64,000 nucleotides of DNA, taken from NCBI RefSeq assembly GCF_904846675.1, contig NZ_CAJHBT010000011.1, forward strand, positions 1-64,000, written 5' to 3'. The notes below the pieces were generated by a model. The model was not told where the DNA came from, did no database searches, and saw only the letters and a list, made by a program, of their open reading frames with translations. The translations under genes and the position numbers were made by a program. This document shows positions 1 through 64,000 of this stretch, piece after piece (within the stretch, counting starts at the first letter, position 1; each line of letters starts with the position of its first letter). This DNA comes from Psychrobacter urativorans (GTDB lineage: Bacteria; Pseudomonadota; Gammaproteobacteria; Pseudomonadales; Moraxellaceae).

Positions 1-231
1 CGTCATACACCATTCCTAAACGGCTATCGTCCACAGTTCTACTTCCGTACCACTGACGTCACTGGCGCAATCCAATTGCAAGACGGTACTGAAATGGTTA
101 TGCCTGGTGATAACGTTGAGATGGGTGTAGAGCTTATCCACCCAATCGCTATGGACAAAGGTCTTCGCTTCGCAATTCGTGAAGGCGGCCGTACAGTAGG
201 CGCTGGTGTTGTTGCTAGCGTTAGCGTTTAA
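1..231 (+). CDS. tuf: Elongation factor Tu, C-terminal part (partial)
   Basis: The window opens inside this gene; the frame is open from base 1 and ends in TAA at 229-231. The visible 76 residues are the C-terminal beta-barrel domain of EF-Tu, the GTPase that brings aminoacyl-tRNA to the ribosome. Recognisable stretches are [20 protein letters not shown] and the ending [10 protein letters not shown]. Domain 3 contacts the tRNA T-stem and EF-Ts. The start and GTPase domain lie outside the window. A hairpin terminator follows. The identification is very safe. Confidence 0.97.
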
Positions 232-263
232 TACTGAATGTAGTATTTAAACCGTTAGTTAAA

Positions 264-297
264 AAGCTGCTCTCTTTATTGAGGGTGGCTTTTTTTA
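264..297 (+). terminator. Terminator after tuf
   Basis: An imperfect GC-containing hairpin (arms around AGCTGCTCTC and GAGGGTGGCT, loop TTTATT) is followed by a run of seven T. It lies about 33 bases after the tuf stop, as expected for a rho-independent terminator. Confidence 0.7.
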
Positions 298-397
298 TTG
301 GCTGAAGAAAAGTGTTAGGGTAATTGCATTAAACTTACTATTAATAATTGACACTAAGATGAGCTATATTTAAAGAACAACAATAAAGGACAGCTAA

Positions 398-901
398 ATG
401 TTAATTATAAAACAGCTATCAACTCATGCAACTGGATATAACCAAGCTCTGCAACAAGTCGCTGATATTGAAACTAGCGTTCAGCCGCATGATGTGTGGA
501 ATTATCAGGTACTGAGTGAATTACTTGCGCAAGATAGCATTCATCATTTGTCAGTTGTTTATAGTAATAGTGATGTGACAGGCCGCACTAATAATAAGAT
601 AGTCGGATATTGTTTATATCAGATAGTGTTTGAGCAAGCAGAAATCCTGCGGATTGGCACCCACCCACATTATCAGCGTCAAGGTACTGCCTCGCAGCTG
701 TTCATAGCGTTAAATAAAGAAATGGAAGCTAACAAAGTTAATAGTTTGCTATTAGAAGTACGGGCAGACAATGTCCCGGCAATAGCACTATATGAGAAGC
801 AAGGATTTGTCATTATTCATCGACGCAAAGGCTACTATCAGCAGCCACAACAACCAGCGATTGATGCTTTAATTATGCAGCGTAGCTATTCAATAGAATA
901 A
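398..901 (+). CDS. rimI: Ribosomal-protein-alanine N-acetyltransferase-like GNAT protein
   Basis: A 167-residue GNAT-fold acetyltransferase. RimI transfers acetyl from acetyl-CoA to the N-terminal alanine of ribosomal protein S18. The acetyl-CoA loop appears as HPHYQRQGTASQLF, around residues 90-103, a variant of the usual Q/RxxGxG/A motif. The late family signature NVPAIALYEKQGF is followed by RRKGYY, typical of RimI. The start ATG has AAAGGA about 8 bases upstream. A TTGACA-like hexamer at 348-353 could be a -35 box, but no well-spaced -10 is clear. A generic GNAT role cannot be excluded. Confidence 0.82.
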   Translation: MLIIKQLSTHATGYNQALQQVADIETSVQPHDVWNYQVLSELLAQDSIHHLSVVYSNSDVTGRTNNKIVGYCLYQIVFEQAEILRIGTHPHYQRQGTASQLFIALNKEMEANKVNSLLLEVRADNVPAIALYEKQGFVIIHRRKGYYQQPQQPAIDALIMQRSYSIE

Positions 902-998
902 TAAAAAGATTAACAGAATAATAAAAAGTACTCAGTTAGCGCGGTGCTAAAAAAGAATCAAGATTACTGCTGACGTAGTCTTACTGTCAATATAGTTT

Positions 999-1439
999 TT
1001 ATGGTAGCAGGGGTGATATTTGATTTTTGCAGTCTTTAACAGTGTGCTTATAGCTACTGTCTGTTTTCATACGTTCGAGGGTAGCAACGCGCTCGGTGAG
1101 CAGCTCGACCATACGATTAATATTGGCCTGTTGTTTTTTGACTTGTTCTAACTTTTGCTGAGTTATAATGAGCTGTTCATTAAGGTCAAGGTGCCCATCG
1201 TAGTAGTCATTGAGGCTGTCTTTTATTTCGGTGAGGGTAAAGCCGATGGCCTGCGCGCTTTTTATCAGCTCAATACGTTCGATACATTCGGGATGGAATT
1301 CGGTATATAGGCGTGATCCCGCTTGGCGCTTACGCGATTTGAGTAGCCCTAACTGATCGTAATGGCGTACCGTATCCTTGGTGGTATTGGCCCGTGTTGC
1401 CAGCGTTCCAATCAGTAAAAACGATTTATCAGGCACCAT
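999..1439 (-). CDS. MerR-family transcriptional regulator
   Basis: A 146-residue MerR-type activator/repressor. The N-terminal winged HTH is visible: IGTLATRANTTKDTVRHYDQ, then LGLL and SRLYTEF, followed by IGFTLTEIKDSL. The dimerisation coiled coil runs over about residues 80-125 (QLIITQQKLEQVKKQQANIN). The C-terminal tail has one cysteine (KDCKNQ), too few for a classical metal site, so the inducer is unknown. It stands alone between rimI and aat, transcribed toward rimI, with no obvious divergent target gene. Confidence 0.85.
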   Translation of the reverse strand: MVPDKSFLLIGTLATRANTTKDTVRHYDQLGLLKSRKRQAGSRLYTEFHPECIERIELIKSAQAIGFTLTEIKDSLNDYYDGHLDLNEQLIITQQKLEQVKKQQANINRMVELLTERVATLERMKTDSSYKHTVKDCKNQISPLLP

Positions 1440-1537
1440 AAAATAACTCCGTAAGAATAATGTCTATTTAAAGACCATCTAAAAAGTAATGGCAGAGCTT
1501 AATAAAACTAAGTAGCATTACCATATCAATTCTGACT

Positions 1538-2386
1538 CTATGTTATGAGCTGCCATGGCTGTGAGCTATCTAGCATGGCAACGGCTAATGGCTGATAAGA
1601 GTCAGGTTGCCACTTTACTGAACGACCGGTAATTAAGGTATCTAATTGAGCTAAAAAATCACTACGCGGCAAGGTTACTGCACCTAAGCTCATCAAATGC
1701 TCATTCGGCAGTTGACAATCTACCAGTGCGATACCGCTTTGATCACATAAGCGCATGAGACCCCAAAATGCCAGTTTTGAGGCATTTGCGGCACGATAAA
1801 ACATGGACTCACCAAAATAGATGTTACCTATTTTTAGACCATATAAGCCCCCAATCAGCTGACCATCATTATCCCAAACTTCAACACTATGGGCAAAGCC
1901 GTAAGCATGCAGCTCGGTATAAGCGTCAATCATTTCCTCATGTATCCAAGTATGCTCACCCTCAGGCAAGCCATCGCTGCGCGGCAGACTACAAGCGTGT
2001 ATGACCTCGTCAAACGCTTGGTTGAGCGTTAATTGCCAACGCTCACGCTTTGCTTGGCGGCGGAGTGATTTGCTTGGCTGATAATCAGACGGTACCATCA
2101 CACAGCGCGGCTCAGGGCACCACCATGCAATAGGCTCATCTTCATTAAACCAGGGGAACAATCCTTGCGCATAAGCAGAAATTAGCGTGTAAGGTGCGAG
2201 GTCGCCACCTATCGCTACTATGCCAACGCCATCGGGATCAACATCAGTAGGATTGGGGAAGTTATAACGCCCAAGACTTTTTAAGGTCTCAGGCGTGATA
2301 TGTATGGTGTCAAAAGAATGCGTATCAGTGCCGCTAGTAGCCGTTTGTGCGGCTGCATTGTGAGCGGCTTGAGCAGAATGGCTCAT
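1538..2386 (-). CDS. aat: Leucyl/phenylalanyl-tRNA--protein transferase
   Basis: A 282-residue Aat enzyme. It moves Leu or Phe from tRNA to N-terminal Arg/Lys of proteins, creating N-end-rule degrons. Family blocks seen are GGDLAPYTLISAYAQGLFPW, EPIAWWCPEPRCVM, HTWIHEEMIDAYTELHAYG and GGLYGLKIGNIYFGESMF. About 28 residues of extra N-terminal sequence rich in Ala/His/Thr precede the core. Its ATG starts on the base directly after the trxB stop codon (TAA then ATG), so the two are probably one transcript with translational coupling. Confidence 0.95.
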   Translation of the reverse strand: MSHSAQAAHNAAAQTATSGTDTHSFDTIHITPETLKSLGRYNFPNPTDVDPDGVGIVAIGGDLAPYTLISAYAQGLFPWFNEDEPIAWWCPEPRCVMVPSDYQPSKSLRRQAKRERWQLTLNQAFDEVIHACSLPRSDGLPEGEHTWIHEEMIDAYTELHAYGFAHSVEVWDNDGQLIGGLYGLKIGNIYFGESMFYRAANASKLAFWGLMRLCDQSGIALVDCQLPNEHLMSLGAVTLPRSDFLAQLDTLITGRSVKWQPDSYQPLAVAMLDSSQPWQLIT

Positions 2387-3966
<1,580 letters not shown>

Positions 3967-6900
3967 GTGATATCAGCACCGCTTATTGAGTATTTAAAAA
4001 AAGGGATATTTACCATCCTAGGGCTAATGTTAGCAGTCTATTTGTTTGTGATATTGCTTACTTATACCGGTAATGATCCTAGCTGGTCACACATTAGCAG
4101 TGATATGACGACCGTTAATAATACTGGCGGTGCAATGGGTGCGTGGTTATCCGATTTACTTTACAGTTTTTTTGGTTTTGGCGCGTGGTGGCTGCTGATA
4201 TTTTTGGTATACGAATCTATCTTAATATGGTGGGATAATAAGCCGACGTTCTGGATATTGCGGCTGGTCGCTTATGTGTTTTTGATACTGAGTGCCAGCG
4301 CCTTATTTGCGCAAATACTGGCTTTAATTCAGCATGTCACAGATCCAGTAACGACAGGGCTTACGGGCCTTGCTGGCGGTATTGTTGGTACTGAATTACA
4401 AGCACGTTTAGCGCACTTGTTAACGCAGTGGGGCAGTGTATTGTTTTTGACCGTATTCGCAATTATTACGGCAACTTTTGCCTTTAATATCCATTGGCTT
4501 GCGCTTTATAACAGATTAACTAACTTGGCGTGGCTCGGTTCTGGGTTGCAAGATGAGGGTAATTTAGATAAAGCATCTAGTAATGAGCAACAAAATATCA
4601 ATAAACGCTCACACGCTAAAGAATCCATCATCAGTAAAATTACGGAAAAGAAACCCGATTATGGGCAATTACCACTCGAGTTACAACCTGCTGGCCATGC
4701 TCATAGCAATGAAGCCCCAGATAATAGTGGTCGATTTAGTGGCGTGTTATCAGATTTTTTAGTCAAGTCAGGATTGGGCGCTAGCGTTAAAGCCTCCTTG
4801 GCTGCGGAAGCGGCGAACAATACCGTTAATAGTACAATTAAAAATACGGCTAATAACAGTGCTATGAATGACCGCGTGCAGCCTGCACCAGTAACACCAA
4901 GCAATAATACGGTTGATACTGCCAATACTAACGCTATTAATACGAGCAATCACAATCTTACCTCTGAACCTACTGTTCATTCTAGCGCTACAACTGCACG
5001 TAAAGTTGAGCCGAGCTTTGCATGGAATGATGCAGATACTGTTCATGATTTATTGGCAAATGACTTAACCATTGAACAGAAAGCTGCTTATGATTACGCA
5101 AATATTGAGCCTGTACATACAGTGTCACCCACAGTTACGAATACGCAAACAGCTAAAACTACTGCTGCCCATAAAGAGAGTTTCAATAAAGAAAGTGCCA
5201 ACTCGTCAACAGCAAACGTTGATGAATTAGCGGATGCGTGGTTAGCAGAACATGGCTCAGCTGCAGTATCAACACCAATATCAGAAGCGCCATCAGTATT
5301 GGTAGACAATGTGGCACATAACTCGACAGCTCAACCCGTGCAAGAAACGCCAATGGAGCCTATTGAGAGTTCATCTACTGAGAAAGATGAGCCGTTAGAT
5401 ATTTTCGAACAAATGGTGTCTGGAACATCTGTTTTTGAAACGATAAGAGCTCCCAAAGCGCTTACTCCTGAGACGTCTGTTCCTGAAAAATCTGCTTCTG
5501 CTACCGTCGCAGAAGTTGCAGCTATAGTAGACCCTGTGGCAGATATGTCTCCAACCAATACGCCGCCTACCAATCCAAAAGTAGCACCAACAGCGGTTGC
5601 CGGTACTACTACTGCTACTGATACTACAAATGCAACTATTGAAACGGTAGTAGCGCGTAAACCAACTATGAGTTTTGCCGTGCCAGAGGGCGACACCAGT
5701 AATCATATTGCTGATATGATGCCTGAGGACGATACCAGAGCTGACCATGGATTACACGCACCAACTATGCCTGAAATTCACGATGATGCTGCTTTTTCTC
5801 AGCGTTCACGCTCGATGCAAACCGCTGAATACCGCGCTCATCTAACGCCCGTTCCCGAAATATCTATTCTCGATAAGCCCGACCCTAATCGCCAGCCCAG
5901 CTATACCGTCGCTGAGCTTGAGCAATTATCAGAGCTGTTAGAGATTAAACTGCAAGAGTTCAATGTTAAGGCGCAAGTGGTCAATGCTATTCCGGGACCG
6001 GTAGTCACGCGTTTTGAAGTTGAGCTTGCGGCTGGCGTTAAAGCCAGCAAGGTGACCGGCATTTCACGTGATTTGGCGCGCTCCCTATCTATGGCGTCTT
6101 TACGGGTGGTCGAAGTCATTCCGGGTAAGCCTTATATAGGCATTGAAGTCCCTAATAAACAGCGAGAAATGGTGCGCTTAATTGAGCTACTAAATACCGA
6201 AAAATATAAAGATTCCGAATCTCAAATTAGCATGGCCATGGGTAAAGACATCGGTGGTAAGCCAATCATTACTGACCTTGCGCGCGCGCCGCATATGCTG
6301 GTTGCCGGAACTACTGGTTCTGGTAAATCAGTATTGGTCAACGCCATGCTGTTGTCGATGCTACTCAAATATACGCCTAATGAGTTGCGACTTATCTTGA
6401 TTGATCCCAAGCAGCTGGAGCTTGCCAACTATAATGATATTCCGCATTTACTGACCCCAGTGGTCACGGATATGACTGAAGCAGCCAGCAGCCTGTCATG
6501 GTGCGTGGCAGAAATGGAGCGTCGTTATCAGCTGATGAGTTTACTCAAAGTACGGAAGCTCAGTGATTTCAATAAAAAAGTCATTGCTGCTGAAAAGTCC
6601 GGCACGCCGATGTTAGATCCACTATGGCGTCCTAATGACAATGTGAGTATCAGCCAAGCACCGAAGCTCAAAACGCTGCCGATGATTGTGATTGTTGCTG
6701 ACGAATTTGCTGATATGATTATGCAAGTAGGCAAACAAGCCGAAGAGCTTATTACTCGTCTGGCACAAAAATCGCGGGCGGCAGGGATTCACTTAATTCT
6801 TGCGACCCAGCGTCCATCGGTCGATGTGATTACGGGTTTGATTAAAGCCAATATTCCAGTGCGCGCCGCCTTGCGGGTTAACTCAAAAGTCGACTCGCGC

Positions 6901-7317
6901 ACGATTTTGGATAGTGGCGGTGCCGAAGATATGCTAGGTAATGGTGATATGCTATTCTTAGGCCCAGGACAGATTGAGCCAGATCGTGTCCACGGCGCTT
7001 ATGTGAGTGATGAGGAGGTCAACAGCGTTTGTGACGCGTGGCGCGAGCGCGGTGCCCCTGATTATATTGATAATATGGCTGGCAACTTCGAATTATCTAG
7101 TCCCGGTGGTAGTACTGGCAGTCCCTCTGGTGAAGATGATGAGCTTTATAATGATGCGGTCGGCTTTATTATGGAGACACGCAAAGTCTCGGCCTCTAGT
7201 ATCCAGCGTAAATTTAGTATCGGTTATAACCGAGCAGCGCGCATTGTGGATTCGATGGAGGACGCTGGACTGGTCAGCCCCATGGGTAAAAGTGGTAAGC
7301 GTGAGCTGTTAATGTAG
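3967..7317 (+). CDS. ftsK: DNA translocase FtsK
   Basis: A 1,116-residue septal DNA pump that clears chromosome termini and activates XerCD at dif. It starts at GTG with GAGGCAG upstream. The N-terminal 185 residues hold about four membrane segments. A long low-complexity linker rich in Ala, Thr, Asn and Ser spans roughly residues 190-620. The motor follows, with Walker A GTTGSGKS at 781-788, then LILIDPKQLELANYNDIPHL, and MIVIVADEFADM as Walker B. The C-terminal gamma winged helix (SIQRKFSIGYNRAARIVDSM) reads KOPS. A strong terminator follows. Confidence 0.97.
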   Translation: MISAPLIEYLKKGIFTILGLMLAVYLFVILLTYTGNDPSWSHISSDMTTVNNTGGAMGAWLSDLLYSFFGFGAWWLLIFLVYESILIWWDNKPTFWILRLVAYVFLILSASALFAQILALIQHVTDPVTTGLTGLAGGIVGTELQARLAHLLTQWGSVLFLTVFAIITATFAFNIHWLALYNRLTNLAWLGSGLQDEGNLDKASSNEQQNINKRSHAKESIISKITEKKPDYGQLPLELQPAGHAHSNEAPDNSGRFSGVLSDFLVKSGLGASVKASLAAEAANNTVNSTIKNTANNSAMNDRVQPAPVTPSNNTVDTANTNAINTSNHNLTSEPTVHSSATTARKVEPSFAWNDADTVHDLLANDLTIEQKAAYDYANIEPVHTVSPTVTNTQTAKTTAAHKESFNKESANSSTANVDELADAWLAEHGSAAVSTPISEAPSVLVDNVAHNSTAQPVQETPMEPIESSSTEKDEPLDIFEQMVSGTSVFETIRAPKALTPETSVPEKSASATVAEVAAIVDPVADMSPTNTPPTNPKVAPTAVAGTTTATDTTNATIETVVARKPTMSFAVPEGDTSNHIADMMPEDDTRADHGLHAPTMPEIHDDAAFSQRSRSMQTAEYRAHLTPVPEISILDKPDPNRQPSYTVAELEQLSELLEIKLQEFNVKAQVVNAIPGPVVTRFEVELAAGVKASKVTGISRDLARSLSMASLRVVEVIPGKPYIGIEVPNKQREMVRLIELLNTEKYKDSESQISMAMGKDIGGKPIITDLARAPHMLVAGTTGSGKSVLVNAMLLSMLLKYTPNELRLILIDPKQLELANYNDIPHLLTPVVTDMTEAASSLSWCVAEMERRYQLMSLLKVRKLSDFNKKVIAAEKSGTPMLDPLWRPNDNVSISQAPKLKTLPMIVIVADEFADMIMQVGKQAEELITRLAQKSRAAGIHLILATQRPSVDVITGLIKANIPVRAALRVNSKVDSRTILDSGGAEDMLGNGDMLFLGPGQIEPDRVHGAYVSDEEVNSVCDAWRERGAPDYIDNMAGNFELSSPGGSTGSPSGEDDELYNDAVGFIMETRKVSASSIQRKFSIGYNRAARIVDSMEDAGLVSPMGKSGKRELLM

Positions 7318-7340
7318 GCGTTAATAAGTTTGATTAAGTA

Positions 7341-7376
7341 AAAAAAGACGAGCTACGAAAGTAGCTCGTCTTTTTT
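7341..7376. terminator. Strong terminator after ftsK
   Basis: A perfect 16-bp inverted repeat (arms AAAAAAGACGAGCTAC and GTAGCTCGTCTTTTTT, loop GAAA) ends in a T run 23 bases after ftsK. The symmetric A/T flanks make it potentially bidirectional. Confidence 0.93.
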
Positions 7377-7486
7377 ATTTGATTGCGCTATAAACCTCAT
7401 ATCAAGAATTATTTGTAAGATGTCTGGCAGTCAGTCTAGTAACTCAATATACTCAATAAAAGCTTAATTTTAAAGGAGGACGAATT

Positions 7487-8980
7487 ATGTTTAAAGAATA
7501 TACCCAATATGACGCGCTAGGATTGGCAGCGTTAGTAAACTCGGGACAAGTTAGCGCAAAAGAGTTGTTAGACGCTGCCGTTGATACCGCCAATCGACTC
7601 AACCCAAAACTTAACACCATTATTCATCGCTTTGATGAGCGTGCCTATCAAGCGGTGCAGGCAGGATTACCAACGGGGGCATTTACTGGTGTGCCGTACC
7701 TTTTAAAGGATCTATCATTTTATTTTGAGGGTGAGCCGCTAACGATGGGTAGTCGCAGCGTCAATGTTGTGAATACGTATGATAGTGAAATCGTCAAACG
7801 CATGAAAGCGACGGGGGTCAATACTTTTGGTAAGACCAATACTCCTGAGTTTGGATTAATTATTACCACTGAACCCAAAGCGCATGGCGCGGCACACAAT
7901 CCGTTTAAAAAAGGCTATAGTACGGGTGGCTCATCCGGTGGTAGTGCGGCGGCAGTGGCAAGCGGTATCGTACCGATGGCGGGAGCAGGTGATGGTGGCG
8001 GCTCGATACGCTTTCCAGCAGCTTGGTGCGGCGCGTTTGGACTAAAACCAAGTCGTGGTCGCAATCCTTTAGGGCCAGCATTTGGCGAAGGCTGGGATGG
8101 CGCGATTGCAGATCATGTCATCACCCGTAGCGTGTGTGATAGTGCAGCCATGCTCGATGCGACTAGCGGCGCGGAAATCGGTGCACCTTATGTCATCGCA
8201 CCGCCCGATGGAACCTTTTTGCAAGCAGCGATGCGCGCGCCACGGCCACTGACCATTGCGCTACATCAACAGCCGTTGGTCGCTAATACGGTAGTGGATA
8301 AAGAAGTCTTAGCCGTCCTTGAACAAACTGCCGCGCAATTAGAGGCGATGGGCCATCGCGTTATTCCCGCTGAGCCTAATATTAATATCGAGAAGTTCTG
8401 GCATGACTTTTTAGTTGTTATCTGCGCGCATACCGCCTTTACTATTGATAATGTTGAGCGCAGTTTTGGCTCAAAGCACATAAAAAACCTTGAACCGCAA
8501 ACCTATAATATGGCGATGATTGGGCGGTCATTGTCTGCGGTAGATTTGGTATATGCCAAACAGGGCTGGCATGACAGCCAATATCAAACGGGCAAGCTGC
8601 TTGCGCAATATGATATGATTTTGTGCCCGACAGTACCTACCCCTGCGGTGAAACATGGCGTCTTGCCGCCGAGCCGAACGGAGGAGATGCTGATGCGTAG
8701 TGCTGGGGTGCTTAATAAAGGCTTTGATATGGGCAAGTATGCCTTTAGTTCAGGAACTATTGAAAAGCTTAGCGCACCTGTGTTCAGTAAAATGGCCTTT
8801 ACGCTATTAGGGAATGTCACCGGACTACCCGCGATGTCAGTACCAGTAGGTATGAGTAAAAAAGGCTTGCCAATTGGTATGCAACTGATTGGGCGCATGA
8901 ATGATGAGGCAACTTTGCTTAGCTTAGCAGGAGAGATGGAGCGCGCTGGATTGTTTACCAAACCAGCTTTTGATAAATAA
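7487..8980 (+). CDS. Amidase-signature hydrolase
   Basis: A 497-residue enzyme of the amidase signature family, which uses a Ser-cisSer-Lys triad. The catalytic lysine is in [11 protein letters not shown] (near residue 77). The glycine/serine block [19 protein letters not shown] and [20 protein letters not shown] hold the two serines. The C-terminal [18 protein letters not shown] is also typical. A near-ideal AAAGGAGGA precedes the ATG. The substrate cannot be read: the sequence resembles broad aryl/aliphatic amidases and 6-aminohexanoate-dimer hydrolases as much as anything. It is not GatA, since no gatB or gatC is adjacent. Confidence 0.87.
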
Positions 8981-9052
8981 TAGAAGTCACAAGAGTGATT
9001 TAATTTTATGATTGTTAAATATAATTATTCTACTTTAAAAAGGATGTGGTGT

Positions 9053-9122
9053 GGCTAAGAGAAATTTCCGAAGCCTCTGGAGTGGCAACGCCGCACAGCA
9101 AGCAAGAAAATTACTCTTAGCC
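9053..9122. other. Structured inverted-repeat element of unknown type
   Basis: Arms 9053-9067 and 9108-9122 are complementary over 15 positions with one A-A mismatch. The outer 9 bp are GGCTAAGAG and CTCTTAGCC. The 40-base interior can form a small GTGGC-AAC-GCCGC hairpin. There is no T run directly after either arm, so this is not a standard terminator. It lies between two convergent genes (amidase and ygiD-like). It could be a small RNA, an RNA processing/decay signal or a mobile repeat; the family is not recognised. Confidence 0.5.
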
Positions 9123-9170
9123 TTACGAGTTTAATTACTGTATCTATTTCCTTTAGTTTTAATTATAAGG

Positions 9171-10070
9171 CTAATCAAAACGATAAATATCCATCCCTAG
9201 GCTATGATGCGCCATACTTTCATGGACGACAGAGACTCGTTGACCGGCCCCCAAGGCAAAAAATAGCGGTAATAAGTGCTCATCGCTCGGATGGATATTT
9301 TGATAATCAGGATATTGCTGCCAATCTAAAGCGGCAGGAATATCTGTTTTGAGCTGTTGTAATAGCCACAATTTAAAGTCTTTTGCACTCTCATCAACAC
9401 TATCTGCCTGCCAGCGCAAAGCTTTTAGGTTATGAGTAATATTTCCTGAGCCAATAATTAATATTTGCTGATCACGTAACTGCGCCAGCTGTGCGCCCAA
9501 TTGGTAGCAGGCATTACTGTCATAATGCTGCGGCAAGGATACTTGCACAATAGGCACATCCGCTTGCGGATATAAATGCCGCAGTGGCGCCCAAACCCCA
9601 TGATCACAGACGCGTAGTGGATTGACACTACAAGCAATACCACGTGCACTAAGTTGCTGCGCTAATGATTCAGCAAGCGCAGCGTGACCGTCTACTGGAT
9701 ATTGGATTCGATGTAGCTTGGCATCAAAGCCCGAAAAGTCATGCCAAGTTTTGGGCTTGGGATTACTACTGATTTCAAGCTTAGACGATAACCAATGGGC
9801 GGACATGATGATAATGGCGCGTGGCTTGGGTAGGTTATGACCTATTCGTGCCAAGGCGCTGGTGGTTGCAGACTGTTCAATAGCCAGCGTCGGCGCTCCA
9901 TGTGAGATAAAAATTGCTGGCAAGCGTGCGGCATTGCTCTGTCCAGCAGGCGCGTCTGCCCAAGCCACTGCCGCCGTAATGGGCGTAGTAGGGTCAGTAT
10001 CATCGCGGTGTTGTCCGTGATGGTTGGGATAATTAGCGGGGCTTTTTTTAACAGGTTTTGGATAGCTCAT
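9171..10070 (-). CDS. ygiD: LigB/YgiD-type extradiol dioxygenase family protein
   Basis: A 299-residue class III extradiol ring-cleavage dioxygenase family member, similar to E. coli YgiD, a zinc-type 4,5-DOPA dioxygenase. Metal-ligand contexts are FISHGAPTLAIE near residue 52, IIMSAHW near residue 90, and a later DHGVWAPLRHLYP. IIGSGNITHNLKAL and the C-terminal HPSDEHLLPLFFALGAG are also typical. About 45 extra N-terminal residues, Pro/Thr rich, precede the core. The physiological substrate is not known from the sequence. Confidence 0.87.
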   Translation of the reverse strand: MSYPKPVKKSPANYPNHHGQHRDDTDPTTPITAAVAWADAPAGQSNAARLPAIFISHGAPTLAIEQSATTSALARIGHNLPKPRAIIIMSAHWLSSKLEISSNPKPKTWHDFSGFDAKLHRIQYPVDGHAALAESLAQQLSARGIACSVNPLRVCDHGVWAPLRHLYPQADVPIVQVSLPQHYDSNACYQLGAQLAQLRDQQILIIGSGNITHNLKALRWQADSVDESAKDFKLWLLQQLKTDIPAALDWQQYPDYQNIHPSDEHLLPLFFALGAGQRVSVVHESMAHHSLGMDIYRFD

Positions 10071-10177
10071 GTGCCATTCATTAGGGCGCGCCGCCGTTTT
10101 TCAATCTGTTGTATCAATCATATTTGACGCTTATCCGTTTTTTGATTGTCTGTCTAAGTATCATTGGTTTACTATTA

Positions 10178-10666
10178 CTAATTACCACGGTGATAAGGAT
10201 GGTTGTTATTAATACTCATCGCCCGATATAACTGCTCCATTAATACCACGCGTACTAATGGGTGCGGTAAGGTTAGCGCTGACAAGGACCATTTCATATC
10301 TGCATTATCGAGTACCTCTTTTGAGACCCCATCCGCACCGCCAATCACTAGCGCAATATCGTCCCCTTGCTGCATCGCATCTGCTAGCTTATCTGCCAAG
10401 CCTTCTGTCGATAGCATCTTACCTTTAACATCCAATACCCATAGCTGCTCGTGGCCAGCAGTAGCATGAGCGGCTAATATTGCCTGACCTTCTTGTTCGC
10501 GGTACTGCGCTAAATTAGCTTCAGAAGGGTTTTTAGCACGCTTAGCCGCAGCAAGTTCAACGATTTCGGTGCTAAGCATCGGTTGGATACGTTTGTAGTA
10601 TTCATCAAAACCGCTCTGTACCCAATTAGGCATTTTATTACCAACGGTTAACAGTCGTGCTTTCAT
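10178..10666 (-). CDS. rlmH: 23S rRNA pseudouridine-1915 N3-methyltransferase
   Basis: A 162-residue SPOUT-class methyltransferase that methylates pseudouridine 1915 in helix 69 on assembled ribosomes. The opening MKARLLTVGNKMPNW, the SAM-knot sequence IALVIGGADGVSKEVLDNAD and the end LYRAMSINNNHPYHRGN are hallmark RlmH blocks. A good SD (AAGGATC) lies about 8 bases before the ATG. It may be co-transcribed with the downstream ygiD-like gene. Confidence 0.96.
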   Translation of the reverse strand: MKARLLTVGNKMPNWVQSGFDEYYKRIQPMLSTEIVELAAAKRAKNPSEANLAQYREQEGQAILAAHATAGHEQLWVLDVKGKMLSTEGLADKLADAMQQGDDIALVIGGADGVSKEVLDNADMKWSLSALTLPHPLVRVVLMEQLYRAMSINNNHPYHRGN

Positions 10667-10749
10667 TGCTATTGATCCTTTGTCTTTGACGATTTTTAAT
10701 ATTTTTAATCTTTTAGCACTAGATGTATTTGGTTTGTCAGTTCCTCCGC

Positions 10750-11277
10750 TTAACGCATTAGCGGTAGTAGGGTTTCAGAGACCACATTAGCTTGGGCGTT
10801 ATCATTTTTGGTAATAATAGTGAGTTTGGCATCGGACTCAAAAATAATCGCCTCAATCTCACTTAAACGGCTGATACCTTCGGAGCGCATTGCACATTCT
10901 AGCTCTTGATGCGTCAGACGCTCGGCGTGCATGGCATCCGGTAAATACTCACCTTGATAAAACACAATACGCGGCTCAGATAAGATGACACTATTAAATT
11001 GTGGGGAGATAGCAGCGTATTTGGTCACCAAGAACTGTAATAAGTACAGCACCACGATAGACGCACCGCCTTCGATGAAGGGGATGTCTTCGAGCAATAT
11101 TATACTTGCGCCCAACGAGCCAATCATTACCGTCACAATCCAATCGAAGTTATTGAGCTGCGAGGTAGAGCGCTTGCCGGAAACTTTGGTAGTGACGACG
11201 ACTAGGATATATACCATCGCTGCCGTTATTACAATCCGTCCAAGCTTGTCTATATTGTCAAAAAATAACATATCCAT
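10750..11277 (-). CDS. DUF421/YetF-family membrane protein
   Basis: A YetF-like protein with three N-terminal membrane helices (about residues 10-95) and a soluble DUF421 domain. Seen blocks are VTTKVSGKRSTSQLNNFDWI, IGSLGASIILLEDIPFIEGG and RIVFYQGEYLPDAMHAERLT. The ATG at 11277 is preferred over the upstream TTG at 11292 because GGGAAA lies correctly before it. In Bacillus relatives this domain is linked to spore coat or unknown envelope roles; no function can be assigned here. Confidence 0.85.
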   Translation of the reverse strand: MDMLFFDNIDKLGRIVITAAMVYILVVVTTKVSGKRSTSQLNNFDWIVTVMIGSLGASIILLEDIPFIEGGASIVVLYLLQFLVTKYAAISPQFNSVILSEPRIVFYQGEYLPDAMHAERLTHQELECAMRSEGISRLSEIEAIIFESDAKLTIITKNDNAQANVVSETLLPLMR

Positions 11278-11431
11278 AGTACTGTTTCCCAATAATAAAG
11301 TTGCGCAATTGATAGATACCTTTGAAACTTACTGCCTAAAGTCAGCAGCGTAACGGATTTTGTGAACTAAGGATGCAAAAAGTTTGTAGTATGTTTTGGC
11401 TAGGGCTGAACATTGTGAGGCTATGAAGCTT

Positions 11432-11950
11432 TTATTTAGGGGCAAGCAAGCGGTTAAAGGCCCAAATGCCTATGCGCGAACTGACCAAAGTAAGCACCAA
11501 TATCATGACCAGCGCACTGAGTAGCGGTAACGGCTGCTGCACTGTCATCTCAATTAATACCTCACGATCGATGGCATCAAAGAGCAATAACCAGAGACCC
11601 AAGAAGTAAGTGGCGGTCAGTAACCAGACGACAGCGACACTGCCTATCGTCAAACGGTTCATCTCGCTGCGGTTTAGGACCCGACGTTGACGCTTGATGA
11701 ATTTATGTACCGCGATATAAGCACCGACCAAAATAGATAACACAGTCACCAACTGTGAGCTTAGTGCCACTTTGGTTTGAATCATCATAAATACGGCGCT
11801 GGCAAGAATATAACCGATCGCAAAAAAGCCTACGTACCGCGTTACGGTTGTTTTTAGCAGCGGTTTGGCACCTTTCAATGGCGCATTGTGTTTACTAAGT
11901 TTAGGTGTCGTACGTAGCATAATCTTACCTATAAAAGGGTGGGTCATCAT
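11432..11950 (-). CDS. Four-helix membrane protein, possibly ABZJ_00895 family
   Basis: 172 residues with four predicted membrane segments: FFAIGYILASAVFMMIQT, VTVLSILVGAYIAVHKFI, IGSVAVVWLLTATYFLGL and PLLSALVMILVLTLVSSRIG. Between helices 2 and 3 is a basic loop (KRQRRVLNRSEMNRL). The pattern recalls the ABZJ_00895 family of small Moraxellaceae membrane proteins, but this is from memory of the pattern and is uncertain. An internal ATG at 11920 could be the true start. Function is unknown. Confidence 0.7.
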   Translation of the reverse strand: MMTHPFIGKIMLRTTPKLSKHNAPLKGAKPLLKTTVTRYVGFFAIGYILASAVFMMIQTKVALSSQLVTVLSILVGAYIAVHKFIKRQRRVLNRSEMNRLTIGSVAVVWLLTATYFLGLWLLLFDAIDREVLIEMTVQQPLPLLSALVMILVLTLVSSRIGIWAFNRLLAPK

Positions 11951-12023
11951 TTAGCATATTGATTTATTTTATAAGCTTAAAATGGTTAATACAGTGAAAT
12001 AAATCGATATTAAAAACGGTATA

Positions 12024-13955
12024 TTATTGCTGCGCGGTCCAGTCCAGCATGGCGTCCAATACCGGTCTTGCAGTATAAGAGTTTAAGCTTTGCTCGGTAT
12101 TAATCAGTCCGACCACGGTATAGTCTTGACCTGATTGGCCTTTGACATAACCTGCCATCGAGGTGACATTATCCAACGTACCGGTTTTTATCCATGCACG
12201 CCCAATAGCAGAGGATTCTGGCAAGCGCTTGCTATGAGCAGAAATTGTGCCACTCACCCCAGCGATACCCAGCGAGTCGACATAAGCGCCAAAGCTTGGG
12301 TGGCTATAAGCGTAAGTTAATAACTCGCTTAAGTTCGCTGCGCTAATGGTACAGTCACGGCACAGCCCTGAACCATTGGTCAAATACGGCGGCCGGGTAG
12401 TCAGATGCGTCTGCCACCACTGGTTAATACTTTGTAGTGCAGTTGGATAATCAGTCGATTTTGGTGTACCAAATTGATAAAGGCTGGTCGCGCCTTTTGT
12501 ATTGGAATCTGCTATATTGGTTTTATTATAAGCACTTATTGATAATGCCACTTGCTCCGTCATCACATTGTTAGAGAAGTGGTTAATATCATAAATTTGT
12601 TGAGTCAAATTAAGAGACGGATAACTGACAATCGGTAGCGCCGACACAGACAATGCCGCTAAACCGAGCTTAGGGTATGTATTTTTGCCAGTTTTTTTAT
12701 AAGAGTTATGAGGGTTATAAGGCGTCTCTTGTGCAATGACTTGACCGCTTAGCGTATTGCCCATCTGTTGCCATTTTGCGGCAACTGCACGCGCGGCAAA
12801 GTCTTTAGCGTCAGGATAAGCGATATAAAATACATGCTCCCCGCAGCCATCTGGTAGATTAGCATTGAGGACTAATTTATCCGTTTGCCACTGCGGCGAG
12901 AGGCTATATCTAGCTTGCGAACAAGGGGCTGCACGAGTATTCACCACACTAGGCAATTGATAATTTGCCAGCTGCGGGGTGTATGTCAGCTGCGCTTGTT
13001 CATTATCTAGTGGATAACTTTGAATGCCTATGCTACTAAAGTTGACCAAAAAACCATCTGGACTGGCGTTGTAAGGACGTAGTGGCGCGTTATCAAAAGC
13101 AGAAGGATCTTTGCTAACATTTTTAAAGACAGCACTATCGACGATAATATCACCATCAATATGACGGATGCCTGTTTTTTGTACTTGATAAAGCAATTGC
13201 TGCAGACGCTGATGAGTCATTTTTGGGTCGCCACTTCCCTGAATAATCAGATCACCATGCAGACGGTGACCAATGATAATGCCCGAATGATAGACCCGCG
13301 TGTGCCAAACAAAGTCAGCGCCTAAAGTATCAAGGGCAATAAAACTGGGCACAAGTTTCATGGTGCTGGCAGGTGTGCGCGCTACATTAGGTTGATGGTT
13401 AACTAGGGGCTGGTGGATTTTCAGAGGGCCTATCGTGGGTGTTATAGTTAGGGTATCAGTCGCGCCAAAACCATCATTCTTTTGAGCCTTATTTCGGCTA
13501 TTATTTTCATTATTACTAACAGTGTCAGGCTTTGATACAGGTTTACTGGGTAATACGGTAGGGGTGTTCTCTAGGCTTTGGTAGGTATAAGCATCATCGG
13601 TATAATTATGTAGCGCCCGTTCTTGCTGGACGATTTCTTGCTTGCTGACAGTGATAGGAGCGGTTTGGTTGGCTACGCTTTTTTTATTAGCATCATCGCT
13701 GTCAATAACTTGTACTATCTGCGGTAGACGACTGGCATTTTTAGTACCGACTGGAGTAATAATAATACTGATATTAGCGGCGCTCAAATCGGCGCGATTA
13801 AGAGCAGTTTGAATTTCTTTCGGCAATGCGGCTTGTACACCGATTGGTATTACAATTTGTACTAAAAGTGCAGATGCAATCAGCAGCTTAAGTTTCAAGC
13901 GCTTGGGCAGTGGTCTATGAGAGTGACCTAATAGCCGCGCCTTTACAGAAAGCAT
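12024..13955 (-). CDS. dacB: D-alanyl-D-alanine carboxypeptidase/endopeptidase (PBP4 type)
   Basis: A periplasmic class C penicillin-binding protein that trims or opens peptidoglycan cross-links. The serine motif SxxK is in TPASTMKLVPSF. The SxN motif appears as FSNNVMTEQ, and the KTG motif as WIKTGTLDNVTSMAGYVKG. The ATG at 13955 gives a signal peptide with a basic start (RPLPKRLKLK), a hydrophobic LLIASALLVQIVIPIG and a VQA cleavage site. Upstream in-frame starts at 14009 (ATG) and 14033 (TTG) would give an unusually long n-region. A Ser/Asn-rich insert follows the first quarter of the protein. Confidence 0.92.
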   Translation of the reverse strand: MLSVKARLLGHSHRPLPKRLKLKLLIASALLVQIVIPIGVQAALPKEIQTALNRADLSAANISIIITPVGTKNASRLPQIVQVIDSDDANKKSVANQTAPITVSKQEIVQQERALHNYTDDAYTYQSLENTPTVLPSKPVSKPDTVSNNENNSRNKAQKNDGFGATDTLTITPTIGPLKIHQPLVNHQPNVARTPASTMKLVPSFIALDTLGADFVWHTRVYHSGIIIGHRLHGDLIIQGSGDPKMTHQRLQQLLYQVQKTGIRHIDGDIIVDSAVFKNVSKDPSAFDNAPLRPYNASPDGFLVNFSSIGIQSYPLDNEQAQLTYTPQLANYQLPSVVNTRAAPCSQARYSLSPQWQTDKLVLNANLPDGCGEHVFYIAYPDAKDFAARAVAAKWQQMGNTLSGQVIAQETPYNPHNSYKKTGKNTYPKLGLAALSVSALPIVSYPSLNLTQQIYDINHFSNNVMTEQVALSISAYNKTNIADSNTKGATSLYQFGTPKSTDYPTALQSINQWWQTHLTTRPPYLTNGSGLCRDCTISAANLSELLTYAYSHPSFGAYVDSLGIAGVSGTISAHSKRLPESSAIGRAWIKTGTLDNVTSMAGYVKGQSGQDYTVVGLINTEQSLNSYTARPVLDAMLDWTAQQ

Positions 13956-14082
13956 TACTGTATTACCGCTTAACAAGCGATAGTGATGAGGTTTAAAAAT
14001 GGGGGGCATGAGTAATATATTGTCAGGTGGCAAAAACCGCCTATAGTAACATGAGTTGCTATTTTCGCGTAGAAACTAAACA

Positions 14083-14688
14083 TCAGCGCACATGCAAAAA
14101 AGCCATTGCCGTCATTACTGCGTCATTATAAGCATCATGAGTACCCAGTTCAGGGATATTGTAATGCGCTAAGATGTTGGTTAAATGCTGCGACTGGTTG
14201 AGAATACCTTGCGTGCGGTCGCCCATTCGCCGACTGTATAAATGGCGCACATCGATTACTTTATTAGGGAGCGATGTACCCATATAGCGCTTGACCAAAG
14301 GATTCAAAAACGCGGTATCAATCTGCGGACAGAACCCAACTATTGGACGATTATTAATAAAGGGCAGCAGTAACGCCAGCATCTCATCATAGCTGATACC
14401 GTGCTCAACATCGGCAGTACGCAGCCCATGAATGACAATCGTATCGCGGTCGGGCATCACCGGTGGCCTGCAAACTAAATGTAGACCATTACCAGTATCG
14501 ATAGTATTGCCATTCACATGGATGGCTGCTACCGACAGTAGATGATGCTTGCGCGGATTCAGTCCGGTCATCTCACAATCGATCGCTACCCACTGTCCAG
14601 CCGTTGGCGGCTCAAACATGGATGCCAGCTCAGGACGCTGTAATTGCGTCTTTTGCCATGAGGAGGATAATTGTTTAAGCCAGCTCAT
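14083..14688 (-). CDS. DEDD-family 3'-5' exonuclease
   Basis: A 201-residue RNase T/DnaQ-type exonuclease. Exo I is VAIDCEMTGLNP (D and E ligands). Exo II is near RPIVGFCPQIDTAFLNPLV, and Exo III is LGTHDAYNDAVMTAMAF (HxxxxD). It lacks the beta-clamp and HOT-domain features of a main Pol III epsilon subunit, so it is probably a repair or RNA-processing nuclease. It lies 52 bases downstream of a CBS/DUF294 protein on the same strand. Such exonuclease plus DUF294 pairs are common neighbours and suggest an operon. Confidence 0.85.
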   Translation of the reverse strand: MSWLKQLSSSWQKTQLQRPELASMFEPPTAGQWVAIDCEMTGLNPRKHHLLSVAAIHVNGNTIDTGNGLHLVCRPPVMPDRDTIVIHGLRTADVEHGISYDEMLALLLPFINNRPIVGFCPQIDTAFLNPLVKRYMGTSLPNKVIDVRHLYSRRMGDRTQGILNQSQHLTNILAHYNIPELGTHDAYNDAVMTAMAFLHVR

Positions 14689-14740
14689 GAGTCACTCCAT
14701 AAGACGTGTTATAAAATATCCTAACCCACTTATGAGTCAT

Positions 14741-16675
14741 CTACGGCACCTCTAACTGATAGTGTTGCCGCAACTGTGCTTTAAAGCTCTTGACCACTGC
14801 CAAGCATTCTTTTAAGACGTCACGCTCAAGCGCCGACAAGGTAGTAGGGTCAACTTGATGCGCATATTTGTCGGCTGTGGATAGAGCTACGGCCAAGCGC
14901 TGCGCCATAAAAAACTCTAACGCTTCACCTAAAGTATCGGCACGTTCTTGGGTTAAGACTTGTATTTGTACGAGGGCTTTTAGCCGGTCTTTGGTACTGG
15001 GAACTTGCAAAATATCATTCTCTAGCGCTAATGCGCGGATGCCGTGGACTAATGGAAAAAGCCCTGCTTTTTTGAGGTCGATATCATCTGAGCTGGGCTT
15101 ACCTAACAGTGGTACAAACTTTTGCCACCACTGATTTACCTCACCGAACTGTAAGGCCGCCCGTGCAAACTGACGGACAAACATAGGATCCGAGCGCTGA
15201 TGGGCGGTTTTTAAATGCTCACGGATATGGGTCAATAGTGTCTTATCACCGCAAACGTACTCACCGTCCAATATTGCCGATAGATAAATACTGTGCATGG
15301 GATCGGTGTTCCTAAACCATAAGCTAATTTGTGCTTTGAATGGCTTAAGCGGCTGCCGCCACATGGGATTGGTCATCATAATATTGCCATCACATAACGG
15401 ATAGCCAAGGATTGCCAAATGGTTATTAAAAGTATCTGCAGACTCTGCCAAATCCGGATGCGAAAAGCCATCTCTGATAATAAGGGCATTATCTTGATCC
15501 GTACGCATAATTTGCTCGCCGCGACCTTCTGAGCCCATCACAATCACACAAGTGTTTTTCACTACCTCGTCTGGTACGATAAGTTGCCATAACTTGGTAA
15601 AAACTTGCGCGTTCAGTGTTTGCACCATGCGGCTAACAATACCAATCTTGACGCCATTTTGCTGTTGTGCGCGGATATAACGACCAATCAGCTCCACCGC
15701 TGTATGTAAGCTAGTGAGATCTTTTGCTTGCTCAATTTCGATACTAATCAGTTGCGAGTGATGACCGATATGGGCGAGCATATCGCTTTGCCCCAAGATA
15801 CCTACGACTTTACCATCCGCATCGATAACGGGCAGCCGATGAATACGGTAGCGGGTCATAGTCAACATCGCATCACCGATTTCGTCATCCGCATCAATAG
15901 TATGTAAGTTAAAGCTGGCGTAGTGCTGGCAGGTGGTGGTGGCAGGGTCTTGCTGCTCGCTAACGGCGCGACAAATATCGGAATCGGTCAGAATACCCAG
16001 CGCGCGGTCTGAGCTTAGTGCTTCTGATAAATGACCTGTAGGACGCACCAAAACATGCTTAAGACCCGCCTCAGTCATAGTATGCGCCGCATGGTGTAAG
16101 CTGCTGTCAGCATCAATGATGTGTACTGGTAATAAGGTAGCATCAGTCACGGGCTGGAGCATAATTTGCTGTACTTCTTGCTGGGCGGTATAGCTCGTTG
16201 AACCCGGCCTCAATGCTTGAACTTGCCCGCTGCGCCGCTGTGCCAAAGCCTTTAAACGCTCCGGTAGCTTATCGGATAATAATTGCCGTATTAGATAATT
16301 TTGGGCGCTAATTTTATTCATCGCCGCGCCATCAACTTGTAATAATAACGTATCTTCGTCAGCGCGATATTGATAGCTAGACTGCTGGGTATTTGTTGAG
16401 TCATCATCTTGCGCTTCGGGCAGACGGCGACTGTCAAACCAATCATTACTATTGAGCTGGTCGGAATCCTTACCGCCTAGATAAAAGGCGACGAACTCAC
16501 CATTGAGGGTTTGCTCAATTTGCCCTTTTAATACCACAAAAAAATATTGTAAATCATCAGTCGGCAAGGTTTCATTGGTAGCAAGATAGCGTACTTGGGT
16601 GTGTTTTTTGAGGCTTTGACGCTCAGCGAGACTTAAGACGTCGAATGGCGGCTGGGTAAAATCAAGATGGGGCAT
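14741..16675 (-). CDS. Cyclic-nucleotide-binding/CBS/DUF294 nucleotidyltransferase-like protein
   Basis: A 644-residue multidomain signalling protein. The order is a cNMP-binding-like fold (about residues 10-140), a pair of CBS domains (about 165-300, with LGILTDSDICRAV and VVGILGQSDMLAHIG), and a DUF294 nucleotidyltransferase-like domain. The latter has IVMGSEGRGEQIMRTDQDNALI, matching the GS...DxD pattern of GlnD-like transferases. A C-terminal helical substrate-binding domain follows. Its reaction is unknown. It is probably co-transcribed with the exonuclease downstream. Confidence 0.87.
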   Translation of the reverse strand: MPHLDFTQPPFDVLSLAERQSLKKHTQVRYLATNETLPTDDLQYFFVVLKGQIEQTLNGEFVAFYLGGKDSDQLNSNDWFDSRRLPEAQDDDSTNTQQSSYQYRADEDTLLLQVDGAAMNKISAQNYLIRQLLSDKLPERLKALAQRRSGQVQALRPGSTSYTAQQEVQQIMLQPVTDATLLPVHIIDADSSLHHAAHTMTEAGLKHVLVRPTGHLSEALSSDRALGILTDSDICRAVSEQQDPATTTCQHYASFNLHTIDADDEIGDAMLTMTRYRIHRLPVIDADGKVVGILGQSDMLAHIGHHSQLISIEIEQAKDLTSLHTAVELIGRYIRAQQQNGVKIGIVSRMVQTLNAQVFTKLWQLIVPDEVVKNTCVIVMGSEGRGEQIMRTDQDNALIIRDGFSHPDLAESADTFNNHLAILGYPLCDGNIMMTNPMWRQPLKPFKAQISLWFRNTDPMHSIYLSAILDGEYVCGDKTLLTHIREHLKTAHQRSDPMFVRQFARAALQFGEVNQWWQKFVPLLGKPSSDDIDLKKAGLFPLVHGIRALALENDILQVPSTKDRLKALVQIQVLTQERADTLGEALEFFMAQRLAVALSTADKYAHQVDPTTLSALERDVLKECLAVVKSFKAQLRQHYQLEVP

Positions 16676-16778
16676 GGCATCATCCTTGATGGCTGTAGCA
16701 ATATCCTTTTACTATAGCATTATTTAAGGGCTCATAGCATTAACGATGTCAGGGATATTTTTTATGCTTTGATTTCAC

Positions 16779-18008
16779 CTAGCTATTTAGCAATTCACGG
16801 ATACGGCTGATGGCTTCGCGGCTTTCTTCCACGCTAGCGACGAGAGCGATGCGTACATAGCCTTGTCCGGGATTGCGACCGTTAACTTCCCGTGATAAAT
16901 AACGACCTGCTAACGCATGGATATTAGCCTGCTCATACAGCGCTTTGACAAAGATTTCATCATCACAGTCGAACTGCTCAGGAACTTTCACCCAAAAGTA
17001 AAATCCCGCCTCTGGCATTCGTAAACCTAACAATGTACCTAACTCAGCCATCCATAGCGTAAATTTCTCTTGATATAACGCTCGATTTTGTGCCACATGC
17101 TTCTCATCTTGCCACGCCGCAATAGAGGCAAGTTGATGTGGAATGGGCATCGCGCAGCCTTGATAGGTGCGGTATCGTAGGTATGATTGTAGGACAGAGG
17201 CGTCCCCCGCGATAAAGCCTGAGCGTAAGCCCGGTAGGTTTGAGCGTTTCGATAACGAATGAAACACCACGCAGTTCTTAAAGCTATCACGGCCAAGGGT
17301 AGCGCAGGCTTGTAATAAGCCAATCGGCGGCTCATCAAAATATAATTCGCTATAACACTCGTCGCTGGCAAGGATAAAACCATAGGTATCTGATAGGCGA
17401 ATAAGAAATTCCCAATCATCCATTGTCATTACCGAACCGGTTGGATTGTTCGGACTACAGATAAATAACAGCTGCGTTTGCGCCCAAACGTCATGGGGCA
17501 CAGCGCGGTAGTCGCCCTTAAAATCATTATCTAAAGTACAGGGCACAAAGTACGGCGTCGCCTGTGCTAGTATGGCTGCGCCTTCATAGATTTGATAAAA
17601 CGGATTGGGCATCACCACTGTCGGCTTGTTATTCTGATGGGTCGTAGATAGTTGCTCAGTGGTTTTACCATGATTTACTACGGCTTGTACAAAGCTAAAA
17701 ATGGCCTCACGGGTACCCATTACTGGCAATACTTCCTTATTGGCATCGACATGATGCAGAAAAAAGCGCCTCTCTAGCCAATGAGCGATGGTTTGGCGCA
17801 GCTCAAAAGTGCCATTAGTGGTGGGATAACGACATAATTTGTCCAAATTTTCTTGCAAGACGTCCAGCACAAAGGCGGGTGGCGCATGTTTTGGCTCACC
17901 AATGCCAAGCTTAATCTCAGAGTAGGTATGGGCTGGCGTACAATCGGCAAGTAAGGTTGCCATCTTAGCGAAAGGATAAGGGTGGAGCTGAGCTAGGTTG
18001 TGATTCAT
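16779..18008 (-). CDS. dapC: Succinyldiaminopimelate aminotransferase
   Basis: A 409-residue PLP-dependent class I/II aminotransferase, best matched to DapC of lysine/meso-diaminopimelate synthesis. Blocks are LHPYPFAKMATLL, KLGIGEPKHAPPAFVLD, FICSPNNPTGSVM and the PLP lysine in VFHSLSKRSNLPGLRSGFIA. The C-terminal arginine block is GYVRIALVAS. It stands upstream of the DUF294/exonuclease genes, separated by about 100 bases. DapC and ArgD-like specificity can overlap; the N-terminal YPFAK pattern supports DapC. Confidence 0.88.
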   Translation of the reverse strand: MNHNLAQLHPYPFAKMATLLADCTPAHTYSEIKLGIGEPKHAPPAFVLDVLQENLDKLCRYPTTNGTFELRQTIAHWLERRFFLHHVDANKEVLPVMGTREAIFSFVQAVVNHGKTTEQLSTTHQNNKPTVVMPNPFYQIYEGAAILAQATPYFVPCTLDNDFKGDYRAVPHDVWAQTQLLFICSPNNPTGSVMTMDDWEFLIRLSDTYGFILASDECYSELYFDEPPIGLLQACATLGRDSFKNCVVFHSLSKRSNLPGLRSGFIAGDASVLQSYLRYRTYQGCAMPIPHQLASIAAWQDEKHVAQNRALYQEKFTLWMAELGTLLGLRMPEAGFYFWVKVPEQFDCDDEIFVKALYEQANIHALAGRYLSREVNGRNPGQGYVRIALVASVEESREAISRIRELLNS

Positions 18009-18464
18009 AATTAGGTTAACTATACTAAGTGAAAGTAAGGAGTGGTAACAATAAGTGACATTGCGTAATTATAATAAAACAGAATATAATACAGCAATAA
18101 CGAAAAATTACATTTAAGCAGTGTAGCATTTCTCTTGTTTTTTGTCCTTTTCTTCTTACGCAGGTATTTATATTGAGGAATGCTCTTAATTTATACATAT
18201 GGATATGCGGATATACGCTGCCATAAATCGAGTTAACCTTGGCTCAATTTTATCCGAAATAGCGTCAGTGGCTGTTTAACACAAGACGTCTAAAGCTAAA
18301 TATTTAATACTAAATTCTCTGTGTATATGCGGCCAATATCATATCTGTAGTGTAGATTCGTGCCCACTTATTATTAACTATCAATAATTGCCTTATAACT
18401 GATAACCATAAATACAATGACCGTTGTGCATTACAGCGTTTTATTATGAGGATGACTGACTGAT
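18009..18464. other. 456-bp intergenic region between divergent genes
   Basis: An AT-rich region between dapC (leftward) and a membrane protein gene (rightward). It must hold both promoters. No gene, RNA or repeat was recognised. Confidence 0.5.
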
Positions 18465-19091
18465 ATGCCTATTTTCTCCAATGATAGTGAGCAGCGTACG
18501 GAATTTTATAAAGAGTTGCAACGTCGCGAGCAGCAATGGTGGCAAGCCCGTCAGCGTCTTATTATGCTCAAAGAGCGGCAGATTTTTTGGTTTGGGGATA
18601 ACAGTCTCATTATGTGGCTGCTTTGGCAACTGGTCAGTTATGTGGTGGTAGCTATTGTGCTGATGTTAGTTAGCAAACTGATCGGTGTGCAGTGGTACCT
18701 ATGGCAGTACATGGCGGTGTTTGGGATACAAACGCTGATTTTTATCGTATTGTTTGCTGCTAAAGGCCGGCTGGCCAATCATCTACAAAATAGTATTGTC
18801 AAAGCAGATTTGGCACGTGAACAAGCGCTGAACGAAATGGTTATCTTAGCTAATGACAGCATTTTTCCTGATATTCATTCGCATACCCCCATCTCGCTAC
18901 AGCAAATTCATGAGCGTTATGAGGCGCAGTTACGTCTAGCAAGCTTGCAGTGTCTATTACAAAAAGAGATTGAGGCCGGACGACTGTTGTTAGCACAGCA
19001 TGAAATAGAGGCGAGAGTTTTACCACCAGAGCTTGCTGACGATGAGCTGCTACCTCACGCCGGTCGTATGATATATAAAAGTGTGATTTAA
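18465..19091 (+). CDS. Hypothetical two-helix membrane protein
   Basis: 208 residues with no family recognised. A charged N-terminus (TEFYKELQRREQQWWQARQR) is followed by two membrane helices, about residues 50-70 (LWQLVSYVVVAIVLMLVSKL) and 78-98 (YMAVFGIQTLIFIVLFAA). A long, probably cytoplasmic alpha-helical tail is rich in Leu, Glu and Gln. GAGGA lies about 14 bases before the ATG, a rather distant SD. It converges with glnD, the stops being 26 bases apart. Confidence 0.78.
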   Translation: MPIFSNDSEQRTEFYKELQRREQQWWQARQRLIMLKERQIFWFGDNSLIMWLLWQLVSYVVVAIVLMLVSKLIGVQWYLWQYMAVFGIQTLIFIVLFAAKGRLANHLQNSIVKADLAREQALNEMVILANDSIFPDIHSHTPISLQQIHERYEAQLRLASLQCLLQKEIEAGRLLLAQHEIEARVLPPELADDELLPHAGRMIYKSVI

Positions 19092-19116
19092 ATTTTTATA
19101 GTTTAAGCACAGCTAT

Positions 19117-21864
19117 TTAACTATAACTGCTGTCTGTACGTATACTGAGACTGGTGGTGAGTGCCGCCTTCAGGGTCTCAAGCCTCAAAGTCGATAGCGG
19201 TTTATCCTGTTGGTCACTGATATAAAACATATCTTCTGCGCGCTCGCCTAAAGTGGTAATGCGCGCCGCATGAACTTCAATCTTCTGTTGCAAAAATACT
19301 TGACCGACTCGCGCTAATAACCCTGGTTGGTCAAGTGTTTGCAGGCTCATGATATGCTGATCTGAGGCTTCATTGAACTCAAAACTAATAATGGTAGGCA
19401 CTTCAAAATGCCTGAGATGACGCGGAATGCGCTTATGCGTAAGCTTCGGCGTCGTTGGGTTTTTAAAGGCATCAACCAGCCGCTGTTTTAGCTCTTGTTG
19501 GCTGTCCTCATCGGCCAATAATGTGCCACTATGATCTAACAATACATAAGAATCTAGGGCAAAGTCGCGAGTTGCTGTGATGATACGCGCATCTAAAACG
19601 TCCAAATTCATTTGATCAAATACCGCCATCGTTACCGCAAATAAATTAGTCTGATTTTGAGTGTAAACAAAGACCTGTACTGCATCAAGTGCCAGCTCCC
19701 GATGCTCGCGCAGGACAATAAGTGGCGTACTCTCAGCGTTAGAGGCGTGGCCAATCGGCGGATGGTTTAGAATGGCTTCAGTATGCCACAAGACGTCTTC
19801 AGCAATCTCTTTTAAGAAGTATTCATCACCTAAATCATCCCACAATTGCAGCACCTCCTCGCGATCCATATGCTGATTGTCAACATTATCCAGCAGGGTC
19901 AATGCTTGTTTACGAGTGGCACTGATCATATCGTGGCGATTGGTTGGGGCATCAATATCCGCGCGTAAGATACGCCGCGTTTGCGCATACAACTGTTTCA
20001 TTAGGGTTGCCCGCCAGCTGTTCCAAAGCTGTGGATTGGTAGCATTCATATCAGCAACGGTTAATACATACAAATGATTAAGATGGGTGACATTGCCTAC
20101 TAAATTTGCAAAATGAGTCACAACCTCAGGGTCGGAGATGTCTTTTTTCTGCGCAGTCTTCGACATTAAAAGATGGTGGCGGGTCAGCCACCCGACTAAC
20201 TGCGCATCGGCGCTACTCATACCATGAGTAAGACAAAACTCAATGGCTTCCGTCTCCCCAAGCTGATTATGATTGCCGCCGCGACCTTTGGCAATATCAT
20301 GGAACATGGCAGCCAACACTAAAATTTCTTTGCGTTCAATACGCTGAAAAATAGCGCTGACTAATGGAAAATCTTCATAATATTGCGCATCAGTAAAGCG
20401 GTGCAATATTCGAATCAAAAATAGCGTATGTGCGTCGACAGTATAACGATGAAATAAGTCGAATTGCATAAGACCGGTGACTTGCGCAAAAGCAGGAATA
20501 TAATTGCCCAATACCCCGTAGCGATTCATCGCACGCAGACGTTGAAACAAATAATTTTGTTCTTTTAAATTGGCCAAAAATAATGCTTGATGCTCAGGGT
20601 TATCACGATAAGTTTGATCAATACCGCGAGCCGCAACCTTTAGGGCGCGTAGCGTTCGGGTGCGTACTTTTTTGATGCCATATTGCCCCATTAATAAAAA
20701 CATCTCTAAAATAGTCTCAGGATGCTGGGCAAAAACCCGATGATGAGCGATGGCAATCTGATCGCCAATTTGATTAAAGTGCGCATTCAGCGGCCGCTTG
20801 GTCGGACGCTCATTATCCGGCAGACTCGGCTCTATAATGGTTTCATAGTAATGGTTGGTCAGCATCTCAGACAGCGTCGATATCTGCATGGCGCAGCGAT
20901 AATAATCACGCATAAAGCGCTCTACCGCCGCATTGGGTATATCATCTGGCTGAGTTTCGTAACCCATGCGTTGGGCTATTTCGCGCTGATAATCGAATAA
21001 CAGCTTGTTTTCATTGCGTCCGGTTAGTTCATGTAAATAATGGCGTATTTGCCATAAGTAGCTTTCGGCGAAGTTTAGCTCATCGAATTCTTTTTCGGTC
21101 AAAAATCCTTGCTGTACCAAGTCATAAAGCTTTCCGACACGAAAATAACGCTTCGTCACCCAACCAATGATATGAATATCGCGCAGACCGCCAGGTGCCG
21201 TTTTAATATTAGGTTCAAGATTAAATTCTGTGGCATTGTGTTGAATATAACGTGCCTTGGCCTCAGCAATCTTAGCCTCAAAAAAGTCGCGCTGTGACCA
21301 GAGCTTATTGACGATTCCATCAGGAATGTTTTGTAATACTTCATTACCAATTAATAAGCGCGTCTCTAATAAGGTACTGGCAACCGTATGATTTTGGGCC
21401 GCTGCCAAGCAATCATCGATACTGCGCACTGCTAACGCCGGCTCCAAACCAATATCCCACAGCATCGCTACTAAGCTATCAATCTTGGCGCTAACTTCTA
21501 CTGCAATATCATTTGGTGCCAGCAACAAAATATCGACATCTGAATATAGCGATAGTTCCCCGCGACCATAACCACCCGTCGCGAACAGCGCTAAATCCGT
21601 TTTGTCCAACTCAAACCAATTGAATAATGCGATAAGCAATTCATCAATTGCACAAGCACGTGCCGCTACCAATTGGCGAATATTGACCCCGCGCTCAAGC
21701 GCCCGACTGATATCGTCATTAATCTGTATCAGCCACTGCGGAAGCCCAAATAGTGATTTTTCCGTGGCGGAGGTGGCATCCAAATCCGTAGTGTTCGAAC
21801 CCTGTCTTGCAGGTAAAGTCGGCAGCGGTGTAAGATAAATGGAGGCGACATCGCATGTGAACAT
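19117..21864 (-). CDS. glnD: Bifunctional PII uridylyltransferase/uridylyl-removing enzyme
   Basis: A 915-residue nitrogen sensor that uridylylates PII at low glutamine and removes UMP at high glutamine. The nucleotidyltransferase domain has FATGGYGRGELSLYSDVDIL near residues 93-112. The HD phosphohydrolase domain has VLAAMFHDIAKGRGGNH. Two C-terminal ACT domains follow (about residues 730-905), with AVTMAVFDQMNLDVLDARI and TLDQPGLLARVGQVFLQ. Length and domain order are standard. Confidence 0.96.
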   Translation of the reverse strand: MFTCDVASIYLTPLPTLPARQGSNTTDLDATSATEKSLFGLPQWLIQINDDISRALERGVNIRQLVAARACAIDELLIALFNWFELDKTDLALFATGGYGRGELSLYSDVDILLLAPNDIAVEVSAKIDSLVAMLWDIGLEPALAVRSIDDCLAAAQNHTVASTLLETRLLIGNEVLQNIPDGIVNKLWSQRDFFEAKIAEAKARYIQHNATEFNLEPNIKTAPGGLRDIHIIGWVTKRYFRVGKLYDLVQQGFLTEKEFDELNFAESYLWQIRHYLHELTGRNENKLLFDYQREIAQRMGYETQPDDIPNAAVERFMRDYYRCAMQISTLSEMLTNHYYETIIEPSLPDNERPTKRPLNAHFNQIGDQIAIAHHRVFAQHPETILEMFLLMGQYGIKKVRTRTLRALKVAARGIDQTYRDNPEHQALFLANLKEQNYLFQRLRAMNRYGVLGNYIPAFAQVTGLMQFDLFHRYTVDAHTLFLIRILHRFTDAQYYEDFPLVSAIFQRIERKEILVLAAMFHDIAKGRGGNHNQLGETEAIEFCLTHGMSSADAQLVGWLTRHHLLMSKTAQKKDISDPEVVTHFANLVGNVTHLNHLYVLTVADMNATNPQLWNSWRATLMKQLYAQTRRILRADIDAPTNRHDMISATRKQALTLLDNVDNQHMDREEVLQLWDDLGDEYFLKEIAEDVLWHTEAILNHPPIGHASNAESTPLIVLREHRELALDAVQVFVYTQNQTNLFAVTMAVFDQMNLDVLDARIITATRDFALDSYVLLDHSGTLLADEDSQQELKQRLVDAFKNPTTPKLTHKRIPRHLRHFEVPTIISFEFNEASDQHIMSLQTLDQPGLLARVGQVFLQQKIEVHAARITTLGERAEDMFYISDQQDKPLSTLRLETLKAALTTSLSIRTDSSYS

Positions 21865-21947
21865 GTGTGTTATCCGATTAAGAGTTTAAAATATGGGTAG
21901 TAAGAAACATGGCTACTAAAAAACACGAGTCATAAAACAAAGGCAAT

Positions 21948-21971
21948 AAAAAGACCGCCTAAGCGATCTTT
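21948..21971 (-). terminator. Terminator after map
   Basis: Read on the minus strand, AAAGATCGC-TTA-GGCGGTCTTT folds as a short hairpin (with wobble/mismatch pairing) and is followed by TTTATT. It begins a few bases after the map stop codon. Confidence 0.75.
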
Positions 21972-21978
21972 CATAATT

Positions 21979-22770
21979 TTACTGGGTTAAGAAGCTTAAG
22001 TCTTCTTCAGGACGAGTGGTAAATACCTCACAGCCATTGTCAGTCACGACCATCGTATGTTCCCACTGCGCCGACAGCTTACGGTCTTTAGTAATTGCCG
22101 TCCATTCATCCGGTAGAATTTTGGTCTGCCATTTGCCCTCATTAATCATCGGTTCAATAGTAAATGTCATTCCGGTCTTCAGCTCAAAGCCTGTACCTTT
22201 TTTGCCATAATGCATGACTTGGGGCTCATGATGGAACTCATTACTGATGCCATGACCACAGAACTCACGCACAATGCTAAAGCGCTCAGGCTCGACCACT
22301 TCTTGAATAGCTGCGCCGATATCGCCCAAGCGTACGCCATCTTTTACCACTTTCATGCCCGCATATAGGGCATCTTGCGCCACTTTACAGATACGCTTCG
22401 CCATGATGGAGCCATTACCGACGATCCACATTTTGGAGGTATCGCCGTAGTAGCCATCTTTAATTACCGTCACGTCAATATTGATAATATCACCATCTTT
22501 TAGGATTTTATTCTCAGTGGGGATACCGTGGCAGACTACGTGATTGACTGAGGTGCAGATGGATTTAGGAAAGCCGTTATAATTCAGTGGCGCGGGGATA
22601 GCGTCTTGCACATTGACGATATAATCATGGGCGATTTGGTTTAACGCTTCGGTGCTAATGCCTACTTTGACATGCTCATCTAACATGACCAGTAAATCGC
22701 TGGCAAGTTTACCGGCGACACGCATTTTTGCTATAGCTTCAGGGGACTGGATGAGGGCTTGTTTAATCAT
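21979..22770 (-). CDS. map: Type I methionine aminopeptidase
   Basis: A 263-residue dinuclear metalloprotease that removes initiator methionine from nascent proteins. Characteristic pieces are the metal-ligand contexts INIDVTVIKDGYYGDTSKMW (two Asp), GHGISNEFHHEPQVMHYG (His), TFTIEPMIN (Glu) and SAQWEHTMVVTDNGCEVFT (Glu). The histidine in CTSVNHVVCHGIP is the substrate-side residue. Length is normal. It is transcribed leftward upstream of glnD, but a terminator separates them. Confidence 0.96.
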   Translation of the reverse strand: MIKQALIQSPEAIAKMRVAGKLASDLLVMLDEHVKVGISTEALNQIAHDYIVNVQDAIPAPLNYNGFPKSICTSVNHVVCHGIPTENKILKDGDIINIDVTVIKDGYYGDTSKMWIVGNGSIMAKRICKVAQDALYAGMKVVKDGVRLGDIGAAIQEVVEPERFSIVREFCGHGISNEFHHEPQVMHYGKKGTGFELKTGMTFTIEPMINEGKWQTKILPDEWTAITKDRKLSAQWEHTMVVTDNGCEVFTTRPEEDLSFLTQ

Positions 22771-23312
22771 TATTATCTTACTTATAGTTATGAAATTAAT
22801 GTGACTAAATTATATCATAAATGAGCCAGTGTCGGTTTTAAGGCATTTTGCTTGTTTGTAAAACTATCTTGCTAAAATAACATTCATTTTTAAATCACAA
22901 TTGGCAGGTAACAATTAACAGGCAACAGCAAGCCAATAAACAGTTAGCAGTTAATGTCATAACTGGCAATAGATAGTAGCAAAAGGTCTATACGCTGGAA
23001 CAATATTTTATTAAAGCTTATACATAATCCTGCATGACAGTCATAGTCTAACAAGCCATAATGGATTCACCGTTTAGGCAAAAATAATAAAAATAGCGAC
23101 AACAAAAAAAATGATAATAATAAAAAATTAGCGGTAATGAGTAGAAGCGATAAAAAAAGAAATAAGAATAAAATAGAATAATAAATAAAAATACTCATGA
23201 TCGTAATCATCATAGCAACATAACTCGTATACAATGAGCTGTGCGTGACTTTGAGTTAAGCATTTTGAGTAAACTAACATAATAATTTGATTTAACCCTT
23301 CTAGGAGTTTAT
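22771..23312. other. 542-bp AT-rich intergenic region
   Basis: Upstream of map (leftward) and of the META-domain gene (rightward). It is strongly A-rich around 23085-23190, with runs of A on the plus strand. Words related to GGCAGGTAACAATTAACAGG recur loosely near 22900-22960, but not as a clean repeat. No gene was recognised. Confidence 0.45.
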
Positions 23313-23801
23313 ATGAAAAACATGACTAAAGTAATGATGGCAGGCGTATTAGCAGTAGGTACATTAGCTGCCGGTTGCCAAACTACTCCAAGCGTTACCG
23401 CGCCAACCACTCAGCAAATCACTACTGATAAATTAGAAGCCTATAACTGGCAGCTCGTTGATGCTGAGCGCACCAATGGTCAGCAAGTCAGCCAACTGTT
23501 CTTTAATCCGTCAAAACCTTTAACTTTGAACTTCATGAGTGTTAATGGTGAACATCGCGTTTCTTATATGAACACTTGTAACAACATGGGTGCTCAATAC
23601 CAAGTGGTTAATGGCAATGTCCAAATTCAGAACAGCCTTAGCACTATGATGGCCTGCCCTGAGCCACAAGCTAGCTTTGATACGGCTACCTTAGCTACCG
23701 TACAAGGTAAATATAGCTTGAGCAAAAACGCAAAAAATACGCCTATCTTGACGATTACTAATGCCAATCAAGTAGCGCATTTCCAAGCGGTTAACAAATA
23801 G
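23313..23801 (+). CDS. META-domain lipoprotein
   Basis: 162 residues. A lipoprotein signal peptide (MTKVMMAGVLAVGTLAAGC) has its lipobox cysteine at residue 22. A META/HslJ-like domain follows: YNWQLVDAERTNGQQVSQLF, LNFMSVNGEHRVSYMNTCNN and LSTMMACPEPQASFD. META domains occur in secreted or envelope proteins such as HslJ (novobiocin resistance). The role here is unknown. The SD TAGGAG lies about 7 bases before the ATG. A terminator follows. Confidence 0.85.
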   Translation: MKNMTKVMMAGVLAVGTLAAGCQTTPSVTAPTTQQITTDKLEAYNWQLVDAERTNGQQVSQLFFNPSKPLTLNFMSVNGEHRVSYMNTCNNMGAQYQVVNGNVQIQNSLSTMMACPEPQASFDTATLATVQGKYSLSKNAKNTPILTITNANQVAHFQAVNK

Positions 23802-23890
23802 TTGTTAAGTAGTTATCAATAACTAAAAGTAATTAACTGTAGATAAATTCTAACAATAATAAAAACAGTAGAATTTTCAAACTGTTATAA

Positions 23891-23924
23891 AAAAGCCTCA
23901 CTATTATGTAGTGGGGCTTTTTTT
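23891..23924 (+). terminator. Terminator after META-domain gene
   Basis: A 12-bp hairpin (AAAGCCTCACTA and TAGTGGGGCTTT with one G-T pair) is followed by a T run, about 90 bases after the stop. Confidence 0.88.
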
Positions 23925-24005
23925 AACAAGTTTTTATCAAATTTCCGTTAAAAAAATTGTCATAGATTAAGCTACACTAAAGCCATTATTATTGGACTTT
24001 ATTTT

Positions 24006-25004
24006 ATGCATCATTCAACGACTAACCTGTCTCCTATAAAAAGTATGAGAAACACAGCAGTGCTTGCCACATTGGCCACAATCATCAGCGTATTAACAGG
24101 CTGTCAAACGTTAACCATGGCTACCAACCAGACCGTCAATAATAGCCCTGCTATTAATCCGCTGACAGCGCAGATGCCAAGCAGTGACCGCCTTGGGCGC
24201 ATTGCTTATGTAGAGGAACAAGGTTTTGGCGCGGCAAAAATATCCTCGCTATATACCATTCGCCCCGATGGTAACGATAGGCAACTGATTGAGCAGCTGA
24301 ATGGTTATATCTATTCGCCAGCGTGGTCAGTGGATGGGAAATTATTGGCTTATAGTAAGCAAGCATTGCGTGAGCAACCAAAGATTTATATTTATGATCG
24401 GCGTAATCAAAGCCGTAATCTGGTCGTAAATACCAATGGCAGCAATTTATCAGCGACGTTTTCACCCGATGGACAAAAGCTACTCTATAGCTCAACGGTT
24501 GGCGGTAATGCTGATATCTATGAGCTACATTTAAACAAAGGCACCACCACTCAGTTAATTGAGCTACCGAGTACTGAGGTGCAGCCAAGTTACGCGCCGG
24601 ATGGCAAAAGCTTCGTCTATGTCAGTGATAAAAATCGCGCGGGTCGTCCGCGCATCTATCGCTATAAATTTGCGACCAATAGCAACTCGCAAATTGCCAC
24701 GGGCGGCTATGCTGCTAGCCCGCAACTGAGTCCCGATGGTAGGCGCATGGGCTATCTAAATGGTCGGCAAGCCGCAGTTATGACTTTAGGTAGCGGACAA
24801 GTGATAAACTTGGCAGAGACCGGACTTGATGAGCCAGCACGGTTATCCCCAAGTGGCAGCTATGCGCTATATCCTATGCAAAGTGGGCAAAGTAGCGGGC
24901 AAAAAAGCAGCAGTTTAGTAATACGTTCATTAGTAGGTGGAACCAGTTACACTATCAGCAATAAGACAGGTGGACTAGCGCGATCGCCAGTGTGGGGGCG
25001 TTAA
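24006..25004 (+). CDS. TolB-like beta-propeller lipoprotein
   Basis: 332 residues. The hydrophobic N-terminus AVLATLATIISVLTGC indicates a lipoprotein. An in-frame ATG at 24048 would give a shorter, more standard signal peptide. The body has repeated PD40/WD40-like blades: NGYIYSPAWSVDGKLLAYSK, NLSATFSPDGQKLLYSS, VQPSYAPDGKSFVYVSDKNR and ASPQLSPDGRRMGYL. These resemble the TolB propeller, but no tol genes are nearby, so it is not classical TolB. Probably periplasmic; the binding partner is unknown. Confidence 0.82.
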   Translation: MHHSTTNLSPIKSMRNTAVLATLATIISVLTGCQTLTMATNQTVNNSPAINPLTAQMPSSDRLGRIAYVEEQGFGAAKISSLYTIRPDGNDRQLIEQLNGYIYSPAWSVDGKLLAYSKQALREQPKIYIYDRRNQSRNLVVNTNGSNLSATFSPDGQKLLYSSTVGGNADIYELHLNKGTTTQLIELPSTEVQPSYAPDGKSFVYVSDKNRAGRPRIYRYKFATNSNSQIATGGYAASPQLSPDGRRMGYLNGRQAAVMTLGSGQVINLAETGLDEPARLSPSGSYALYPMQSGQSSGQKSSSLVIRSLVGGTSYTISNKTGGLARSPVWGR

Positions 25005-25081
25005 TCTTGAAGGTTTAAGACTAGTACTAAGTGACCCATTTATCAAATAACTTATGTTTTAAACAACGTAGTGAGAAAAGT

Positions 25082-25243
25082 ATGGCGCACAAGAAAAAGA
25101 ATGTACGGAAAAAAGAATGTCCTGTCTGCCAGCGAGAGTTTAGCTGGAGTAAAAAGTTGGATAAAAATTGGGAAAGCATGGTCTATTGCTCAGACCAGTG
25201 TCGCCGGATTAAGAAGTATGAGAGTGTAGAACATCAGCAATGA
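25082..25243 (+). CDS. DUF2256 zinc-ribbon protein (intact copy)
   Basis: A 53-residue small basic protein starting MAHKKKNVRKK, with paired cysteines CPVCQREFSW and YCSDQCRRIK, the DUF2256 pattern and a likely zinc ribbon. The ATG at 25082 has GAGAAAAG upstream. An upstream in-frame start at 25031 adds sequence without family similarity. Its TGA overlaps the ATG of the next DUF2256 frame (ATGA), suggesting the second copy was once coupled. Function of the family is unknown. Confidence 0.8.
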   Translation: MAHKKKNVRKKECPVCQREFSWSKKLDKNWESMVYCSDQCRRIKKYESVEHQQ

Positions 25244-25390
25244 GAGGGAGAGGGTTAAAAGCAAACTTACCGCAAAAAAATCTGTCCCGTTTGCCAGCGC
25301 CCATTCAGTTGGCGTAAGAAGTGGGAAAAGGATTGGGATCAGGTCGTTTATTGTTCTGATAAGTGTCGGCGGGTAAAAACGGGCGAATAA
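25240..25390 (+). pseudogene. Second DUF2256 copy, frameshifted at an A7 run
   Basis: An ATG overlapping the upstream stop opens [14 protein letters not shown] and then leaves the family frame. The conserved part [19 protein letters not shown] continues one frame over, from the seven-A run at 25274-25280 to TAA at 25388. With six A the product would be a normal 49-residue DUF2256 protein, and the canonical K-x-x-LPxKxC spacing is restored. It may be a true mutation, an indel prone to polymerase or transcription slippage, or a sequencing error. Confidence 0.75.
25274..25367 (+). repeat. Diverged direct repeat, left copy (DUF2256 sequence)
   Basis: About 94 bases beginning with A7 and TCTG are repeated, mostly with silent changes, at 26281-26374. 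Together the two copies flank the methyltransferase gene and its leader. This looks like a tandem duplication or an insertion by homologous recombination. Confidence 0.7.
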
Positions 25391-25500
25391 AATACAAAGA
25401 CGCTAATCTTCCTCAGGCTTAGATATTAGATATACAGCTACATGATAAATGCCGTCATTAACAAAGAGTCAATATCACAAATAATTATACAGGGACAATC

Positions 25501-26163
25501 ATGAACTCAAGACCGACTTTAAAACTGACAAGTATCAAAAGAATCTATGAAAATAAGGTCTTGCCTGTATTAATAGATAAGGTCTGTGCATTAGAAACTG
25601 TTAGCAGACAAAGAGAGCTTATTGTACCAAAGGCCAGTGGCGTAGTTCTAGAGGTTGGTGTTGGCAGTGGGCTTAATGCTGAATTTTATAACAAACAGAG
25701 AGTCAAGCGAGTGATAGGGGTTGACCCGCACATACATCCATTGGCACAAGAACGGTTTGATACAGCAGGTATTGAGTTGGTTTCTAAGCCGTTGTCTGCC
25801 GAAACGCTACCCTTTGAGGATAATAGCGTTGATAGTGTCGTGATGACTTTTACCTTATGTTCTATACCTAATCCTATCCAAGCGTTAAGTGAAATTAAAA
25901 GAGTTCTGAAACCTTTTGGTAAGTTGTATTATGCTGAGCACGGCTTAGCGCCGAAGCCCAAATCAGTGGGTAAAATACAACAAATTATTACCCCTGTATG
26001 GAAGACTGTATCAGGAGGCTGTCATCTTGATAGGGATATTGAAAAGCTTATAGCACAAGCTGGTTTTGAGGTGTCGGGTAACCAAGGATTTACGCAGGGG
26101 GTAAATGTTGTTGGTTATCACTATTGGGGGGAGGCGACTGTTGCTGTTAGCAAGTCGTCATGA
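25501..26163 (+). CDS. Class I SAM-dependent methyltransferase
   Basis: 220 residues of the Methyltransf_11/UbiE-like fold. Motif I is VVLEVGVGSGLNAEFY (about residues 49-64), the acidic motif II is VIGVDPH, and DSVVMTFTLCSIPNP is followed by IKRVLKPFGKLYYAEHG. SAM binding is clear but the substrate is not; proteins of this shape are often annotated as phospholipid or small-molecule methyltransferases. AGGGA lies about 6 bases before the ATG. The gene sits between the second and third DUF2256 copies, so it lies between direct repeats. Confidence 0.82.
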   Translation: MNSRPTLKLTSIKRIYENKVLPVLIDKVCALETVSRQRELIVPKASGVVLEVGVGSGLNAEFYNKQRVKRVIGVDPHIHPLAQERFDTAGIELVSKPLSAETLPFEDNSVDSVVMTFTLCSIPNPIQALSEIKRVLKPFGKLYYAEHGLAPKPKSVGKIQQIITPVWKTVSGGCHLDRDIEKLIAQAGFEVSGNQGFTQGVNVVGYHYWGEATVAVSKSS

Positions 26164-26280
26164 ACTCGACTCTCTTTTTAGATTGAAACTATCCAAATCA
26201 AAGTTTGGCAGAGATGGCAGGTTGTCCAAACTTACTAGTCCACAGGCATCTAAACTATCAGAATAAATATTATAGGGCAT

Positions 26281-26374
26281 AAAAAAATCTGCCCCGTCTG
26301 CCAGCGCCCATTCAGCTGGCGCAAGAAATGGGAAAAGGATTGGGAACAAGTGATTTATTGTTCTGAGAAGTGTC
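26281..26374 (+). repeat. Diverged direct repeat, right copy (DUF2256 sequence)
   Basis: The partner of the repeat at 25274-25367. Similarity starts exactly at the A7 run; the bases before it (GGCAT) have no match in the left copy, which defines the duplication edge. Confidence 0.7.
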
Positions 26375-26406
26375 TGTGCAATAAGAGTGAGAGTAATGAT
26401 AAGTAG
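26281..26406 (+). pseudogene. Third DUF2256 copy, 5'-truncated
   Basis: From the seven-A run at 26281 the frame reads [17 protein letters not shown], keeps YCSEKC, then diverges and stops with TAG at 26404. No start codon exists in frame: a TAG lies three codons upstream of the A run. Over about 95 bases it closely resembles the second copy at 25274-25367, differing mainly at third positions. All four cysteines are kept. It is interpreted as a partial duplicate. Confidence 0.75.
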
Positions 26407-26527
26407 TTAAATTAAGTATTTATCATAGTAAGGTAGAAAGCTAAGATATCCACATCAGAATGACTAAAATCAAAAGTAACATGGTAAAATATTAAAACTA
26501 ACAGCATATATTTAATTTGGATAAATA

Positions 26528-28621
26528 ATGAGTAATATAGCCACCATTTTAAAAGATTCGCAATACAATCTCACTCAATTTAAGCAAGAACAGATTGAAG
26601 AGCTTGAAAGTAGAATATTTGATAAAACACAAAGAAATGGTACTAAACCATATGTTGAATGCTTAGTTCGTAAAAAAGATATACGTATAACGCCAGAAGA
26701 GATCGTTCGACAGTTGTATCTATTGACGTTGAATCAAGAGTTCGGCTATCCATATGAGCGTATGCAGGTAGAGTACCCTGTAGCATTTGGACGACAAACA
26801 AAGCGTGCAGATATCGTTATCTTTGATAAAGACCATACTACCTCTGTTTATATTATGGTAGAGATGAAAAAGCCTAAGCTTAAAGATGGTAAAGATCAGC
26901 TTAAGTCTTATTGTCATGCAACCGGTGCGCCAATTGGAGTATGGACAAATGGTGAATCAATCTCGTTTTATAATCGCCGTGATCCAAACTACTTTAAAGA
27001 CATCCCTCGCATTCCACAGGTTCATGAAACGTTACCAGATGTTTTAACAGAGCGCTGGACGATTGAGACTCTAATACAAGAGGATAAATTGGTCAATGAG
27101 CGTAAATCGCTCAAAGATATTATCTTAGAAATGGAAGATGAGGTGTTAGCGAACGCTGGGGTTGATGTCTTCGAAGAATTATTTCAACTTATTTTTACCA
27201 AGCTATACGATGAGATGGAAAGTACCCGCAATAAAATTCGTCATCTTGAATTCCGTAACTATGGTGAGACAGAGACTCAGCTCAAAGAAAAGATTCAAAA
27301 TTTATTCGATGAAGCAAAAAGTAAATGGGAAGGGGTATTTAGTACCAGTGCTAAGATTACGCTGGCACCATCACATCTAGCGATTTGTATTTCTTCACTT
27401 GAGCAAGTTAAGTTATTCAATTCTAACCTTGATGTCGTTGATGAGGCTTTTGAATATTTAATCAATAAATCTAGTAAAGGGGAAAAGGGACAATACTTCA
27501 CGCCTCGCTATGTCATTGATATGTGTGTCAAAATGCTTGATCCAAAACCTGAAGAGACGATAATTGATACGGCAGCTGGCAGCTGCGGCTTCCCTGTTCA
27601 TTCTATATTCCATGTATGGGAAAAGCAGCTTAAAGCAAGAGGGCTAGAAGCTAGTCATCTCTTTACTGCTGAAGAGCGTTTCCCTGAGCAGTTAGACTAT
27701 GTGACCGATAAGGTCTTTGCTATCGACTTCGATGAAAAAGCGGTTCGAGTGGCTCGTACCTTGAATCTCATCGCAGGAGATGGGCAGACTAACGTTCTAC
27801 ATCTTAATACGTTGGACTATGAACGTTGGAGCGATAAAACGGAAGATGAAGACTGGCGAGATATTTATCATGAAGGTTGGAAGCGACTAAGAAAGCTGAG
27901 AGCAACTAAAAATCAAGATCGAGATTTTATTTTTGATGTTTTGATGGCGAACCCTCCATTCGCAGGCGATATTAAAGAAAGTCGTATATTATCAAAGTAT
28001 GAGCTAGGGCATAAAACAGATGGTAAGCAGCAATCTAAAGTTGGCCGAGATATCTTATTTATAGAACGTAATCTAGACTTTTTGAAGCCTGGCGGTCGTA
28101 TGGCCGTCGTTTTACCTCAAGGTCGTTTTAATAACTCTAGTGATAAACATATTAGAGAGTTTATTGCAGGTCGTTGCCGAATATTGTCAGTAGTCGGATT
28201 ACATGGCAATGTATTCAAGCCTCATACAGGCACTAAAACAAGTGTGCTCTTGGTACAAAAGTGGAATGATGATCCACAAAAGGGAGTGTTATGTCCCAAG
28301 ATTGAGGATTACCCAATATTTTTCGCTACTATGCAGGAACCTAGTAAGGATAGTGGAGGTGAGAAAATATTCGTCAAAAAATCAGACTACCCTCAAGCTA
28401 ATACAATCAATATGGACGCTAGTGAAGATGGCGTAGCTGAAGTTGTTAATACTTATAACAGTGGGGCAGAAGGTTTAGATGACTATTTACTAGACAACCA
28501 CGGGCATTTAATTGTTAAACATGATTTGTTTAACCATGATGGACTAACTCAAGATGGCATCGCTGAAGCCTTCGTTGAGTTTGCTAAGAAGGAGAAACTG
28601 TCTTTTGTGGGAAAGAGCTAA
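26528..28621 (+). CDS. HSDR_N-like nuclease domain fused to HsdM-type adenine DNA methylase
   Basis: 697 residues. Residues about 40-160 resemble the HSDR_N domain, with PD-(D/E)xK candidates D95 (RADIVIF) and E112-M-K114. A helical linker follows, then an N6-adenine methylase: GQYFTPR at 321-327, SAM motif I DTAAGSCGF at 347-355 (Cys replaces the common Gly), and motif IV NPPF at 475-478. It would methylate adenine and might cleave DNA itself. No helicase motifs are present, unlike HsdR. It leads an operon with a specificity subunit and a HEPN-like gene. Its stop is directly preceded by a G GGA AAG heptamer. Confidence 0.85.
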   Translation: MSNIATILKDSQYNLTQFKQEQIEELESRIFDKTQRNGTKPYVECLVRKKDIRITPEEIVRQLYLLTLNQEFGYPYERMQVEYPVAFGRQTKRADIVIFDKDHTTSVYIMVEMKKPKLKDGKDQLKSYCHATGAPIGVWTNGESISFYNRRDPNYFKDIPRIPQVHETLPDVLTERWTIETLIQEDKLVNERKSLKDIILEMEDEVLANAGVDVFEELFQLIFTKLYDEMESTRNKIRHLEFRNYGETETQLKEKIQNLFDEAKSKWEGVFSTSAKITLAPSHLAICISSLEQVKLFNSNLDVVDEAFEYLINKSSKGEKGQYFTPRYVIDMCVKMLDPKPEETIIDTAAGSCGFPVHSIFHVWEKQLKARGLEASHLFTAEERFPEQLDYVTDKVFAIDFDEKAVRVARTLNLIAGDGQTNVLHLNTLDYERWSDKTEDEDWRDIYHEGWKRLRKLRATKNQDRDFIFDVLMANPPFAGDIKESRILSKYELGHKTDGKQQSKVGRDILFIERNLDFLKPGGRMAVVLPQGRFNNSSDKHIREFIAGRCRILSVVGLHGNVFKPHTGTKTSVLLVQKWNDDPQKGVLCPKIEDYPIFFATMQEPSKDSGGEKIFVKKSDYPQANTINMDASEDGVAEVVNTYNSGAEGLDDYLLDNHGHLIVKHDLFNHDGLTQDGIAEAFVEFAKKEKLSFVGKS

Positions 28622-30042
28622 GCCCTTTTGATGAAGCAAAATACCAAGCTTTGTTAGAGGGGTTAGAGATCAGTGAGATTGGTTTTTCAATAGTATCAGA
28701 AGGTATTTTAAGGTTAGAGTCTGAGTTCTATACTATAGAGACGTTTGAATCTAATAATTACTATTTAGGTGAAAATATTATTGATAATGCTGAGTATAAT
28801 TCTATTTATGGTATGAATAGTGAAGGTAGGGGATACTTAGCATTAAGAATGAACGAGTTTGATACTATATTTACTGGACAGCCAGAACAGTTTGCGCATA
28901 ATTTTACTGAAATTGACTTTGAGAAACATAGACTAAGAAAAAATGATATTTTAATATGTCGAACTAACGGCAACCCTAATTTAGTCGGGAAGTCTGCATT
29001 AGTGGCAAAAGATTATCCTTTCGTTTATGAGTCGCATCTGTTTAAAATACGTCCTATTCAAGATAAGATTAGCTCAGCAGCATTGATAGTATTCTTAAAT
29101 TGCAAGTATGGAAAAGCTGAACTAAAAAAGTTTTCTATGCAGGGTAATCAATCTAATTTTAGTCTTGCTAAATTTAGAGAAATTAGAGTACCTAAGCTTG
29201 AAGGTTTTTTTAATAAAAAAATTGAGAATATAGTTTATACTGCTTTTAATAAACTAAATGACTCTCAAGATAAATATTTTAAATCTGAGGAGTTATTACT
29301 AATAGAATTAGGATTATCTGGTTTTAGTTCAAATCAACAAAGCATTAATATTAAGTCTATAAAAAATAGTTTTTTAAAAACAGGTAGATTAGATGCTGAG
29401 TATTACCAACCTAAATATGACGAGATAATTGAACAAGTTAAGTCAGCACCTCATGATAAATTAAAGAATTTGGCATACGTTCAAAAATCGATTGAGCCTG
29501 GTTCAGAGGCTTATCAAGAGACAGGAACACCTTTTTATAGAGTATCTAACTTAACTAAGTTTGGATTGATTCAACCTGATATACATCTCGACGAATATAA
29601 ATATAGTGACACTATCCGTCCTAAGAAAGATACTATCCTATTGAGTAAAGATGGCACAGTAGGAATGGCATATAAAGTAGCTAAAGATATTGATGGTATT
29701 ACTTCAGGAGCAGTATTACATCTTAATATTAAAGATGAAGCTAAAGTTTTGCCTGATTATCTTACTTTAGTTTTGAATTCTATAGTGGTGCAGCTACAGG
29801 CTGAGCGAGACGCTGGAGGTTCAATTATCCAGCATTGGAAACCATCGGAAATTGAAGAAGTAGTTATCCCTTTGTTAGATATTAATGTTCAGCAGAAAAT
29901 TGCTGAATTAATCCAACAAAGCTTTCATCTCAAGGCAGAAAGTGAGCAGTTATTGGAAGATGCTAAAAAGCTAGTTGAGTATGCTATTGAAAATGGTGAA
30001 GGTAAGGCTCTAGTGAATTATAAGCTAGGTTTGATAGAGTAA
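28600..30042 (+). CDS. Type I-like specificity (S) subunit, start unclear
   Basis: An HsdS-like protein with two target recognition regions. The first spans about 28680-29250. The second begins near FLKTGRLDAEYYQPKYDEII and ends LQAERDAGGSIIQHWKPSEI, a typical TRD plus helix. The family-like N-terminal text GKELSPFDEAKYQALLEGLE is encoded from about 28609, but no ATG, GTG or TTG is in frame before TTG at 28651, which lacks an SD. AAGGAG at 28589-28594 is well placed for initiation at a GTC (28600), or it could stimulate -1 frameshifting from the methylase frame at 28609-28615. The stop is TAA at 30040. Confidence 0.8.
   Translation, partial: VFCGKELSPFDEAKYQALLEGLEISEIGFSIVSEGILRLESEFYTIETFESNNYYLGENIIDNAEYNSIYGMNSEGRGYLALRMNEFDTIFTGQPEQFAHNFTEIDFEKHRLRKNDILICRTNGNPNLVGKSALVAKDYPFVYESHLFKIRPIQDKISSAALIVFLNCKYGKAELKKFSMQGNQSNFSLAKFREIRVPKLEGFFNKKIENIVYTAFNKLNDSQDKYFKSEELLLIELGLSGFSSNQQSINIKSIKNSFLKTGRLDAEYYQPKYDEIIEQVKSAPHDKLKNLAYVQKSIEPGSEAYQETGTPFYRVSNLTKFGLIQPDIHLDEYKYSDTIRPKKDTILLSKDGTVGMAYKVAKDIDGITSGAVLHLNIKDEAKVLPDYLTLVLNSIVVQLQAERDAGGSIIQHWKPSEIEEVVIPLLDINVQQKIAELIQQSFHLKAESEQLLEDAKKLVEYAIENGEGKALVNYKLGLIE
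28609..28615 (+). promoter_or_regulatory. Candidate -1 ribosomal slippery site at the methylase/S junction
   Basis: The heptamer G GGA AAG is in the X XXY YYZ register of the methylase frame, two codons before its TAA. An AAGGAG lies 14 bases upstream. Slipping back one base would read straight into the S-subunit frame (GKELSPF). A strong downstream hairpin was not seen. This is inference from sequence only. Confidence 0.4.
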
Positions 30043-30058
30043 TAGGATATTAGATAGT

Positions 30059-30853
30059 ATGGCTAATGGTTATGTGGAAAACGTTGAAAAGTGGAAAACT
30101 TTAACGGATATAGATTATTTTACTTATTTCATTAAGGCTTGGATATCATTTAATGCTTGGTATAAAAATCAGTATGTAGGTATCAATAGTGATAGAGAAG
30201 CTATTAATAAGATTAAAAATGAGAGTAATAGTATTAGAAACAAGGCTATCGGTCTTCTTGGTTCGGAAAACGAACAAGCTACATTATTCAAAGCTTCGTT
30301 TGCTTCGCTTCATAAAAGTCTAATGGAATTAGCCGTCCATAATGGAGGAGAGAGATTATATTTTGAAAAATTTATGTGCGAAGTGGATAGAAGTAATTTA
30401 ATACAAAGCTTTCGAAATAATAAAATAGAATACTTCGTTAAAATTGAAATGACTAGAAATGACTTTGGTAGCATCCTAGTAACTATCAAAAACTCTAATA
30501 ATTTAACTATTCTTAACTACACTAGCAGAACATATGATATTAATGACTTTTCTAGAAAAAGTGCTTACTTAAGCTTATCAAGTAAGCAAAAAGAACAAAT
30601 TACCCATGCTTTTAATGAAGCAAATCCTTTTAAATATGAGTCTCTACTAACAAATGATATTGACAATTGCTTAGAGATAGGGTTATACAAATTTATCGAC
30701 GATAAGGAAAAGGTCTTTAAATGCTTGATAGAAATAATATATGGTCTTAGAAATGCTCTTTTTCATGGCGAAATTGTACCCAATAAGGATCATAGAAAAG
30801 TGTACGAACATGCATACCATGTGTTAAAGATACTTTTAGATAGCTTAGATTAG
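30059..30853 (+). CDS. HEPN-like protein in restriction-modification operon
   Basis: 264 residues, 16 bases downstream of the S-subunit stop. The N-terminus DYFTYFIKAWISFNAWYKNQ is helical and aromatic. The C-terminus holds GLRNALFHGEIVPNKDH, where R231 to H236 fits the R-x4-6-H motif of HEPN RNases, followed by a helix (YEHAYHVLKILLDSL). HEPN proteins are often RNA-cutting effectors in toxin-antitoxin, CRISPR and restriction loci, which suggests an abortive or backup effector. Base composition is clearly AT-rich, like the S gene. The remainder matches no family known to me. Confidence 0.7.
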   Translation: MANGYVENVEKWKTLTDIDYFTYFIKAWISFNAWYKNQYVGINSDREAINKIKNESNSIRNKAIGLLGSENEQATLFKASFASLHKSLMELAVHNGGERLYFEKFMCEVDRSNLIQSFRNNKIEYFVKIEMTRNDFGSILVTIKNSNNLTILNYTSRTYDINDFSRKSAYLSLSSKQKEQITHAFNEANPFKYESLLTNDIDNCLEIGLYKFIDDKEKVFKCLIEIIYGLRNALFHGEIVPNKDHRKVYEHAYHVLKILLDSLD

Positions 30854-30983
30854 AAGATAATCATATGTATTACCTTCTAAAAATATTATTTTGGTGAATT
30901 GCTGTTTTTATAGAAGAAGAGCTATCTACAATTAATAATATTCCGTAGATTTATATGTATGTTTTTTTAAAGTTAACATATTA

Positions 30984-31018
30984 AGAGTGCCGAGACTTAT
31001 AATCTCAGCACCCTTTTT
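30984..31018. terminator. Hairpin between HEPN gene and metH
   Basis: An imperfect 11-bp stem (GAGTGCCGAGA and TCTCAGCACCC, two mismatches, loop CTTATAA) is followed by TTTTT on the plus strand, in the 178-base gap between convergent genes. Confidence 0.65.
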
Positions 31019-31031
31019 AAGTAAATATTTC

Positions 31032-34000
31032 CTACAAATTCGGATTCAACCACTTCTCAGCCGTTTTCATATCCCAGCCTTTACGCTCAGCATAGCTCTC
31101 TAACTGCTCCATGCTGATTTTACCGACGTTAAAGTAGACACTTTCAGGATGCGAGTAATAGAATCCGCTAACGGATGAGGCAGGCCACATCGCATAGCTT
31201 TCGGTCAAGATGGTACCGATAGCATCGCCGGTGCCAATCCATTCGAATAATTTGCCTTTTTCAGTATGTTCAGGACAGGCAGGGTAGCCAGGAGCAGGGC
31301 GGATACCGACGTATTTTTCTTTAATCAGCTCCTCATTACTCAAGCCTTCATCAGACAGATAGCCCCAATACTCAGTACGGATACGCTTATGCAGATGCTC
31401 AGCAAAGGCTTCCGCTAAGCGGTCAGACAAGGCTTGTACCATGATAGCGTTATAGTCATCACCGTTGTTTTTATACGCTTCAGCGACTGCTTCCGTACCT
31501 GCTATTGAGACGGTAAAGCCGCCAAGATAATCGGTATGGGTTTCCGATGGCGAGATAAAGTCCGCCAAGCTATAGTTGGGCTTGCCGCTGGCCTTATCGC
31601 TTTGTTGACGCAGATGCTCGAATTGATAGACTGGCGTACCGCCCTGTTGTGGGTCATTATCATAAACGGTAACCGTATCCGCGCCGGTACGTCTTGCTGG
31701 GGCGATTTTAAACACGCCTTTGGCAACAATTAATTTCTCATCAATCAGTTTTCTGAGCATGTCTTCGGCGTTCTGAAACAAGTCGCGTGCCGCTTCGCCA
31801 ACCACGTCATCTTGTAAGATTTTGGGGTATTTGCCCGCCAGTCCCCAAGAGATAAAGAACGGTGTCCAGTCAATAAAAGGGATTAATTTATCTATTGGGT
31901 AATCATCAAATATCACTTGGCCTTGCTCGTTAGGAGTGGGCGGCACGTAGTTATCCCAATCATCCTTAAAGCCAATTTTGATAGATTGAGCATACGATAG
32001 CTGGGCGGCTTTGGGTTGGCGTTTGGCCAAGCGTTCACGTACCTTGATGTATTCTGCGCGAGTTTCATCAACCAAACCTTGACGATGCTCTTTGGATAAT
32101 AATTTAGTGACCACGCCGACTGCGCGTGAGGCATCCGCCACATAGATGACGCCGTTGTTTTGATATTGTGGTTCGACTTTGACCGCGGTATGCGCTTTAG
32201 AAGTCGTTGCACCGCCGATCATCAGTGGTAAGGTTATGCCGCGCTCTTGCATTTGCTTGGCGACATAGACCATCTCATCAAGGCTGGGCGTGATTAACCC
32301 AGATAACCCAATGATATCGACCTTTTCGGCAAGTGCGGTATCAAGGATTTTTTCACAGGGTACCATCACGCCCATATCGACGATGTCATAACCGTTACAA
32401 CCTAGTACCACCCCGACGATATTTTTACCAATGTCATGGACGTCGCCTTTGACCGTCGCCATCAGGATTTTACCTTTGGTTTCACCTTCTACTTTTTCCG
32501 CTTCAATGTACGGGTTAAGCCATGCGACCGATTGTTTCATAACGCGCGCGGACTTCACTACTTGCGGTAAGAACATTTTACCAGAACCAAATAAATCACC
32601 GACGATATTCATGCCATCCATCAGTGGCCCTTCGATAACTTCCAATGGACGCGGGTATTTCTCCCACGCTTCTTTGGTATCGGCTTCAATGAAGGTGGTA
32701 ATACCTTTGACTAAGGCATGGGCAATACGTTCTTCAACCGTGCCTTCACGCCATGTTAAATCGACCGTGCTGTCTTTTTTCTTGCCGCCATTCTGATAAT
32801 TCTCAGCGATGGTCATCAGGCGTTCAGTGGCATCTTGTCCGGTCTCGCCTTGATTACGGTTGAACATCACATCTTCGATGGCATCGCGTGCTTCTTTAGG
32901 GATGTCATCATACAGCTCAAGCATGGCGGGGTTGACGATACCCATGGTTAGGCCGTTTTGTATCGTGTGATAGAGGAAAACGGAGTTAATGGCTTCACGG
33001 ATCGGGTTACCACGGAAGCTGAAGGAGACGTTAGAGATACCGCCCGATACCATCGCATTAGGCAGGTTATCGGTAATCCAGCGCGTGGCATTGATAAAGT
33101 CTGCGCCGTAGTTATTGTGTTCAGTGATACCAGTGGCGACCGCAAAAACGTTGGGGTCAAAGATAATGTCTTCCGATGGGAACCCCACGTCATTGACCAG
33201 TACGTCATAGCTACGCTTAGAGATTTGAGTTTTACGCTCGAAGGTGTCGGCCTGTCCGTCTTCATCAAAGGCCATAACGATAATGGCGGCACCGTAGCGC
33301 ATACATAACTTGGCGCGCTCAACGAACTCATCGTGACCTTCTTTTAAGGAGATGGAGTTGACGATACATTTGCCTTGGGTACGCTTGAGGCCTTCTTCGA
33401 TGATGTCCCATTTAGAGGAGTCCAGCATCAAAGGAACACGGCTGATATCAGGCTCACCGGATACCAAATTGACGAAGTGAATCATCGCCTGCTTGGAGTC
33501 CAGCATGCCCTCGTCCATATTGATATCGACGACTTGCGCGCCGCCTTCAACTTGGTCACGGGCAACATCAAGCGCTTCGGTATAGGCTTCAGTTTTGATT
33601 AAACGTAAGAATTTCTTAGAACCGGTCACGTTGGTACGTTCCCCGACGTTCACAAACAAGCTTTCAGGGGTGATAGTAAAAGGTTCAAGTCCAGACAAGC
33701 GGCAGGCAGGTGGAATCTCAGGAATCACCCGCGGTGGGAACTTGGCGACCATATTGGAGATTTGGCGGATGTGCTCAGGCGTAGTACCACAGCAACCACC
33801 GACGATATTTAAGATACCCGCTTTGGCAAAGCCTTCTAACAGCGCGGTGGTCTGTTCAGGAGTTTCGTCATATTCACCAAACTCATTGGGCAAACCAGCG
33901 TTAGGATGCGCGGACACATACATATTGGCAATGTTCGATAGGGTTTGAATGTGCGGTCTGAGCGCATCCGCGCCTAGCGCACAGTTAAAGCCCACAGAGA

Positions 34001-34829
34001 GTGGTTTGGCATGGCGAATGGAGTTATAAAACGCTTCAGCCGTTTGTCCTGAAAGGGTTCGGCCTGAGGCATCAGTAATGGTACCCGATATCATAATTGG
34101 CAGCTCAAAGCCGATATCATCAAACACCCCCGTCACTGCAAAAATCGCTGCTTTGGCATTGAGCGTATCAAAGATAGTCTCAATTAAGATGATATCAACG
34201 CCGCCTTCCATTAACGCTAATGTCGCCTCCCGGTAATTGAGCACCAATTCATCAAAGGTAATATTACGAAATGCAGGGTCATTGACATCTGGGGACAGGG
34301 AACAGGTGCGTGATGTTGGCCCCAAGACTCCAGCCACAAAGCGTGGCTTCTCAGGCATCTTAGCCGTAAACTCGTCAGCTACTTCACGGGCAATTCTCGC
34401 GGCTTCCCTATTCAGCTCAGGCACTAGATATTGCATATCGTAGTCTGACATCGACAAGCGTGTGCCATTAAAGCTGTTGGTCTCGATGATATCTGCACCA
34501 GCGGCAAGGTGGTCGGTATGAATCTCCTTCACCATATGCGGTTGCGACAGCACTAATAAGTCGTTATTACCGCGCACATCTTGGTTGATATCGGCAAAAC
34601 GCTCGCCGCGATAGTCGGCCTCCTCCAACTTATAGTTCTGAATATGAGTTCCCATCGCCCCATCTAACATCAAAATTCGCGATGCCATCTGTTCGGTGAT
34701 ACGCGCGCGCGCGGTAAGCTGCTGTGCTTTATAGGGAAATAGCACTGGCGGCGTCAGTATAAAATCATCAGCGGCAGGGGAAGTTGCAGCAGGGGTATTA
34801 TCATCTTGGGGAGAAGTTATCGAGGTCAT
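31032..34829 (-). CDS. metH: Cobalamin-dependent methionine synthase
   Basis: A large (about 1,265-residue) enzyme that methylates homocysteine with 5-methyltetrahydrofolate through methylcobalamin. Domains in order: homocysteine binding ([20 protein letters not shown], zinc cysteines in [14 protein letters not shown]), pterin binding ([18 protein letters not shown]), cobalamin binding ([18 protein letters not shown], with the DxHxxG ligand) and AdoMet reactivation ([19 protein letters not shown]). ATG at 34829 is chosen; the open frame to a TTG at 34901 encodes an unrelated hydrophobic stretch. No cobalamin riboswitch was recognised upstream. Confidence 0.96.
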
Positions 34830-35374
34830 AGGAACACTACTTATGTCGTCAGTTTTATAAAATAGGAAAAAAGGGGGAAGGATAAAAAGGAAAAGGTGCA
34901 AATTCTTAGTATTTTAGCATGAAAAATGCAGCACTCACGGGCATGGCTTTATTCAACTTTAGCAATATAAAATTTATGCTGTATCGGTATATAGAATGAA
35001 TGGTTATATCATTAGGAAGTGACTCAAAATTTTTATGTGTGTGAATAAATATCAGTCAGCATAATAATTACTCAGAAATCCGACTTTTGAAATAAGAAGT
35101 GGTATTTTGTTCAAAAAATAGGCAAAAATTACACCATTATTACAAAAAGTAGCGTAAACGCAAAATGATAAAGCTGGTGAATATGTTAGTTTATATTCAT
35201 AAAATTTGCATTTTAATAAGTATCGCTAATAAATATTTAATAAAACTTGCCTAGGCGCTGATTATAAACAGCTGTCATAATGTACTACCTTTAGGAAAAA
35301 GGTTAGCTCATAAAATTATAAGTATGTAAAACAACACTCTAGAAACACTTCATTATCAAGGATATTAAATTAAT
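34830..35374. other. 545-bp intergenic region metH/fasciclin gene
   Basis: An AT-rich divergent spacer holding promoters for metH and the fasciclin-domain gene. No riboswitch, tRNA or repeat was recognised. Confidence 0.45.
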
Positions 35375-35929
35375 ATGAAACTTACTAAAATTGCTACTAT
35401 TGGCACACTTGCTATTTCGTTAGCCGGACTGAGTGCTTGTAATAATATGATGCCACAAAAGAATGCACCCGCAAAAGCGCCAACCCATAGCCAATCTATG
35501 CAAAAAATGAACGTGGTACAAGTGGCTCAAAGTAACGCCGAGTTTTCATTATTGGTTGAAGCGGTCCAAGCAGCAGGACTAGCGGGAATGTTGTCTGAAC
35601 CTAATGCCAACTATACTATTTTTGCACCAACCAATGATGCCTTTATGCAATTGTTGAACGAAACAGGCATGTCCAAAGCACAGTTGTTTAGCAATAAGCC
35701 ACTATTGACCAAAATTTTAGGATATCACGTCATTAATGGCTCGATGCCAATCTATGCCAGAGATGTGAAGCCAGGCAATGTCACGATGATTAGTAAAGAT
35801 ACATTGACAGTGACTTCAAACGGTAAGCTGAGGGATGAAATGGGTCGTACTGCTACTCTTCTTAAAACCGATCTTGCGGCCACTAATGGTGTGGTACACG
35901 TGATTGATAAAGTACTATTACCGAAATAA
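35375..35929 (+). CDS. Fasciclin-domain lipoprotein 1
   Basis: 184 residues. A lipoprotein signal (KIATIGTLAISLAGLSAC) is followed by one FAS1 domain: VVQVAQSNAEFSLLVEAVQA, the H1 box YTIFAPTNDAFMQLL, ILGYHVINGSMPI, and the H2 box AATNGVVHVIDKVLLPK. FAS1 domains mediate adhesion or matrix contact. The SD AAGGA is about 11 bases before the ATG. A paralogue lies 267 bases downstream. Confidence 0.9.
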   Translation: MKLTKIATIGTLAISLAGLSACNNMMPQKNAPAKAPTHSQSMQKMNVVQVAQSNAEFSLLVEAVQAAGLAGMLSEPNANYTIFAPTNDAFMQLLNETGMSKAQLFSNKPLLTKILGYHVINGSMPIYARDVKPGNVTMISKDTLTVTSNGKLRDEMGRTATLLKTDLAATNGVVHVIDKVLLPK

Positions 35930-36196
35930 TATTGATCCAGATTGTTGAATATAACGAATGTTTACAATATGCTGATTAATAGAGTGTCAATATTGGTTAC
36001 TATATATCGATATTGGCATTATTCATTTGCAGCTATTTGTAAAGGTTCGTCAATAAAATAGCACTATTAACTACTAATCATTAACGGCCTGTTTTTATTA
36101 GTTGCCACTTTTGCTTATTTCCAAAGCAGTTTATTAGTCAAAAAAGACTATCACTCACTAAGTAAACCATTCACTTAATATCCATAAGGGTACCCT

Positions 36197-36838
36197 ATGT
36201 TAAAAAAGACTTTATTACCGTTAACTATCGCGATGGCCGCGTTGTCACTAGCAGCCTGTAGTAACAATGACACTGCCGACACACCAGCTGATACTGATAA
36301 TGTGGCTGTAGTAGCAACTGACGATGTGACTGTAGTTGATCCTATGGCTGAAACGGATCCTATGGTTGCTGACCCTATGGCCGAAACTGATCCTATGGCG
36401 GAAACAGTCGCCACGCAAAATATTGCTGAAATTGCCGCTGAAAACGACGATTTGAAAATATTAACAGCGGCATTAGAGGCGTCTGGACTTGATACTACCT
36501 TAATGTCAACAGACAGTCAGTTCACCGTATTTGCTCCGACCGATGAGGCATTTGCTAGTTTATTGGATAAACTTGGTTTGACTCAAGAAGAGCTATTAGC
36601 TGATAAAGAAATGCTAACCCAAGTACTCTCATATCATGTCATTCCTAATACGGCTGTGAAAGCGGCTGACATTCCTTATGGCGATAATATTGACACTGTG
36701 AATGGTCAAGCATTCTCTATCAGTGATGACAATGTTATTACCGACGCTAGTGGCGGTACTGCTAATATCGCTCAGACAGATATAATGGCAACTAACGGTG
36801 TCATTCATGTTATCGATACGGTATTGATGCCTGAGTAA
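36197..36838 (+). CDS. Fasciclin-domain lipoprotein 2
   Basis: 213 residues, a paralogue of the upstream gene. The lipobox is SLAACSNN. A spacer of about 50 residues rich in Asp, Val and Thr carries imperfect DPMAET repeats (DPMAETDPMVADPMAETDPM). The FAS1 domain has FTVFAPTDEAFASLLDKLG, QVLSYHVIPNTAV and TNGVIHVIDTVLMPE. The acidic repeat likely holds the domain away from the membrane. A terminator follows. Confidence 0.9.
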   Translation: MLKKTLLPLTIAMAALSLAACSNNDTADTPADTDNVAVVATDDVTVVDPMAETDPMVADPMAETDPMAETVATQNIAEIAAENDDLKILTAALEASGLDTTLMSTDSQFTVFAPTDEAFASLLDKLGLTQEELLADKEMLTQVLSYHVIPNTAVKAADIPYGDNIDTVNGQAFSISDDNVITDASGGTANIAQTDIMATNGVIHVIDTVLMPE

Positions 36839-36879
36839 GTAGATCTTAATATAAACACTTAGCTTATTAATTGTACCTA

Positions 36880-36907
36880 AAAGCCCAGCCAGTCGCGCTG
36901 GGCTTTT
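36880..36907 (+). terminator. Terminator after fasciclin genes
   Basis: A GC-rich hairpin (AAAGCCCAGC and GCTGGGCTTT around CAGTCGC) followed by a T run, about 40 bases after the stop. Confidence 0.92.
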
Positions 36908-37192
36908 TTGTGGGCTGAGTTAAGGTGAGTAGGTAGGTTTTAACCTATATAGTCAAACCCCTATAACTTCGCTACAGTGTCAACCTCCCTTGATTTACTA
37001 TCTATACTATATTCGCTATTCGCTCGGTTTCGCCATCCCATTAAAAGTAACGAAATTATTTAGCTTTGAATATATTCAGGATTCTTGCCTAAAAATCTTC
37101 TTCTTACTTAAAAACTTTCCGCTTAAAGGGTTTAAGGAGTCTCTGTTTTAACTATCAACAGCTGAATGTTCAATACTCTCTGCTTATTCTAC
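36908..37192. other. Spacer between convergent terminators
   Basis: About 285 bases with no reading frame of note, between the fasciclin and symporter terminators. Nothing else was seen in it. Confidence 0.4.
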
Positions 37193-37226
37193 AAAAAAGC
37201 CTGTGACTATCGCCACAGGCTTTTTT
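37193..37226. terminator. Terminator for the AGCS symporter gene (symmetric)
   Basis: Perfect 13-bp arms AAAAAAGCCTGTG and CACAGGCTTTTTT with an 8-base loop. It works in either direction and lies about 55 bases past the symporter stop on the minus strand. Confidence 0.92.
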
Positions 37227-37280
37227 GATTTAACACATTTAATTAAGCACTATTGTTAATTGAACTCATCTTAAGACCTG

Positions 37281-38828
37281 TTATTTAGGGTCTTTATGTA
37301 GTGAGCTTTGCTTAAGCGCTTCTTGTTCTTTTAAATGACGCTCTTCCCAATATGGCGCGTTTTTGATACCGAATTTAGCAGGGTCAAAGCTATAGCGTTT
37401 TACTCCAGCTTTACGCTGCGCTTCGTAGTCTTTGAGCATCGTCAATGTTGGTTTTGCCACAAAGAAGATGACTAAGATACCAACAATGTTAAGCCAAGCC
37501 ATGAGACCAACACCGATATCACCAATCGCCCAGATATAACCGGCTGAATTCAAGCCGCCATAAGCAACCATCAACATAATTAGGATTTTGACTAAGAATA
37601 CACCTTTTTTATGAGCGCCGCGGCTGATAAAGCGGGTCAAATAAGCAACGTTGACTTCAGCAATATAGTAATAAGCCAAAATCGTGGTAAAGGCGAAAAA
37701 GAATACGGCGACGGCGATAAAGGTATTGCCGAATTGACCGTATACGGATTCCATCGCCATCTGCGTGAAGGCGGGCGAGTTAATCTCAACACCGGCTGCG
37801 ACGTTTTGGACTACGAATTGACCGTCAGGTAGCGTACCTTGAATGTTATAAGTACCAATGGTTAAGATCATAAACGCGGTAGCAGAACAGACCAATATCG
37901 TATCGACATAAACTGAGAATGCCTGTACTAGACCTTGCTGTGATGGATGTTCAACTTCAGCAGCAGCAGCAGCGTGAGGACCTGTACCTTGACCGGCTTC
38001 ATTGGAGTAAATACCACGTTTAACACCCCAACCGATTGCTGCACCAAAGCCAGCTTGAGCCGTGAATGCATCGCTGATAATTGAGCCAAATACTTGCGGA
38101 ATCATCTGATAGTTAGTGACCATGATAATTAAAGCTAAGACAATATAGCCTAATGCCATAAAGGGTACTGCGTATTCGGTAAAGCTTGCAATACGTTTGA
38201 TACCACCGAAGATGATGACGCCTAGCACCACTAGGATGATACCTAGCGCAATCAGACGCATAGAACCAACTTCTAGGCCCATGACATTCATTGCGGTGCC
38301 TTCACCCATGACTTGCGCGAAGGCGTTGATAACTCCATTCGCCTGAACACCTGGTAAGAACATACCACATGCCAAGATAGAGGCAACCGCAAAGAGGATG
38401 CCATACCAGCGTTGACCGAGTGCCCGTTCAAAGTAATAAGCAGGGCCACCGCGATATTCACCAGTAATCACGTCTTTTTCTTTATAAATCTGTGCGAGTG
38501 TCGCTTCAACATAGGCGGTAGAAGCACCTAAGAAGGCAACAACCCACATCCAAAACACCGCACCTGGGCCACCAAAGCCGATAGCCGCAGCTACCCCTGC
38601 GATGTTACCCATACCCACACGTCCCGCAAGCGAGACGGCAAGTGCCTGAAATGACGAGATACCGTCAGCACTGGACTTACCTGTAAATAGTAATTTTAAC
38701 ATTTCACCAAACAGACGCACTTGTACGAAGCGCGTCATGATGGAATAGAACAGACCAGCACCCAAGCATAAATAGATTAGCGCTGGGCTCCAAATAATTC
38801 CGTTTACTATCTCGACCAAACCTTCCAT
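37281..38828 (-). CDS. Alanine/glycine:cation (Na+) symporter, AGCS family
   Basis: A 515-residue polytopic inner-membrane transporter, about 10-11 helices. Family signatures are GRVGMGNIAGVAAAIGFGGP near residues 69-88, ATLAQIYKEKD.. EYRGGPAYYFERALG, and AIGWGVKRGIYSNEAGQGTG. Members import D/L-alanine or glycine with sodium. AAGGAATATACAT precedes the ATG. A long untranslated leader region (about 38829-39240) may be regulatory. Confidence 0.94.
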   Translation of the reverse strand: MEGLVEIVNGIIWSPALIYLCLGAGLFYSIMTRFVQVRLFGEMLKLLFTGKSSADGISSFQALAVSLAGRVGMGNIAGVAAAIGFGGPGAVFWMWVVAFLGASTAYVEATLAQIYKEKDVITGEYRGGPAYYFERALGQRWYGILFAVASILACGMFLPGVQANGVINAFAQVMGEGTAMNVMGLEVGSMRLIALGIILVVLGVIIFGGIKRIASFTEYAVPFMALGYIVLALIIMVTNYQMIPQVFGSIISDAFTAQAGFGAAIGWGVKRGIYSNEAGQGTGPHAAAAAEVEHPSQQGLVQAFSVYVDTILVCSATAFMILTIGTYNIQGTLPDGQFVVQNVAAGVEINSPAFTQMAMESVYGQFGNTFIAVAVFFFAFTTILAYYYIAEVNVAYLTRFISRGAHKKGVFLVKILIMLMVAYGGLNSAGYIWAIGDIGVGLMAWLNIVGILVIFFVAKPTLTMLKDYEAQRKAGVKRYSFDPAKFGIKNAPYWEERHLKEQEALKQSSLHKDPK

Positions 38829-39648
38829 ATGTATATTCCTTTAACTCTTTCAAAGCGCGATGCTGGGTGCTGATAGTTGTCCGTTAATGGTAATATATTA
38901 ACGTCTACAAGCACCGAGCTGATCACTAAGTATGGATTGTAGTTGTCTGTGTTTATCCGCTTGGCATATTAACAACACTGCTAGCAATAATGATTGATTA
39001 ATACTCATTTATACTAATAATATTGCTACTGAACTTAGCTGCGGTCGCAATTCCTTTTGCTTTATTGGTCGCTGCGGTATCATGACGTCACGCAGTAAGA
39101 GTAAATAAACAATGAATAGTCCAGCGGATAAAACAGGGAACTATATCGTTAAATATTAATCAACCTGCTATGAGCCGTGTCGGTTCTCTCTTCGGGGCGT
39201 CAAACTTCAATAGAGTATGTTCCTTTAATCCTAAATAAGTCATAAATCCATTACTAAATGTATGCAAACCGTACGGCTATGTAACTGCAATTTGCCATAG
39301 TTTAGGATGAATTACTAGGAAATTTTTGAATTGTCCCCTGTTTTTCTCTATTGCTAATCTCTATTAATCGTCTCACTATAATCGAATACCCAACCAATAT
39401 AGTGTAACAGGTAAAATTTATTTTATGAATCAGTGGCTATAAACTAATTAAGTGGCTTTTAATCTGGCCAGTAATAAATACTGAAAACAATAGTAAGACT
39501 AGCTGTCGATGAGTAACAATAGGCGCTTTCAATAATATAAGGCGGGGGTCTGCTTGATTATAAGCCTGCTTTGCGGTTGTGTTTTGGTAACGGTCAATTG
39601 TAAAAGAGCAGTGATGACGCCATTATTAGCAGCATATAACCAGACTAT
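38829..39648. other. 820-bp intergenic region AGCS/lemA
   Basis: A divergent spacer. Around 39120-39225 there are complementary words (GTTCC near 39130 side and GGAAC on the far side when read on the minus strand, plus the hairpin GAGCCGTGTCGGTTCTC), which could form a structured leader for the symporter. It does not convincingly match the glycine riboswitch consensus. No gene was seen. Confidence 0.35.
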
Positions 39649-39708
39649 ATGTGTCTAAACCATTTAATATGTGTCTAAACCATTTAATATGTGTCTAAAC
39701 CATTTAAT
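39649..39708 (+). repeat. Three perfect 20-bp tandem repeats before lemA
   Basis: The unit ATGTGTCTAAACCATTTAAT occurs three times without a break, ending 19 bases before the lemA start. Copy-number change here would alter the lemA leader. Confidence 0.95.
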
Positions 39709-39727
39709 ATCATTAGGAAACCCCAGC

Positions 39728-40360
39728 ATGACTCATAAATCTATCGTAAAACCCATGTTACTATCTGCGATATTAGCAACTTCAACTCTCAGCTTAAGCG
39801 GTTGTGGTTATAACAATCTGCAGTCGCAAGACGAGCAAGTCACCGCTTCATGGTCAGAAGTGGTTAACCAATACCAGCGCCGTACGGACTTGGTACCAAA
39901 CTTAGTCAAAGTAGTGAAGCAGTTCGCGACCCAAGAGCAAACCGTCTTTACTCAAGTGGCAGAAGCGCGCTCACGTGCTGGCAGCATGAACATCACGCCA
40001 GAGGTGCTGAACGACCCGCAAGCAATGGAGCGTTACGCTGAAGCACAAGCACAGATGGGCGGCGCTTTATCGCGGTTGATGGCGGTCTCTGAGCGTTATC
40101 CTGAGCTCAAGTCTGATGCACTGTTCCAAGACTTGCAGGCGCAGTTAGAAGGCACAGAAAACCGTATCACGGTTGCGCGTAATCGTTATATCCAAGAAGT
40201 GCAAGGCTATAACACCACGGTACGCCAGTTCCCAACTAATATCACTGCGAAGGTATTTGGCATGCAAACGAAGCCAAACTTTACGGTAGCCAATGAAGCA
40301 GAAATATCTACTGCTCCGACCGTTGATTTCGGTGATGACAATGCTGCGATTGCTGAGTAA
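39728..40360 (+). CDS. lemA: LemA family lipoprotein
   Basis: 210 residues. ATG at 39728 is chosen: AGGAAA lies 7 bases upstream, and the protein then begins with a lipoprotein signal (LLSAILATSTLSLSGC). An upstream GTG would place the tandem repeat inside the coding region. LemA domain blocks are ASWSEVVNQYQRRTDLVPNL, VFTQVAEARSRAG, LKSDALFQDLQAQLEGTENR and ITVARNRYIQEVQGYNTTVR. LemA proteins are helical envelope proteins of unknown function, typically next to TPM-domain genes, as here. Confidence 0.93.
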   Translation: MTHKSIVKPMLLSAILATSTLSLSGCGYNNLQSQDEQVTASWSEVVNQYQRRTDLVPNLVKVVKQFATQEQTVFTQVAEARSRAGSMNITPEVLNDPQAMERYAEAQAQMGGALSRLMAVSERYPELKSDALFQDLQAQLEGTENRITVARNRYIQEVQGYNTTVRQFPTNITAKVFGMQTKPNFTVANEAEISTAPTVDFGDDNAAIAE

Positions 40361-40521
40361 CTAACGAATAGTTAAAGTAGGGATTAATAGTTAAAGTTAG
40401 GAAATTATGGAAATACTTTCCAACTTCCAATAAGAAGGTGTCTTTCTACAGGAAGGTATTCCCCCATAAAAAGATATTTTCGTATATCAGCACGGATAGC
40501 ACTTGAGGTGGTAAAAATCAG

Positions 40522-41745
40522 ATGAATAATTCAAAAGCAATCGTATCAGCATTACTCTTCACGCTCAGCGCTACTAGCGTCACAGCGTTGTATGCCGCGC
40601 CGAATGACGTTGCTGTCGCTGATGCTGATGGTACCGCTGCTAATAGTACCGCTGCCAATAGTACTATTAATGGTCAAAATCGTAGCGTTGAGGATCTAGT
40701 CGCTCTTACAAAGGCAGGCGAAGCCAATGAAGCCATCAACGACGCAGTGCTGGGTAATGAAGCCATTAATGAGACGGTGCTTGGCAACGATGCCTTGAAC
40801 ACCAATACGGCTGCTGATGCTGATGGCGCTAACAGTTCCGGCGCACAGACTAAAACTAACTTACCACCAGTACAGTCGAGTGCCGCTGCCGTTGATGCAG
40901 ATAAGCTTATACTTAACAATCCTGTGGTTGATGAAGCTAATATTTTAAACCCACAACAAAAACAACGTCTTGAAGCGCAATTAAAAAGTATCTACTCTCA
41001 AGGTCTGGCACAAGCCGCAGTGGTGATTGTACCCACGACCAATGGGGTGCCTATATTTGACTACTCTTTACAAACTGCTGAAAAATGGCAGTTAGGAGAG
41101 GCTGATACCGATGATGGTTTGCTAATATTAGTAGCCGTGAATGATAGAGATATGTATATACAATCAGGCTATGGTCTCGAAGGAGTCTTGCCTGATTCCG
41201 CCCTAAACCGTATTATCCGTGAAAACATTACCCCTTATTTTAAACCTGAGAATGGGAGCAAATATTTTGAGGGGATATCAAATGGTATTAATAGTATTGA
41301 AGAGCGCCTTAAAGCTGACCCTGAAGTATTGGCACGTGCTGATGCACAGGCCGCTGAGCGTAGCGCGCAGCAAGGCTCAGATGAAATTCCCTCACCGATA
41401 TTCCTCTTTATTATGGCAATGATATTCGGCAGCTTCATCACCAATATATTTGGCCGAGTATTAGGTTCTATCTTGACCGCAGGCGGATTTTTTGCCGGCT
41501 CATTGGCCTTAGGTGGTGGCTTCTTTATGACTCTCATCATGGCCATATTCTTATGGATGTTCCTCATTTCGCGCGGTCGTGGCGGCGGTGGTCGTGGCGG
41601 GCGCGGCGGCGGTGGCGGTATGGTCTTTATGCCGGGCTTAGGTGGCGGAAGTGGCGGCGGCTTCGGCGGTGGTGGACTTGGTGGCGGCGGCTTCGGTGGC
41701 GGCGGTGGTGGCTTCGGTGGCGGCGGCGCGGGTGGTTCATGGTAG
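40522..41745 (+). CDS. TPM-domain membrane protein with glycine-rich tail
   Basis: 407 residues. A signal peptide is followed by an Ala/Asn/Asp-rich spacer with repeated NEAINDAVLGNEAINETVLG-like units (residues about 70-100). The TPM domain has NPVVDEANILNPQQKQRLEA, AAVVIVPTTNG and GLEGVLPDSALNRIIRENI. Two membrane helices (about 295-350) lead to a tail of nearly only Gly with Phe and Ser, ending GGSW. This matches the YgcG-like LemA partner. It is probably an operon with lemA and the next gene. Confidence 0.9.
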   Translation: MNNSKAIVSALLFTLSATSVTALYAAPNDVAVADADGTAANSTAANSTINGQNRSVEDLVALTKAGEANEAINDAVLGNEAINETVLGNDALNTNTAADADGANSSGAQTKTNLPPVQSSAAAVDADKLILNNPVVDEANILNPQQKQRLEAQLKSIYSQGLAQAAVVIVPTTNGVPIFDYSLQTAEKWQLGEADTDDGLLILVAVNDRDMYIQSGYGLEGVLPDSALNRIIRENITPYFKPENGSKYFEGISNGINSIEERLKADPEVLARADAQAAERSAQQGSDEIPSPIFLFIMAMIFGSFITNIFGRVLGSILTAGGFFAGSLALGGGFFMTLIMAIFLWMFLISRGRGGGGRGGRGGGGGMVFMPGLGGGSGGGFGGGGLGGGGFGGGGGGFGGGGAGGSW

Positions 41746-41872
41746 ACTATTTATCAGACTAAACGGTTATAAAATAAAACTTCTATAACCATTGCAGATA
41801 AAACTAATGACAGCAATAATTTAACGCTCGCAAGCTAACCCGTGGCAATAGCATATTTGAGGAAATAATATA

Positions 41873-42403
41873 ATGGCACAAAACAACTTACCTTCATCAC
41901 AGGCGAGTTTTGCCCGCTGGTGGCGTCAAGTCTTGTTTGTCCCGATGCTGCATAGCAAATGGGTGACAGCAGAAGTCAAAGCGCACCTAACCGCAAAAGT
42001 TACTGAGTCGGAGCGTGGTCATCGCGGTGAGATATTTTTAGTGATAGAGAACCATTTGCCTATCCAAGCGGCGTATCATCTTACCTGCCGTGAGCGTGCG
42101 CTTGATTTATTCAGTGAGTACCGAGTGTGGGACACCGAAGAAAATACAGGCGTCTTAGTTTACGTGAATATCTGTGAACAAAGCTTAGACATTGTCGCTG
42201 ATCGTGGTATCAGCGCTCACGTTAGCCCCACAGTATGGCGGGCGATGTGTGATAAAGCGATAGCCGGTATCGCCAACCAAAAGACAGAAGACAGCTTAGC
42301 TGATTTATTAGACGATATTGGCCAGTTATTAAGTCAGTACTATCGTCTTGAGAATGATCCAGCTGGCAACGAGCTATTGGATACGGTGGTCTTTCTAAAG
42401 TAG
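41873..42403 (+). CDS. TPM-domain protein (second, soluble)
   Basis: 176 residues with a shorter TPM domain: HLTAKVTESERGHRGEIFLV, FSEYRVWDTEENTGVLVYVN, SLDIVADRGISAHVSP and IGQLLSQYYRLENDP. It has no signal peptide or clear membrane helix. GAGGAAAT precedes the ATG. It closes the lemA-TPM-TPM cluster. Its last 9 bases overlap the convergent sirtuin gene. Confidence 0.88.
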   Translation: MAQNNLPSSQASFARWWRQVLFVPMLHSKWVTAEVKAHLTAKVTESERGHRGEIFLVIENHLPIQAAYHLTCRERALDLFSEYRVWDTEENTGVLVYVNICEQSLDIVADRGISAHVSPTVWRAMCDKAIAGIANQKTEDSLADLLDDIGQLLSQYYRLENDPAGNELLDTVVFLK

Positions 42404-43210
42404 CTTTATTTGTTCTAGCAATAATGGCATGACGACTCCAGCCTTCGCAGCCAATATGATATCGACCACAGTATTGAGCGTAGGATTGGGATTTATCTCA
42501 ATAATGGTTGCGCCATTTTGCTTCGCCAATTGTGCCAATCCTGTAGCAGGATAGACCAGACTTGAAGTACCAACACTGATGAATACGTCACAATCGGCCG
42601 CTGCCTGTTCTGCCGTTTGCCACGCGCTAGCCGGCAGCGACTCACCAAACCAAACGATGTCTGGGCGAATATAACCTTCACAATGAGGGCAAGCTATCAA
42701 TTCATCATCGAACTCAATGGCATCTTTGCTACTGTTTAAGTGTGTTGATTCGTGATTAGTTGACTCATAATTATAAGACGCATCACATTGGCTACAACGA
42801 TTACGCCACAGATAACCATGTAAATGAGTGACCGTACTGCCCGCTTGTTCATGTAAGTCATCAACATTTTGGGTGATTAAAGTCAGTTGTCTCTTAGATG
42901 ATTCAGCATTTTTTTGCCATTCTGCAAGAGCCTGATGCGCAGGATTGGGCATTTTATCATGCACTAATTGCCGGCGCCATTGATACCATGACCATACCAG
43001 CTTCGGATCCCGAGCAAAAGCCGCAGGACTGGCCAAATCTTCAGCGCGGTACTGCTCCCACAGGCCGGTTTGCTTGTCGCGAAAAGTAGGAATACCACTT
43101 TCTGCTGAAACCCCAGCCCCTGTCAAAACACAAATACGCGGCGCCGCTTGCAATAATGTCGCTGCACGCTGCATTTGAATGACTATTTCTGGTGTTAATT
43201 CTGCTAACAT
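42395..43210 (-). CDS. cobB: NAD-dependent protein deacylase (sirtuin)
   Basis: 271 residues. The NAD-binding ICVLTGAGVSAESGIPTFR is at about residues 24-42, the catalytic histidine is in STVTHLHGYLW, and QNVDDLHEQAG is conserved. Zinc cysteines occur as CSQCD and CPHC, separated by a polar insert rich in Ser/Asn/His. IVWFGESLP and SVGTSSLVYPA are also family motifs. It removes acyl groups from lysines, for example on acetyl-CoA synthetase. Confidence 0.94.
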   Translation of the reverse strand: MLAELTPEIVIQMQRAATLLQAAPRICVLTGAGVSAESGIPTFRDKQTGLWEQYRAEDLASPAAFARDPKLVWSWYQWRRQLVHDKMPNPAHQALAEWQKNAESSKRQLTLITQNVDDLHEQAGSTVTHLHGYLWRNRCSQCDASYNYESTNHESTHLNSSKDAIEFDDELIACPHCEGYIRPDIVWFGESLPASAWQTAEQAAADCDVFISVGTSSLVYPATGLAQLAKQNGATIIEINPNPTLNTVVDIILAAKAGVVMPLLLEQIKLL

Positions 43211-43233
43211 GGCTTAACCCTTGCTGATAATGG

Positions 43234-43614
43234 ATGCATAACCCTATGATAGACGGAATTTGGTGGCTTGTCATATTTCTAGCGGTGGTTGCCGGTCTGT
43301 GGTTACTGGCACATAGGCGCGGAGCTAAGAAAGATAGTAAAAATAGAAATAAAAAGACATCTGGCAAAAAGATACCGGTTAATGATGCCTTGCAAAAAAC
43401 AGCGGTACTGCTCAAAAAAGACTTTAAAAATTATCGCGTGACCCGCAAGGGCAACCATTTACTCATCCTTAAGCAGGGTAAAAAACTCGCGATGATTACT
43501 ATTGATAAAAAACTTGCCGTCGGTCAGCGCCGCTTAGGTGATGTACCCATTATTAATTACCACCGCCCTCCCAGCCGCGCACAATTAAGTGCGAATCTGC
43601 AAGAGGCTGAATAA
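43234..43614 (+). CDS. Small membrane-anchored hypothetical protein
   Basis: 126 residues with one N-terminal helix (IWWLVIFLAVVAGLWLLAH). A basic stretch (RRGAKKDSKNRNKKTSGKK) is followed by a small soluble domain (FKNYRVTRKGNHLLILKQGK). The alternate ATG at 43246 is possible. It is divergent from cobB, with only 23 bases between starts, so the promoters overlap. The family is not recognised. Confidence 0.75.
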   Translation: MHNPMIDGIWWLVIFLAVVAGLWLLAHRRGAKKDSKNRNKKTSGKKIPVNDALQKTAVLLKKDFKNYRVTRKGNHLLILKQGKKLAMITIDKKLAVGQRRLGDVPIINYHRPPSRAQLSANLQEAE

Positions 43615-43948
43615 GTGGAGTGAACAAGATAATTGGATAAGACGATTGAGCGGGGTATAAATCAAAGTGGATGACTCAGCAGTATACAATAGCTATCATT
43701 GTGCTATCTATCACCTACTTATTAAAATTAACTAATCCCAAAAATATGCAGCTTTGTTTATTTGTTAATAGTTTGATATGCCATTTTAGAATGTAGAGCA
43801 ATTAATGACTACTATAAAAATTGACTATTATAAAAGAGCTAATTTTAATTGGTAGCTAAGGACTAGTATTACTGAAGGTCAGTTATTGGCTAAAGATTAG
43901 ATGTTCGGTAAAGCAGAGGTAATACGAGGAGAGGCTAAAGCAAAGAAG
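43615..43948. other. 334-bp spacer before the prophage
   Basis: AT-rich host sequence between the membrane protein gene and attL. No gene or RNA was recognised. Confidence 0.45.
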
Positions 43949-43996
43949 TGGTGCGCTCGGCGGGAATCGAACCCACGACCCTCGGCTTCGGAGACC
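43949..43996. repeat. attL: 48-bp copy of tRNA-Arg 3' half
   Basis: Identical to 51964-52011, starting with the TGG that encodes CCA on the other strand and ending at the anticodon-loop bases GAGACC. Beyond this point the sequences diverge (CACAT versus GATAC). It is a tRNA fragment, not a working gene. Confidence 0.95.
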
Positions 43997-44038
43997 CACA
44001 TAGCGCAATTATTAGTTACATATAATTACATAATTAAC

Positions 44039-44839
44039 CTAATGAATAAACATTATAGGCGAGCAAATCAAAACATGGGATATAGGCAAGAAATCATTAC
44101 AGTTAGGGCATAACAAAAGTTTCTTTATATCCATTAAATAAGCACATTTCTTACAAAAAGTAGTGGTATCTTTTAAAGAATAGTATCTCTCACTATCTTG
44201 TATGGATTCAAGAATTGCTTGCTTTCCATGACTCTCTCTAATGGATTTTTCATCGAATTTAACACAAGCTTTGCTCCAAATATCTTGCTTAATCTTAGAT
44301 ATTTCTCTTTTTTGTTCAGGAGTTAACTCTTTTCTGACTGCAGGCTCTTTGAATAAGTTGCCACAAGTCACCTTACGATTATAGCCAGTAATGGTTTTAC
44401 ATGATTTCGTCCCACTACACTTCCATGCCTGACTCCCTTTTAAAAACTTTATACTTGTAGACTCGCACTTAGGGCAACACTCTCTATCCCCAATAACTAT
44501 ATTGTTTAATTTCTTACTATTTTTCTTAAGACTATCAATATACTGATTTCTTAAATCAGCATTAGCAGCAATCTTAGCTGTCGTTAACTGATCAAAAATA
44601 ATAGCAAGCTTTCTTGGCTGCCACAAGTGCTGCAATACCATTGGCACTGACTCAGCACTTATACCGCATTGAAGGCATGAATCCTTAATTAAAATAGCAC
44701 GCTCTTGCCTCCATTCTTTATACTGCCAAGGCTTTTTCTTTTTAGTAGCTTCTTGCAAACATTCAAGCGCCTCACGCCATGATATCTCATCAGCTAATAG
44801 CTGCTGACGAACTTCTTTGATATATGTAGGTAATTCCAT
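44039..44839 (-). CDS. Unrecognised zinc-ribbon protein of the prophage
   Basis: 266 residues, the last gene before attL, read after zot. It has several Cys pairs: SCLQCGI (about 54-60), CCPKCESTSIKFL with a following WKCSG and C, then FCKKCAYL and LLCPNCNDFL. Between them are basic helical parts (ELTPEQKREISKIKQDIW). The ribbon resembles those of transposases and RNA polymerase factors. No catalytic motif of tyrosine or serine recombinases was found. Its place, where integrases usually sit, makes a role in integration possible but unproven. GAGGG lies about 12 bases before the ATG. Confidence 0.6.
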   Translation of the reverse strand: MELPTYIKEVRQQLLADEISWREALECLQEATKKKKPWQYKEWRQERAILIKDSCLQCGISAESVPMVLQHLWQPRKLAIIFDQLTTAKIAANADLRNQYIDSLKKNSKKLNNIVIGDRECCPKCESTSIKFLKGSQAWKCSGTKSCKTITGYNRKVTCGNLFKEPAVRKELTPEQKREISKIKQDIWSKACVKFDEKSIRESHGKQAILESIQDSERYYSLKDTTTFCKKCAYLMDIKKLLLCPNCNDFLPISHVLICSPIMFIH

Positions 44840-44909
44840 TTTAGTTATAACCCTCTTTTAAATAGCAAAAATATTAGGTTTTTCGTGGCAAATATTAGAC
44901 AAACAAAGA

Positions 44910-46055
44910 CTAAGTAGGATTTTGCGGAATTGGAATTGGATTAGCAATAACCTCATTAGAACCCCTGTTTTTTTCAGGATCATCATTCTCTTCGGTTGCA
45001 CCAGTCTGATTGGTAATACGTTGACCATTTCTATTAGCTTTTGGCATAGAACCGACTGTTTCAGTATAACCCACGCACTCAATCTGAGATATATTAATGA
45101 ACTCACCATGACCGTTATAAGCCTTACAGTTACCACGCATCATAACAACGCCTGAGACCCGCAAATCATCGTTATTCACAGTAGCTCTATAGTTATCGGG
45201 CAAACGTTCCTTGTATAGCTCTAAGGAGCGCGTAGCATCATAATTATTCTGTTGTAAAGTAACATCACCATTTGTCTGAGTAGTAGGGTTAGCCCTGTCA
45301 CTAAAATCTTTTGCCGTATCAGCAACTTTAGAATTAACTTTAGCATTTACCGATTCTGTATCAAATTGGTCATGCCTAACTTTTTTTATCAAAAAGAACA
45401 TACCTATGAAAATAGGGATAGCAAGAATAAGGGATAATATAGCTATGCGCTGCATTAACACCGCTTTTTTATTCTTTACCGTTTTTTGGTCATGCTTAAC
45501 CCCTTCATCAACAGACTTATACAAGGGGAAAATAGTAGGATCAAGCTTGTGATCAAATTCTTCAATAATAGTCTTTTTAGGTGAGGAGTCATTCACACCA
45601 GCAGTAATAAAGCATTTTGTTTCTGTCCTAGAGCTATAAGGATTAGAAAAATGAAAATGAAACTTTATTAAAGACCGTAGCCCAGAGTGGACGAGCTTGG
45701 CATCTTGGGTCACAAAGATAACCAAGACGTTTTTATGCCTACGCATCGTTAAAGTTTCAACATCTATGTGACTATTAATCTTAGTCTTAGTATTATTAAA
45801 ACGTTCTATCGTTCCAGCTTCATCATAAATAACAATACTATTTTTAGGCGCATCATCGACCCAAGAAAACTCAGGTTGGACGACATGAAATTGAGCATCA
45901 ACTAAAGCAACACCATCAACGTTAGCCAAATATATCTCATACTCATTATCTGGCATGTCCAATATTTGCTTGATCTGACTCATAACAAAATGTGATTTAC
46001 CAGAGCCTTCAAGACCTGTAATAAGAATACTAGAACGACCCAATATACTAGACAT
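44910..46055 (-). CDS. zot: Zonular occludens toxin-like assembly ATPase (gpI/Zot)
   Basis: About 381 residues. The Zot/gpI proteins are inner-membrane ATPases that drive filamentous phage assembly and export. Walker A is ITGLEGSGKSHFV and Walker B NSIVIYDEAG. Then ETLTMRRHKNVLVIFVTQDA matches the Zot core. A single membrane helix (ILSLILAIPIFIGMFFLI, about residue 205 on) separates the cytoplasmic ATPase from a periplasmic tail. ATG at 46055 is used; a GTG at 46067 in frame lies at the foot of the large hairpin. Confidence 0.92.
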   Translation of the reverse strand: MSSILGRSSILITGLEGSGKSHFVMSQIKQILDMPDNEYEIYLANVDGVALVDAQFHVVQPEFSWVDDAPKNSIVIYDEAGTIERFNNTKTKINSHIDVETLTMRRHKNVLVIFVTQDAKLVHSGLRSLIKFHFHFSNPYSSRTETKCFITAGVNDSSPKKTIIEEFDHKLDPTIFPLYKSVDEGVKHDQKTVKNKKAVLMQRIAILSLILAIPIFIGMFFLIKKVRHDQFDTESVNAKVNSKVADTAKDFSDRANPTTQTNGDVTLQQNNYDATRSLELYKERLPDNYRATVNNDDLRVSGVVMMRGNCKAYNGHGEFINISQIECVGYTETVGSMPKANRNGQRITNQTGATEENDDPEKNRGSNEVIANPIPIPQNPT

Positions 46056-46064
46056 AATACTATT

Positions 46065-46127
46065 CACTAAATGATAATAAAAGAATAAATTTTTCCCAAA
46101 AATTTATTCTTTTATTATCATTTAGTG
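46065..46127. repeat. Perfect 30-bp inverted repeat with CCC loop
   Basis: Arms 46065-46094 and 46098-46127 are exact reverse complements over all 30 bases; the loop is CCC. Each arm is very AT-rich and ends in T5/A5 at the loop. The structure covers the last codons and stop of the gp6-like gene and a possible GTG start of zot. It could be an attenuator or translation block for Zot, or a single-strand packaging/replication hairpin of the virion DNA. Confidence 0.97.
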
Positions 46128-46414
46128 CCTATTTTTCTGAAAGATAACGAGCCTTTACTAAGCATGGCTTTTAACACGTAAGAACCTATAATAATAGACA
46201 TGGCTTTATCCATTCCAGCAATGCCAAAAATACCAATCACGCCATAACCAATATCACCGGAAACATCTACTATCTTCGACACAAAGTAATTAATAACAAC
46301 AAGACTTACACCAGCCGACGCAAGCCCAATGCCAGCACCCAATAAGACAGTTTTTAACCCTGTCTTAGAAAATCCACTAAATAACTTAGAAAATAAACCA
46401 ATTAAACCACCCAT
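46118..46414 (-). CDS. gp6-like minor coat/assembly membrane protein
   Basis: 98 residues from ATG 46414, which has AAGGGG about 7 bases upstream; the longer frame to 46471 overlaps the upstream gene. Three hydrophobic segments are TVLLGAGIGLASAGVSLVVI, GYGVIGIFGIAG and AMSIIIGSYVLKAML. A small polytopic protein between the adsorption protein and Zot is the usual place of gp6 in inoviruses. The assignment is by position and topology. Confidence 0.78.
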   Translation of the reverse strand: MGGLIGLFSKLFSGFSKTGLKTVLLGAGIGLASAGVSLVVINYFVSKIVDVSGDIGYGVIGIFGIAGMDKAMSIIIGSYVLKAMLSKGSLSFRKIGTK

Positions 46415-46424
46415 GATTAACCCC

Positions 46425-48020
46425 TTATGACAGACCAGTACCAATAATAGAAAGACCTTTAATATATGCAAATAATAAGATTAATGGCTTCATCATTGAA
46501 GCAAACTGACAAAATATATGCATGGGAAAAAATATTTTTACGTCCATAAATTCTAAAGGGACATCGGGAGGACATTCAGCAGGCATCGAGATATACATAC
46601 GTTCTAAAATGCCTTCATGCATGGTTTCTGACGGTTCTTCTATGTCTATCATTCCGCTTCCTTCGGGTGGTTCTTCAGGCTCAGTTTTTACCCATTCTGT
46701 AAACTCACAGACAACACTAGCCCAAGTACAAAAGGCAGGAAGTGCAAAAGGTACAGCATCAGGCTTGGCAGCAGCAGCATCATCAGCCGCTTCTTTGGCT
46801 TTATCAGCAGCTTTAGTAGCAGCGTCAGATTTCGCTTGAGCATCAGCTAGAGCTTTTTCAGCCGCTTTAATCTTGGCAGCATCACCAGTAATTACAGCAA
46901 CATCAAGCGCACCCTGAGCATCAGCTACGCCTTTTGTACCAGCCTTTGCAGCATCTTTTGCAGCTTTAGCAGAATCTTTAGCAGCTTTAGCAGACTCACC
47001 AAGCGCAGAATCAGCGACTTCTCTGGCATCAGCAGCAGATTTAGCAGCTTCGGCAGCAGCAGCAATAGCAGCATCTTTAATTGCTTGGTCAACACTAGAG
47101 CTTATCAAGTCTTTGGCTTCATCAGCAGCACGCCTAGCATCATCAGCAGCATCTTTAGCAGCATCAACGGCAGCACCAGCAGCACGAGCAGCAGATTCGG
47201 CAGCATCTCTAGCAGCATCAGCAGCAGCGCCAACTTCGCCACCAATCACACCAGCGCCAACGTCACCATCTTGACCGATAGGAACAGCAGGAATGACAGG
47301 CTTAGGATCATTAATAGGAATAGCACCAGACATTAAATCACGGTCAAAATCACCAGCCACAACAGACTCGACAGCAGCAGCTTTCAAAATATCTTTAGCT
47401 TTAGCATCACCAGCCATGCCATCACTAACAACAGCACTGGCAGCACTTTCGACTATAGAACTAGGCAAGTAATCAATAGGAACTACTTTTTCCTTGGCAT
47501 CTTCGGCAGCTCTTATAGTCACTCTGTCAACTGTATCAGTCTTCCTAGGCTGGCCGTTATAAGAAAGATAGACACAAGCAGCTTGAGTACCCGAAGAATT
47601 AAATTCGAGATATTCAACCTTATATGGAGTACCAGAAAATCTAATAGCACAAGCTTCTTCGGGACTTTCTGCCCTAATATTAGCTCTGGGATATGTCCAA
47701 TAATACTCGCCCTCAACCGCAGGTACTTTTAACTTAACGGTATTATTAGCGGGGTCCATAACATGATCAACAGCAGCAGAGATAAGCGCATAAGCTAAAA
47801 ACGCACTATTACCCTTTTTAACTAAAATCTTACCAACACGACCAACATTAGGCGCGACATTAACAGCAGACTTATAACCACTATTAGTGGCAGATACAAC
47901 GACACGAGCACCACGACTGACGGCATTGGTAACTTTCCAAGACGAAACAGCAGCATAAGAGCTAGTAACACTTGAAAATATTAGAAATATAGATAAAAAT
48001 AAATAAATAATTTTACGCAT
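46425..48020 (-). CDS. TspB-like minor coat/adsorption protein (gp3 equivalent)
   Basis: 531 residues from ATG 48020. A signal peptide (KIIYLFLSIFLIFSS..SYA) is followed by a globular N-terminal part. A long Ala/Asp/Lys coiled stretch (about residues 270-410, e.g. AKSAADAREVADSALGESAK) leads to a C-terminal Cys-rich domain (FCTWASVVCEFTEW, MPAECPPDVPLEFMDVKIFF). The protein ends in a hydrophobic anchor (PLILLFAYIKGLSII). The layout matches TspB/gp3 adsorption proteins, which bind the host pilus or receptor. The coiled part is a spacer with highly repetitive codons. Confidence 0.85.
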   Translation of the reverse strand: MRKIIYLFLSIFLIFSSVTSSYAAVSSWKVTNAVSRGARVVVSATNSGYKSAVNVAPNVGRVGKILVKKGNSAFLAYALISAAVDHVMDPANNTVKLKVPAVEGEYYWTYPRANIRAESPEEACAIRFSGTPYKVEYLEFNSSGTQAACVYLSYNGQPRKTDTVDRVTIRAAEDAKEKVVPIDYLPSSIVESAASAVVSDGMAGDAKAKDILKAAAVESVVAGDFDRDLMSGAIPINDPKPVIPAVPIGQDGDVGAGVIGGEVGAAADAARDAAESAARAAGAAVDAAKDAADDARRAADEAKDLISSSVDQAIKDAAIAAAAEAAKSAADAREVADSALGESAKAAKDSAKAAKDAAKAGTKGVADAQGALDVAVITGDAAKIKAAEKALADAQAKSDAATKAADKAKEAADDAAAAKPDAVPFALPAFCTWASVVCEFTEWVKTEPEEPPEGSGMIDIEEPSETMHEGILERMYISMPAECPPDVPLEFMDVKIFFPMHIFCQFASMMKPLILLFAYIKGLSIIGTGLS

Positions 48021-48021
48021 T

Positions 48022-48102
48022 TTATAACCTGCTAAATAAGTCACGGATAGCCATACAAGATATGACGATAAATATTATATATAAGCCATCTTGAGCAGTC
48101 AT
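48022..48102 (-). CDS. 26-residue membrane peptide (gp7/gp9-like)
   Basis: The frame reads MTAQDGLYIIFIVISCMAIR and ends after six more residues. GGGG lies 6 bases before the ATG, and its TAA ends one base before the adsorption-protein ATG. A single hydrophobic helix with a basic C-terminus is as in the tip proteins gp7/gp9 of Ff phages. Supported by tight packing and SD, not by homology. Confidence 0.65.
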   Translation of the reverse strand: MTAQDGLYIIFIVISCMAIRDLFSRL

Positions 48103-48160
48103 AAAAAACCCCATCATAATGCGCTAACACCATGACAGGGCGTAACGCTAACTAATTAAA

Positions 48161-48430
48161 TTAGAACGCGCTTTTAACATACTTGAACGATTTGACAGTC
48201 AATGCCAACGATAACGTAGCAAGACCTACAGAAGTAACAGCAGCAACGACGACACCAATCATAACTAGTACGCTTGCAATGTCCAAATCAAACTCAGCAG
48301 CATTAGCAGCACTGGCGAAAACCATTGCAGCGACAGCAGTAACAGGAGGTAAGTAACGCATCATTAAGATGCCTACTGGTGGATTGATTGCTTCTTCGAT
48401 TACTTGTACTTCATTTTGGTTTTCTAGCAT
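48161..48430 (-). CDS. Major coat protein precursor (gp8 equivalent)
   Basis: 89 residues. The N-terminus has an unusually long leader (residues 1-22) before MMRYLPPVTAVAAMVFASAA, a signal peptide with an ANA cleavage site. The predicted mature part is about 44 residues: acidic AEFDLDIAS, a helix VLVMIGVVVAAVTSVGLATL, and a basic end KSFKYVKSAF that would contact DNA. AAGGAATA supports the ATG at 48430, but an internal ATG pair at residue 23/24 is possible. Confidence 0.88.
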   Translation of the reverse strand: MLENQNEVQVIEEAINPPVGILMMRYLPPVTAVAAMVFASAANAAEFDLDIASVLVMIGVVVAAVTSVGLATLSLALTVKSFKYVKSAF

Positions 48431-48441
48431 TGTAATATTCC

Positions 48442-48636
48442 TTAAATGACACGCCGAATAGCAACAAAAGCATATACGACGATATTAATGATAAACGCAA
48501 ACATTATTATTTGCGCTGCTAACTCAGGCGTAATGAAGTTACCTGTTTGAACTTGTTGCCAAGCGTCACATAATGCCGGATTATCTGTATTTAATTTAAT
48601 ACAAAGATATTTAGCATCGAATACTTCACTTGGCAT
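48442..48636 (-). CDS. Small prophage membrane protein (64 aa)
   Basis: 64 residues. A hydrophilic first half with two Cys (YLCIKLNTDNPALCDAWQQV) is followed by one membrane helix (AQIIMFAFIINIVVYAFVAI) and an Arg-Arg end. It lies just upstream of the coat protein gene, where minor virion proteins are usual. No specific family was recognised. Confidence 0.75.
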   Translation of the reverse strand: MPSEVFDAKYLCIKLNTDNPALCDAWQQVQTGNFITPELAAQIIMFAFIINIVVYAFVAIRRVI

Positions 48637-48642
48637 AATTGA

Positions 48643-48735
48643 TTACTTATCTTTTTTAGGAATTATTAGCCAAACGACTAAGACAACAATCGCAGCAAAA
48701 ACAAATGTGTACATAAACAAATTATAAGGATTCAT
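48643..48735 (-). CDS. 30-residue membrane peptide
   Basis: The frame reads MNPYNLFMYTFVFAAIVVLV and ends with a WLIIPKKDK-type basic tail. Its ATG is two bases after the stop of the upstream gene, and AAGG lies nearby. One hydrophobic helix followed by lysines fits a small inovirus virion or assembly protein. Confidence 0.62.
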   Translation of the reverse strand: MNPYNLFMYTFVFAAIVVLVVWLIIPKKDK

Positions 48736-48737
48736 GG

Positions 48738-49052
48738 TTAAGCCTTAACTGGTTGCACAGCAGGTTGCTTGAATTTTAATGACTTTAAGACTAAGACCAT
48801 CTTTTTCCCTTTTTTAACCATTTCAACTTGGCAATCAGCAACGACAGGATTAGTAAAATCAATGTCTTTAAACTCTGATATATCAGTCGATGTTTTATAT
48901 TTGAATATTTCAGCACCGCGACCTATACCGCCTTGTGTTTCGTCCAATGCGACCAAAGCAGAGACATTAACGCAATCTTCTATATAGTCATCAATCTGGA
49001 ATTTAGACGGTACTGCGCCAGTAATTTCAAGCTGCATTGGTATGATTTGCAT
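48738..49052 (-). CDS. Candidate ssDNA-binding protein (gpV/RstB-position)
   Basis: 104 residues, mostly beta-rich in appearance, with a lysine-rich C-terminal half (EMVKKGKKMVLVLKSLKFKQ). It overlaps the end of rep by 26 bases and has GAGAGG 8 bases before its ATG. In inoviruses the gene after rep usually encodes the ssDNA-binding protein that coats new strands (gpV), or RstB in CTX-like phages. Assignment rests on position and composition. Confidence 0.68.
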   Translation of the reverse strand: MQIIPMQLEITGAVPSKFQIDDYIEDCVNVSALVALDETQGGIGRGAEIFKYKTSTDISEFKDIDFTNPVVADCQVEMVKKGKKMVLVLKSLKFKQPAVQPVKA

Positions 49053-50289
49053 TATAAACCTCTCTATTTTCTGAAAATAAAACGTTGCCTAGTAATGCCT
49101 GTTGTATAGCAAACGCATAGGGTAAATGTAGACGTACAGGTACATCATCTGGATCATCACTTTTAATCATTTCAATTATTTCTTCTGGACTCATAAAAGT
49201 ACTGTAAAAACTAAAATATTTGCCAGCCTGGGTCTTTAGCCAGTCAAAACTATGCTGTAATGTAATTTGTGCACTCTTTTGGATAATTTCTAACTTATTA
49301 ATACGTTCATAATCAAATAGGTCAGCAAATACAGGGTAAGCACCCATAAAATAAGAACTTGGATCTAAGAGCACATCAAAGGGTATAACACGGTCATTGG
49401 CTTTGAACTCAACTTCTGCGCGCACCCAGCGCGAATACTTACCATCTTTATCGCCTGACTTTTTGCCCTTCTCATAAAACCGTGTGAACTTGCCAGACTC
49501 GCGAACCCCTAAATTAAGCGTTAAACCTTTATTATTAGGATCGCCATGCTTCCAATTACCTAACTGACCCACATCGTGACGAGCACCGCCACAGTGAAAT
49601 AATTGGTCAGTTTCCATCTGGTCTAAAACGTGTATATCTAAATAATCGCCGTTTAAGTCATCATGTGCCAAGTCAATACGCGAGATTTTAGGTTTTTTTG
49701 CGATAGTCGTTAGAAACTCATGCATGTATTTTTCCCAGCCTACTGGAGCAAGGGAGCAGCCAGTACCGTTAAGCATTATTAGGACACTATCACGTTGACC
49801 ACCTATACATATTTTTCCGTAGTTTTCCCCAAAATCAAAAGAATACTTATAAAAATTAGCACCATTCTGGCGTTGGTTAATTACACCGTACTTTTTACCA
49901 AAAATCTTAGTTAGCATCTCTGACATTTCAGCAACCGCAGCCTGACAAAGTGCCATATACTCATCATCATCTTCATTAGTACGTCTGAACTTTTCACCCA
50001 ACGTTGCGACGTCAAAGGTCACGTTTAGCCAGTCGATCATTGCAACCTGTCCATTAATAGGCTGACGGATAGTTTGAACCTTTGGCTTACGACCGCTAAT
50101 TACTATTGTTTCTGTAGTCGATAATGCTTCGCCGCGTACCTTCTGACGTTCCGCAATCCATTGAGCCTTCGCACGCGGGCAACGTTCCAAATTAACCCTC
50201 ATGTTATTAATGAGGGTATCAACTTTCTTCCCTGCTAAATCTTTGAACTCTGACGGCTTGACTGTGGGGTAATCATTTTGAATACTCAT
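49027..50289 (-). CDS. Phage replication initiation protein (Rep_trans/RstA type)
   Basis: 420 residues. IDWLNVTFDVATL near residue 70, KISRIDLAHDDLNGDYLDI, FTRFYEKGKKSG and WVRAEVEFKANDRVIPFDVL are the recognised pattern of replication initiation factors that start rolling-circle replication in RstA-like phages. The likely catalytic tyrosine is in FYEKGKK. Its ATG overlaps the upstream stop (ATGA) and has GGAAG before it. The candidate origin lies about 300 bases upstream. Confidence 0.9.
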   Translation of the reverse strand: MSIQNDYPTVKPSEFKDLAGKKVDTLINNMRVNLERCPRAKAQWIAERQKVRGEALSTTETIVISGRKPKVQTIRQPINGQVAMIDWLNVTFDVATLGEKFRRTNEDDDEYMALCQAAVAEMSEMLTKIFGKKYGVINQRQNGANFYKYSFDFGENYGKICIGGQRDSVLIMLNGTGCSLAPVGWEKYMHEFLTTIAKKPKISRIDLAHDDLNGDYLDIHVLDQMETDQLFHCGGARHDVGQLGNWKHGDPNNKGLTLNLGVRESGKFTRFYEKGKKSGDKDGKYSRWVRAEVEFKANDRVIPFDVLLDPSSYFMGAYPVFADLFDYERINKLEIIQKSAQITLQHSFDWLKTQAGKYFSFYSTFMSPEEIIEMIKSDDPDDVPVRLHLPYAFAIQQALLGNVLFSENREVYNANHTNAA

Positions 50290-50540
50290 TTGTTATCTTC
50301 CTCATACCCAACATTTTGCGCATTTTCAGTATCTAAAATATTGAAATACACGTTAATTGATGTGTTCGAATAACTAGCAAATACCGCAGCGTTAGACAAT
50401 ACACTTAAAGCCATAACACTATCGGTTACAGGATTACCATCAGACATTATTTCACTAGCCCTATCGAATATAAGCCGAGCAGCCAAATCAAGCGCAGTTT
50501 GCTCATACTCTCTATCTGTCATAAACGTATGTATAGCCAT
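50286..50540 (-). CDS. Small prophage protein upstream of rep
   Basis: 84 residues from ATG 50540, preferred over a GTG at 50549 because AGGTG is suitably spaced. The protein is acidic and helical (DREYEQTALDLAARLIFDRA) with no membrane segment. It is translationally coupled to rep through an ATGA overlap, suggesting a replication or copy-number role. The family is not recognised. Confidence 0.7.
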   Translation of the reverse strand: MAIHTFMTDREYEQTALDLAARLIFDRASEIMSDGNPVTDSVMALSVLSNAAVFASYSNTSINVYFNILDTENAQNVGYEEDNK

Positions 50541-50591
50541 AAAGAGCACCTGATTAGCCTAATTACAAGCTTTGATAGATTGGGAAATTAA

Positions 50592-50684
50592 CGACATTGT
50601 TTGTCGCTTGTGGGTCAGTCATTAATCATTAATAACAAAAGTGACGTTATCAATGATTAATAACTCGACCGTAAAAATCACGGT
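50592..50684. other. Candidate prophage replication origin (hairpin cluster)
   Basis: Three hairpins lie in 93 bases. CGACA/TGTCG is at 50592-50606. A 15-bp stem with one mismatch has arms at 50622-50636 and 50646-50660 (TTAATCATTAATAAC). ACCGT/ACGGT is at 50668-50684. This noncoding stretch upstream of rep is where inovirus plus-strand origins lie. No nick site is proven. Confidence 0.5.
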
Positions 50685-50701
50685 GAAGTTACTAATTTAA
50701 T

Positions 50702-50791
50702 TTAAAATCTTGTGAAAACCATGCATAAGGCGAAAGCGCCACCAGATAGAGAAATAAATATAGTTAGAAATACAATAATAAAATCAATCAT
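50702..50791 (-). CDS. 29-residue membrane peptide
   Basis: The frame reads MIDFIIVFLTIFISLSGGAF and ends ALCMVFTRF. Its ATG overlaps the stop of the upstream small membrane protein by 8 bases (ATGATTGA), which suggests coupled translation. It is almost entirely hydrophobic. Supported by coupling only. Confidence 0.5.
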   Translation of the reverse strand: MIDFIIVFLTIFISLSGGAFALCMVFTRF

Positions 50792-50996
50792 TAGCAATTA
50801 CTTTACTATGCGCTGGATAGTTGCGCCTGGGTGCGCGTAGCAACTTTAGAGCGCTATGTATGGCTGTAGACGCAAAATAAATAGCTAAAATAGTAAGAAA
50901 TAACAACAGAGCTATAGCAGGCTTTTGAGCTTGTAACTCACTAATAAGCTGCTCAGATAGTAAGATATGCATTTCAAAGAATGGCTGATAATTCAT
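50784..50996 (-). CDS. Small prophage membrane protein (70 aa)
   Basis: 70 residues from ATG 50996, with GGAG 9 bases upstream; the longer frame to 51020 is less likely. One helix (PAIALLLFLTILAIYFASTA) is followed by a basic tail (KLLRAPRRNYPAHSK). It sits between the candidate origin and the divergent DUF2726 gene, so it may be an early or regulatory protein. The family is not recognised. Confidence 0.65.
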   Translation of the reverse strand: MNYQPFFEMHILLSEQLISELQAQKPAIALLLFLTILAIYFASTAIHSALKLLRAPRRNYPAHSKVIAND

Positions 50997-51050
50997 GGCA
51001 ACTACTCCAAAATAAATCATAAATCATAAATAAAACATAAAGGTCAAAAT

Positions 51051-51641
51051 ATGAGCTTCTTAATTATCTTATTGATATTCGTAGCCATTGCAGGCTTCGT
51101 AATATTTGCAATGAACAGTCCAAGCAAACCAAGTAAAACGATTGAACCAAGTAAAACGATTGAATCAAGTAAAACGATTGAACCAAGTAAAACGATTGAA
51201 CCAAGTAAAACGATTGAATCAAGTAAAACGATTGAATCAAGTAAAACGATTGAATCAAGTAAAACGATTGAATCAAAAAAGAATTATCAAACTCCAATAA
51301 AATCCAGCTATTTAATAACCAATCATGAAAAGATGATGTTCAATGAATTAAAACAAGCAGTCCCCGAATGTCATATATTCGTTCAAGTCGCATTGGGTGG
51401 AATACTATGGACAAGCAGCTATGCAACTCGAAACAGATTTAGCCAAAAAATTGCCGATTTTGTAATTGCCGACCAAAACTTTCAAATACTGGCAGTTATC
51501 GAACTGGACGATAAAAGCCACATAGGTAAAGAAGATAAAGACGCAGAACGTGACGCAATGGTTAGAGAAGCAGGATATAAAGCGCTTCGTTATCCAGTTA
51601 TTCCACAAGTAGATCAGTTACGTTCAGACATACTTTCTTAA
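51051..51641 (+). CDS. Membrane-anchored DUF2726 nuclease-like protein
   Basis: 196 residues. An N-terminal helix (FLIILLIFVAIAGFVIFAM) is followed by a repetitive linker of eight SKTIE units (residues 28-75) and a DUF2726 domain. The domain keeps D136 (KIADFVIA) and E151-L-D-D-K155 (VIELDDKSH), the likely PD-(D/E)xK-type core, then KDAERDAMVREAGYKALRYP. It is read against the phage structural genes. A membrane-tethered nuclease-like cargo protein might act in superinfection exclusion; this is inference. AAGG precedes the ATG. Confidence 0.8.
   Translation: MSFLIILLIFVAIAGFVIFAMNSPSKPSKTIEPSKTIESSKTIEPSKTIEPSKTIESSKTIESSKTIESSKTIESKKNYQTPIKSSYLITNHEKMMFNELKQAVPECHIFVQVALGGILWTSSYATRNRFSQKIADFVIADQNFQILAVIELDDKSHIGKEDKDAERDAMVREAGYKALRYPVIPQVDQLRSDILS
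51129..51272 (+). repeat. Eight 18-bp tandem repeats in the DUF2726 gene
   Basis: The unit CCAAGTAAAACGATTGAA (or TCAAGT...) occurs eight times in a row, each coding P/S-SKTIE. The 18-bp period keeps the frame, so copy changes only lengthen or shorten the linker. Confidence 0.96.
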
Positions 51642-51682
51642 TTTTAATAGTGTAATATGAGATTAATTCGAATATCTGGAAC

Positions 51683-51714
51683 TCCGAAAAATGTAATTTA
51701 TAACAATTTTCGGA
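51683..51714. promoter_or_regulatory. Candidate operator before the HTH gene
   Basis: Inverted arms TCCGAAAA (51683-51690) and TTTTCGGA (51707-51714) flank a TGTAATTTATAAC core with -10-like sequence, 25 bases before the SD of the regulator gene. This looks like an autoregulatory binding site. Confidence 0.55.
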
Positions 51715-51738
51715 ACTAAGCAAGCATAGGAGAACACC

Positions 51739-52029
51739 ATGAAACTAGAAATGCTCATAGCAAGGGCTAAATATTATGAAAAGTCACAGAAAATTATGGC
51801 TGAAAAGATGGAAGTACAAGAAAGCAGATTTAGCGACTGGAAGAGAGGAAGGACGAAACCATCACCCTTTGAAATCTACCGAATGGCAGAAATGGCAAGG
51901 CTTGAGCCTGAAAAGACGTTTTATGATGTGATGACAGAAATAGACAAAGACAATGCAGATTATTGGTGCGCTCGGCGGGAATCGAACCCACGACCCTCGG
52001 CTTCGGAGACCGATACTCTATCCAACTGA
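51739..52029 (+). CDS. Small HTH regulator (DUF3693-like), C-terminus inside att
   Basis: 96 residues in the integrated state. Residues 1-65 form an HTH: LIARAKYYEKSQKIMAEKME, ESRFSDWKRGRTKPSPFEIY and MAEMARLEPEKTFYDVMTEI. This resembles small phage regulators of the DUF3693 type and is a good candidate phage repressor. The last ~21 residues (starting WCARRESNPRP) come from the antisense of the tRNA att core and flanking host tRNA. In the circular phage the frame would continue into different sequence, so the tail changes on integration. TAGGAG supports the ATG. Confidence 0.75.
   Translation: MKLEMLIARAKYYEKSQKIMAEKMEVQESRFSDWKRGRTKPSPFEIYRMAEMARLEPEKTFYDVMTEIDKDNADYWCARRESNPRPSASETDTLSN
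51964..52011. repeat. attR: 48-bp core within tRNA-Arg
   Basis: Identical to 43949-43996. The crossover region spans the anticodon loop through the CCA end of the tRNA. Confidence 0.95.
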
Positions 52030-52040
52030 GCTACGAGCGC
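51964..52040 (-). tRNA. tRNA-Arg (anticodon CCG)
   Basis: On the minus strand it reads GCGCTCGTAGCTCAGTTGGA and folds as a complete cloverleaf. The acceptor stem is GCGCTCG/CGAGCGC, the D-arm AGCTCAGTTGGATAGAGT, the anticodon loop CTCCGAA (CCG), and the T-loop TTCGAAT. The discriminator A is followed by encoded CCA. The 3' half (to 52011) is the att core supplied by the prophage, so the gene stays intact. Confidence 0.95.
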
Positions 52041-52458
52041 ATAATACGACTGTTTAAGAAGTAGGACTGCATAAAAGTATAACGGTTTAAAGTGATTACG
52101 ATTGAGCGCATTCGCGTTTAGTGACCGTCGTTTTAAGTATTATTAATAAGTAGTATTAATAAACAGTGTCGAAAAATAAAGACCGCTTAGTCTAACAAAT
52201 AAATGCCCAAAAGCCAATGCGCGAAGCTGGCGATTGAAGTTTTTTAAGAAAAAACAAGATAGTCAGTAAACAGGCATGGCAATCTGACCGTCTTTTCCCT
52301 TATAATGATAAGGAGAATGACCATTGATGATCACCGATTACAATTGTGCCCGCTAATTTGAAGCCTGTTTGCCATTGATGACGATGTTATTAAATGAGGA
52401 CAAGCAGCGCATTCACGTTGAGCCAGCCCCTTGTATACGCAATAAGAGAACGTGACGA
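52041..52458. other. 418-bp intergenic region tRNA-Arg/cytochrome c
   Basis: Holds the tRNA promoter (leftward) and the cytochrome promoter (rightward). No other gene was recognised. Confidence 0.45.
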
Positions 52459-53094
52459 ATGAGAAAAGTAGTTATGTTATCGGCAGCTGCCCTTCTAGGA
52501 ATCGCTAGTATCGCAGTGAGCCAAGCTGAAGATATCCCAGACACTCCTGTAACCATCTCTGATGTAGCAGAAGGTAAGGACGCTGTAGCAGATGTCCCTG
52601 AAGTGCTTGGTGACGAGACGCAGGCCGCCGCCGATACAACCGATGCCGACGACGCTCCGGCTGAAGACGCCGCGCCAGTCGTAGCCGCAGCTGACGAAGA
52701 GCCTATTCCAGAAGATACGCCACAAGTGCAAAAGTTAATCGCATTGTACCCTAACCTTATTGCGCGTATTCAGCCAGTGGGTCGTGTGTGCTTTGAAGAA
52801 GGTGAGATCTGCGATGTAACTGCGCGCTCTTCTGGTCCGTCGGCTGGTGATGGCCCCCGTGATGGTGCTGCAGTATATAATGCGGTATGTCATACTTGTC
52901 ATGCAGCAGGCCTGCTCGGTGCACCGATTTTAGGTGATGCTGGCTCTTGGGCACCGCATATTGCTAAGGGTACGGATACCTTATATACCCATGCTATCAA
53001 CGGTTTCAATGCCATGCCTGCTAAAGGTGGTGCTGATATCCCTGATGAAGAAGTACAGAACGCTGTTGATTACATGGTTGGTGAAGCCAGCTAA
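52459..53094 (+). CDS. Cytochrome c5-like class I c-type cytochrome
   Basis: 211 residues. A signal peptide (VVMLSAAALLGIASIAVSQA) is followed by an unusual acidic Ala/Asp/Glu-rich segment (about residues 25-90). The heme domain has CHTCH (AVCHTCHAAGLLGAP), a WAPHIAKG helix, and the axial Met in GFNAMPAKGG, ending in NAVDYMVGEAS. A second Cys pair (VCFEEGEICD) lies before the heme site. It is probably a periplasmic electron carrier, maybe membrane-tethered if the signal is uncleaved. A terminator follows. Confidence 0.88.
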   Translation: MRKVVMLSAAALLGIASIAVSQAEDIPDTPVTISDVAEGKDAVADVPEVLGDETQAAADTTDADDAPAEDAAPVVAAADEEPIPEDTPQVQKLIALYPNLIARIQPVGRVCFEEGEICDVTARSSGPSAGDGPRDGAAVYNAVCHTCHAAGLLGAPILGDAGSWAPHIAKGTDTLYTHAINGFNAMPAKGGADIPDEEVQNAVDYMVGEAS

Positions 53095-53154
53095 TTTATC
53101 AGCTTGTTGTTTTGGTTGGTAATGTTTGCCGCACAGTTTATTAACTAAGCTTGC

Positions 53155-53192
53155 AAAGCGCCTATTTCATCTATTGAGATAGGCGCTTTTTT
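53155..53192 (+). terminator. Terminator after cytochrome gene
   Basis: An 11-bp stem (AAAGCGCCTAT and ATAGGCGCTTT) followed by a T run, about 60 bases after the stop. Confidence 0.92.
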
Positions 53193-53362
53193 GTGATTGA
53201 TGATTGGTTATACTCATATCGAGCTTATAGCAGAGCACAGTTGAAATCCATCAGTATTAGCCTCACATTAGAGCATAACGACTTTTGTCATATCAATTAT
53301 GTTCTATAAACTAACTATGCTCCATACATCAACGCTCCATACATCAACAACACGAGGTATTC

Positions 53363-54325
53363 ATGTCTGAAGTACCAGCGCTTTCTATTAAGCATTTATC
53401 CAAAACTTATGCTAATGGCTTTTCGGCATTAAAAGATGTCAGCTTAACGGTGCCCCAAGGTGGTTTTTTTGCATTACTTGGGCCGAACGGTGCCGGCAAG
53501 TCAACGATGATTGGCATTATCAGCTCGCTATTTCAACCCACGTCGGGCAGTGTGCATATTTTTGGTGCCGACCTGTTAGCCAATCCTTCAGTTGCCAAGC
53601 AGTATTTAGGCGTGGTACCGCAAGAGTTTAACTTTAACCAGTTTGAAAAAGTGGAAGATATTCTCGTTACGCAAGCGGGTTACTTCGGTATATCTGCTAA
53701 AGAATCAAAACCACGTGCCGAGCGCTTGCTAAAAGCATTGGGTCTGTGGGATAAACGCGGGAGTATGTCAAGGGAGCTATCAGGTGGCATGAAGCGACGC
53801 TTGATGATTGCGCGGGCGCTGATTCATAAGCCTAAGCTATTGATTCTTGATGAGCCCACTGCGGGGGTCGATATTGAGCTGCGCCGCTCAATGTGGGAAT
53901 TCATGCAGCAAATTAACATCGAAGAAAATACCACTATTATTCTCACCACTCATTATCTTGAGGAAGCAGAACAGCTGTGTAAGCGCATTGCGATTTTGGA
54001 TCATGGCGAGATTCGTATCAATACTGAAATGAAAGACTTGCTGGCCCAGTTGTCCGTTGAAACTTTTGTCTTGGATTTGACCCAGCCACTCACGCAGCCT
54101 TTAGTCATTGATAAGGTAACAGAGATTTCTCAGCCTGATGAGTTGACGGTGGAGGTGACGCTGAGTGAAGGCGAGTCGCTCAACTGTGTCTTTGAGCAGC
54201 TTACCAAGCTTGATATCGAGGTGGCCAGTATGCGTAACAAATCCAACCGCCTAGAGGAGCTGTTTATGAGTCTAGTAGACAAAAACGTTCAGAATGAGGA
54301 CAGTATGAAGGAGGTAGGGCTATGA
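53363..54325 (+). CDS. ABC-2 type exporter, ATP-binding subunit (YadG-like)
   Basis: 320 residues. Walker A GPNGAGKST is at 40-48, the Q-loop in VVPQEFNFNQFEKVEDIL, the signature ELSGGMKRRLMIARAL, Walker B LLILDEPTAGVD, and the H-loop TTHYLEEAEQLC. A C-terminal extension of about 100 residues is typical of the YadG/DrrA kind. The next gene is the permease, overlapping by 4 bases. The substrate is unknown. GAGG lies before the ATG. Confidence 0.92.
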   Translation: MSEVPALSIKHLSKTYANGFSALKDVSLTVPQGGFFALLGPNGAGKSTMIGIISSLFQPTSGSVHIFGADLLANPSVAKQYLGVVPQEFNFNQFEKVEDILVTQAGYFGISAKESKPRAERLLKALGLWDKRGSMSRELSGGMKRRLMIARALIHKPKLLILDEPTAGVDIELRRSMWEFMQQINIEENTTIILTTHYLEEAEQLCKRIAILDHGEIRINTEMKDLLAQLSVETFVLDLTQPLTQPLVIDKVTEISQPDELTVEVTLSEGESLNCVFEQLTKLDIEVASMRNKSNRLEELFMSLVDKNVQNEDSMKEVGL

Positions 54326-55131
54326 GACAGCAGATAGTTATAGATCCTAATGAGAAGATGTCTTGGGACAAAAAGTGGATTGCATTTCGCACTATATTAG
54401 TAAAAGAGATTCGTCGAATTCTTCGGATTTGGCCACAAACCCTGTTGCCACCGGTCATTACGATGGCTTTATACTTTGTCATCTTTGGTAAGATGATTGG
54501 CTCGCGGGTGGGCGAGATGGGCGGCGTACCGTACATGCAATTTATCGTTCCTGGTCTCATTATGATGGCAGTGATTACCAATAGTTATTCTAATGTGGTC
54601 TCGAGCTTTTTTAGTGCTAAATTTACCGCCAGTATTGAAGAGCTGTTAGTGTCTCCAGTCTCCAAGCACGCCATATTAATGGGTTACATCGGTGGCGGTA
54701 TTTTTCGTGGTTTAATTATTGCCCTCATTGTCTCTATCGTCGCGTTATTCTTTACTAAGCTTGGTATTGAGCATCTGTTTGTTACTGTATTTACGGTGCT
54801 TGGAACGTCTATTCTGTTCTCGCTTGGCGGCTTTATCAATGCGGCATATGCACGCTCATTCGATGACATCACTATTATTCCAAGCTTTGTACTGACACCG
54901 CTGACCTTTCTTGGTGGGGTGTTTTATTCGATGGAAAACTTATCAACATTTTGGTACAACATCTCACTCCTGAATCCTATCGTCTATATGGTCAACGCAT
55001 TCCGTTACGGTATTCTCGGTTATTCTGATGTCAACGTTTGGTATTCGATGCTAGCCATTTTTATATTTTGTGTGGTGTTCTATATTCTCTCTTATCGCCT
55101 ACTGAGTAACGGCTCCCGTATTCGTTTGTAG
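54322..55131 (+). CDS. ABC-2 type exporter permease (YadH-like)
   Basis: 269 residues with six predicted helices. Family text includes LVKEIRRILRIWPQTLLPPV, MTM-type MALYFVIFGKMIGSRV, YMQFIVPGLIMMAVITNSYS, SSFFSAKFTASIEELLVSPV and FVLTPLTFLGGVFYSM. The ATG overlaps the ATPase stop (ATGA) and has AAGGAGG upstream. With the ATPase it forms a homodimer-type ABC-2 exporter. Confidence 0.92.
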   Translation: MRQQIVIDPNEKMSWDKKWIAFRTILVKEIRRILRIWPQTLLPPVITMALYFVIFGKMIGSRVGEMGGVPYMQFIVPGLIMMAVITNSYSNVVSSFFSAKFTASIEELLVSPVSKHAILMGYIGGGIFRGLIIALIVSIVALFFTKLGIEHLFVTVFTVLGTSILFSLGGFINAAYARSFDDITIIPSFVLTPLTFLGGVFYSMENLSTFWYNISLLNPIVYMVNAFRYGILGYSDVNVWYSMLAIFIFCVVFYILSYRLLSNGSRIRL

Positions 55132-55229
55132 ATAAAAATTAAGCTCAATAAAAGTCATAGACAATAAATTTAGTAATAAATGAACACTGATAATCAACAA
55201 TAGGTATCTGATTTTATGAGGAAACATAA

Positions 55230-56126
55230 ATGAGTATTCACGGTATTTTAGGCGAGAAAACCACTGATTATCCAACCCAGTATAGTCCAGAAGCGTTATA
55301 TCCCATAGCGCGGAGTATTGGGCGCGATGTGATTGACTGGCAGGACGATAAGCTGCAAGTTGGGGTAGATTGGTGGCATGCGTTTGAGATGTCGTGGCTC
55401 AATCCGAAAGGTATCTCGCAAGTGGCAATGGCGCGTTTTAGTATTCCGGCAAACTCGCCTTTTATCGTTGAATCCAAATCGTTGAAGTTGTATTTAAATA
55501 GTATTAACTTTACTGAGTTCAGTAGTTGGCAAGAAGTACAAACGCTGATTGCTAAAGACTTATCAGCTTGCGTACAAGCGGACGTAAAAGTCGAGTTAAT
55601 TAGTCTAAATGATAGCGAGTCAAGGCTGTTGATTACGCAGCCTGATGGCGTCTGTATTGATAATGCATTAGCGGGTAGCCCGGATAAAGTGGCGTTAACT
55701 GTCCATCCGGACGTCTTGCTGCTTGCCGCATCTACGATAGAAACGAGCACTGCTACAACGGAAGAGTTGAGTACTGCTGAAATGGATAGCAAAGAAGGGC
55801 AATCCTATACTTTTTATTCTAATCTACTGCGCAGTAATTGTCCGGTGACCAATCAGCCAGATTGGGGTACTTTAGCGGTTACTATGACCAGTACTCAAAC
55901 AGTTGATAATGCCAATATGCTGCGTTATATCCTAAGCTTTCGGCAGCACAATGGTTTTCATGAGCAATGCGTTGAGCAGATATTTGCTGACTTGAGCCGG
56001 TATTATCAGCCAAGCGCATTAATGGTGCGGGCATGGTATACGCGTCGTGGTGGTATTGATATCAACCCTTGCCGAGTCAGTGATTTAAGTCTGCTACCTG
56101 AACCAAGTCGTTTGATTCGCCAGTGA
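55230..56126 (+). CDS. queF: NADPH-dependent 7-cyano-7-deazaguanine reductase
   Basis: 298 residues, the long bimodular form of QueF, which reduces preQ0 to preQ1 in queuosine synthesis. The N-terminal module has IPANSPFIVESKSLKLYLNS. The C-terminal module has the catalytic Cys in LLRSNCPVTNQPDWGTL and FRQHNGFHEQCVEQIFADLS, ending in RRGGIDINPCRV. An acidic Thr/Ser insert (about residues 175-190) joins the modules. GAGGAAAC precedes the ATG. Confidence 0.95.
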   Translation: MSIHGILGEKTTDYPTQYSPEALYPIARSIGRDVIDWQDDKLQVGVDWWHAFEMSWLNPKGISQVAMARFSIPANSPFIVESKSLKLYLNSINFTEFSSWQEVQTLIAKDLSACVQADVKVELISLNDSESRLLITQPDGVCIDNALAGSPDKVALTVHPDVLLLAASTIETSTATTEELSTAEMDSKEGQSYTFYSNLLRSNCPVTNQPDWGTLAVTMTSTQTVDNANMLRYILSFRQHNGFHEQCVEQIFADLSRYYQPSALMVRAWYTRRGGIDINPCRVSDLSLLPEPSRLIRQ

Positions 56127-56173
56127 GTATTAGCATCCATAAAATGGACTGGTTTCAACGAAGTAAGGTTATG

Positions 56174-56214
56174 GCCACAAAAAAGCGCCCATAAATAGGG
56201 CGCTTTTTTGTGGC
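56174..56214. terminator. Bidirectional terminator queF/proS
   Basis: Perfect 17-bp arms (GCCACAAAAAAGCGCCC and its complement) with loop ATAAATA, between convergent genes. Both directions give a hairpin and T run. Confidence 0.94.
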
Positions 56215-56236
56215 TAGGATTTTCTTTTTAAACTTA

Positions 56237-57952
56237 TTAGCCATTAACCTTTGCCAGTACTTCTTCACGGCTTAACATTAGCTTTTCATCAGCACGGCGA
56301 TTGACGTATTCGTACTTGTCTTCGGCAAGGTTGCGATCAGAGACCACGATACGATGAGGAATACCAATCAATTCAAGATCAGCAAACTTCACCCCTGGGC
56401 GCTCATTGCGATCATCGAGTAAGACGTTGATACCCAGTGCTTTTAGCTCATCATAAAGGGCAGTTGCCGTTTGCATGACGGTCTCTTCTTTGGATTTCAT
56501 TGGTACGATAGCCACTTCGAATGGTGCCAGTGAATCACTAACGTCTGGCGTTGGCGGCCAAATAATGCCATTTTCATCATAATTTTGCTCGATAGCAGCG
56601 GCAATAATACGACTAACGCCAACACCGTAACAGCCCATCAATAAGGTAACTGGCTTACCGTCTTCGCCTGAAACTTTGCAGTTCATCGCTTGAGAGTACT
56701 TATCACCCAGCTGGAAGATATGGCCGACTTCGATACCGCGTTTGATTTGTAGCGAGCCTTTACCATCTGGGGACGGATCGCCCTCTTGAACATTACGGAC
56801 ATCGACAATGCGGGTGATTCGAGTATCACGCGCCCAGTTCATACCAGTGGTATGTTTATTGATCTCATTAGCGCCGCAGACAAAGTCAGACAATGCTGCT
56901 GCTGAACGATCAACAAAGACTGGCATATCTAAGTCAACACCAATGTAGCCTTTATGCAGACCCGCCGCTCTTAGCTCCTCATCTGATGCCATGGTAAGTG
57001 GAACGTTGGCTTCTTCTATTTTTTCAGCTTTAATAGTGTTGAGTTTGTGATCACCACGTAGGACAATAGCAATCAGCTGCGGCTTCTCGTCTTCCGTATG
57101 ACCATGTACAATAAGCGTTTTAACAGTGGTTGATAGTGGAATATTCAAGTGTTCAGCAACCATTTTACAGGTTGTCATATCTTCTGTTAAGACGTTTTCG
57201 CGCGGTTTTTGTGGTGGTTGACGCTCAGCGGTACTGACCGATTCGGCAAGCTCAACGTTCGCGGCATAATCAGAAGAATCTGAGAAGGCAATATCATCTT
57301 CACCACTATCAGCTAAAACATGAAACTCATGCGAGGCAAAGCCACCAATCGAGCCGGTATCTGCTTGTACGGCACGGAAGTTCAGACCTAAGCGCGTAAA
57401 TATGCGCGTGTAGGCGTCATACATCTCGTGATAAGTCTTGGCTAATGATGCTTGATCCACATGAAATGAATACGCATCTTTCATGGTAAATTCACGCGCG
57501 CGCATCACCCCAAAACGGGGACGAATCTCATCACGGAATTTACCTTGAATCTGAAAGAAGGTAATCGGCAACTGCTTATAACTGCGCAGCTCGCCTTGTG
57601 CTAAGTTAGTAATGACTTCTTCATGCGTCGGCCCTAACACAAAGTCGCGGTCATGGCGGTCTTTAAAACGCAGAAGCTCGGGACCATAATCATCAAAGCG
57701 ACCGGTTATCTGCCAGAGCTCAGCAGGCTGGGTCATGGGCATCAGCACTTCTTGCGCGCCGACATTTTGCATCTCTTCGCGAACAATACGTTCGACCTTC
57801 TGCAAGACGCGCAGCCCCATAGGCAACCAAATATATAATCCAGAAGCGATTTTACGAATAAGACCGGCACGCACCATTAATTGGCTTGAGGCAATATCGG
57901 CGTCACTTGGGGTCTCTTTTAGCGTGGCAAACAAAAACTGACTGGCTTTCAT
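56237..57952 (-). CDS. proS: Prolyl-tRNA synthetase
   Basis: 571 residues, bacterial type with the editing (INS) domain. Class II motifs appear as [20 protein letters not shown], the [20 protein letters not shown] region (motif 2), and [17 protein letters not shown] (motif 3). The editing domain spans about residues 230-390. The C-terminal anticodon-binding domain has [20 protein letters not shown]. Length is standard. Confidence 0.97.
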
Positions 57953-58468
57953 AAATAAAGAATAACCTTATCAACGATAAAATAAAAATAAATAAGAAGT
58001 AGGGCGCTGAGCATTTGGCTGATAGCCGCTGCCAGCTTGCCTTTATAGCTACTGTTTATCTATAACTACAACAACAATGGGCAAAAATTTTATAGAGGTG
58101 TAAATAGCCAACATACTTAATGCTCTGCCAGCCTGAAATAACAATCTAATATATAGATATATGTCGATATTTTATCGATACCATCGGACTATGTTAGGTA
58201 AACTTCGGCTAAGACGCAATGACTTTTTTGTTTTCAGCTCGAACAAGGCATAAACCGTTAAAGAGGACAGAGAATCGTACCGTTATTGGATGGTTTTTAG
58301 CGCGACATACTATAGATAATGATTCCTTTTATAAGCGTGTTTATAAGCAATTGTGTAGAAAAGTAGTAGTTATTACTTGAAGTTACTGCAATAAGTAGTA
58401 GTTATAGGATTTATTTATTTTTTTGCCATATTTATAATTATTAACGCTAACACTTTAAGGTATCTTAA
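57953..58468. other. 516-bp intergenic region proS/DUF4230
   Basis: A divergent AT-rich spacer with the promoters of proS and the DUF4230-like gene. No other gene, RNA or repeat was recognised. Confidence 0.45.
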
Positions 58469-59188
58469 ATGACCAATCCTGATAAACAGCCTAAAAAACA
58501 ACCGAGTACAATGATGTGGTGGCTAACGGTAATTCTGATTGTGGTGATATTCGCAATGATTTTTTATATTGGTCAAAATCGCCCAGCAGAAGAGCCAATT
58601 GAGATTATTACCCGCGAAGGCGTGGTCACACAAATACAACAGCTCAATCGCCTGCAGACGGTCGCTTTCAGTGTCGATACGGTCATTACCAGTCAACGTC
58701 AAGGCAGTTGGACGAAGCTGTGGCAGGATGAACAAAAAGGCTTGTTTATTGTTCGTGGTCGCGTAGAGGCCGGTATTGATCTAAGCGTGCTAACGCCTGA
58801 AATGGTACAAATAGTTCAGCCCATCGAGCAGCTAGCTGATAATGATGTACAAGGTATTGATGCCAATGTACCGGTATCCATTATGCCGCAGATTAATATA
58901 ACCTTACCGCCCTCAGAGATATTTTCGGTTTATTTGGATGATATTGAGATATATGATTGGCAGACGGGCGTTTTTGGCATGATGCAAGTTGATCCTGAAG
59001 TATTAAAACAGGCACAAAGCATGGCTAAAAAAGAAGTGTTGGAGCGCGCCTGTCGCGGCGATGTGATGAATATGGCGCTACAAAATGCCCAAAATCAGCT
59101 GCAGCAGCTATTTTCTTTGACAGGTGCTGTGGTCACAGTCACGACCCAAGGTGCGGGACCGTGCCAATTGCCTTCAGTAACGGCATAG
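58469..59188 (+). CDS. DUF4230-like membrane-anchored protein
   Basis: 239 residues. One N-terminal helix (MMWWLTVILIVVIFAMIFYI) is followed by a probably periplasmic domain: VVTQIQQLNRLQTVAFSVDT, GLFIVRGRVEAGIDLS, INITLPPSEIFSVYLDDIEI, and a C-terminal helix with KKEVLERACRGDVMNMALQN. The arrangement (mostly beta, then RACRG..A helix) fits DUF4230, a family of unknown function. TTAAGG precedes the ATG. Confidence 0.8.
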   Translation: MTNPDKQPKKQPSTMMWWLTVILIVVIFAMIFYIGQNRPAEEPIEIITREGVVTQIQQLNRLQTVAFSVDTVITSQRQGSWTKLWQDEQKGLFIVRGRVEAGIDLSVLTPEMVQIVQPIEQLADNDVQGIDANVPVSIMPQINITLPPSEIFSVYLDDIEIYDWQTGVFGMMQVDPEVLKQAQSMAKKEVLERACRGDVMNMALQNAQNQLQQLFSLTGAVVTVTTQGAGPCQLPSVTA

Positions 59189-59218
59189 CCAAAACTAAAA
59201 CCAAAAGTGTTCTATTAG

Positions 59219-59440
59219 TATGAATGGCGTAACCAAGGGCTTGATAGATACCATGTTAAGTGGCGCTATGATTTAGAATTCACCGCTGCAGATATGGCGC
59301 GGCATTCCTTAAGTTCTGCTACTATGCCGAGTAGCACAGCGACTCCAGAAGCAGCCAATCAAATTGACAACCAGCCCACAGCTGCCAACCAAGCAAAACG
59401 TGGTTTATTATCACGATTACGACAAAAATTAGGCCTTTAA
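59219..59440 (+). pseudogene. Possible C-terminal gene remnant
   Basis: After a TAG at 59216-59218 the frame reads YEWRNQGLDRYHVKWRYDLE and continues to LLSRLRQKLGL before TAA at 59438. It looks protein-like but has no start until an ATG at 59294, which would give only 48 residues and lacks an SD. Either a 5'-truncated remnant or a small gene; the family is not recognised. Confidence 0.4.
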
Positions 59441-59514
59441 TATCATTTTAGGATGATAAAAAGTAGTAGAAATAAAAGACCAGCAAAGTTTTTTAGCCTC
59501 ACTATAGCCCAGTA

Positions 59515-60177
59515 TTAGGGTCGAGTAACGACCTCAGCCTCAGCGCTGACAGCATCAAAACTGGTGACTTTATTATTTTGCATCAGATCTATTGAATTAC
59601 CCCCACCGTGACTGACCAGCTCGATATTACCATCGGTTGAGCGATAGGTAGGATTATTGCCTTGTCCTTCTGGGGCACTTAAGGTCATTTTTTTGTTATT
59701 AGACAAGGTGACGATAGCATTGAGTACGCCTGTTGCTGAGGTTTCAAAGACAACTGTTAACGTTTCACCTGCAGCGTTGCGATAGCGTACATCAGTAACT
59801 TGCACCCCTTTTATTGCCTGTTCTGGGCTAGGAGTCGTGGTTTCAGCATTGGGGGTTACGCCTTCAGCGCCGATATTGTTTTCGAAATCAGCGAGATTAC
59901 CCTCACGTTCGGTCTCTACTGTACTATCTTGTACATTGATTACTTCGACTTCTGTGGTTTCATTATTACCATCACTAGTGTTAGTAGTGATCGGCGTACT
60001 CTGTATATCAGTTTCGACTTGAGCGTCTGTCTCAGGCTCTGGCGTCTTTTGGCAGGCACTAACCATGACTGAAGTACCAATCACAGCACTGATGGCGACA
60101 GCACGGTGAACCATGTTACCTTTAATAATGGCGCTAGCAAATTTGCGAATAGGAATTGAAGGCAGATGATAAGACAT
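59515..60177 (-). CDS. Hypothetical lipoprotein
   Basis: 220 residues. An extended basic N-terminus leads to a lipobox (SVMVSACQK, Cys near residue 42). A long acidic Thr/Glu-rich linker (e.g. TEVEVINVQDSTVETEREGN) is followed by a small C-terminal beta domain (VRYRNAAGETLTVVFETSAT, NGNIELVSHGG-like). AAGGAGC precedes the ATG. The C-terminal part resembles MliC-like or C-type lysozyme inhibitor domains loosely; not certain. Confidence 0.72.
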   Translation of the reverse strand: MSYHLPSIPIRKFASAIIKGNMVHRAVAISAVIGTSVMVSACQKTPEPETDAQVETDIQSTPITTNTSDGNNETTEVEVINVQDSTVETEREGNLADFENNIGAEGVTPNAETTTPSPEQAIKGVQVTDVRYRNAAGETLTVVFETSATGVLNAIVTLSNNKKMTLSAPEGQGNNPTYRSTDGNIELVSHGGGNSIDLMQNNKVTSFDAVSAEAEVVTRP

Positions 60178-60263
60178 AAGACCAGCTCCTTAGCTGATAT
60201 AGTAGATAGTAAAATATTTAATAGCAAAATATTCAGCTGCTTTATTAAGTGATAATAATCAGT

Positions 60264-62492
60264 CTAACCTAAAGCCTTCTGCAAACGCGCTCGATTCGGT
60301 GATATTTTTGCTAACATAGCGGTAGATAAAGGCGGGAAGGCCCCTAACATCATGTCCGCTACTATCTCAGCACATATCGGTGCCAAGGCATAACCTTTTG
60401 CGCCCATTGCCGATAGCGTCCACAAGCGTTTGCTTTGCGCTAATAGACCAACTAGTGGATGATAATCAATCGTTTGTGTGCGAATACCGGCGCGCGCTTG
60501 CCATAAGCTGGTATCGGTTGGAATAATATTATCCAGCTCAGGGATATCACGAATCAACTTATCGCGGTTCTGCTGGTTTTCATCACTGCGGATAGAAATA
60601 TTCTTGTCACCATCTACAAAGCTTGCGCCAAGTAAAAACTGCGGCTGATCTTCTAGCATATTATTCAAATTAGCATCACCGGTTTGTGCGATAAAAGGTG
60701 CACAATAACCGCTATATTTAAGCGGCAGTTTGGGCAAATCAGCCTGTTGCTCAGCTGTGGGAGTAAACCAAGACAGTTGCCCACGAATGGTGCGGCAAGC
60801 AACAATACGGCTATCCAGTTGGTGGCCCTCATAAGCCGCACAAATGACGACGCTATCCGCTTCGATAGTGACAGTACTATCGCTCTCATCTTCATTATCA
60901 CTATAACTGCTACTTATGATGCCAATGTTTGTCTCTGTCTCATTTATCTGCGTAACTTCCAAGCGTCGAAAAGTAATCAGCGGATGCTTAAGTATTGCAT
61001 TTTTTAATGCTTGGGGATTGACTAAGCCTGATTGCGGTAAATATAAGTTTTCGGTTAAATCTAAGGCTACTAAACCAGTAATATCTTCAGCTTGTGTAAC
61101 TGGTAGAGTAATGGCCATTTCATCCGGATAGTCTGTAATTTCTTTTATACTGACATTGGACTTTACCAATAGGTCAACCGCTCCAGTGGGCTCAAGTATG
61201 GGCGGGGTATTGTTGATAGCCGCTTGCTCATTCAAATAGCGATAAAATCTACTGCTATAAAGATAACCGATAGTATGCAAATGGTCATCGGCATGATGAA
61301 TCGGCGTCATTTTTGGTGCGAGTAAGGCACGAGGGTTGCCTGACGCGCCTGAAAGCGGTGCAGTTTTGTCCAATAACGTCACTTTAACACCACGGTTCGC
61401 AAGCGCCCAAGCAGTCATCAATCCCGAGACCCCAGCCCCAATGACCACGACGTGAGTGGGCTTGGCTGATAATATTTGCTCATCTTTAGACTTATCAGCG
61501 TTGCTCGAAACGGATGATCTATTTGAGTTACTATTATCAAAGCTATTTTCTCTATCAAAGCTATGCTTTTTATTAGAGCCAGCTCTCTTATCACGGCTAG
61601 CCCATTTGTCACTAATATCAGCCGACACTACGTTATCAATCATGACTGCCGTTAGCATTTCACGCTTACGCCCAAACCCTGGCACCTTTTTAATCTCAAA
61701 GCCACTATCTTGCAGCGCACGTTTGACGATACCGGCACAGCTATAGGTAGCTGCAGTAGTGCCTAAACTTGATAGGCGCTGTATCTGTGCAAAGATAGCA
61801 TCCGCCCACAAGGACTCATTGCAAGAGGGTGCAAAACCATCTAAGAACCAAGCGTCAATATGAGGGGCTGGTTGACTAGATGCAGTTGTGTCCAACTTCG
61901 CTAAACTATCAGCAGCATCACCAAGCCAAATATCAACGGTCAAATTATCCTTGATAAAATCTAGGCGATGACAGCCAGTGATAAGGGGAGGATAAGCAGC
62001 TAACAGCTGCTCAATCAGTTCGGCCAATTCAGGAGCCCGTTGTCCCCATAAGGTCAGTATCTGGGTCAAATCTTCGAGTGGAATGGGATGTTTTTCGGTG
62101 GTAATGAGATGTAGACGAGACGTTGCTAACTCTGGATTTGCCGTGCGCAGTTGCCGCCAAAGTTGCCACAATGCCAGCAAATTAAGTCCCGTACCAAAGC
62201 CCAATTCAGCGACAGTAAAGCATTGCTGTGGGGCTAAATTTGCTAAGCGTTCTGGTAGCTGGTTGCAGTTAAGAAAAACATGACGCGACTCTGCTAAACC
62301 GTCTGCATGAGAAAAATACACATCGCCAAACTCTCCTGATACCGGAACCTGATTGCCCGTATCATCGCTTTGCCAGTCAATTTTGGCAGGCTTAACGATG
62401 TTCGAATACTTAGTACTATTTGAGTTTGATTGGTGAGCTGGCTGGCTGGAAGCGATATCAGTATTAATAGGTGCAGAAGAGGATTTAGACAT
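60264..62492 (-). CDS. mnmC: Bifunctional tRNA mnm5s2U biosynthesis protein
   Basis: 742 residues. The N-terminal methyltransferase (MnmC2) has [35 protein letters not shown] and [18 protein letters not shown] polar Ser/Asn/Lys linker (about residues 290-345) leads to the C-terminal FAD oxidase (MnmC1), with [20 protein letters not shown] and [13 protein letters not shown]. It finishes mnm5s2U at wobble position 34 of several tRNAs. Longer than E. coli MnmC mainly through the linker. Confidence 0.95.
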
Positions 62493-62553
62493 AGAATTTC
62501 ACGCAAGATAAATAAGAATGATTGGTACAGTACTATAAATATAGTGTTTTAAC

Positions 62554-63057
62554 TTACCAGCGTTCATGGCGTAAAAACAACACCAGCCATGAAATAAAAG
62601 CACCGATTAATAAGCTGATCAGTACTGTAAAAACACCGTATAAAAACAACTGACCTTTGCTTTCATATATCAACACATTAACTTGCGTTTGCAAATCATT
62701 CACTTGTCTTTGCAACTGCGCATTATGGCTGAGGAGCTGTTGATTGGCAGTGGAGAGTGCTTGATTTGACGGTTTTCGCTGCGCAGATAGACTGTTGTTA
62801 TTAACGGGCATTGTAGCTTCTATAGCTGTCTCACCATCTTTCTGGCTATTTGTATTGCTATTACTATCTTCTGCTACCAAGGGCGCTGTTGCTGAATCAG
62901 TAGCTGTTACCGTTGGTGCTGCTTGCGCACTTACTGTAGCAGCGAGGATTATCATGACTAAGCTGAAGCGACCACTTCGATGTGTCAATAAAGCGGCTAA
63001 CTTTGACGGCATAGGTAGCTTATGTAAATTATGAGATAGATGTATTACTTTACTCAC
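62554..63057 (-). CDS. Hypothetical coiled-coil membrane protein
   Basis: 167 residues from GTG, overlapping the yciI-like stop (GTGA). An in-frame ATG at 63012 gives a cleaner signal peptide (RFSLVMIILAATVSAQA). A Ser/Thr/Asn-rich segment is followed by a coiled coil (QQLLSHNAQLQRQVNDLQTQ) and a C-terminal membrane helix (GVFTVLISLLIGAFISWLVL). No family was recognised. Coupled to the YciI-like gene. Confidence 0.7.
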   Translation of the reverse strand: MSKVIHLSHNLHKLPMPSKLAALLTHRSGRFSLVMIILAATVSAQAAPTVTATDSATAPLVAEDSNSNTNSQKDGETAIEATMPVNNNSLSAQRKPSNQALSTANQQLLSHNAQLQRQVNDLQTQVNVLIYESKGQLFLYGVFTVLISLLIGAFISWLVLFLRHERW

Positions 63058-63392
63058 GATGCTGTCATTTTATCAGTGGGCGCGGGCAGGACATGGATAA
63101 ATGGCTTAATATCGACATGACTATATACTCCATCACGCAGATAAGGCTCAGCGCTGGCCCATGCTTGCGCCGCCTCTAGCGATTTAAAATTAGCAATGAC
63201 AATACTCCCTGACATTTCTATCACAGCATCTGTCATAGCGCCTTGTCCATGCTCAATAGGCGTGGGCCCCGCGATAAGTAAACGCTTCTCACTATCCAAC
63301 ACTTGCAGGCGCGCTAAATGCTCCGCACGGGTAATCTTTCGCTGTGCGCTGCTATGAGCAACGTCATGACCGATAATGGCAAATAAAGGCAT
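63054..63392 (-). CDS. YciI-family protein
   Basis: 112 residues. MPLFAIIGHDVAHSSAQRKI, RAEHLARLQVLDSEKRLLIA and the late VIANFKSLEAAQAWASAEPY with GVYSHVDIKPF match the YciI ferredoxin-like fold (His-Asp pair). Catalysis is not established for most members. Its place beside yciB is common in proteobacteria. AAGGATAG precedes the ATG. Confidence 0.9.
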   Translation of the reverse strand: MPLFAIIGHDVAHSSAQRKITRAEHLARLQVLDSEKRLLIAGPTPIEHGQGAMTDAVIEMSGSIVIANFKSLEAAQAWASAEPYLRDGVYSHVDIKPFIHVLPAPTDKMTAS

Positions 63393-63457
63393 TAGACTAT
63401 CCTTGATAGACGATATTATTGATTGGTTTTATTTATATTAACAGCTATGAGTCATTC

Positions 63458-64000
63458 TCATTTGGCTGTTTTATCAGTTAATGCTGGGTTTAAATGATTT
63501 TTTAATAGCGCAAATTGGGCAATCACAAACACTAACATAATTGGAATCCAGCCATAAGTCTTAAAGTTAATCCACGCCTCATCAGACATAGTAAATGCCG
63601 TGATATAATGGAGTATACCCATCATCGCAAAGAACAGCGCCCAAGCGACGGTTAATTTTTTCCAGCCACCCATTGATAGCGCAAATACATCTTTCATTGC
63701 CAATCTCATAAGCGGTTTGTTAAGAGCGACGCTCACGAGTAGTGTTAAGGCAAAAACACCATTGATAATCGGTGACTTCCAACGCAAGTAAATGTCGTCA
63801 CGCAGAAGTAATGTACCGCCACAGAATACGATGGTTAATAATAGTACCACCCATTGCTGTTTATCAAACTTACCTTTTTGACGCACAAAATGGATGGCAT
63901 AAATGATTATGGTCGCAATCAATAGCGCCCCTGCGGCCGCTAAAATACCGTTGGTACGGGCAGCAATAAAAAAAGCAATCAGGGGAATGAAATCTAATAA
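63458..64000 (-). CDS. yciB: Inner membrane septation protein A (partial)
   Basis: The frame is open to the last base of the window; the visible N-terminal text LLDFIPLIAFFIAARTNGIL shows that only the first codon or few are missing. Several membrane helices follow, with YLRWKSPIINGVFALTLLVS and MRLAMKDVFALSMGGWKKLT, then EAWINFKTYGWIPIML. YciB (IspZ) affects cell envelope synthesis and septation. It is likely an operon with the YciI-like gene. Confidence 0.95.
   Translation of the reverse strand, partial: LLDFIPLIAFFIAARTNGILAAAGALLIATIIIYAIHFVRQKGKFDKQQWVVLLLTIVFCGGTLLLRDDIYLRWKSPIINGVFALTLLVSVALNKPLMRLAMKDVFALSMGGWKKLTVAWALFFAMMGILHYITAFTMSDEAWINFKTYGWIPIMLVFVIAQFALLKNHLNPALTDKTAK

Follow-up and report, generated by a model that had tools for sequence, protein, structure and literature searches.

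The closest described counterparts of the locus presented here are the Type IIB enzymes built from an RM chain and S (BsaXI, BcgI, BaeI), with which it shares a nuclease-methylase fusion, a separate two-TRD S region and the lack of a motor. According to the accessible part of PMC11997821, the assembled form of Type IIB enzymes is (RM)2S, and the activity of BsaXI is lost on mutation of E73, D90, E105 or K107. The locus differs from BsaXI, BcgI and BaeI in that S is apparently made as an RM-S fusion via -1 frameshifting, and in that another gene, H, may follow. A further counterpart, likened by its description only, is HsdMc/HsdSc of Zymomonas mobilis ZM4 (ZMO1934/ZMO1933), an HsdR_N-HsdM fusion with S that, in the available text of PMC8432527, methylates CAGN4CTG and restricts without HsdR. 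Constructed HsdR-nuclease/HsdM fusions described in a 2018 study methylated and did not cut, as far as the accessible sections of PMC6158711 relate. The engineered M-S fusion of EcoKI (Type IMS) is comparable as a functional fusion for which free M has to be supplied in vitro (PMC3510504, available part); it differs in being artificial and in having a separate HsdR, and wild-type EcoKI relies on translational coupling. Links between HEPN genes and R-M systems have been described as well, for at least 16 HEPN clades, and PrrC is restrained by EcoprrI until freed by phage anti-restriction (both from the available part of PMC3710099). These R-M-linked HEPN genes, PrrC included, resemble H as Rx4-6H-motif genes within an R-M operon, whereas H lacks the ABC-ATPase domain of PrrC, accompanies an R-M enzyme of a different kind and matches no HEPN profile tried.

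The segment studied, 26528..30853, lies in a 64,000-nt stretch of Psychrobacter urativorans DNA (GCF_904846675.1, contig NZ_CAJHBT010000011.1), referred to below as the window. It contains three tightly spaced open reading frames on the + strand, as the first-pass annotation had stated (26528-28621, 28651-30042 and 30059-30853), of 697 aa (RM), 463 aa (S, counted from an ordinary start codon) and 264 aa (H). With a probability of about three in four, the locus as a whole is read here as a motorless Type IIB-like enzyme in which RM and a frameshifted RM-S would form (RM)2S, H serving as a restrained second defence in a minority of loci. The features are as follows.

26528..28621, + strand: RM gene, HSDR_N-type nuclease fused to an HsdM-type N6-adenine methylase, 0-frame product of 697 aa
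26693..27016, + strand: RM nuclease domain, residues 56-163, with E82, D95, E112 and K114 invariant in 95/95
27431..28291, + strand: RM methylase domain, residues 302-588, NPPF at 475-478
28609..28615, + strand: slippery heptamer G_GGA_AAG in the RM frame
28619..28621, + strand: RM stop codon TAA, one codon past the heptamer
28621..28664, + strand: hairpin (A3 columns 6-49; 5' arm 28621-28638, 3' arm 28647-28664), predicted frameshift stimulator
28615..30042, + strand: putative S coding region in the -1 frame after the slip, with two Methylase_S stretches
28651-30042, + strand: S open reading frame from the first ordinary start codon
30059..30853, + strand: H gene, 264 aa, HEPN-like accessory protein
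30749-30766, + strand: H motif RNALFH
H residues 105-213: predicted beta-rich insert

The RM protein and the search for a motor

The nuclease that had been placed within residues 40-160 of RM is recovered by Pfam as HSDR_N_2 on residues 56-163 (E 3.3e-28, profile positions 1-110 of 110), and N6_Mtase follows on residues 302-588 (E 3e-30), so that the proposed nuclease-methylase fusion in one polypeptide holds, with D95, E112, K114 and NPPF at 475-478 where they had been reported. Comparison bears out both the fusion architecture and its catalytic residues: E82, D95, E112, K114 and NPPF are each invariant in all 95 aligned RM homologues, which points, as judged by sequence, to an intact PD-(D/E)xK site. 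The two recognition regions ascribed to the S partner correspond to two stretches of Pfam Methylase_S. BsaXI is the best match of RM in the PDB by sequence (E 6.6e-21, RM residues 215-580) and also by fold (Foldseek, E 1.8e-19 over 625 columns); the AF2 model of RM has a mean pLDDT of only 61, higher in the nuclease core. The RM architecture is already known to databases, since its top PADLOC model is PDLC03034, a Type I methyltransferase (1176 bits). Related proteins number at least 8000, with the same architecture by Pfam domains among the 120 matches listed. Among 5,426 complete E. coli genomes, 3 carry a related cassette in intact form. The methylase and S subunits are related to MAD2 and MAD5 of MADS, with 315.8 bits for NF047738 and 126.8 bits for NF047740; membership in MADS was rejected, both scores falling far short of the cut-offs of 720 and 400 bits.

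Helicase motifs were sought in the 77 open reading frames of at least 550 aa, other than RM, at the best 80 genome loci, where the flanks extended to 8 kb on both sides in 31 and to 4 kb on both sides in 39. Both motifs occurred in three of these frames: a DEAD helicase without HSDR_N (L029), a DUF3987 protein (L061) and a true HsdR (L044), the last adjoining its own HsdM-S fusion. An HsdR unattached to another system was not found near RM-S in the 80 loci (39 of them flanked by 4 kb or more on each side), and the claim that the operon has no translocase stands, the sole HsdR-like gene belonging to a separate complete system. Assignment to Type I, which calls for a dedicated HsdR with a translocase, was likewise set aside, none lying beside RM-S here and L044 being the only case among the 80 loci, many of which have incomplete flanks. 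RM-S, with nuclease and methylase in one chain, a two-recognition-region S and no translocase (as seen in 80 loci, 39 of which extend 4 kb or further to each side), thus has the make-up of a motorless, Type IIB-like restriction-modification enzyme, which would be expected to cleave DNA.

The junction between RM and S

In the window the RM gene ends with GTG GGA AAG AGC TAA in the RM frame. Of the 95 homologues, 89, with the window among them, have a slippery heptamer of the X_XXY_YYZ form in the 0 frame of the final 60 nt of RM (GGGAAAG in 35, GGGAAAA in 3, TTTTTTT in 44 and TTTTTTC in 7). One of six heptamers occupies the last two codon positions in 85/95 RM genes, compared with 9/695 other genes of the same loci, and the background of in-frame slippery heptamers elsewhere in RM amounts to 361 in 64,908 positions. 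Slipperiness is kept while the encoded residues differ (VGK 28, PGK 6, AGK 3, WGK 1, SFF 48, GFF 2, HFF 1); elsewhere in RM only 6/370 GK and 6/122 FF dipeptides are coded in the same way. A quick tree built with the last 30 residues of RM removed shows six or more switches between the slippery classes. A Shine-Dalgarno-like stimulator accompanies only 46 of the 89 heptamers. The six RM genes lacking a heptamer are L049 and L050, which have a shorter T run only, the divergent L107, L133 and L138, which have a Shine-Dalgarno-like sequence and an ATG for S instead, and L072.

A structure at a fixed short spacing, of the kind that stimulates programmed -1 frameshifting, lies downstream: GCCC, in the 5' arm of a hairpin, starts exactly 6 nt past the heptamer in 85/89. 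In the alignment, made from 85 of 87 distinct 50-nt stretches (L038 and L127 omitted, the latter with a longer loop), 87.4% of the cells of an 18-pair hairpin are paired. Ten of the 18 pairs are changed on both sides, a value reached in 1/500 shuffles; double-change cells number 84 against 33.4 in shuffles (0/500 as high) and pair types 33 against 29.6 (13/500). When the pairing partner is shifted, all measures fall except the count of double-change pairs at -3, which ties at 10. RNAalifold retains the 11 outer pairs, 4 of them with compensatory changes, and the inner four are unpaired in 33-44 of the 85 sequences; in the window the fold has -21.3 kcal/mol over 54 nt. Ten loci from viral-contig and phage searches, not used in deriving the rule, served as a held-out test. 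Five of the seven with more than 50% identity (L142, L143, L144, L148, L187) carry the heptamer with GCCC at 6 nt; in L143, L144 and L187 the hairpin is longer and its bases vary in concert (GCCCGTC/GGACGGGC, GCCCATC/GATGGGC). The signal was not found in L147 and L149 (51-54% identity), nor in the distant L152 and L153 (27-29% identity). Locus L151 stops short of the junction.

The S frame is -1 relative to RM and is conserved as protein upstream of its usual start codons, as a constrained -1 frame without a start of its own would be. Past the heptamer, variability by S-frame codon position is 1.13 bits for the third, 0.75 for the first and 0.52 for the second, and S-P-F-N/D-E-x-K/R-Y-x-x-L-L-E-G-L-E is conserved, with synonymous changes, before and across the first usual start. 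That start is a TTG at +32 or +35, inside the conserved LL, in 61/95 loci; a TTG overlaps the RM stop in 12/95, and in the remaining loci the first S-frame start is scattered. The S start assumed earlier at TTG 28651 does not fit this pattern, the frame being protein-coding upstream of it; this TTG is probably not the true start, and the S frame is probably entered via a -1 frameshift at 28609-28615. A slip on G_GGA_AAG in the window predicts ...V-G-K-E-L-S-P-F-D-E-A-K-Y-Q-A-L-L-E-G-L-E... within one protein of 1171 aa, the predicted junction peptide lying around VGKELSPFDEAK. Natural in-frame RM-S fusions exist in L072 (1249 aa) and on the Picosynechococcus plasmid pAQ6 (1241 aa by the ORF rule, 1179 annotated), and both align straight across the junction. 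Compared over all these loci, the slippery site, the hairpin covariation and the -1-frame coding agree, and a conserved programmed -1 frameshift signal appears to join RM and S.

In the literature no report of this frameshift was found, and supplementary tables, including the 146 GeneTack clusters, may list the signal unremarked; the accessible portions of PMC4066793, PMC3711429 and PMC5009743 contain no R-M case. A search for ribosomal frameshifting together with hsdM and hsdS found none, the relevant fusion papers concerning the engineered fusion. The first reading had not picked up this putative frameshift signal joining RM and S, which is the more important feature of the locus.

S might instead be translated independently, by coupled re-initiation near the RM stop, with the heptamer and hairpin merely tuning the coupling or persisting as relics. 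The TTG codons at the RM stop and at +32 or +35 would suit such a course, as would the ordinary-looking S start of L107, L133 and L138; it is nevertheless improbable, given that protein conservation reaches upstream of the TTG, that L006, L014 and L105 have no start near that place, that the spacing to a covarying hairpin is the same for two different heptamers, and that in-frame fusions exist. Even less probable is that RM and S function as M and S of an ordinary Type I system, borrowing HsdR in trans. Contig C24 of the same genome does encode one complete Type I system apart from this locus, made up of HsdM, S, a protein of 332 aa and HsdR, and the PADLOC and NCBI names for such proteins are Type I methyltransferase or N-6 DNA methylase; yet RM has an intact nuclease domain of its own, a search with RM gives the C24 HsdM no more than 19.7 bits, the 80 neighbourhoods mentioned above (39 with 4 kb or more to each side) yielded no unattached HsdR, and the comparable Z. 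mobilis fusion restricts independently of another system's HsdR, according to the available text of PMC8432527.

Assembly and action of the proposed enzyme

If translation proceeds as the frameshift reading suggests, one mRNA would yield RM, the 697-aa nuclease and methylase, and, by a hairpin-assisted -1 slip on GGGAAAG, the 1171-aa RM-S fusion, which would bring in both DNA-recognition regions. From one copy each of RM and RM-S the (RM)2S complex would then assemble, a composition we infer from the likeness to Type IIB enzymes. The pair that frameshifting would make is exactly the fusion plus free M of engineered EcoKI, and this fits (RM)2S assembly. The complex would methylate a bipartite site and presumably cut unmethylated DNA nearby without ATP-driven translocation. 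H may be restrained by the R-M complex as a second line of defence, like PrrC by EcoprrI.

Should the frameshift be confirmed, current annotation splits a widespread kind of restriction enzyme in two and misplaces the start of S, and the complex obtained by cloning RM and S separately may be the wrong one. Programmed recoding would join the known stoichiometry controls of defence enzymes, and Type I, Type IIB and single-chain enzymes would be linked in one step. A more far-reaching and rather doubtful extension is that a large cross-phylum family of motorless R-M enzymes sets its subunit ratio by -1 frameshifting and that an upset ratio frees a dedicated HEPN-like RNase, until then bound by the complex, as second defence; because assembly depends on translation, the RM:RM-S ratio would be disturbed when a phage attacks either translation or the enzyme. 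The HEPN-like partner would be a simple three-protein case of an R-M enzyme with a suspected abortive effector. No paper joining Type IIB, HEPN and restriction-modification was found in the literature.

The H protein and its linkage to RM-S

Of the 60 relatives of H found, 59 were aligned, and the Rx4-6H motif characteristic of HEPN proteins is present in all 59: RxxLFHG is invariant, with R231 and H236 in 59/59. Rx4H is also present in 25/25 operon copies checked and is retained in short forms of about 175-213 aa that partly lack the insert. The AF2 model (pLDDT 91) has helices surrounding a beta-rich insert, and the H VIA rows are confined to residues 109-193. A Pfam scan of H gave no match, alignment by hhalign to DUF4145 and HEPN_Apea stayed at control level, and Foldseek with the H model found no match at E <=0.001 in the PDB or among viral models. 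Of the earlier description of the third gene as HEPN-like, the conserved Rx4H motif stands, whereas profile and fold comparison yielded no HEPN match; the identity of H as HEPN-like, which rests on the motif and the helical model, is not confirmed. A PrrC-type anticodon nuclease, an ABC-ATPase fused to HEPN, was considered and dismissed, H having no Pfam ATPase match.

H is an accessory of RM-S loci. The gene after S could be read in 65 of 80 RM loci and is H, on the same strand, in 14/65, so the first-pass view that the third gene belongs to the locus needs qualification: most homologous loci do without it, while clear relatives from H-first searches stand behind RM-S. Such searches gave, besides the window, two genomes among 149 of the family (G010, G058), three among 398 of the phylum (G154, G244, G516), an additional one (G967) plus a weak one (G780) among 369 of the class, one near-complete copy among plasmids, and L127/L128, L129, L130 and L131 plus the weak L132 among viral contigs. 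All 11 distinct clear relatives lie behind RM and S, which does not hold for the two weak ones. RM (E <=1e-100) occurs in 11 genomes of the 398-genome sample and H in 4, all four among those 11, and with the window left out the chance of 3/3 falling among 10 of 397 is about 1e-5. Over 24 loci the distances of RM and H are correlated (Mantel r 0.44, 0/5000 permutations), those of S and H hardly (r 0.11, P 0.09), and over 78 rows of a quick tree H undergoes 18 or more changes of state. Near the S end 31 other same-strand genes were noted, 20 of them Pfam-scanned, and at least 9 are toxin- or defence-like: RhuM (2), a nucleotidyltransferase pair, Schlafen AlbA_2, AbiEii, a HipA-like kinase, ThsB TIR, zeta toxin and SIR2.

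The first reading had considered that the restriction system might signal to H as an RNase effector. A role of H as a backup RNase effector is plausible and is proposed because of the analogy with PrrC and EcoprrI. H could also act within the RM/RM-S complex without catalysis, as a helper or as a structural subunit, a possible though not a probable course, for which its position directly after S, distances that track RM more than S, and the lack of matches to known HEPN folds or profiles would speak; the invariance of Rx4H among the relatives and operon copies argues against it, as does the fact that most RM-S loci manage without H. It is somewhat less likely that H is cargo, belonging to a set of toxin or defence genes that replace one another behind RM-S with no mechanistic link. 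The toxin- and defence-like genes among the 20 scanned near the S end, a count made on that side of the operon alone, and the frequent changes of state agree with cargo; the linkage counts against it, because pure cargo should occur elsewhere too, and the 11 clear relatives, eight or more with bit scores well above noise, all stand behind RM-S. The effector reading of H is kept apart from the linkage itself, which the comparison of loci shows, and all that concerns the action of H we infer from the analogy. Two of the viral copies are unusual: H of L130 is visible by tblastn only, and in L131 H is split and RM distant.

Possible insertion at metH

The 3' end of metH adjoins the pair formed by the nuclease-methylase gene (RM) and the gene for the DNA-recognition part (S) in the window and in two Pasteurellaceae loci, L016 and L025, at the following positions:

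window 31032-34901, metH adjacent to RM-S
L016:5211-8894 and 13219-13524, metH adjacent to RM-S
L025:5156-8869, metH adjacent to RM-S

Since a second 3' fragment of metH follows S in L016, an insertion at metH is suggested.

Cassettes on a plasmid, in E. coli genomes and on contigs classed as viral or phage

A related, intact cassette of RM, S and the HEPN-like gene H, with its own slippery site, is present in a single Klebsiella plasmid among 466 matching plasmid records, the remainder of which contain it as fragments only. The cassette is likewise found in E. coli (3 of 5,426 genomes), and a DUF262 gene pair lies behind it.

L103:4550-8765, related intact RM-S-H cassette
L188:8001-12216, related intact RM-S-H cassette

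RM-S-H cassettes are also carried by contigs classed as viral or phage, namely L127, L129, L143, and L187, the H match of the last being weak (30 bits).

Variation in and behind S

In three RM-S loci, L107, L133, and L138, the frameshift signal has apparently disappeared and S has apparently acquired an ordinary start. Short forms of H, of 186-213 aa (L025, L044, L073, L107, L108, L109, and L133), retain the Rx4H motif, and the beta-rich insert is partly absent among them. In loci devoid of H the slot behind S is filled by diverse toxin-like or defence-like genes:

L010, L031, L039, L049, L064, L074, L079, and others, varied toxin-like or defence-like gene after S

In the separate Type I system on another contig of the window's genome (C24), a 332-aa gene sits between S and HsdR.
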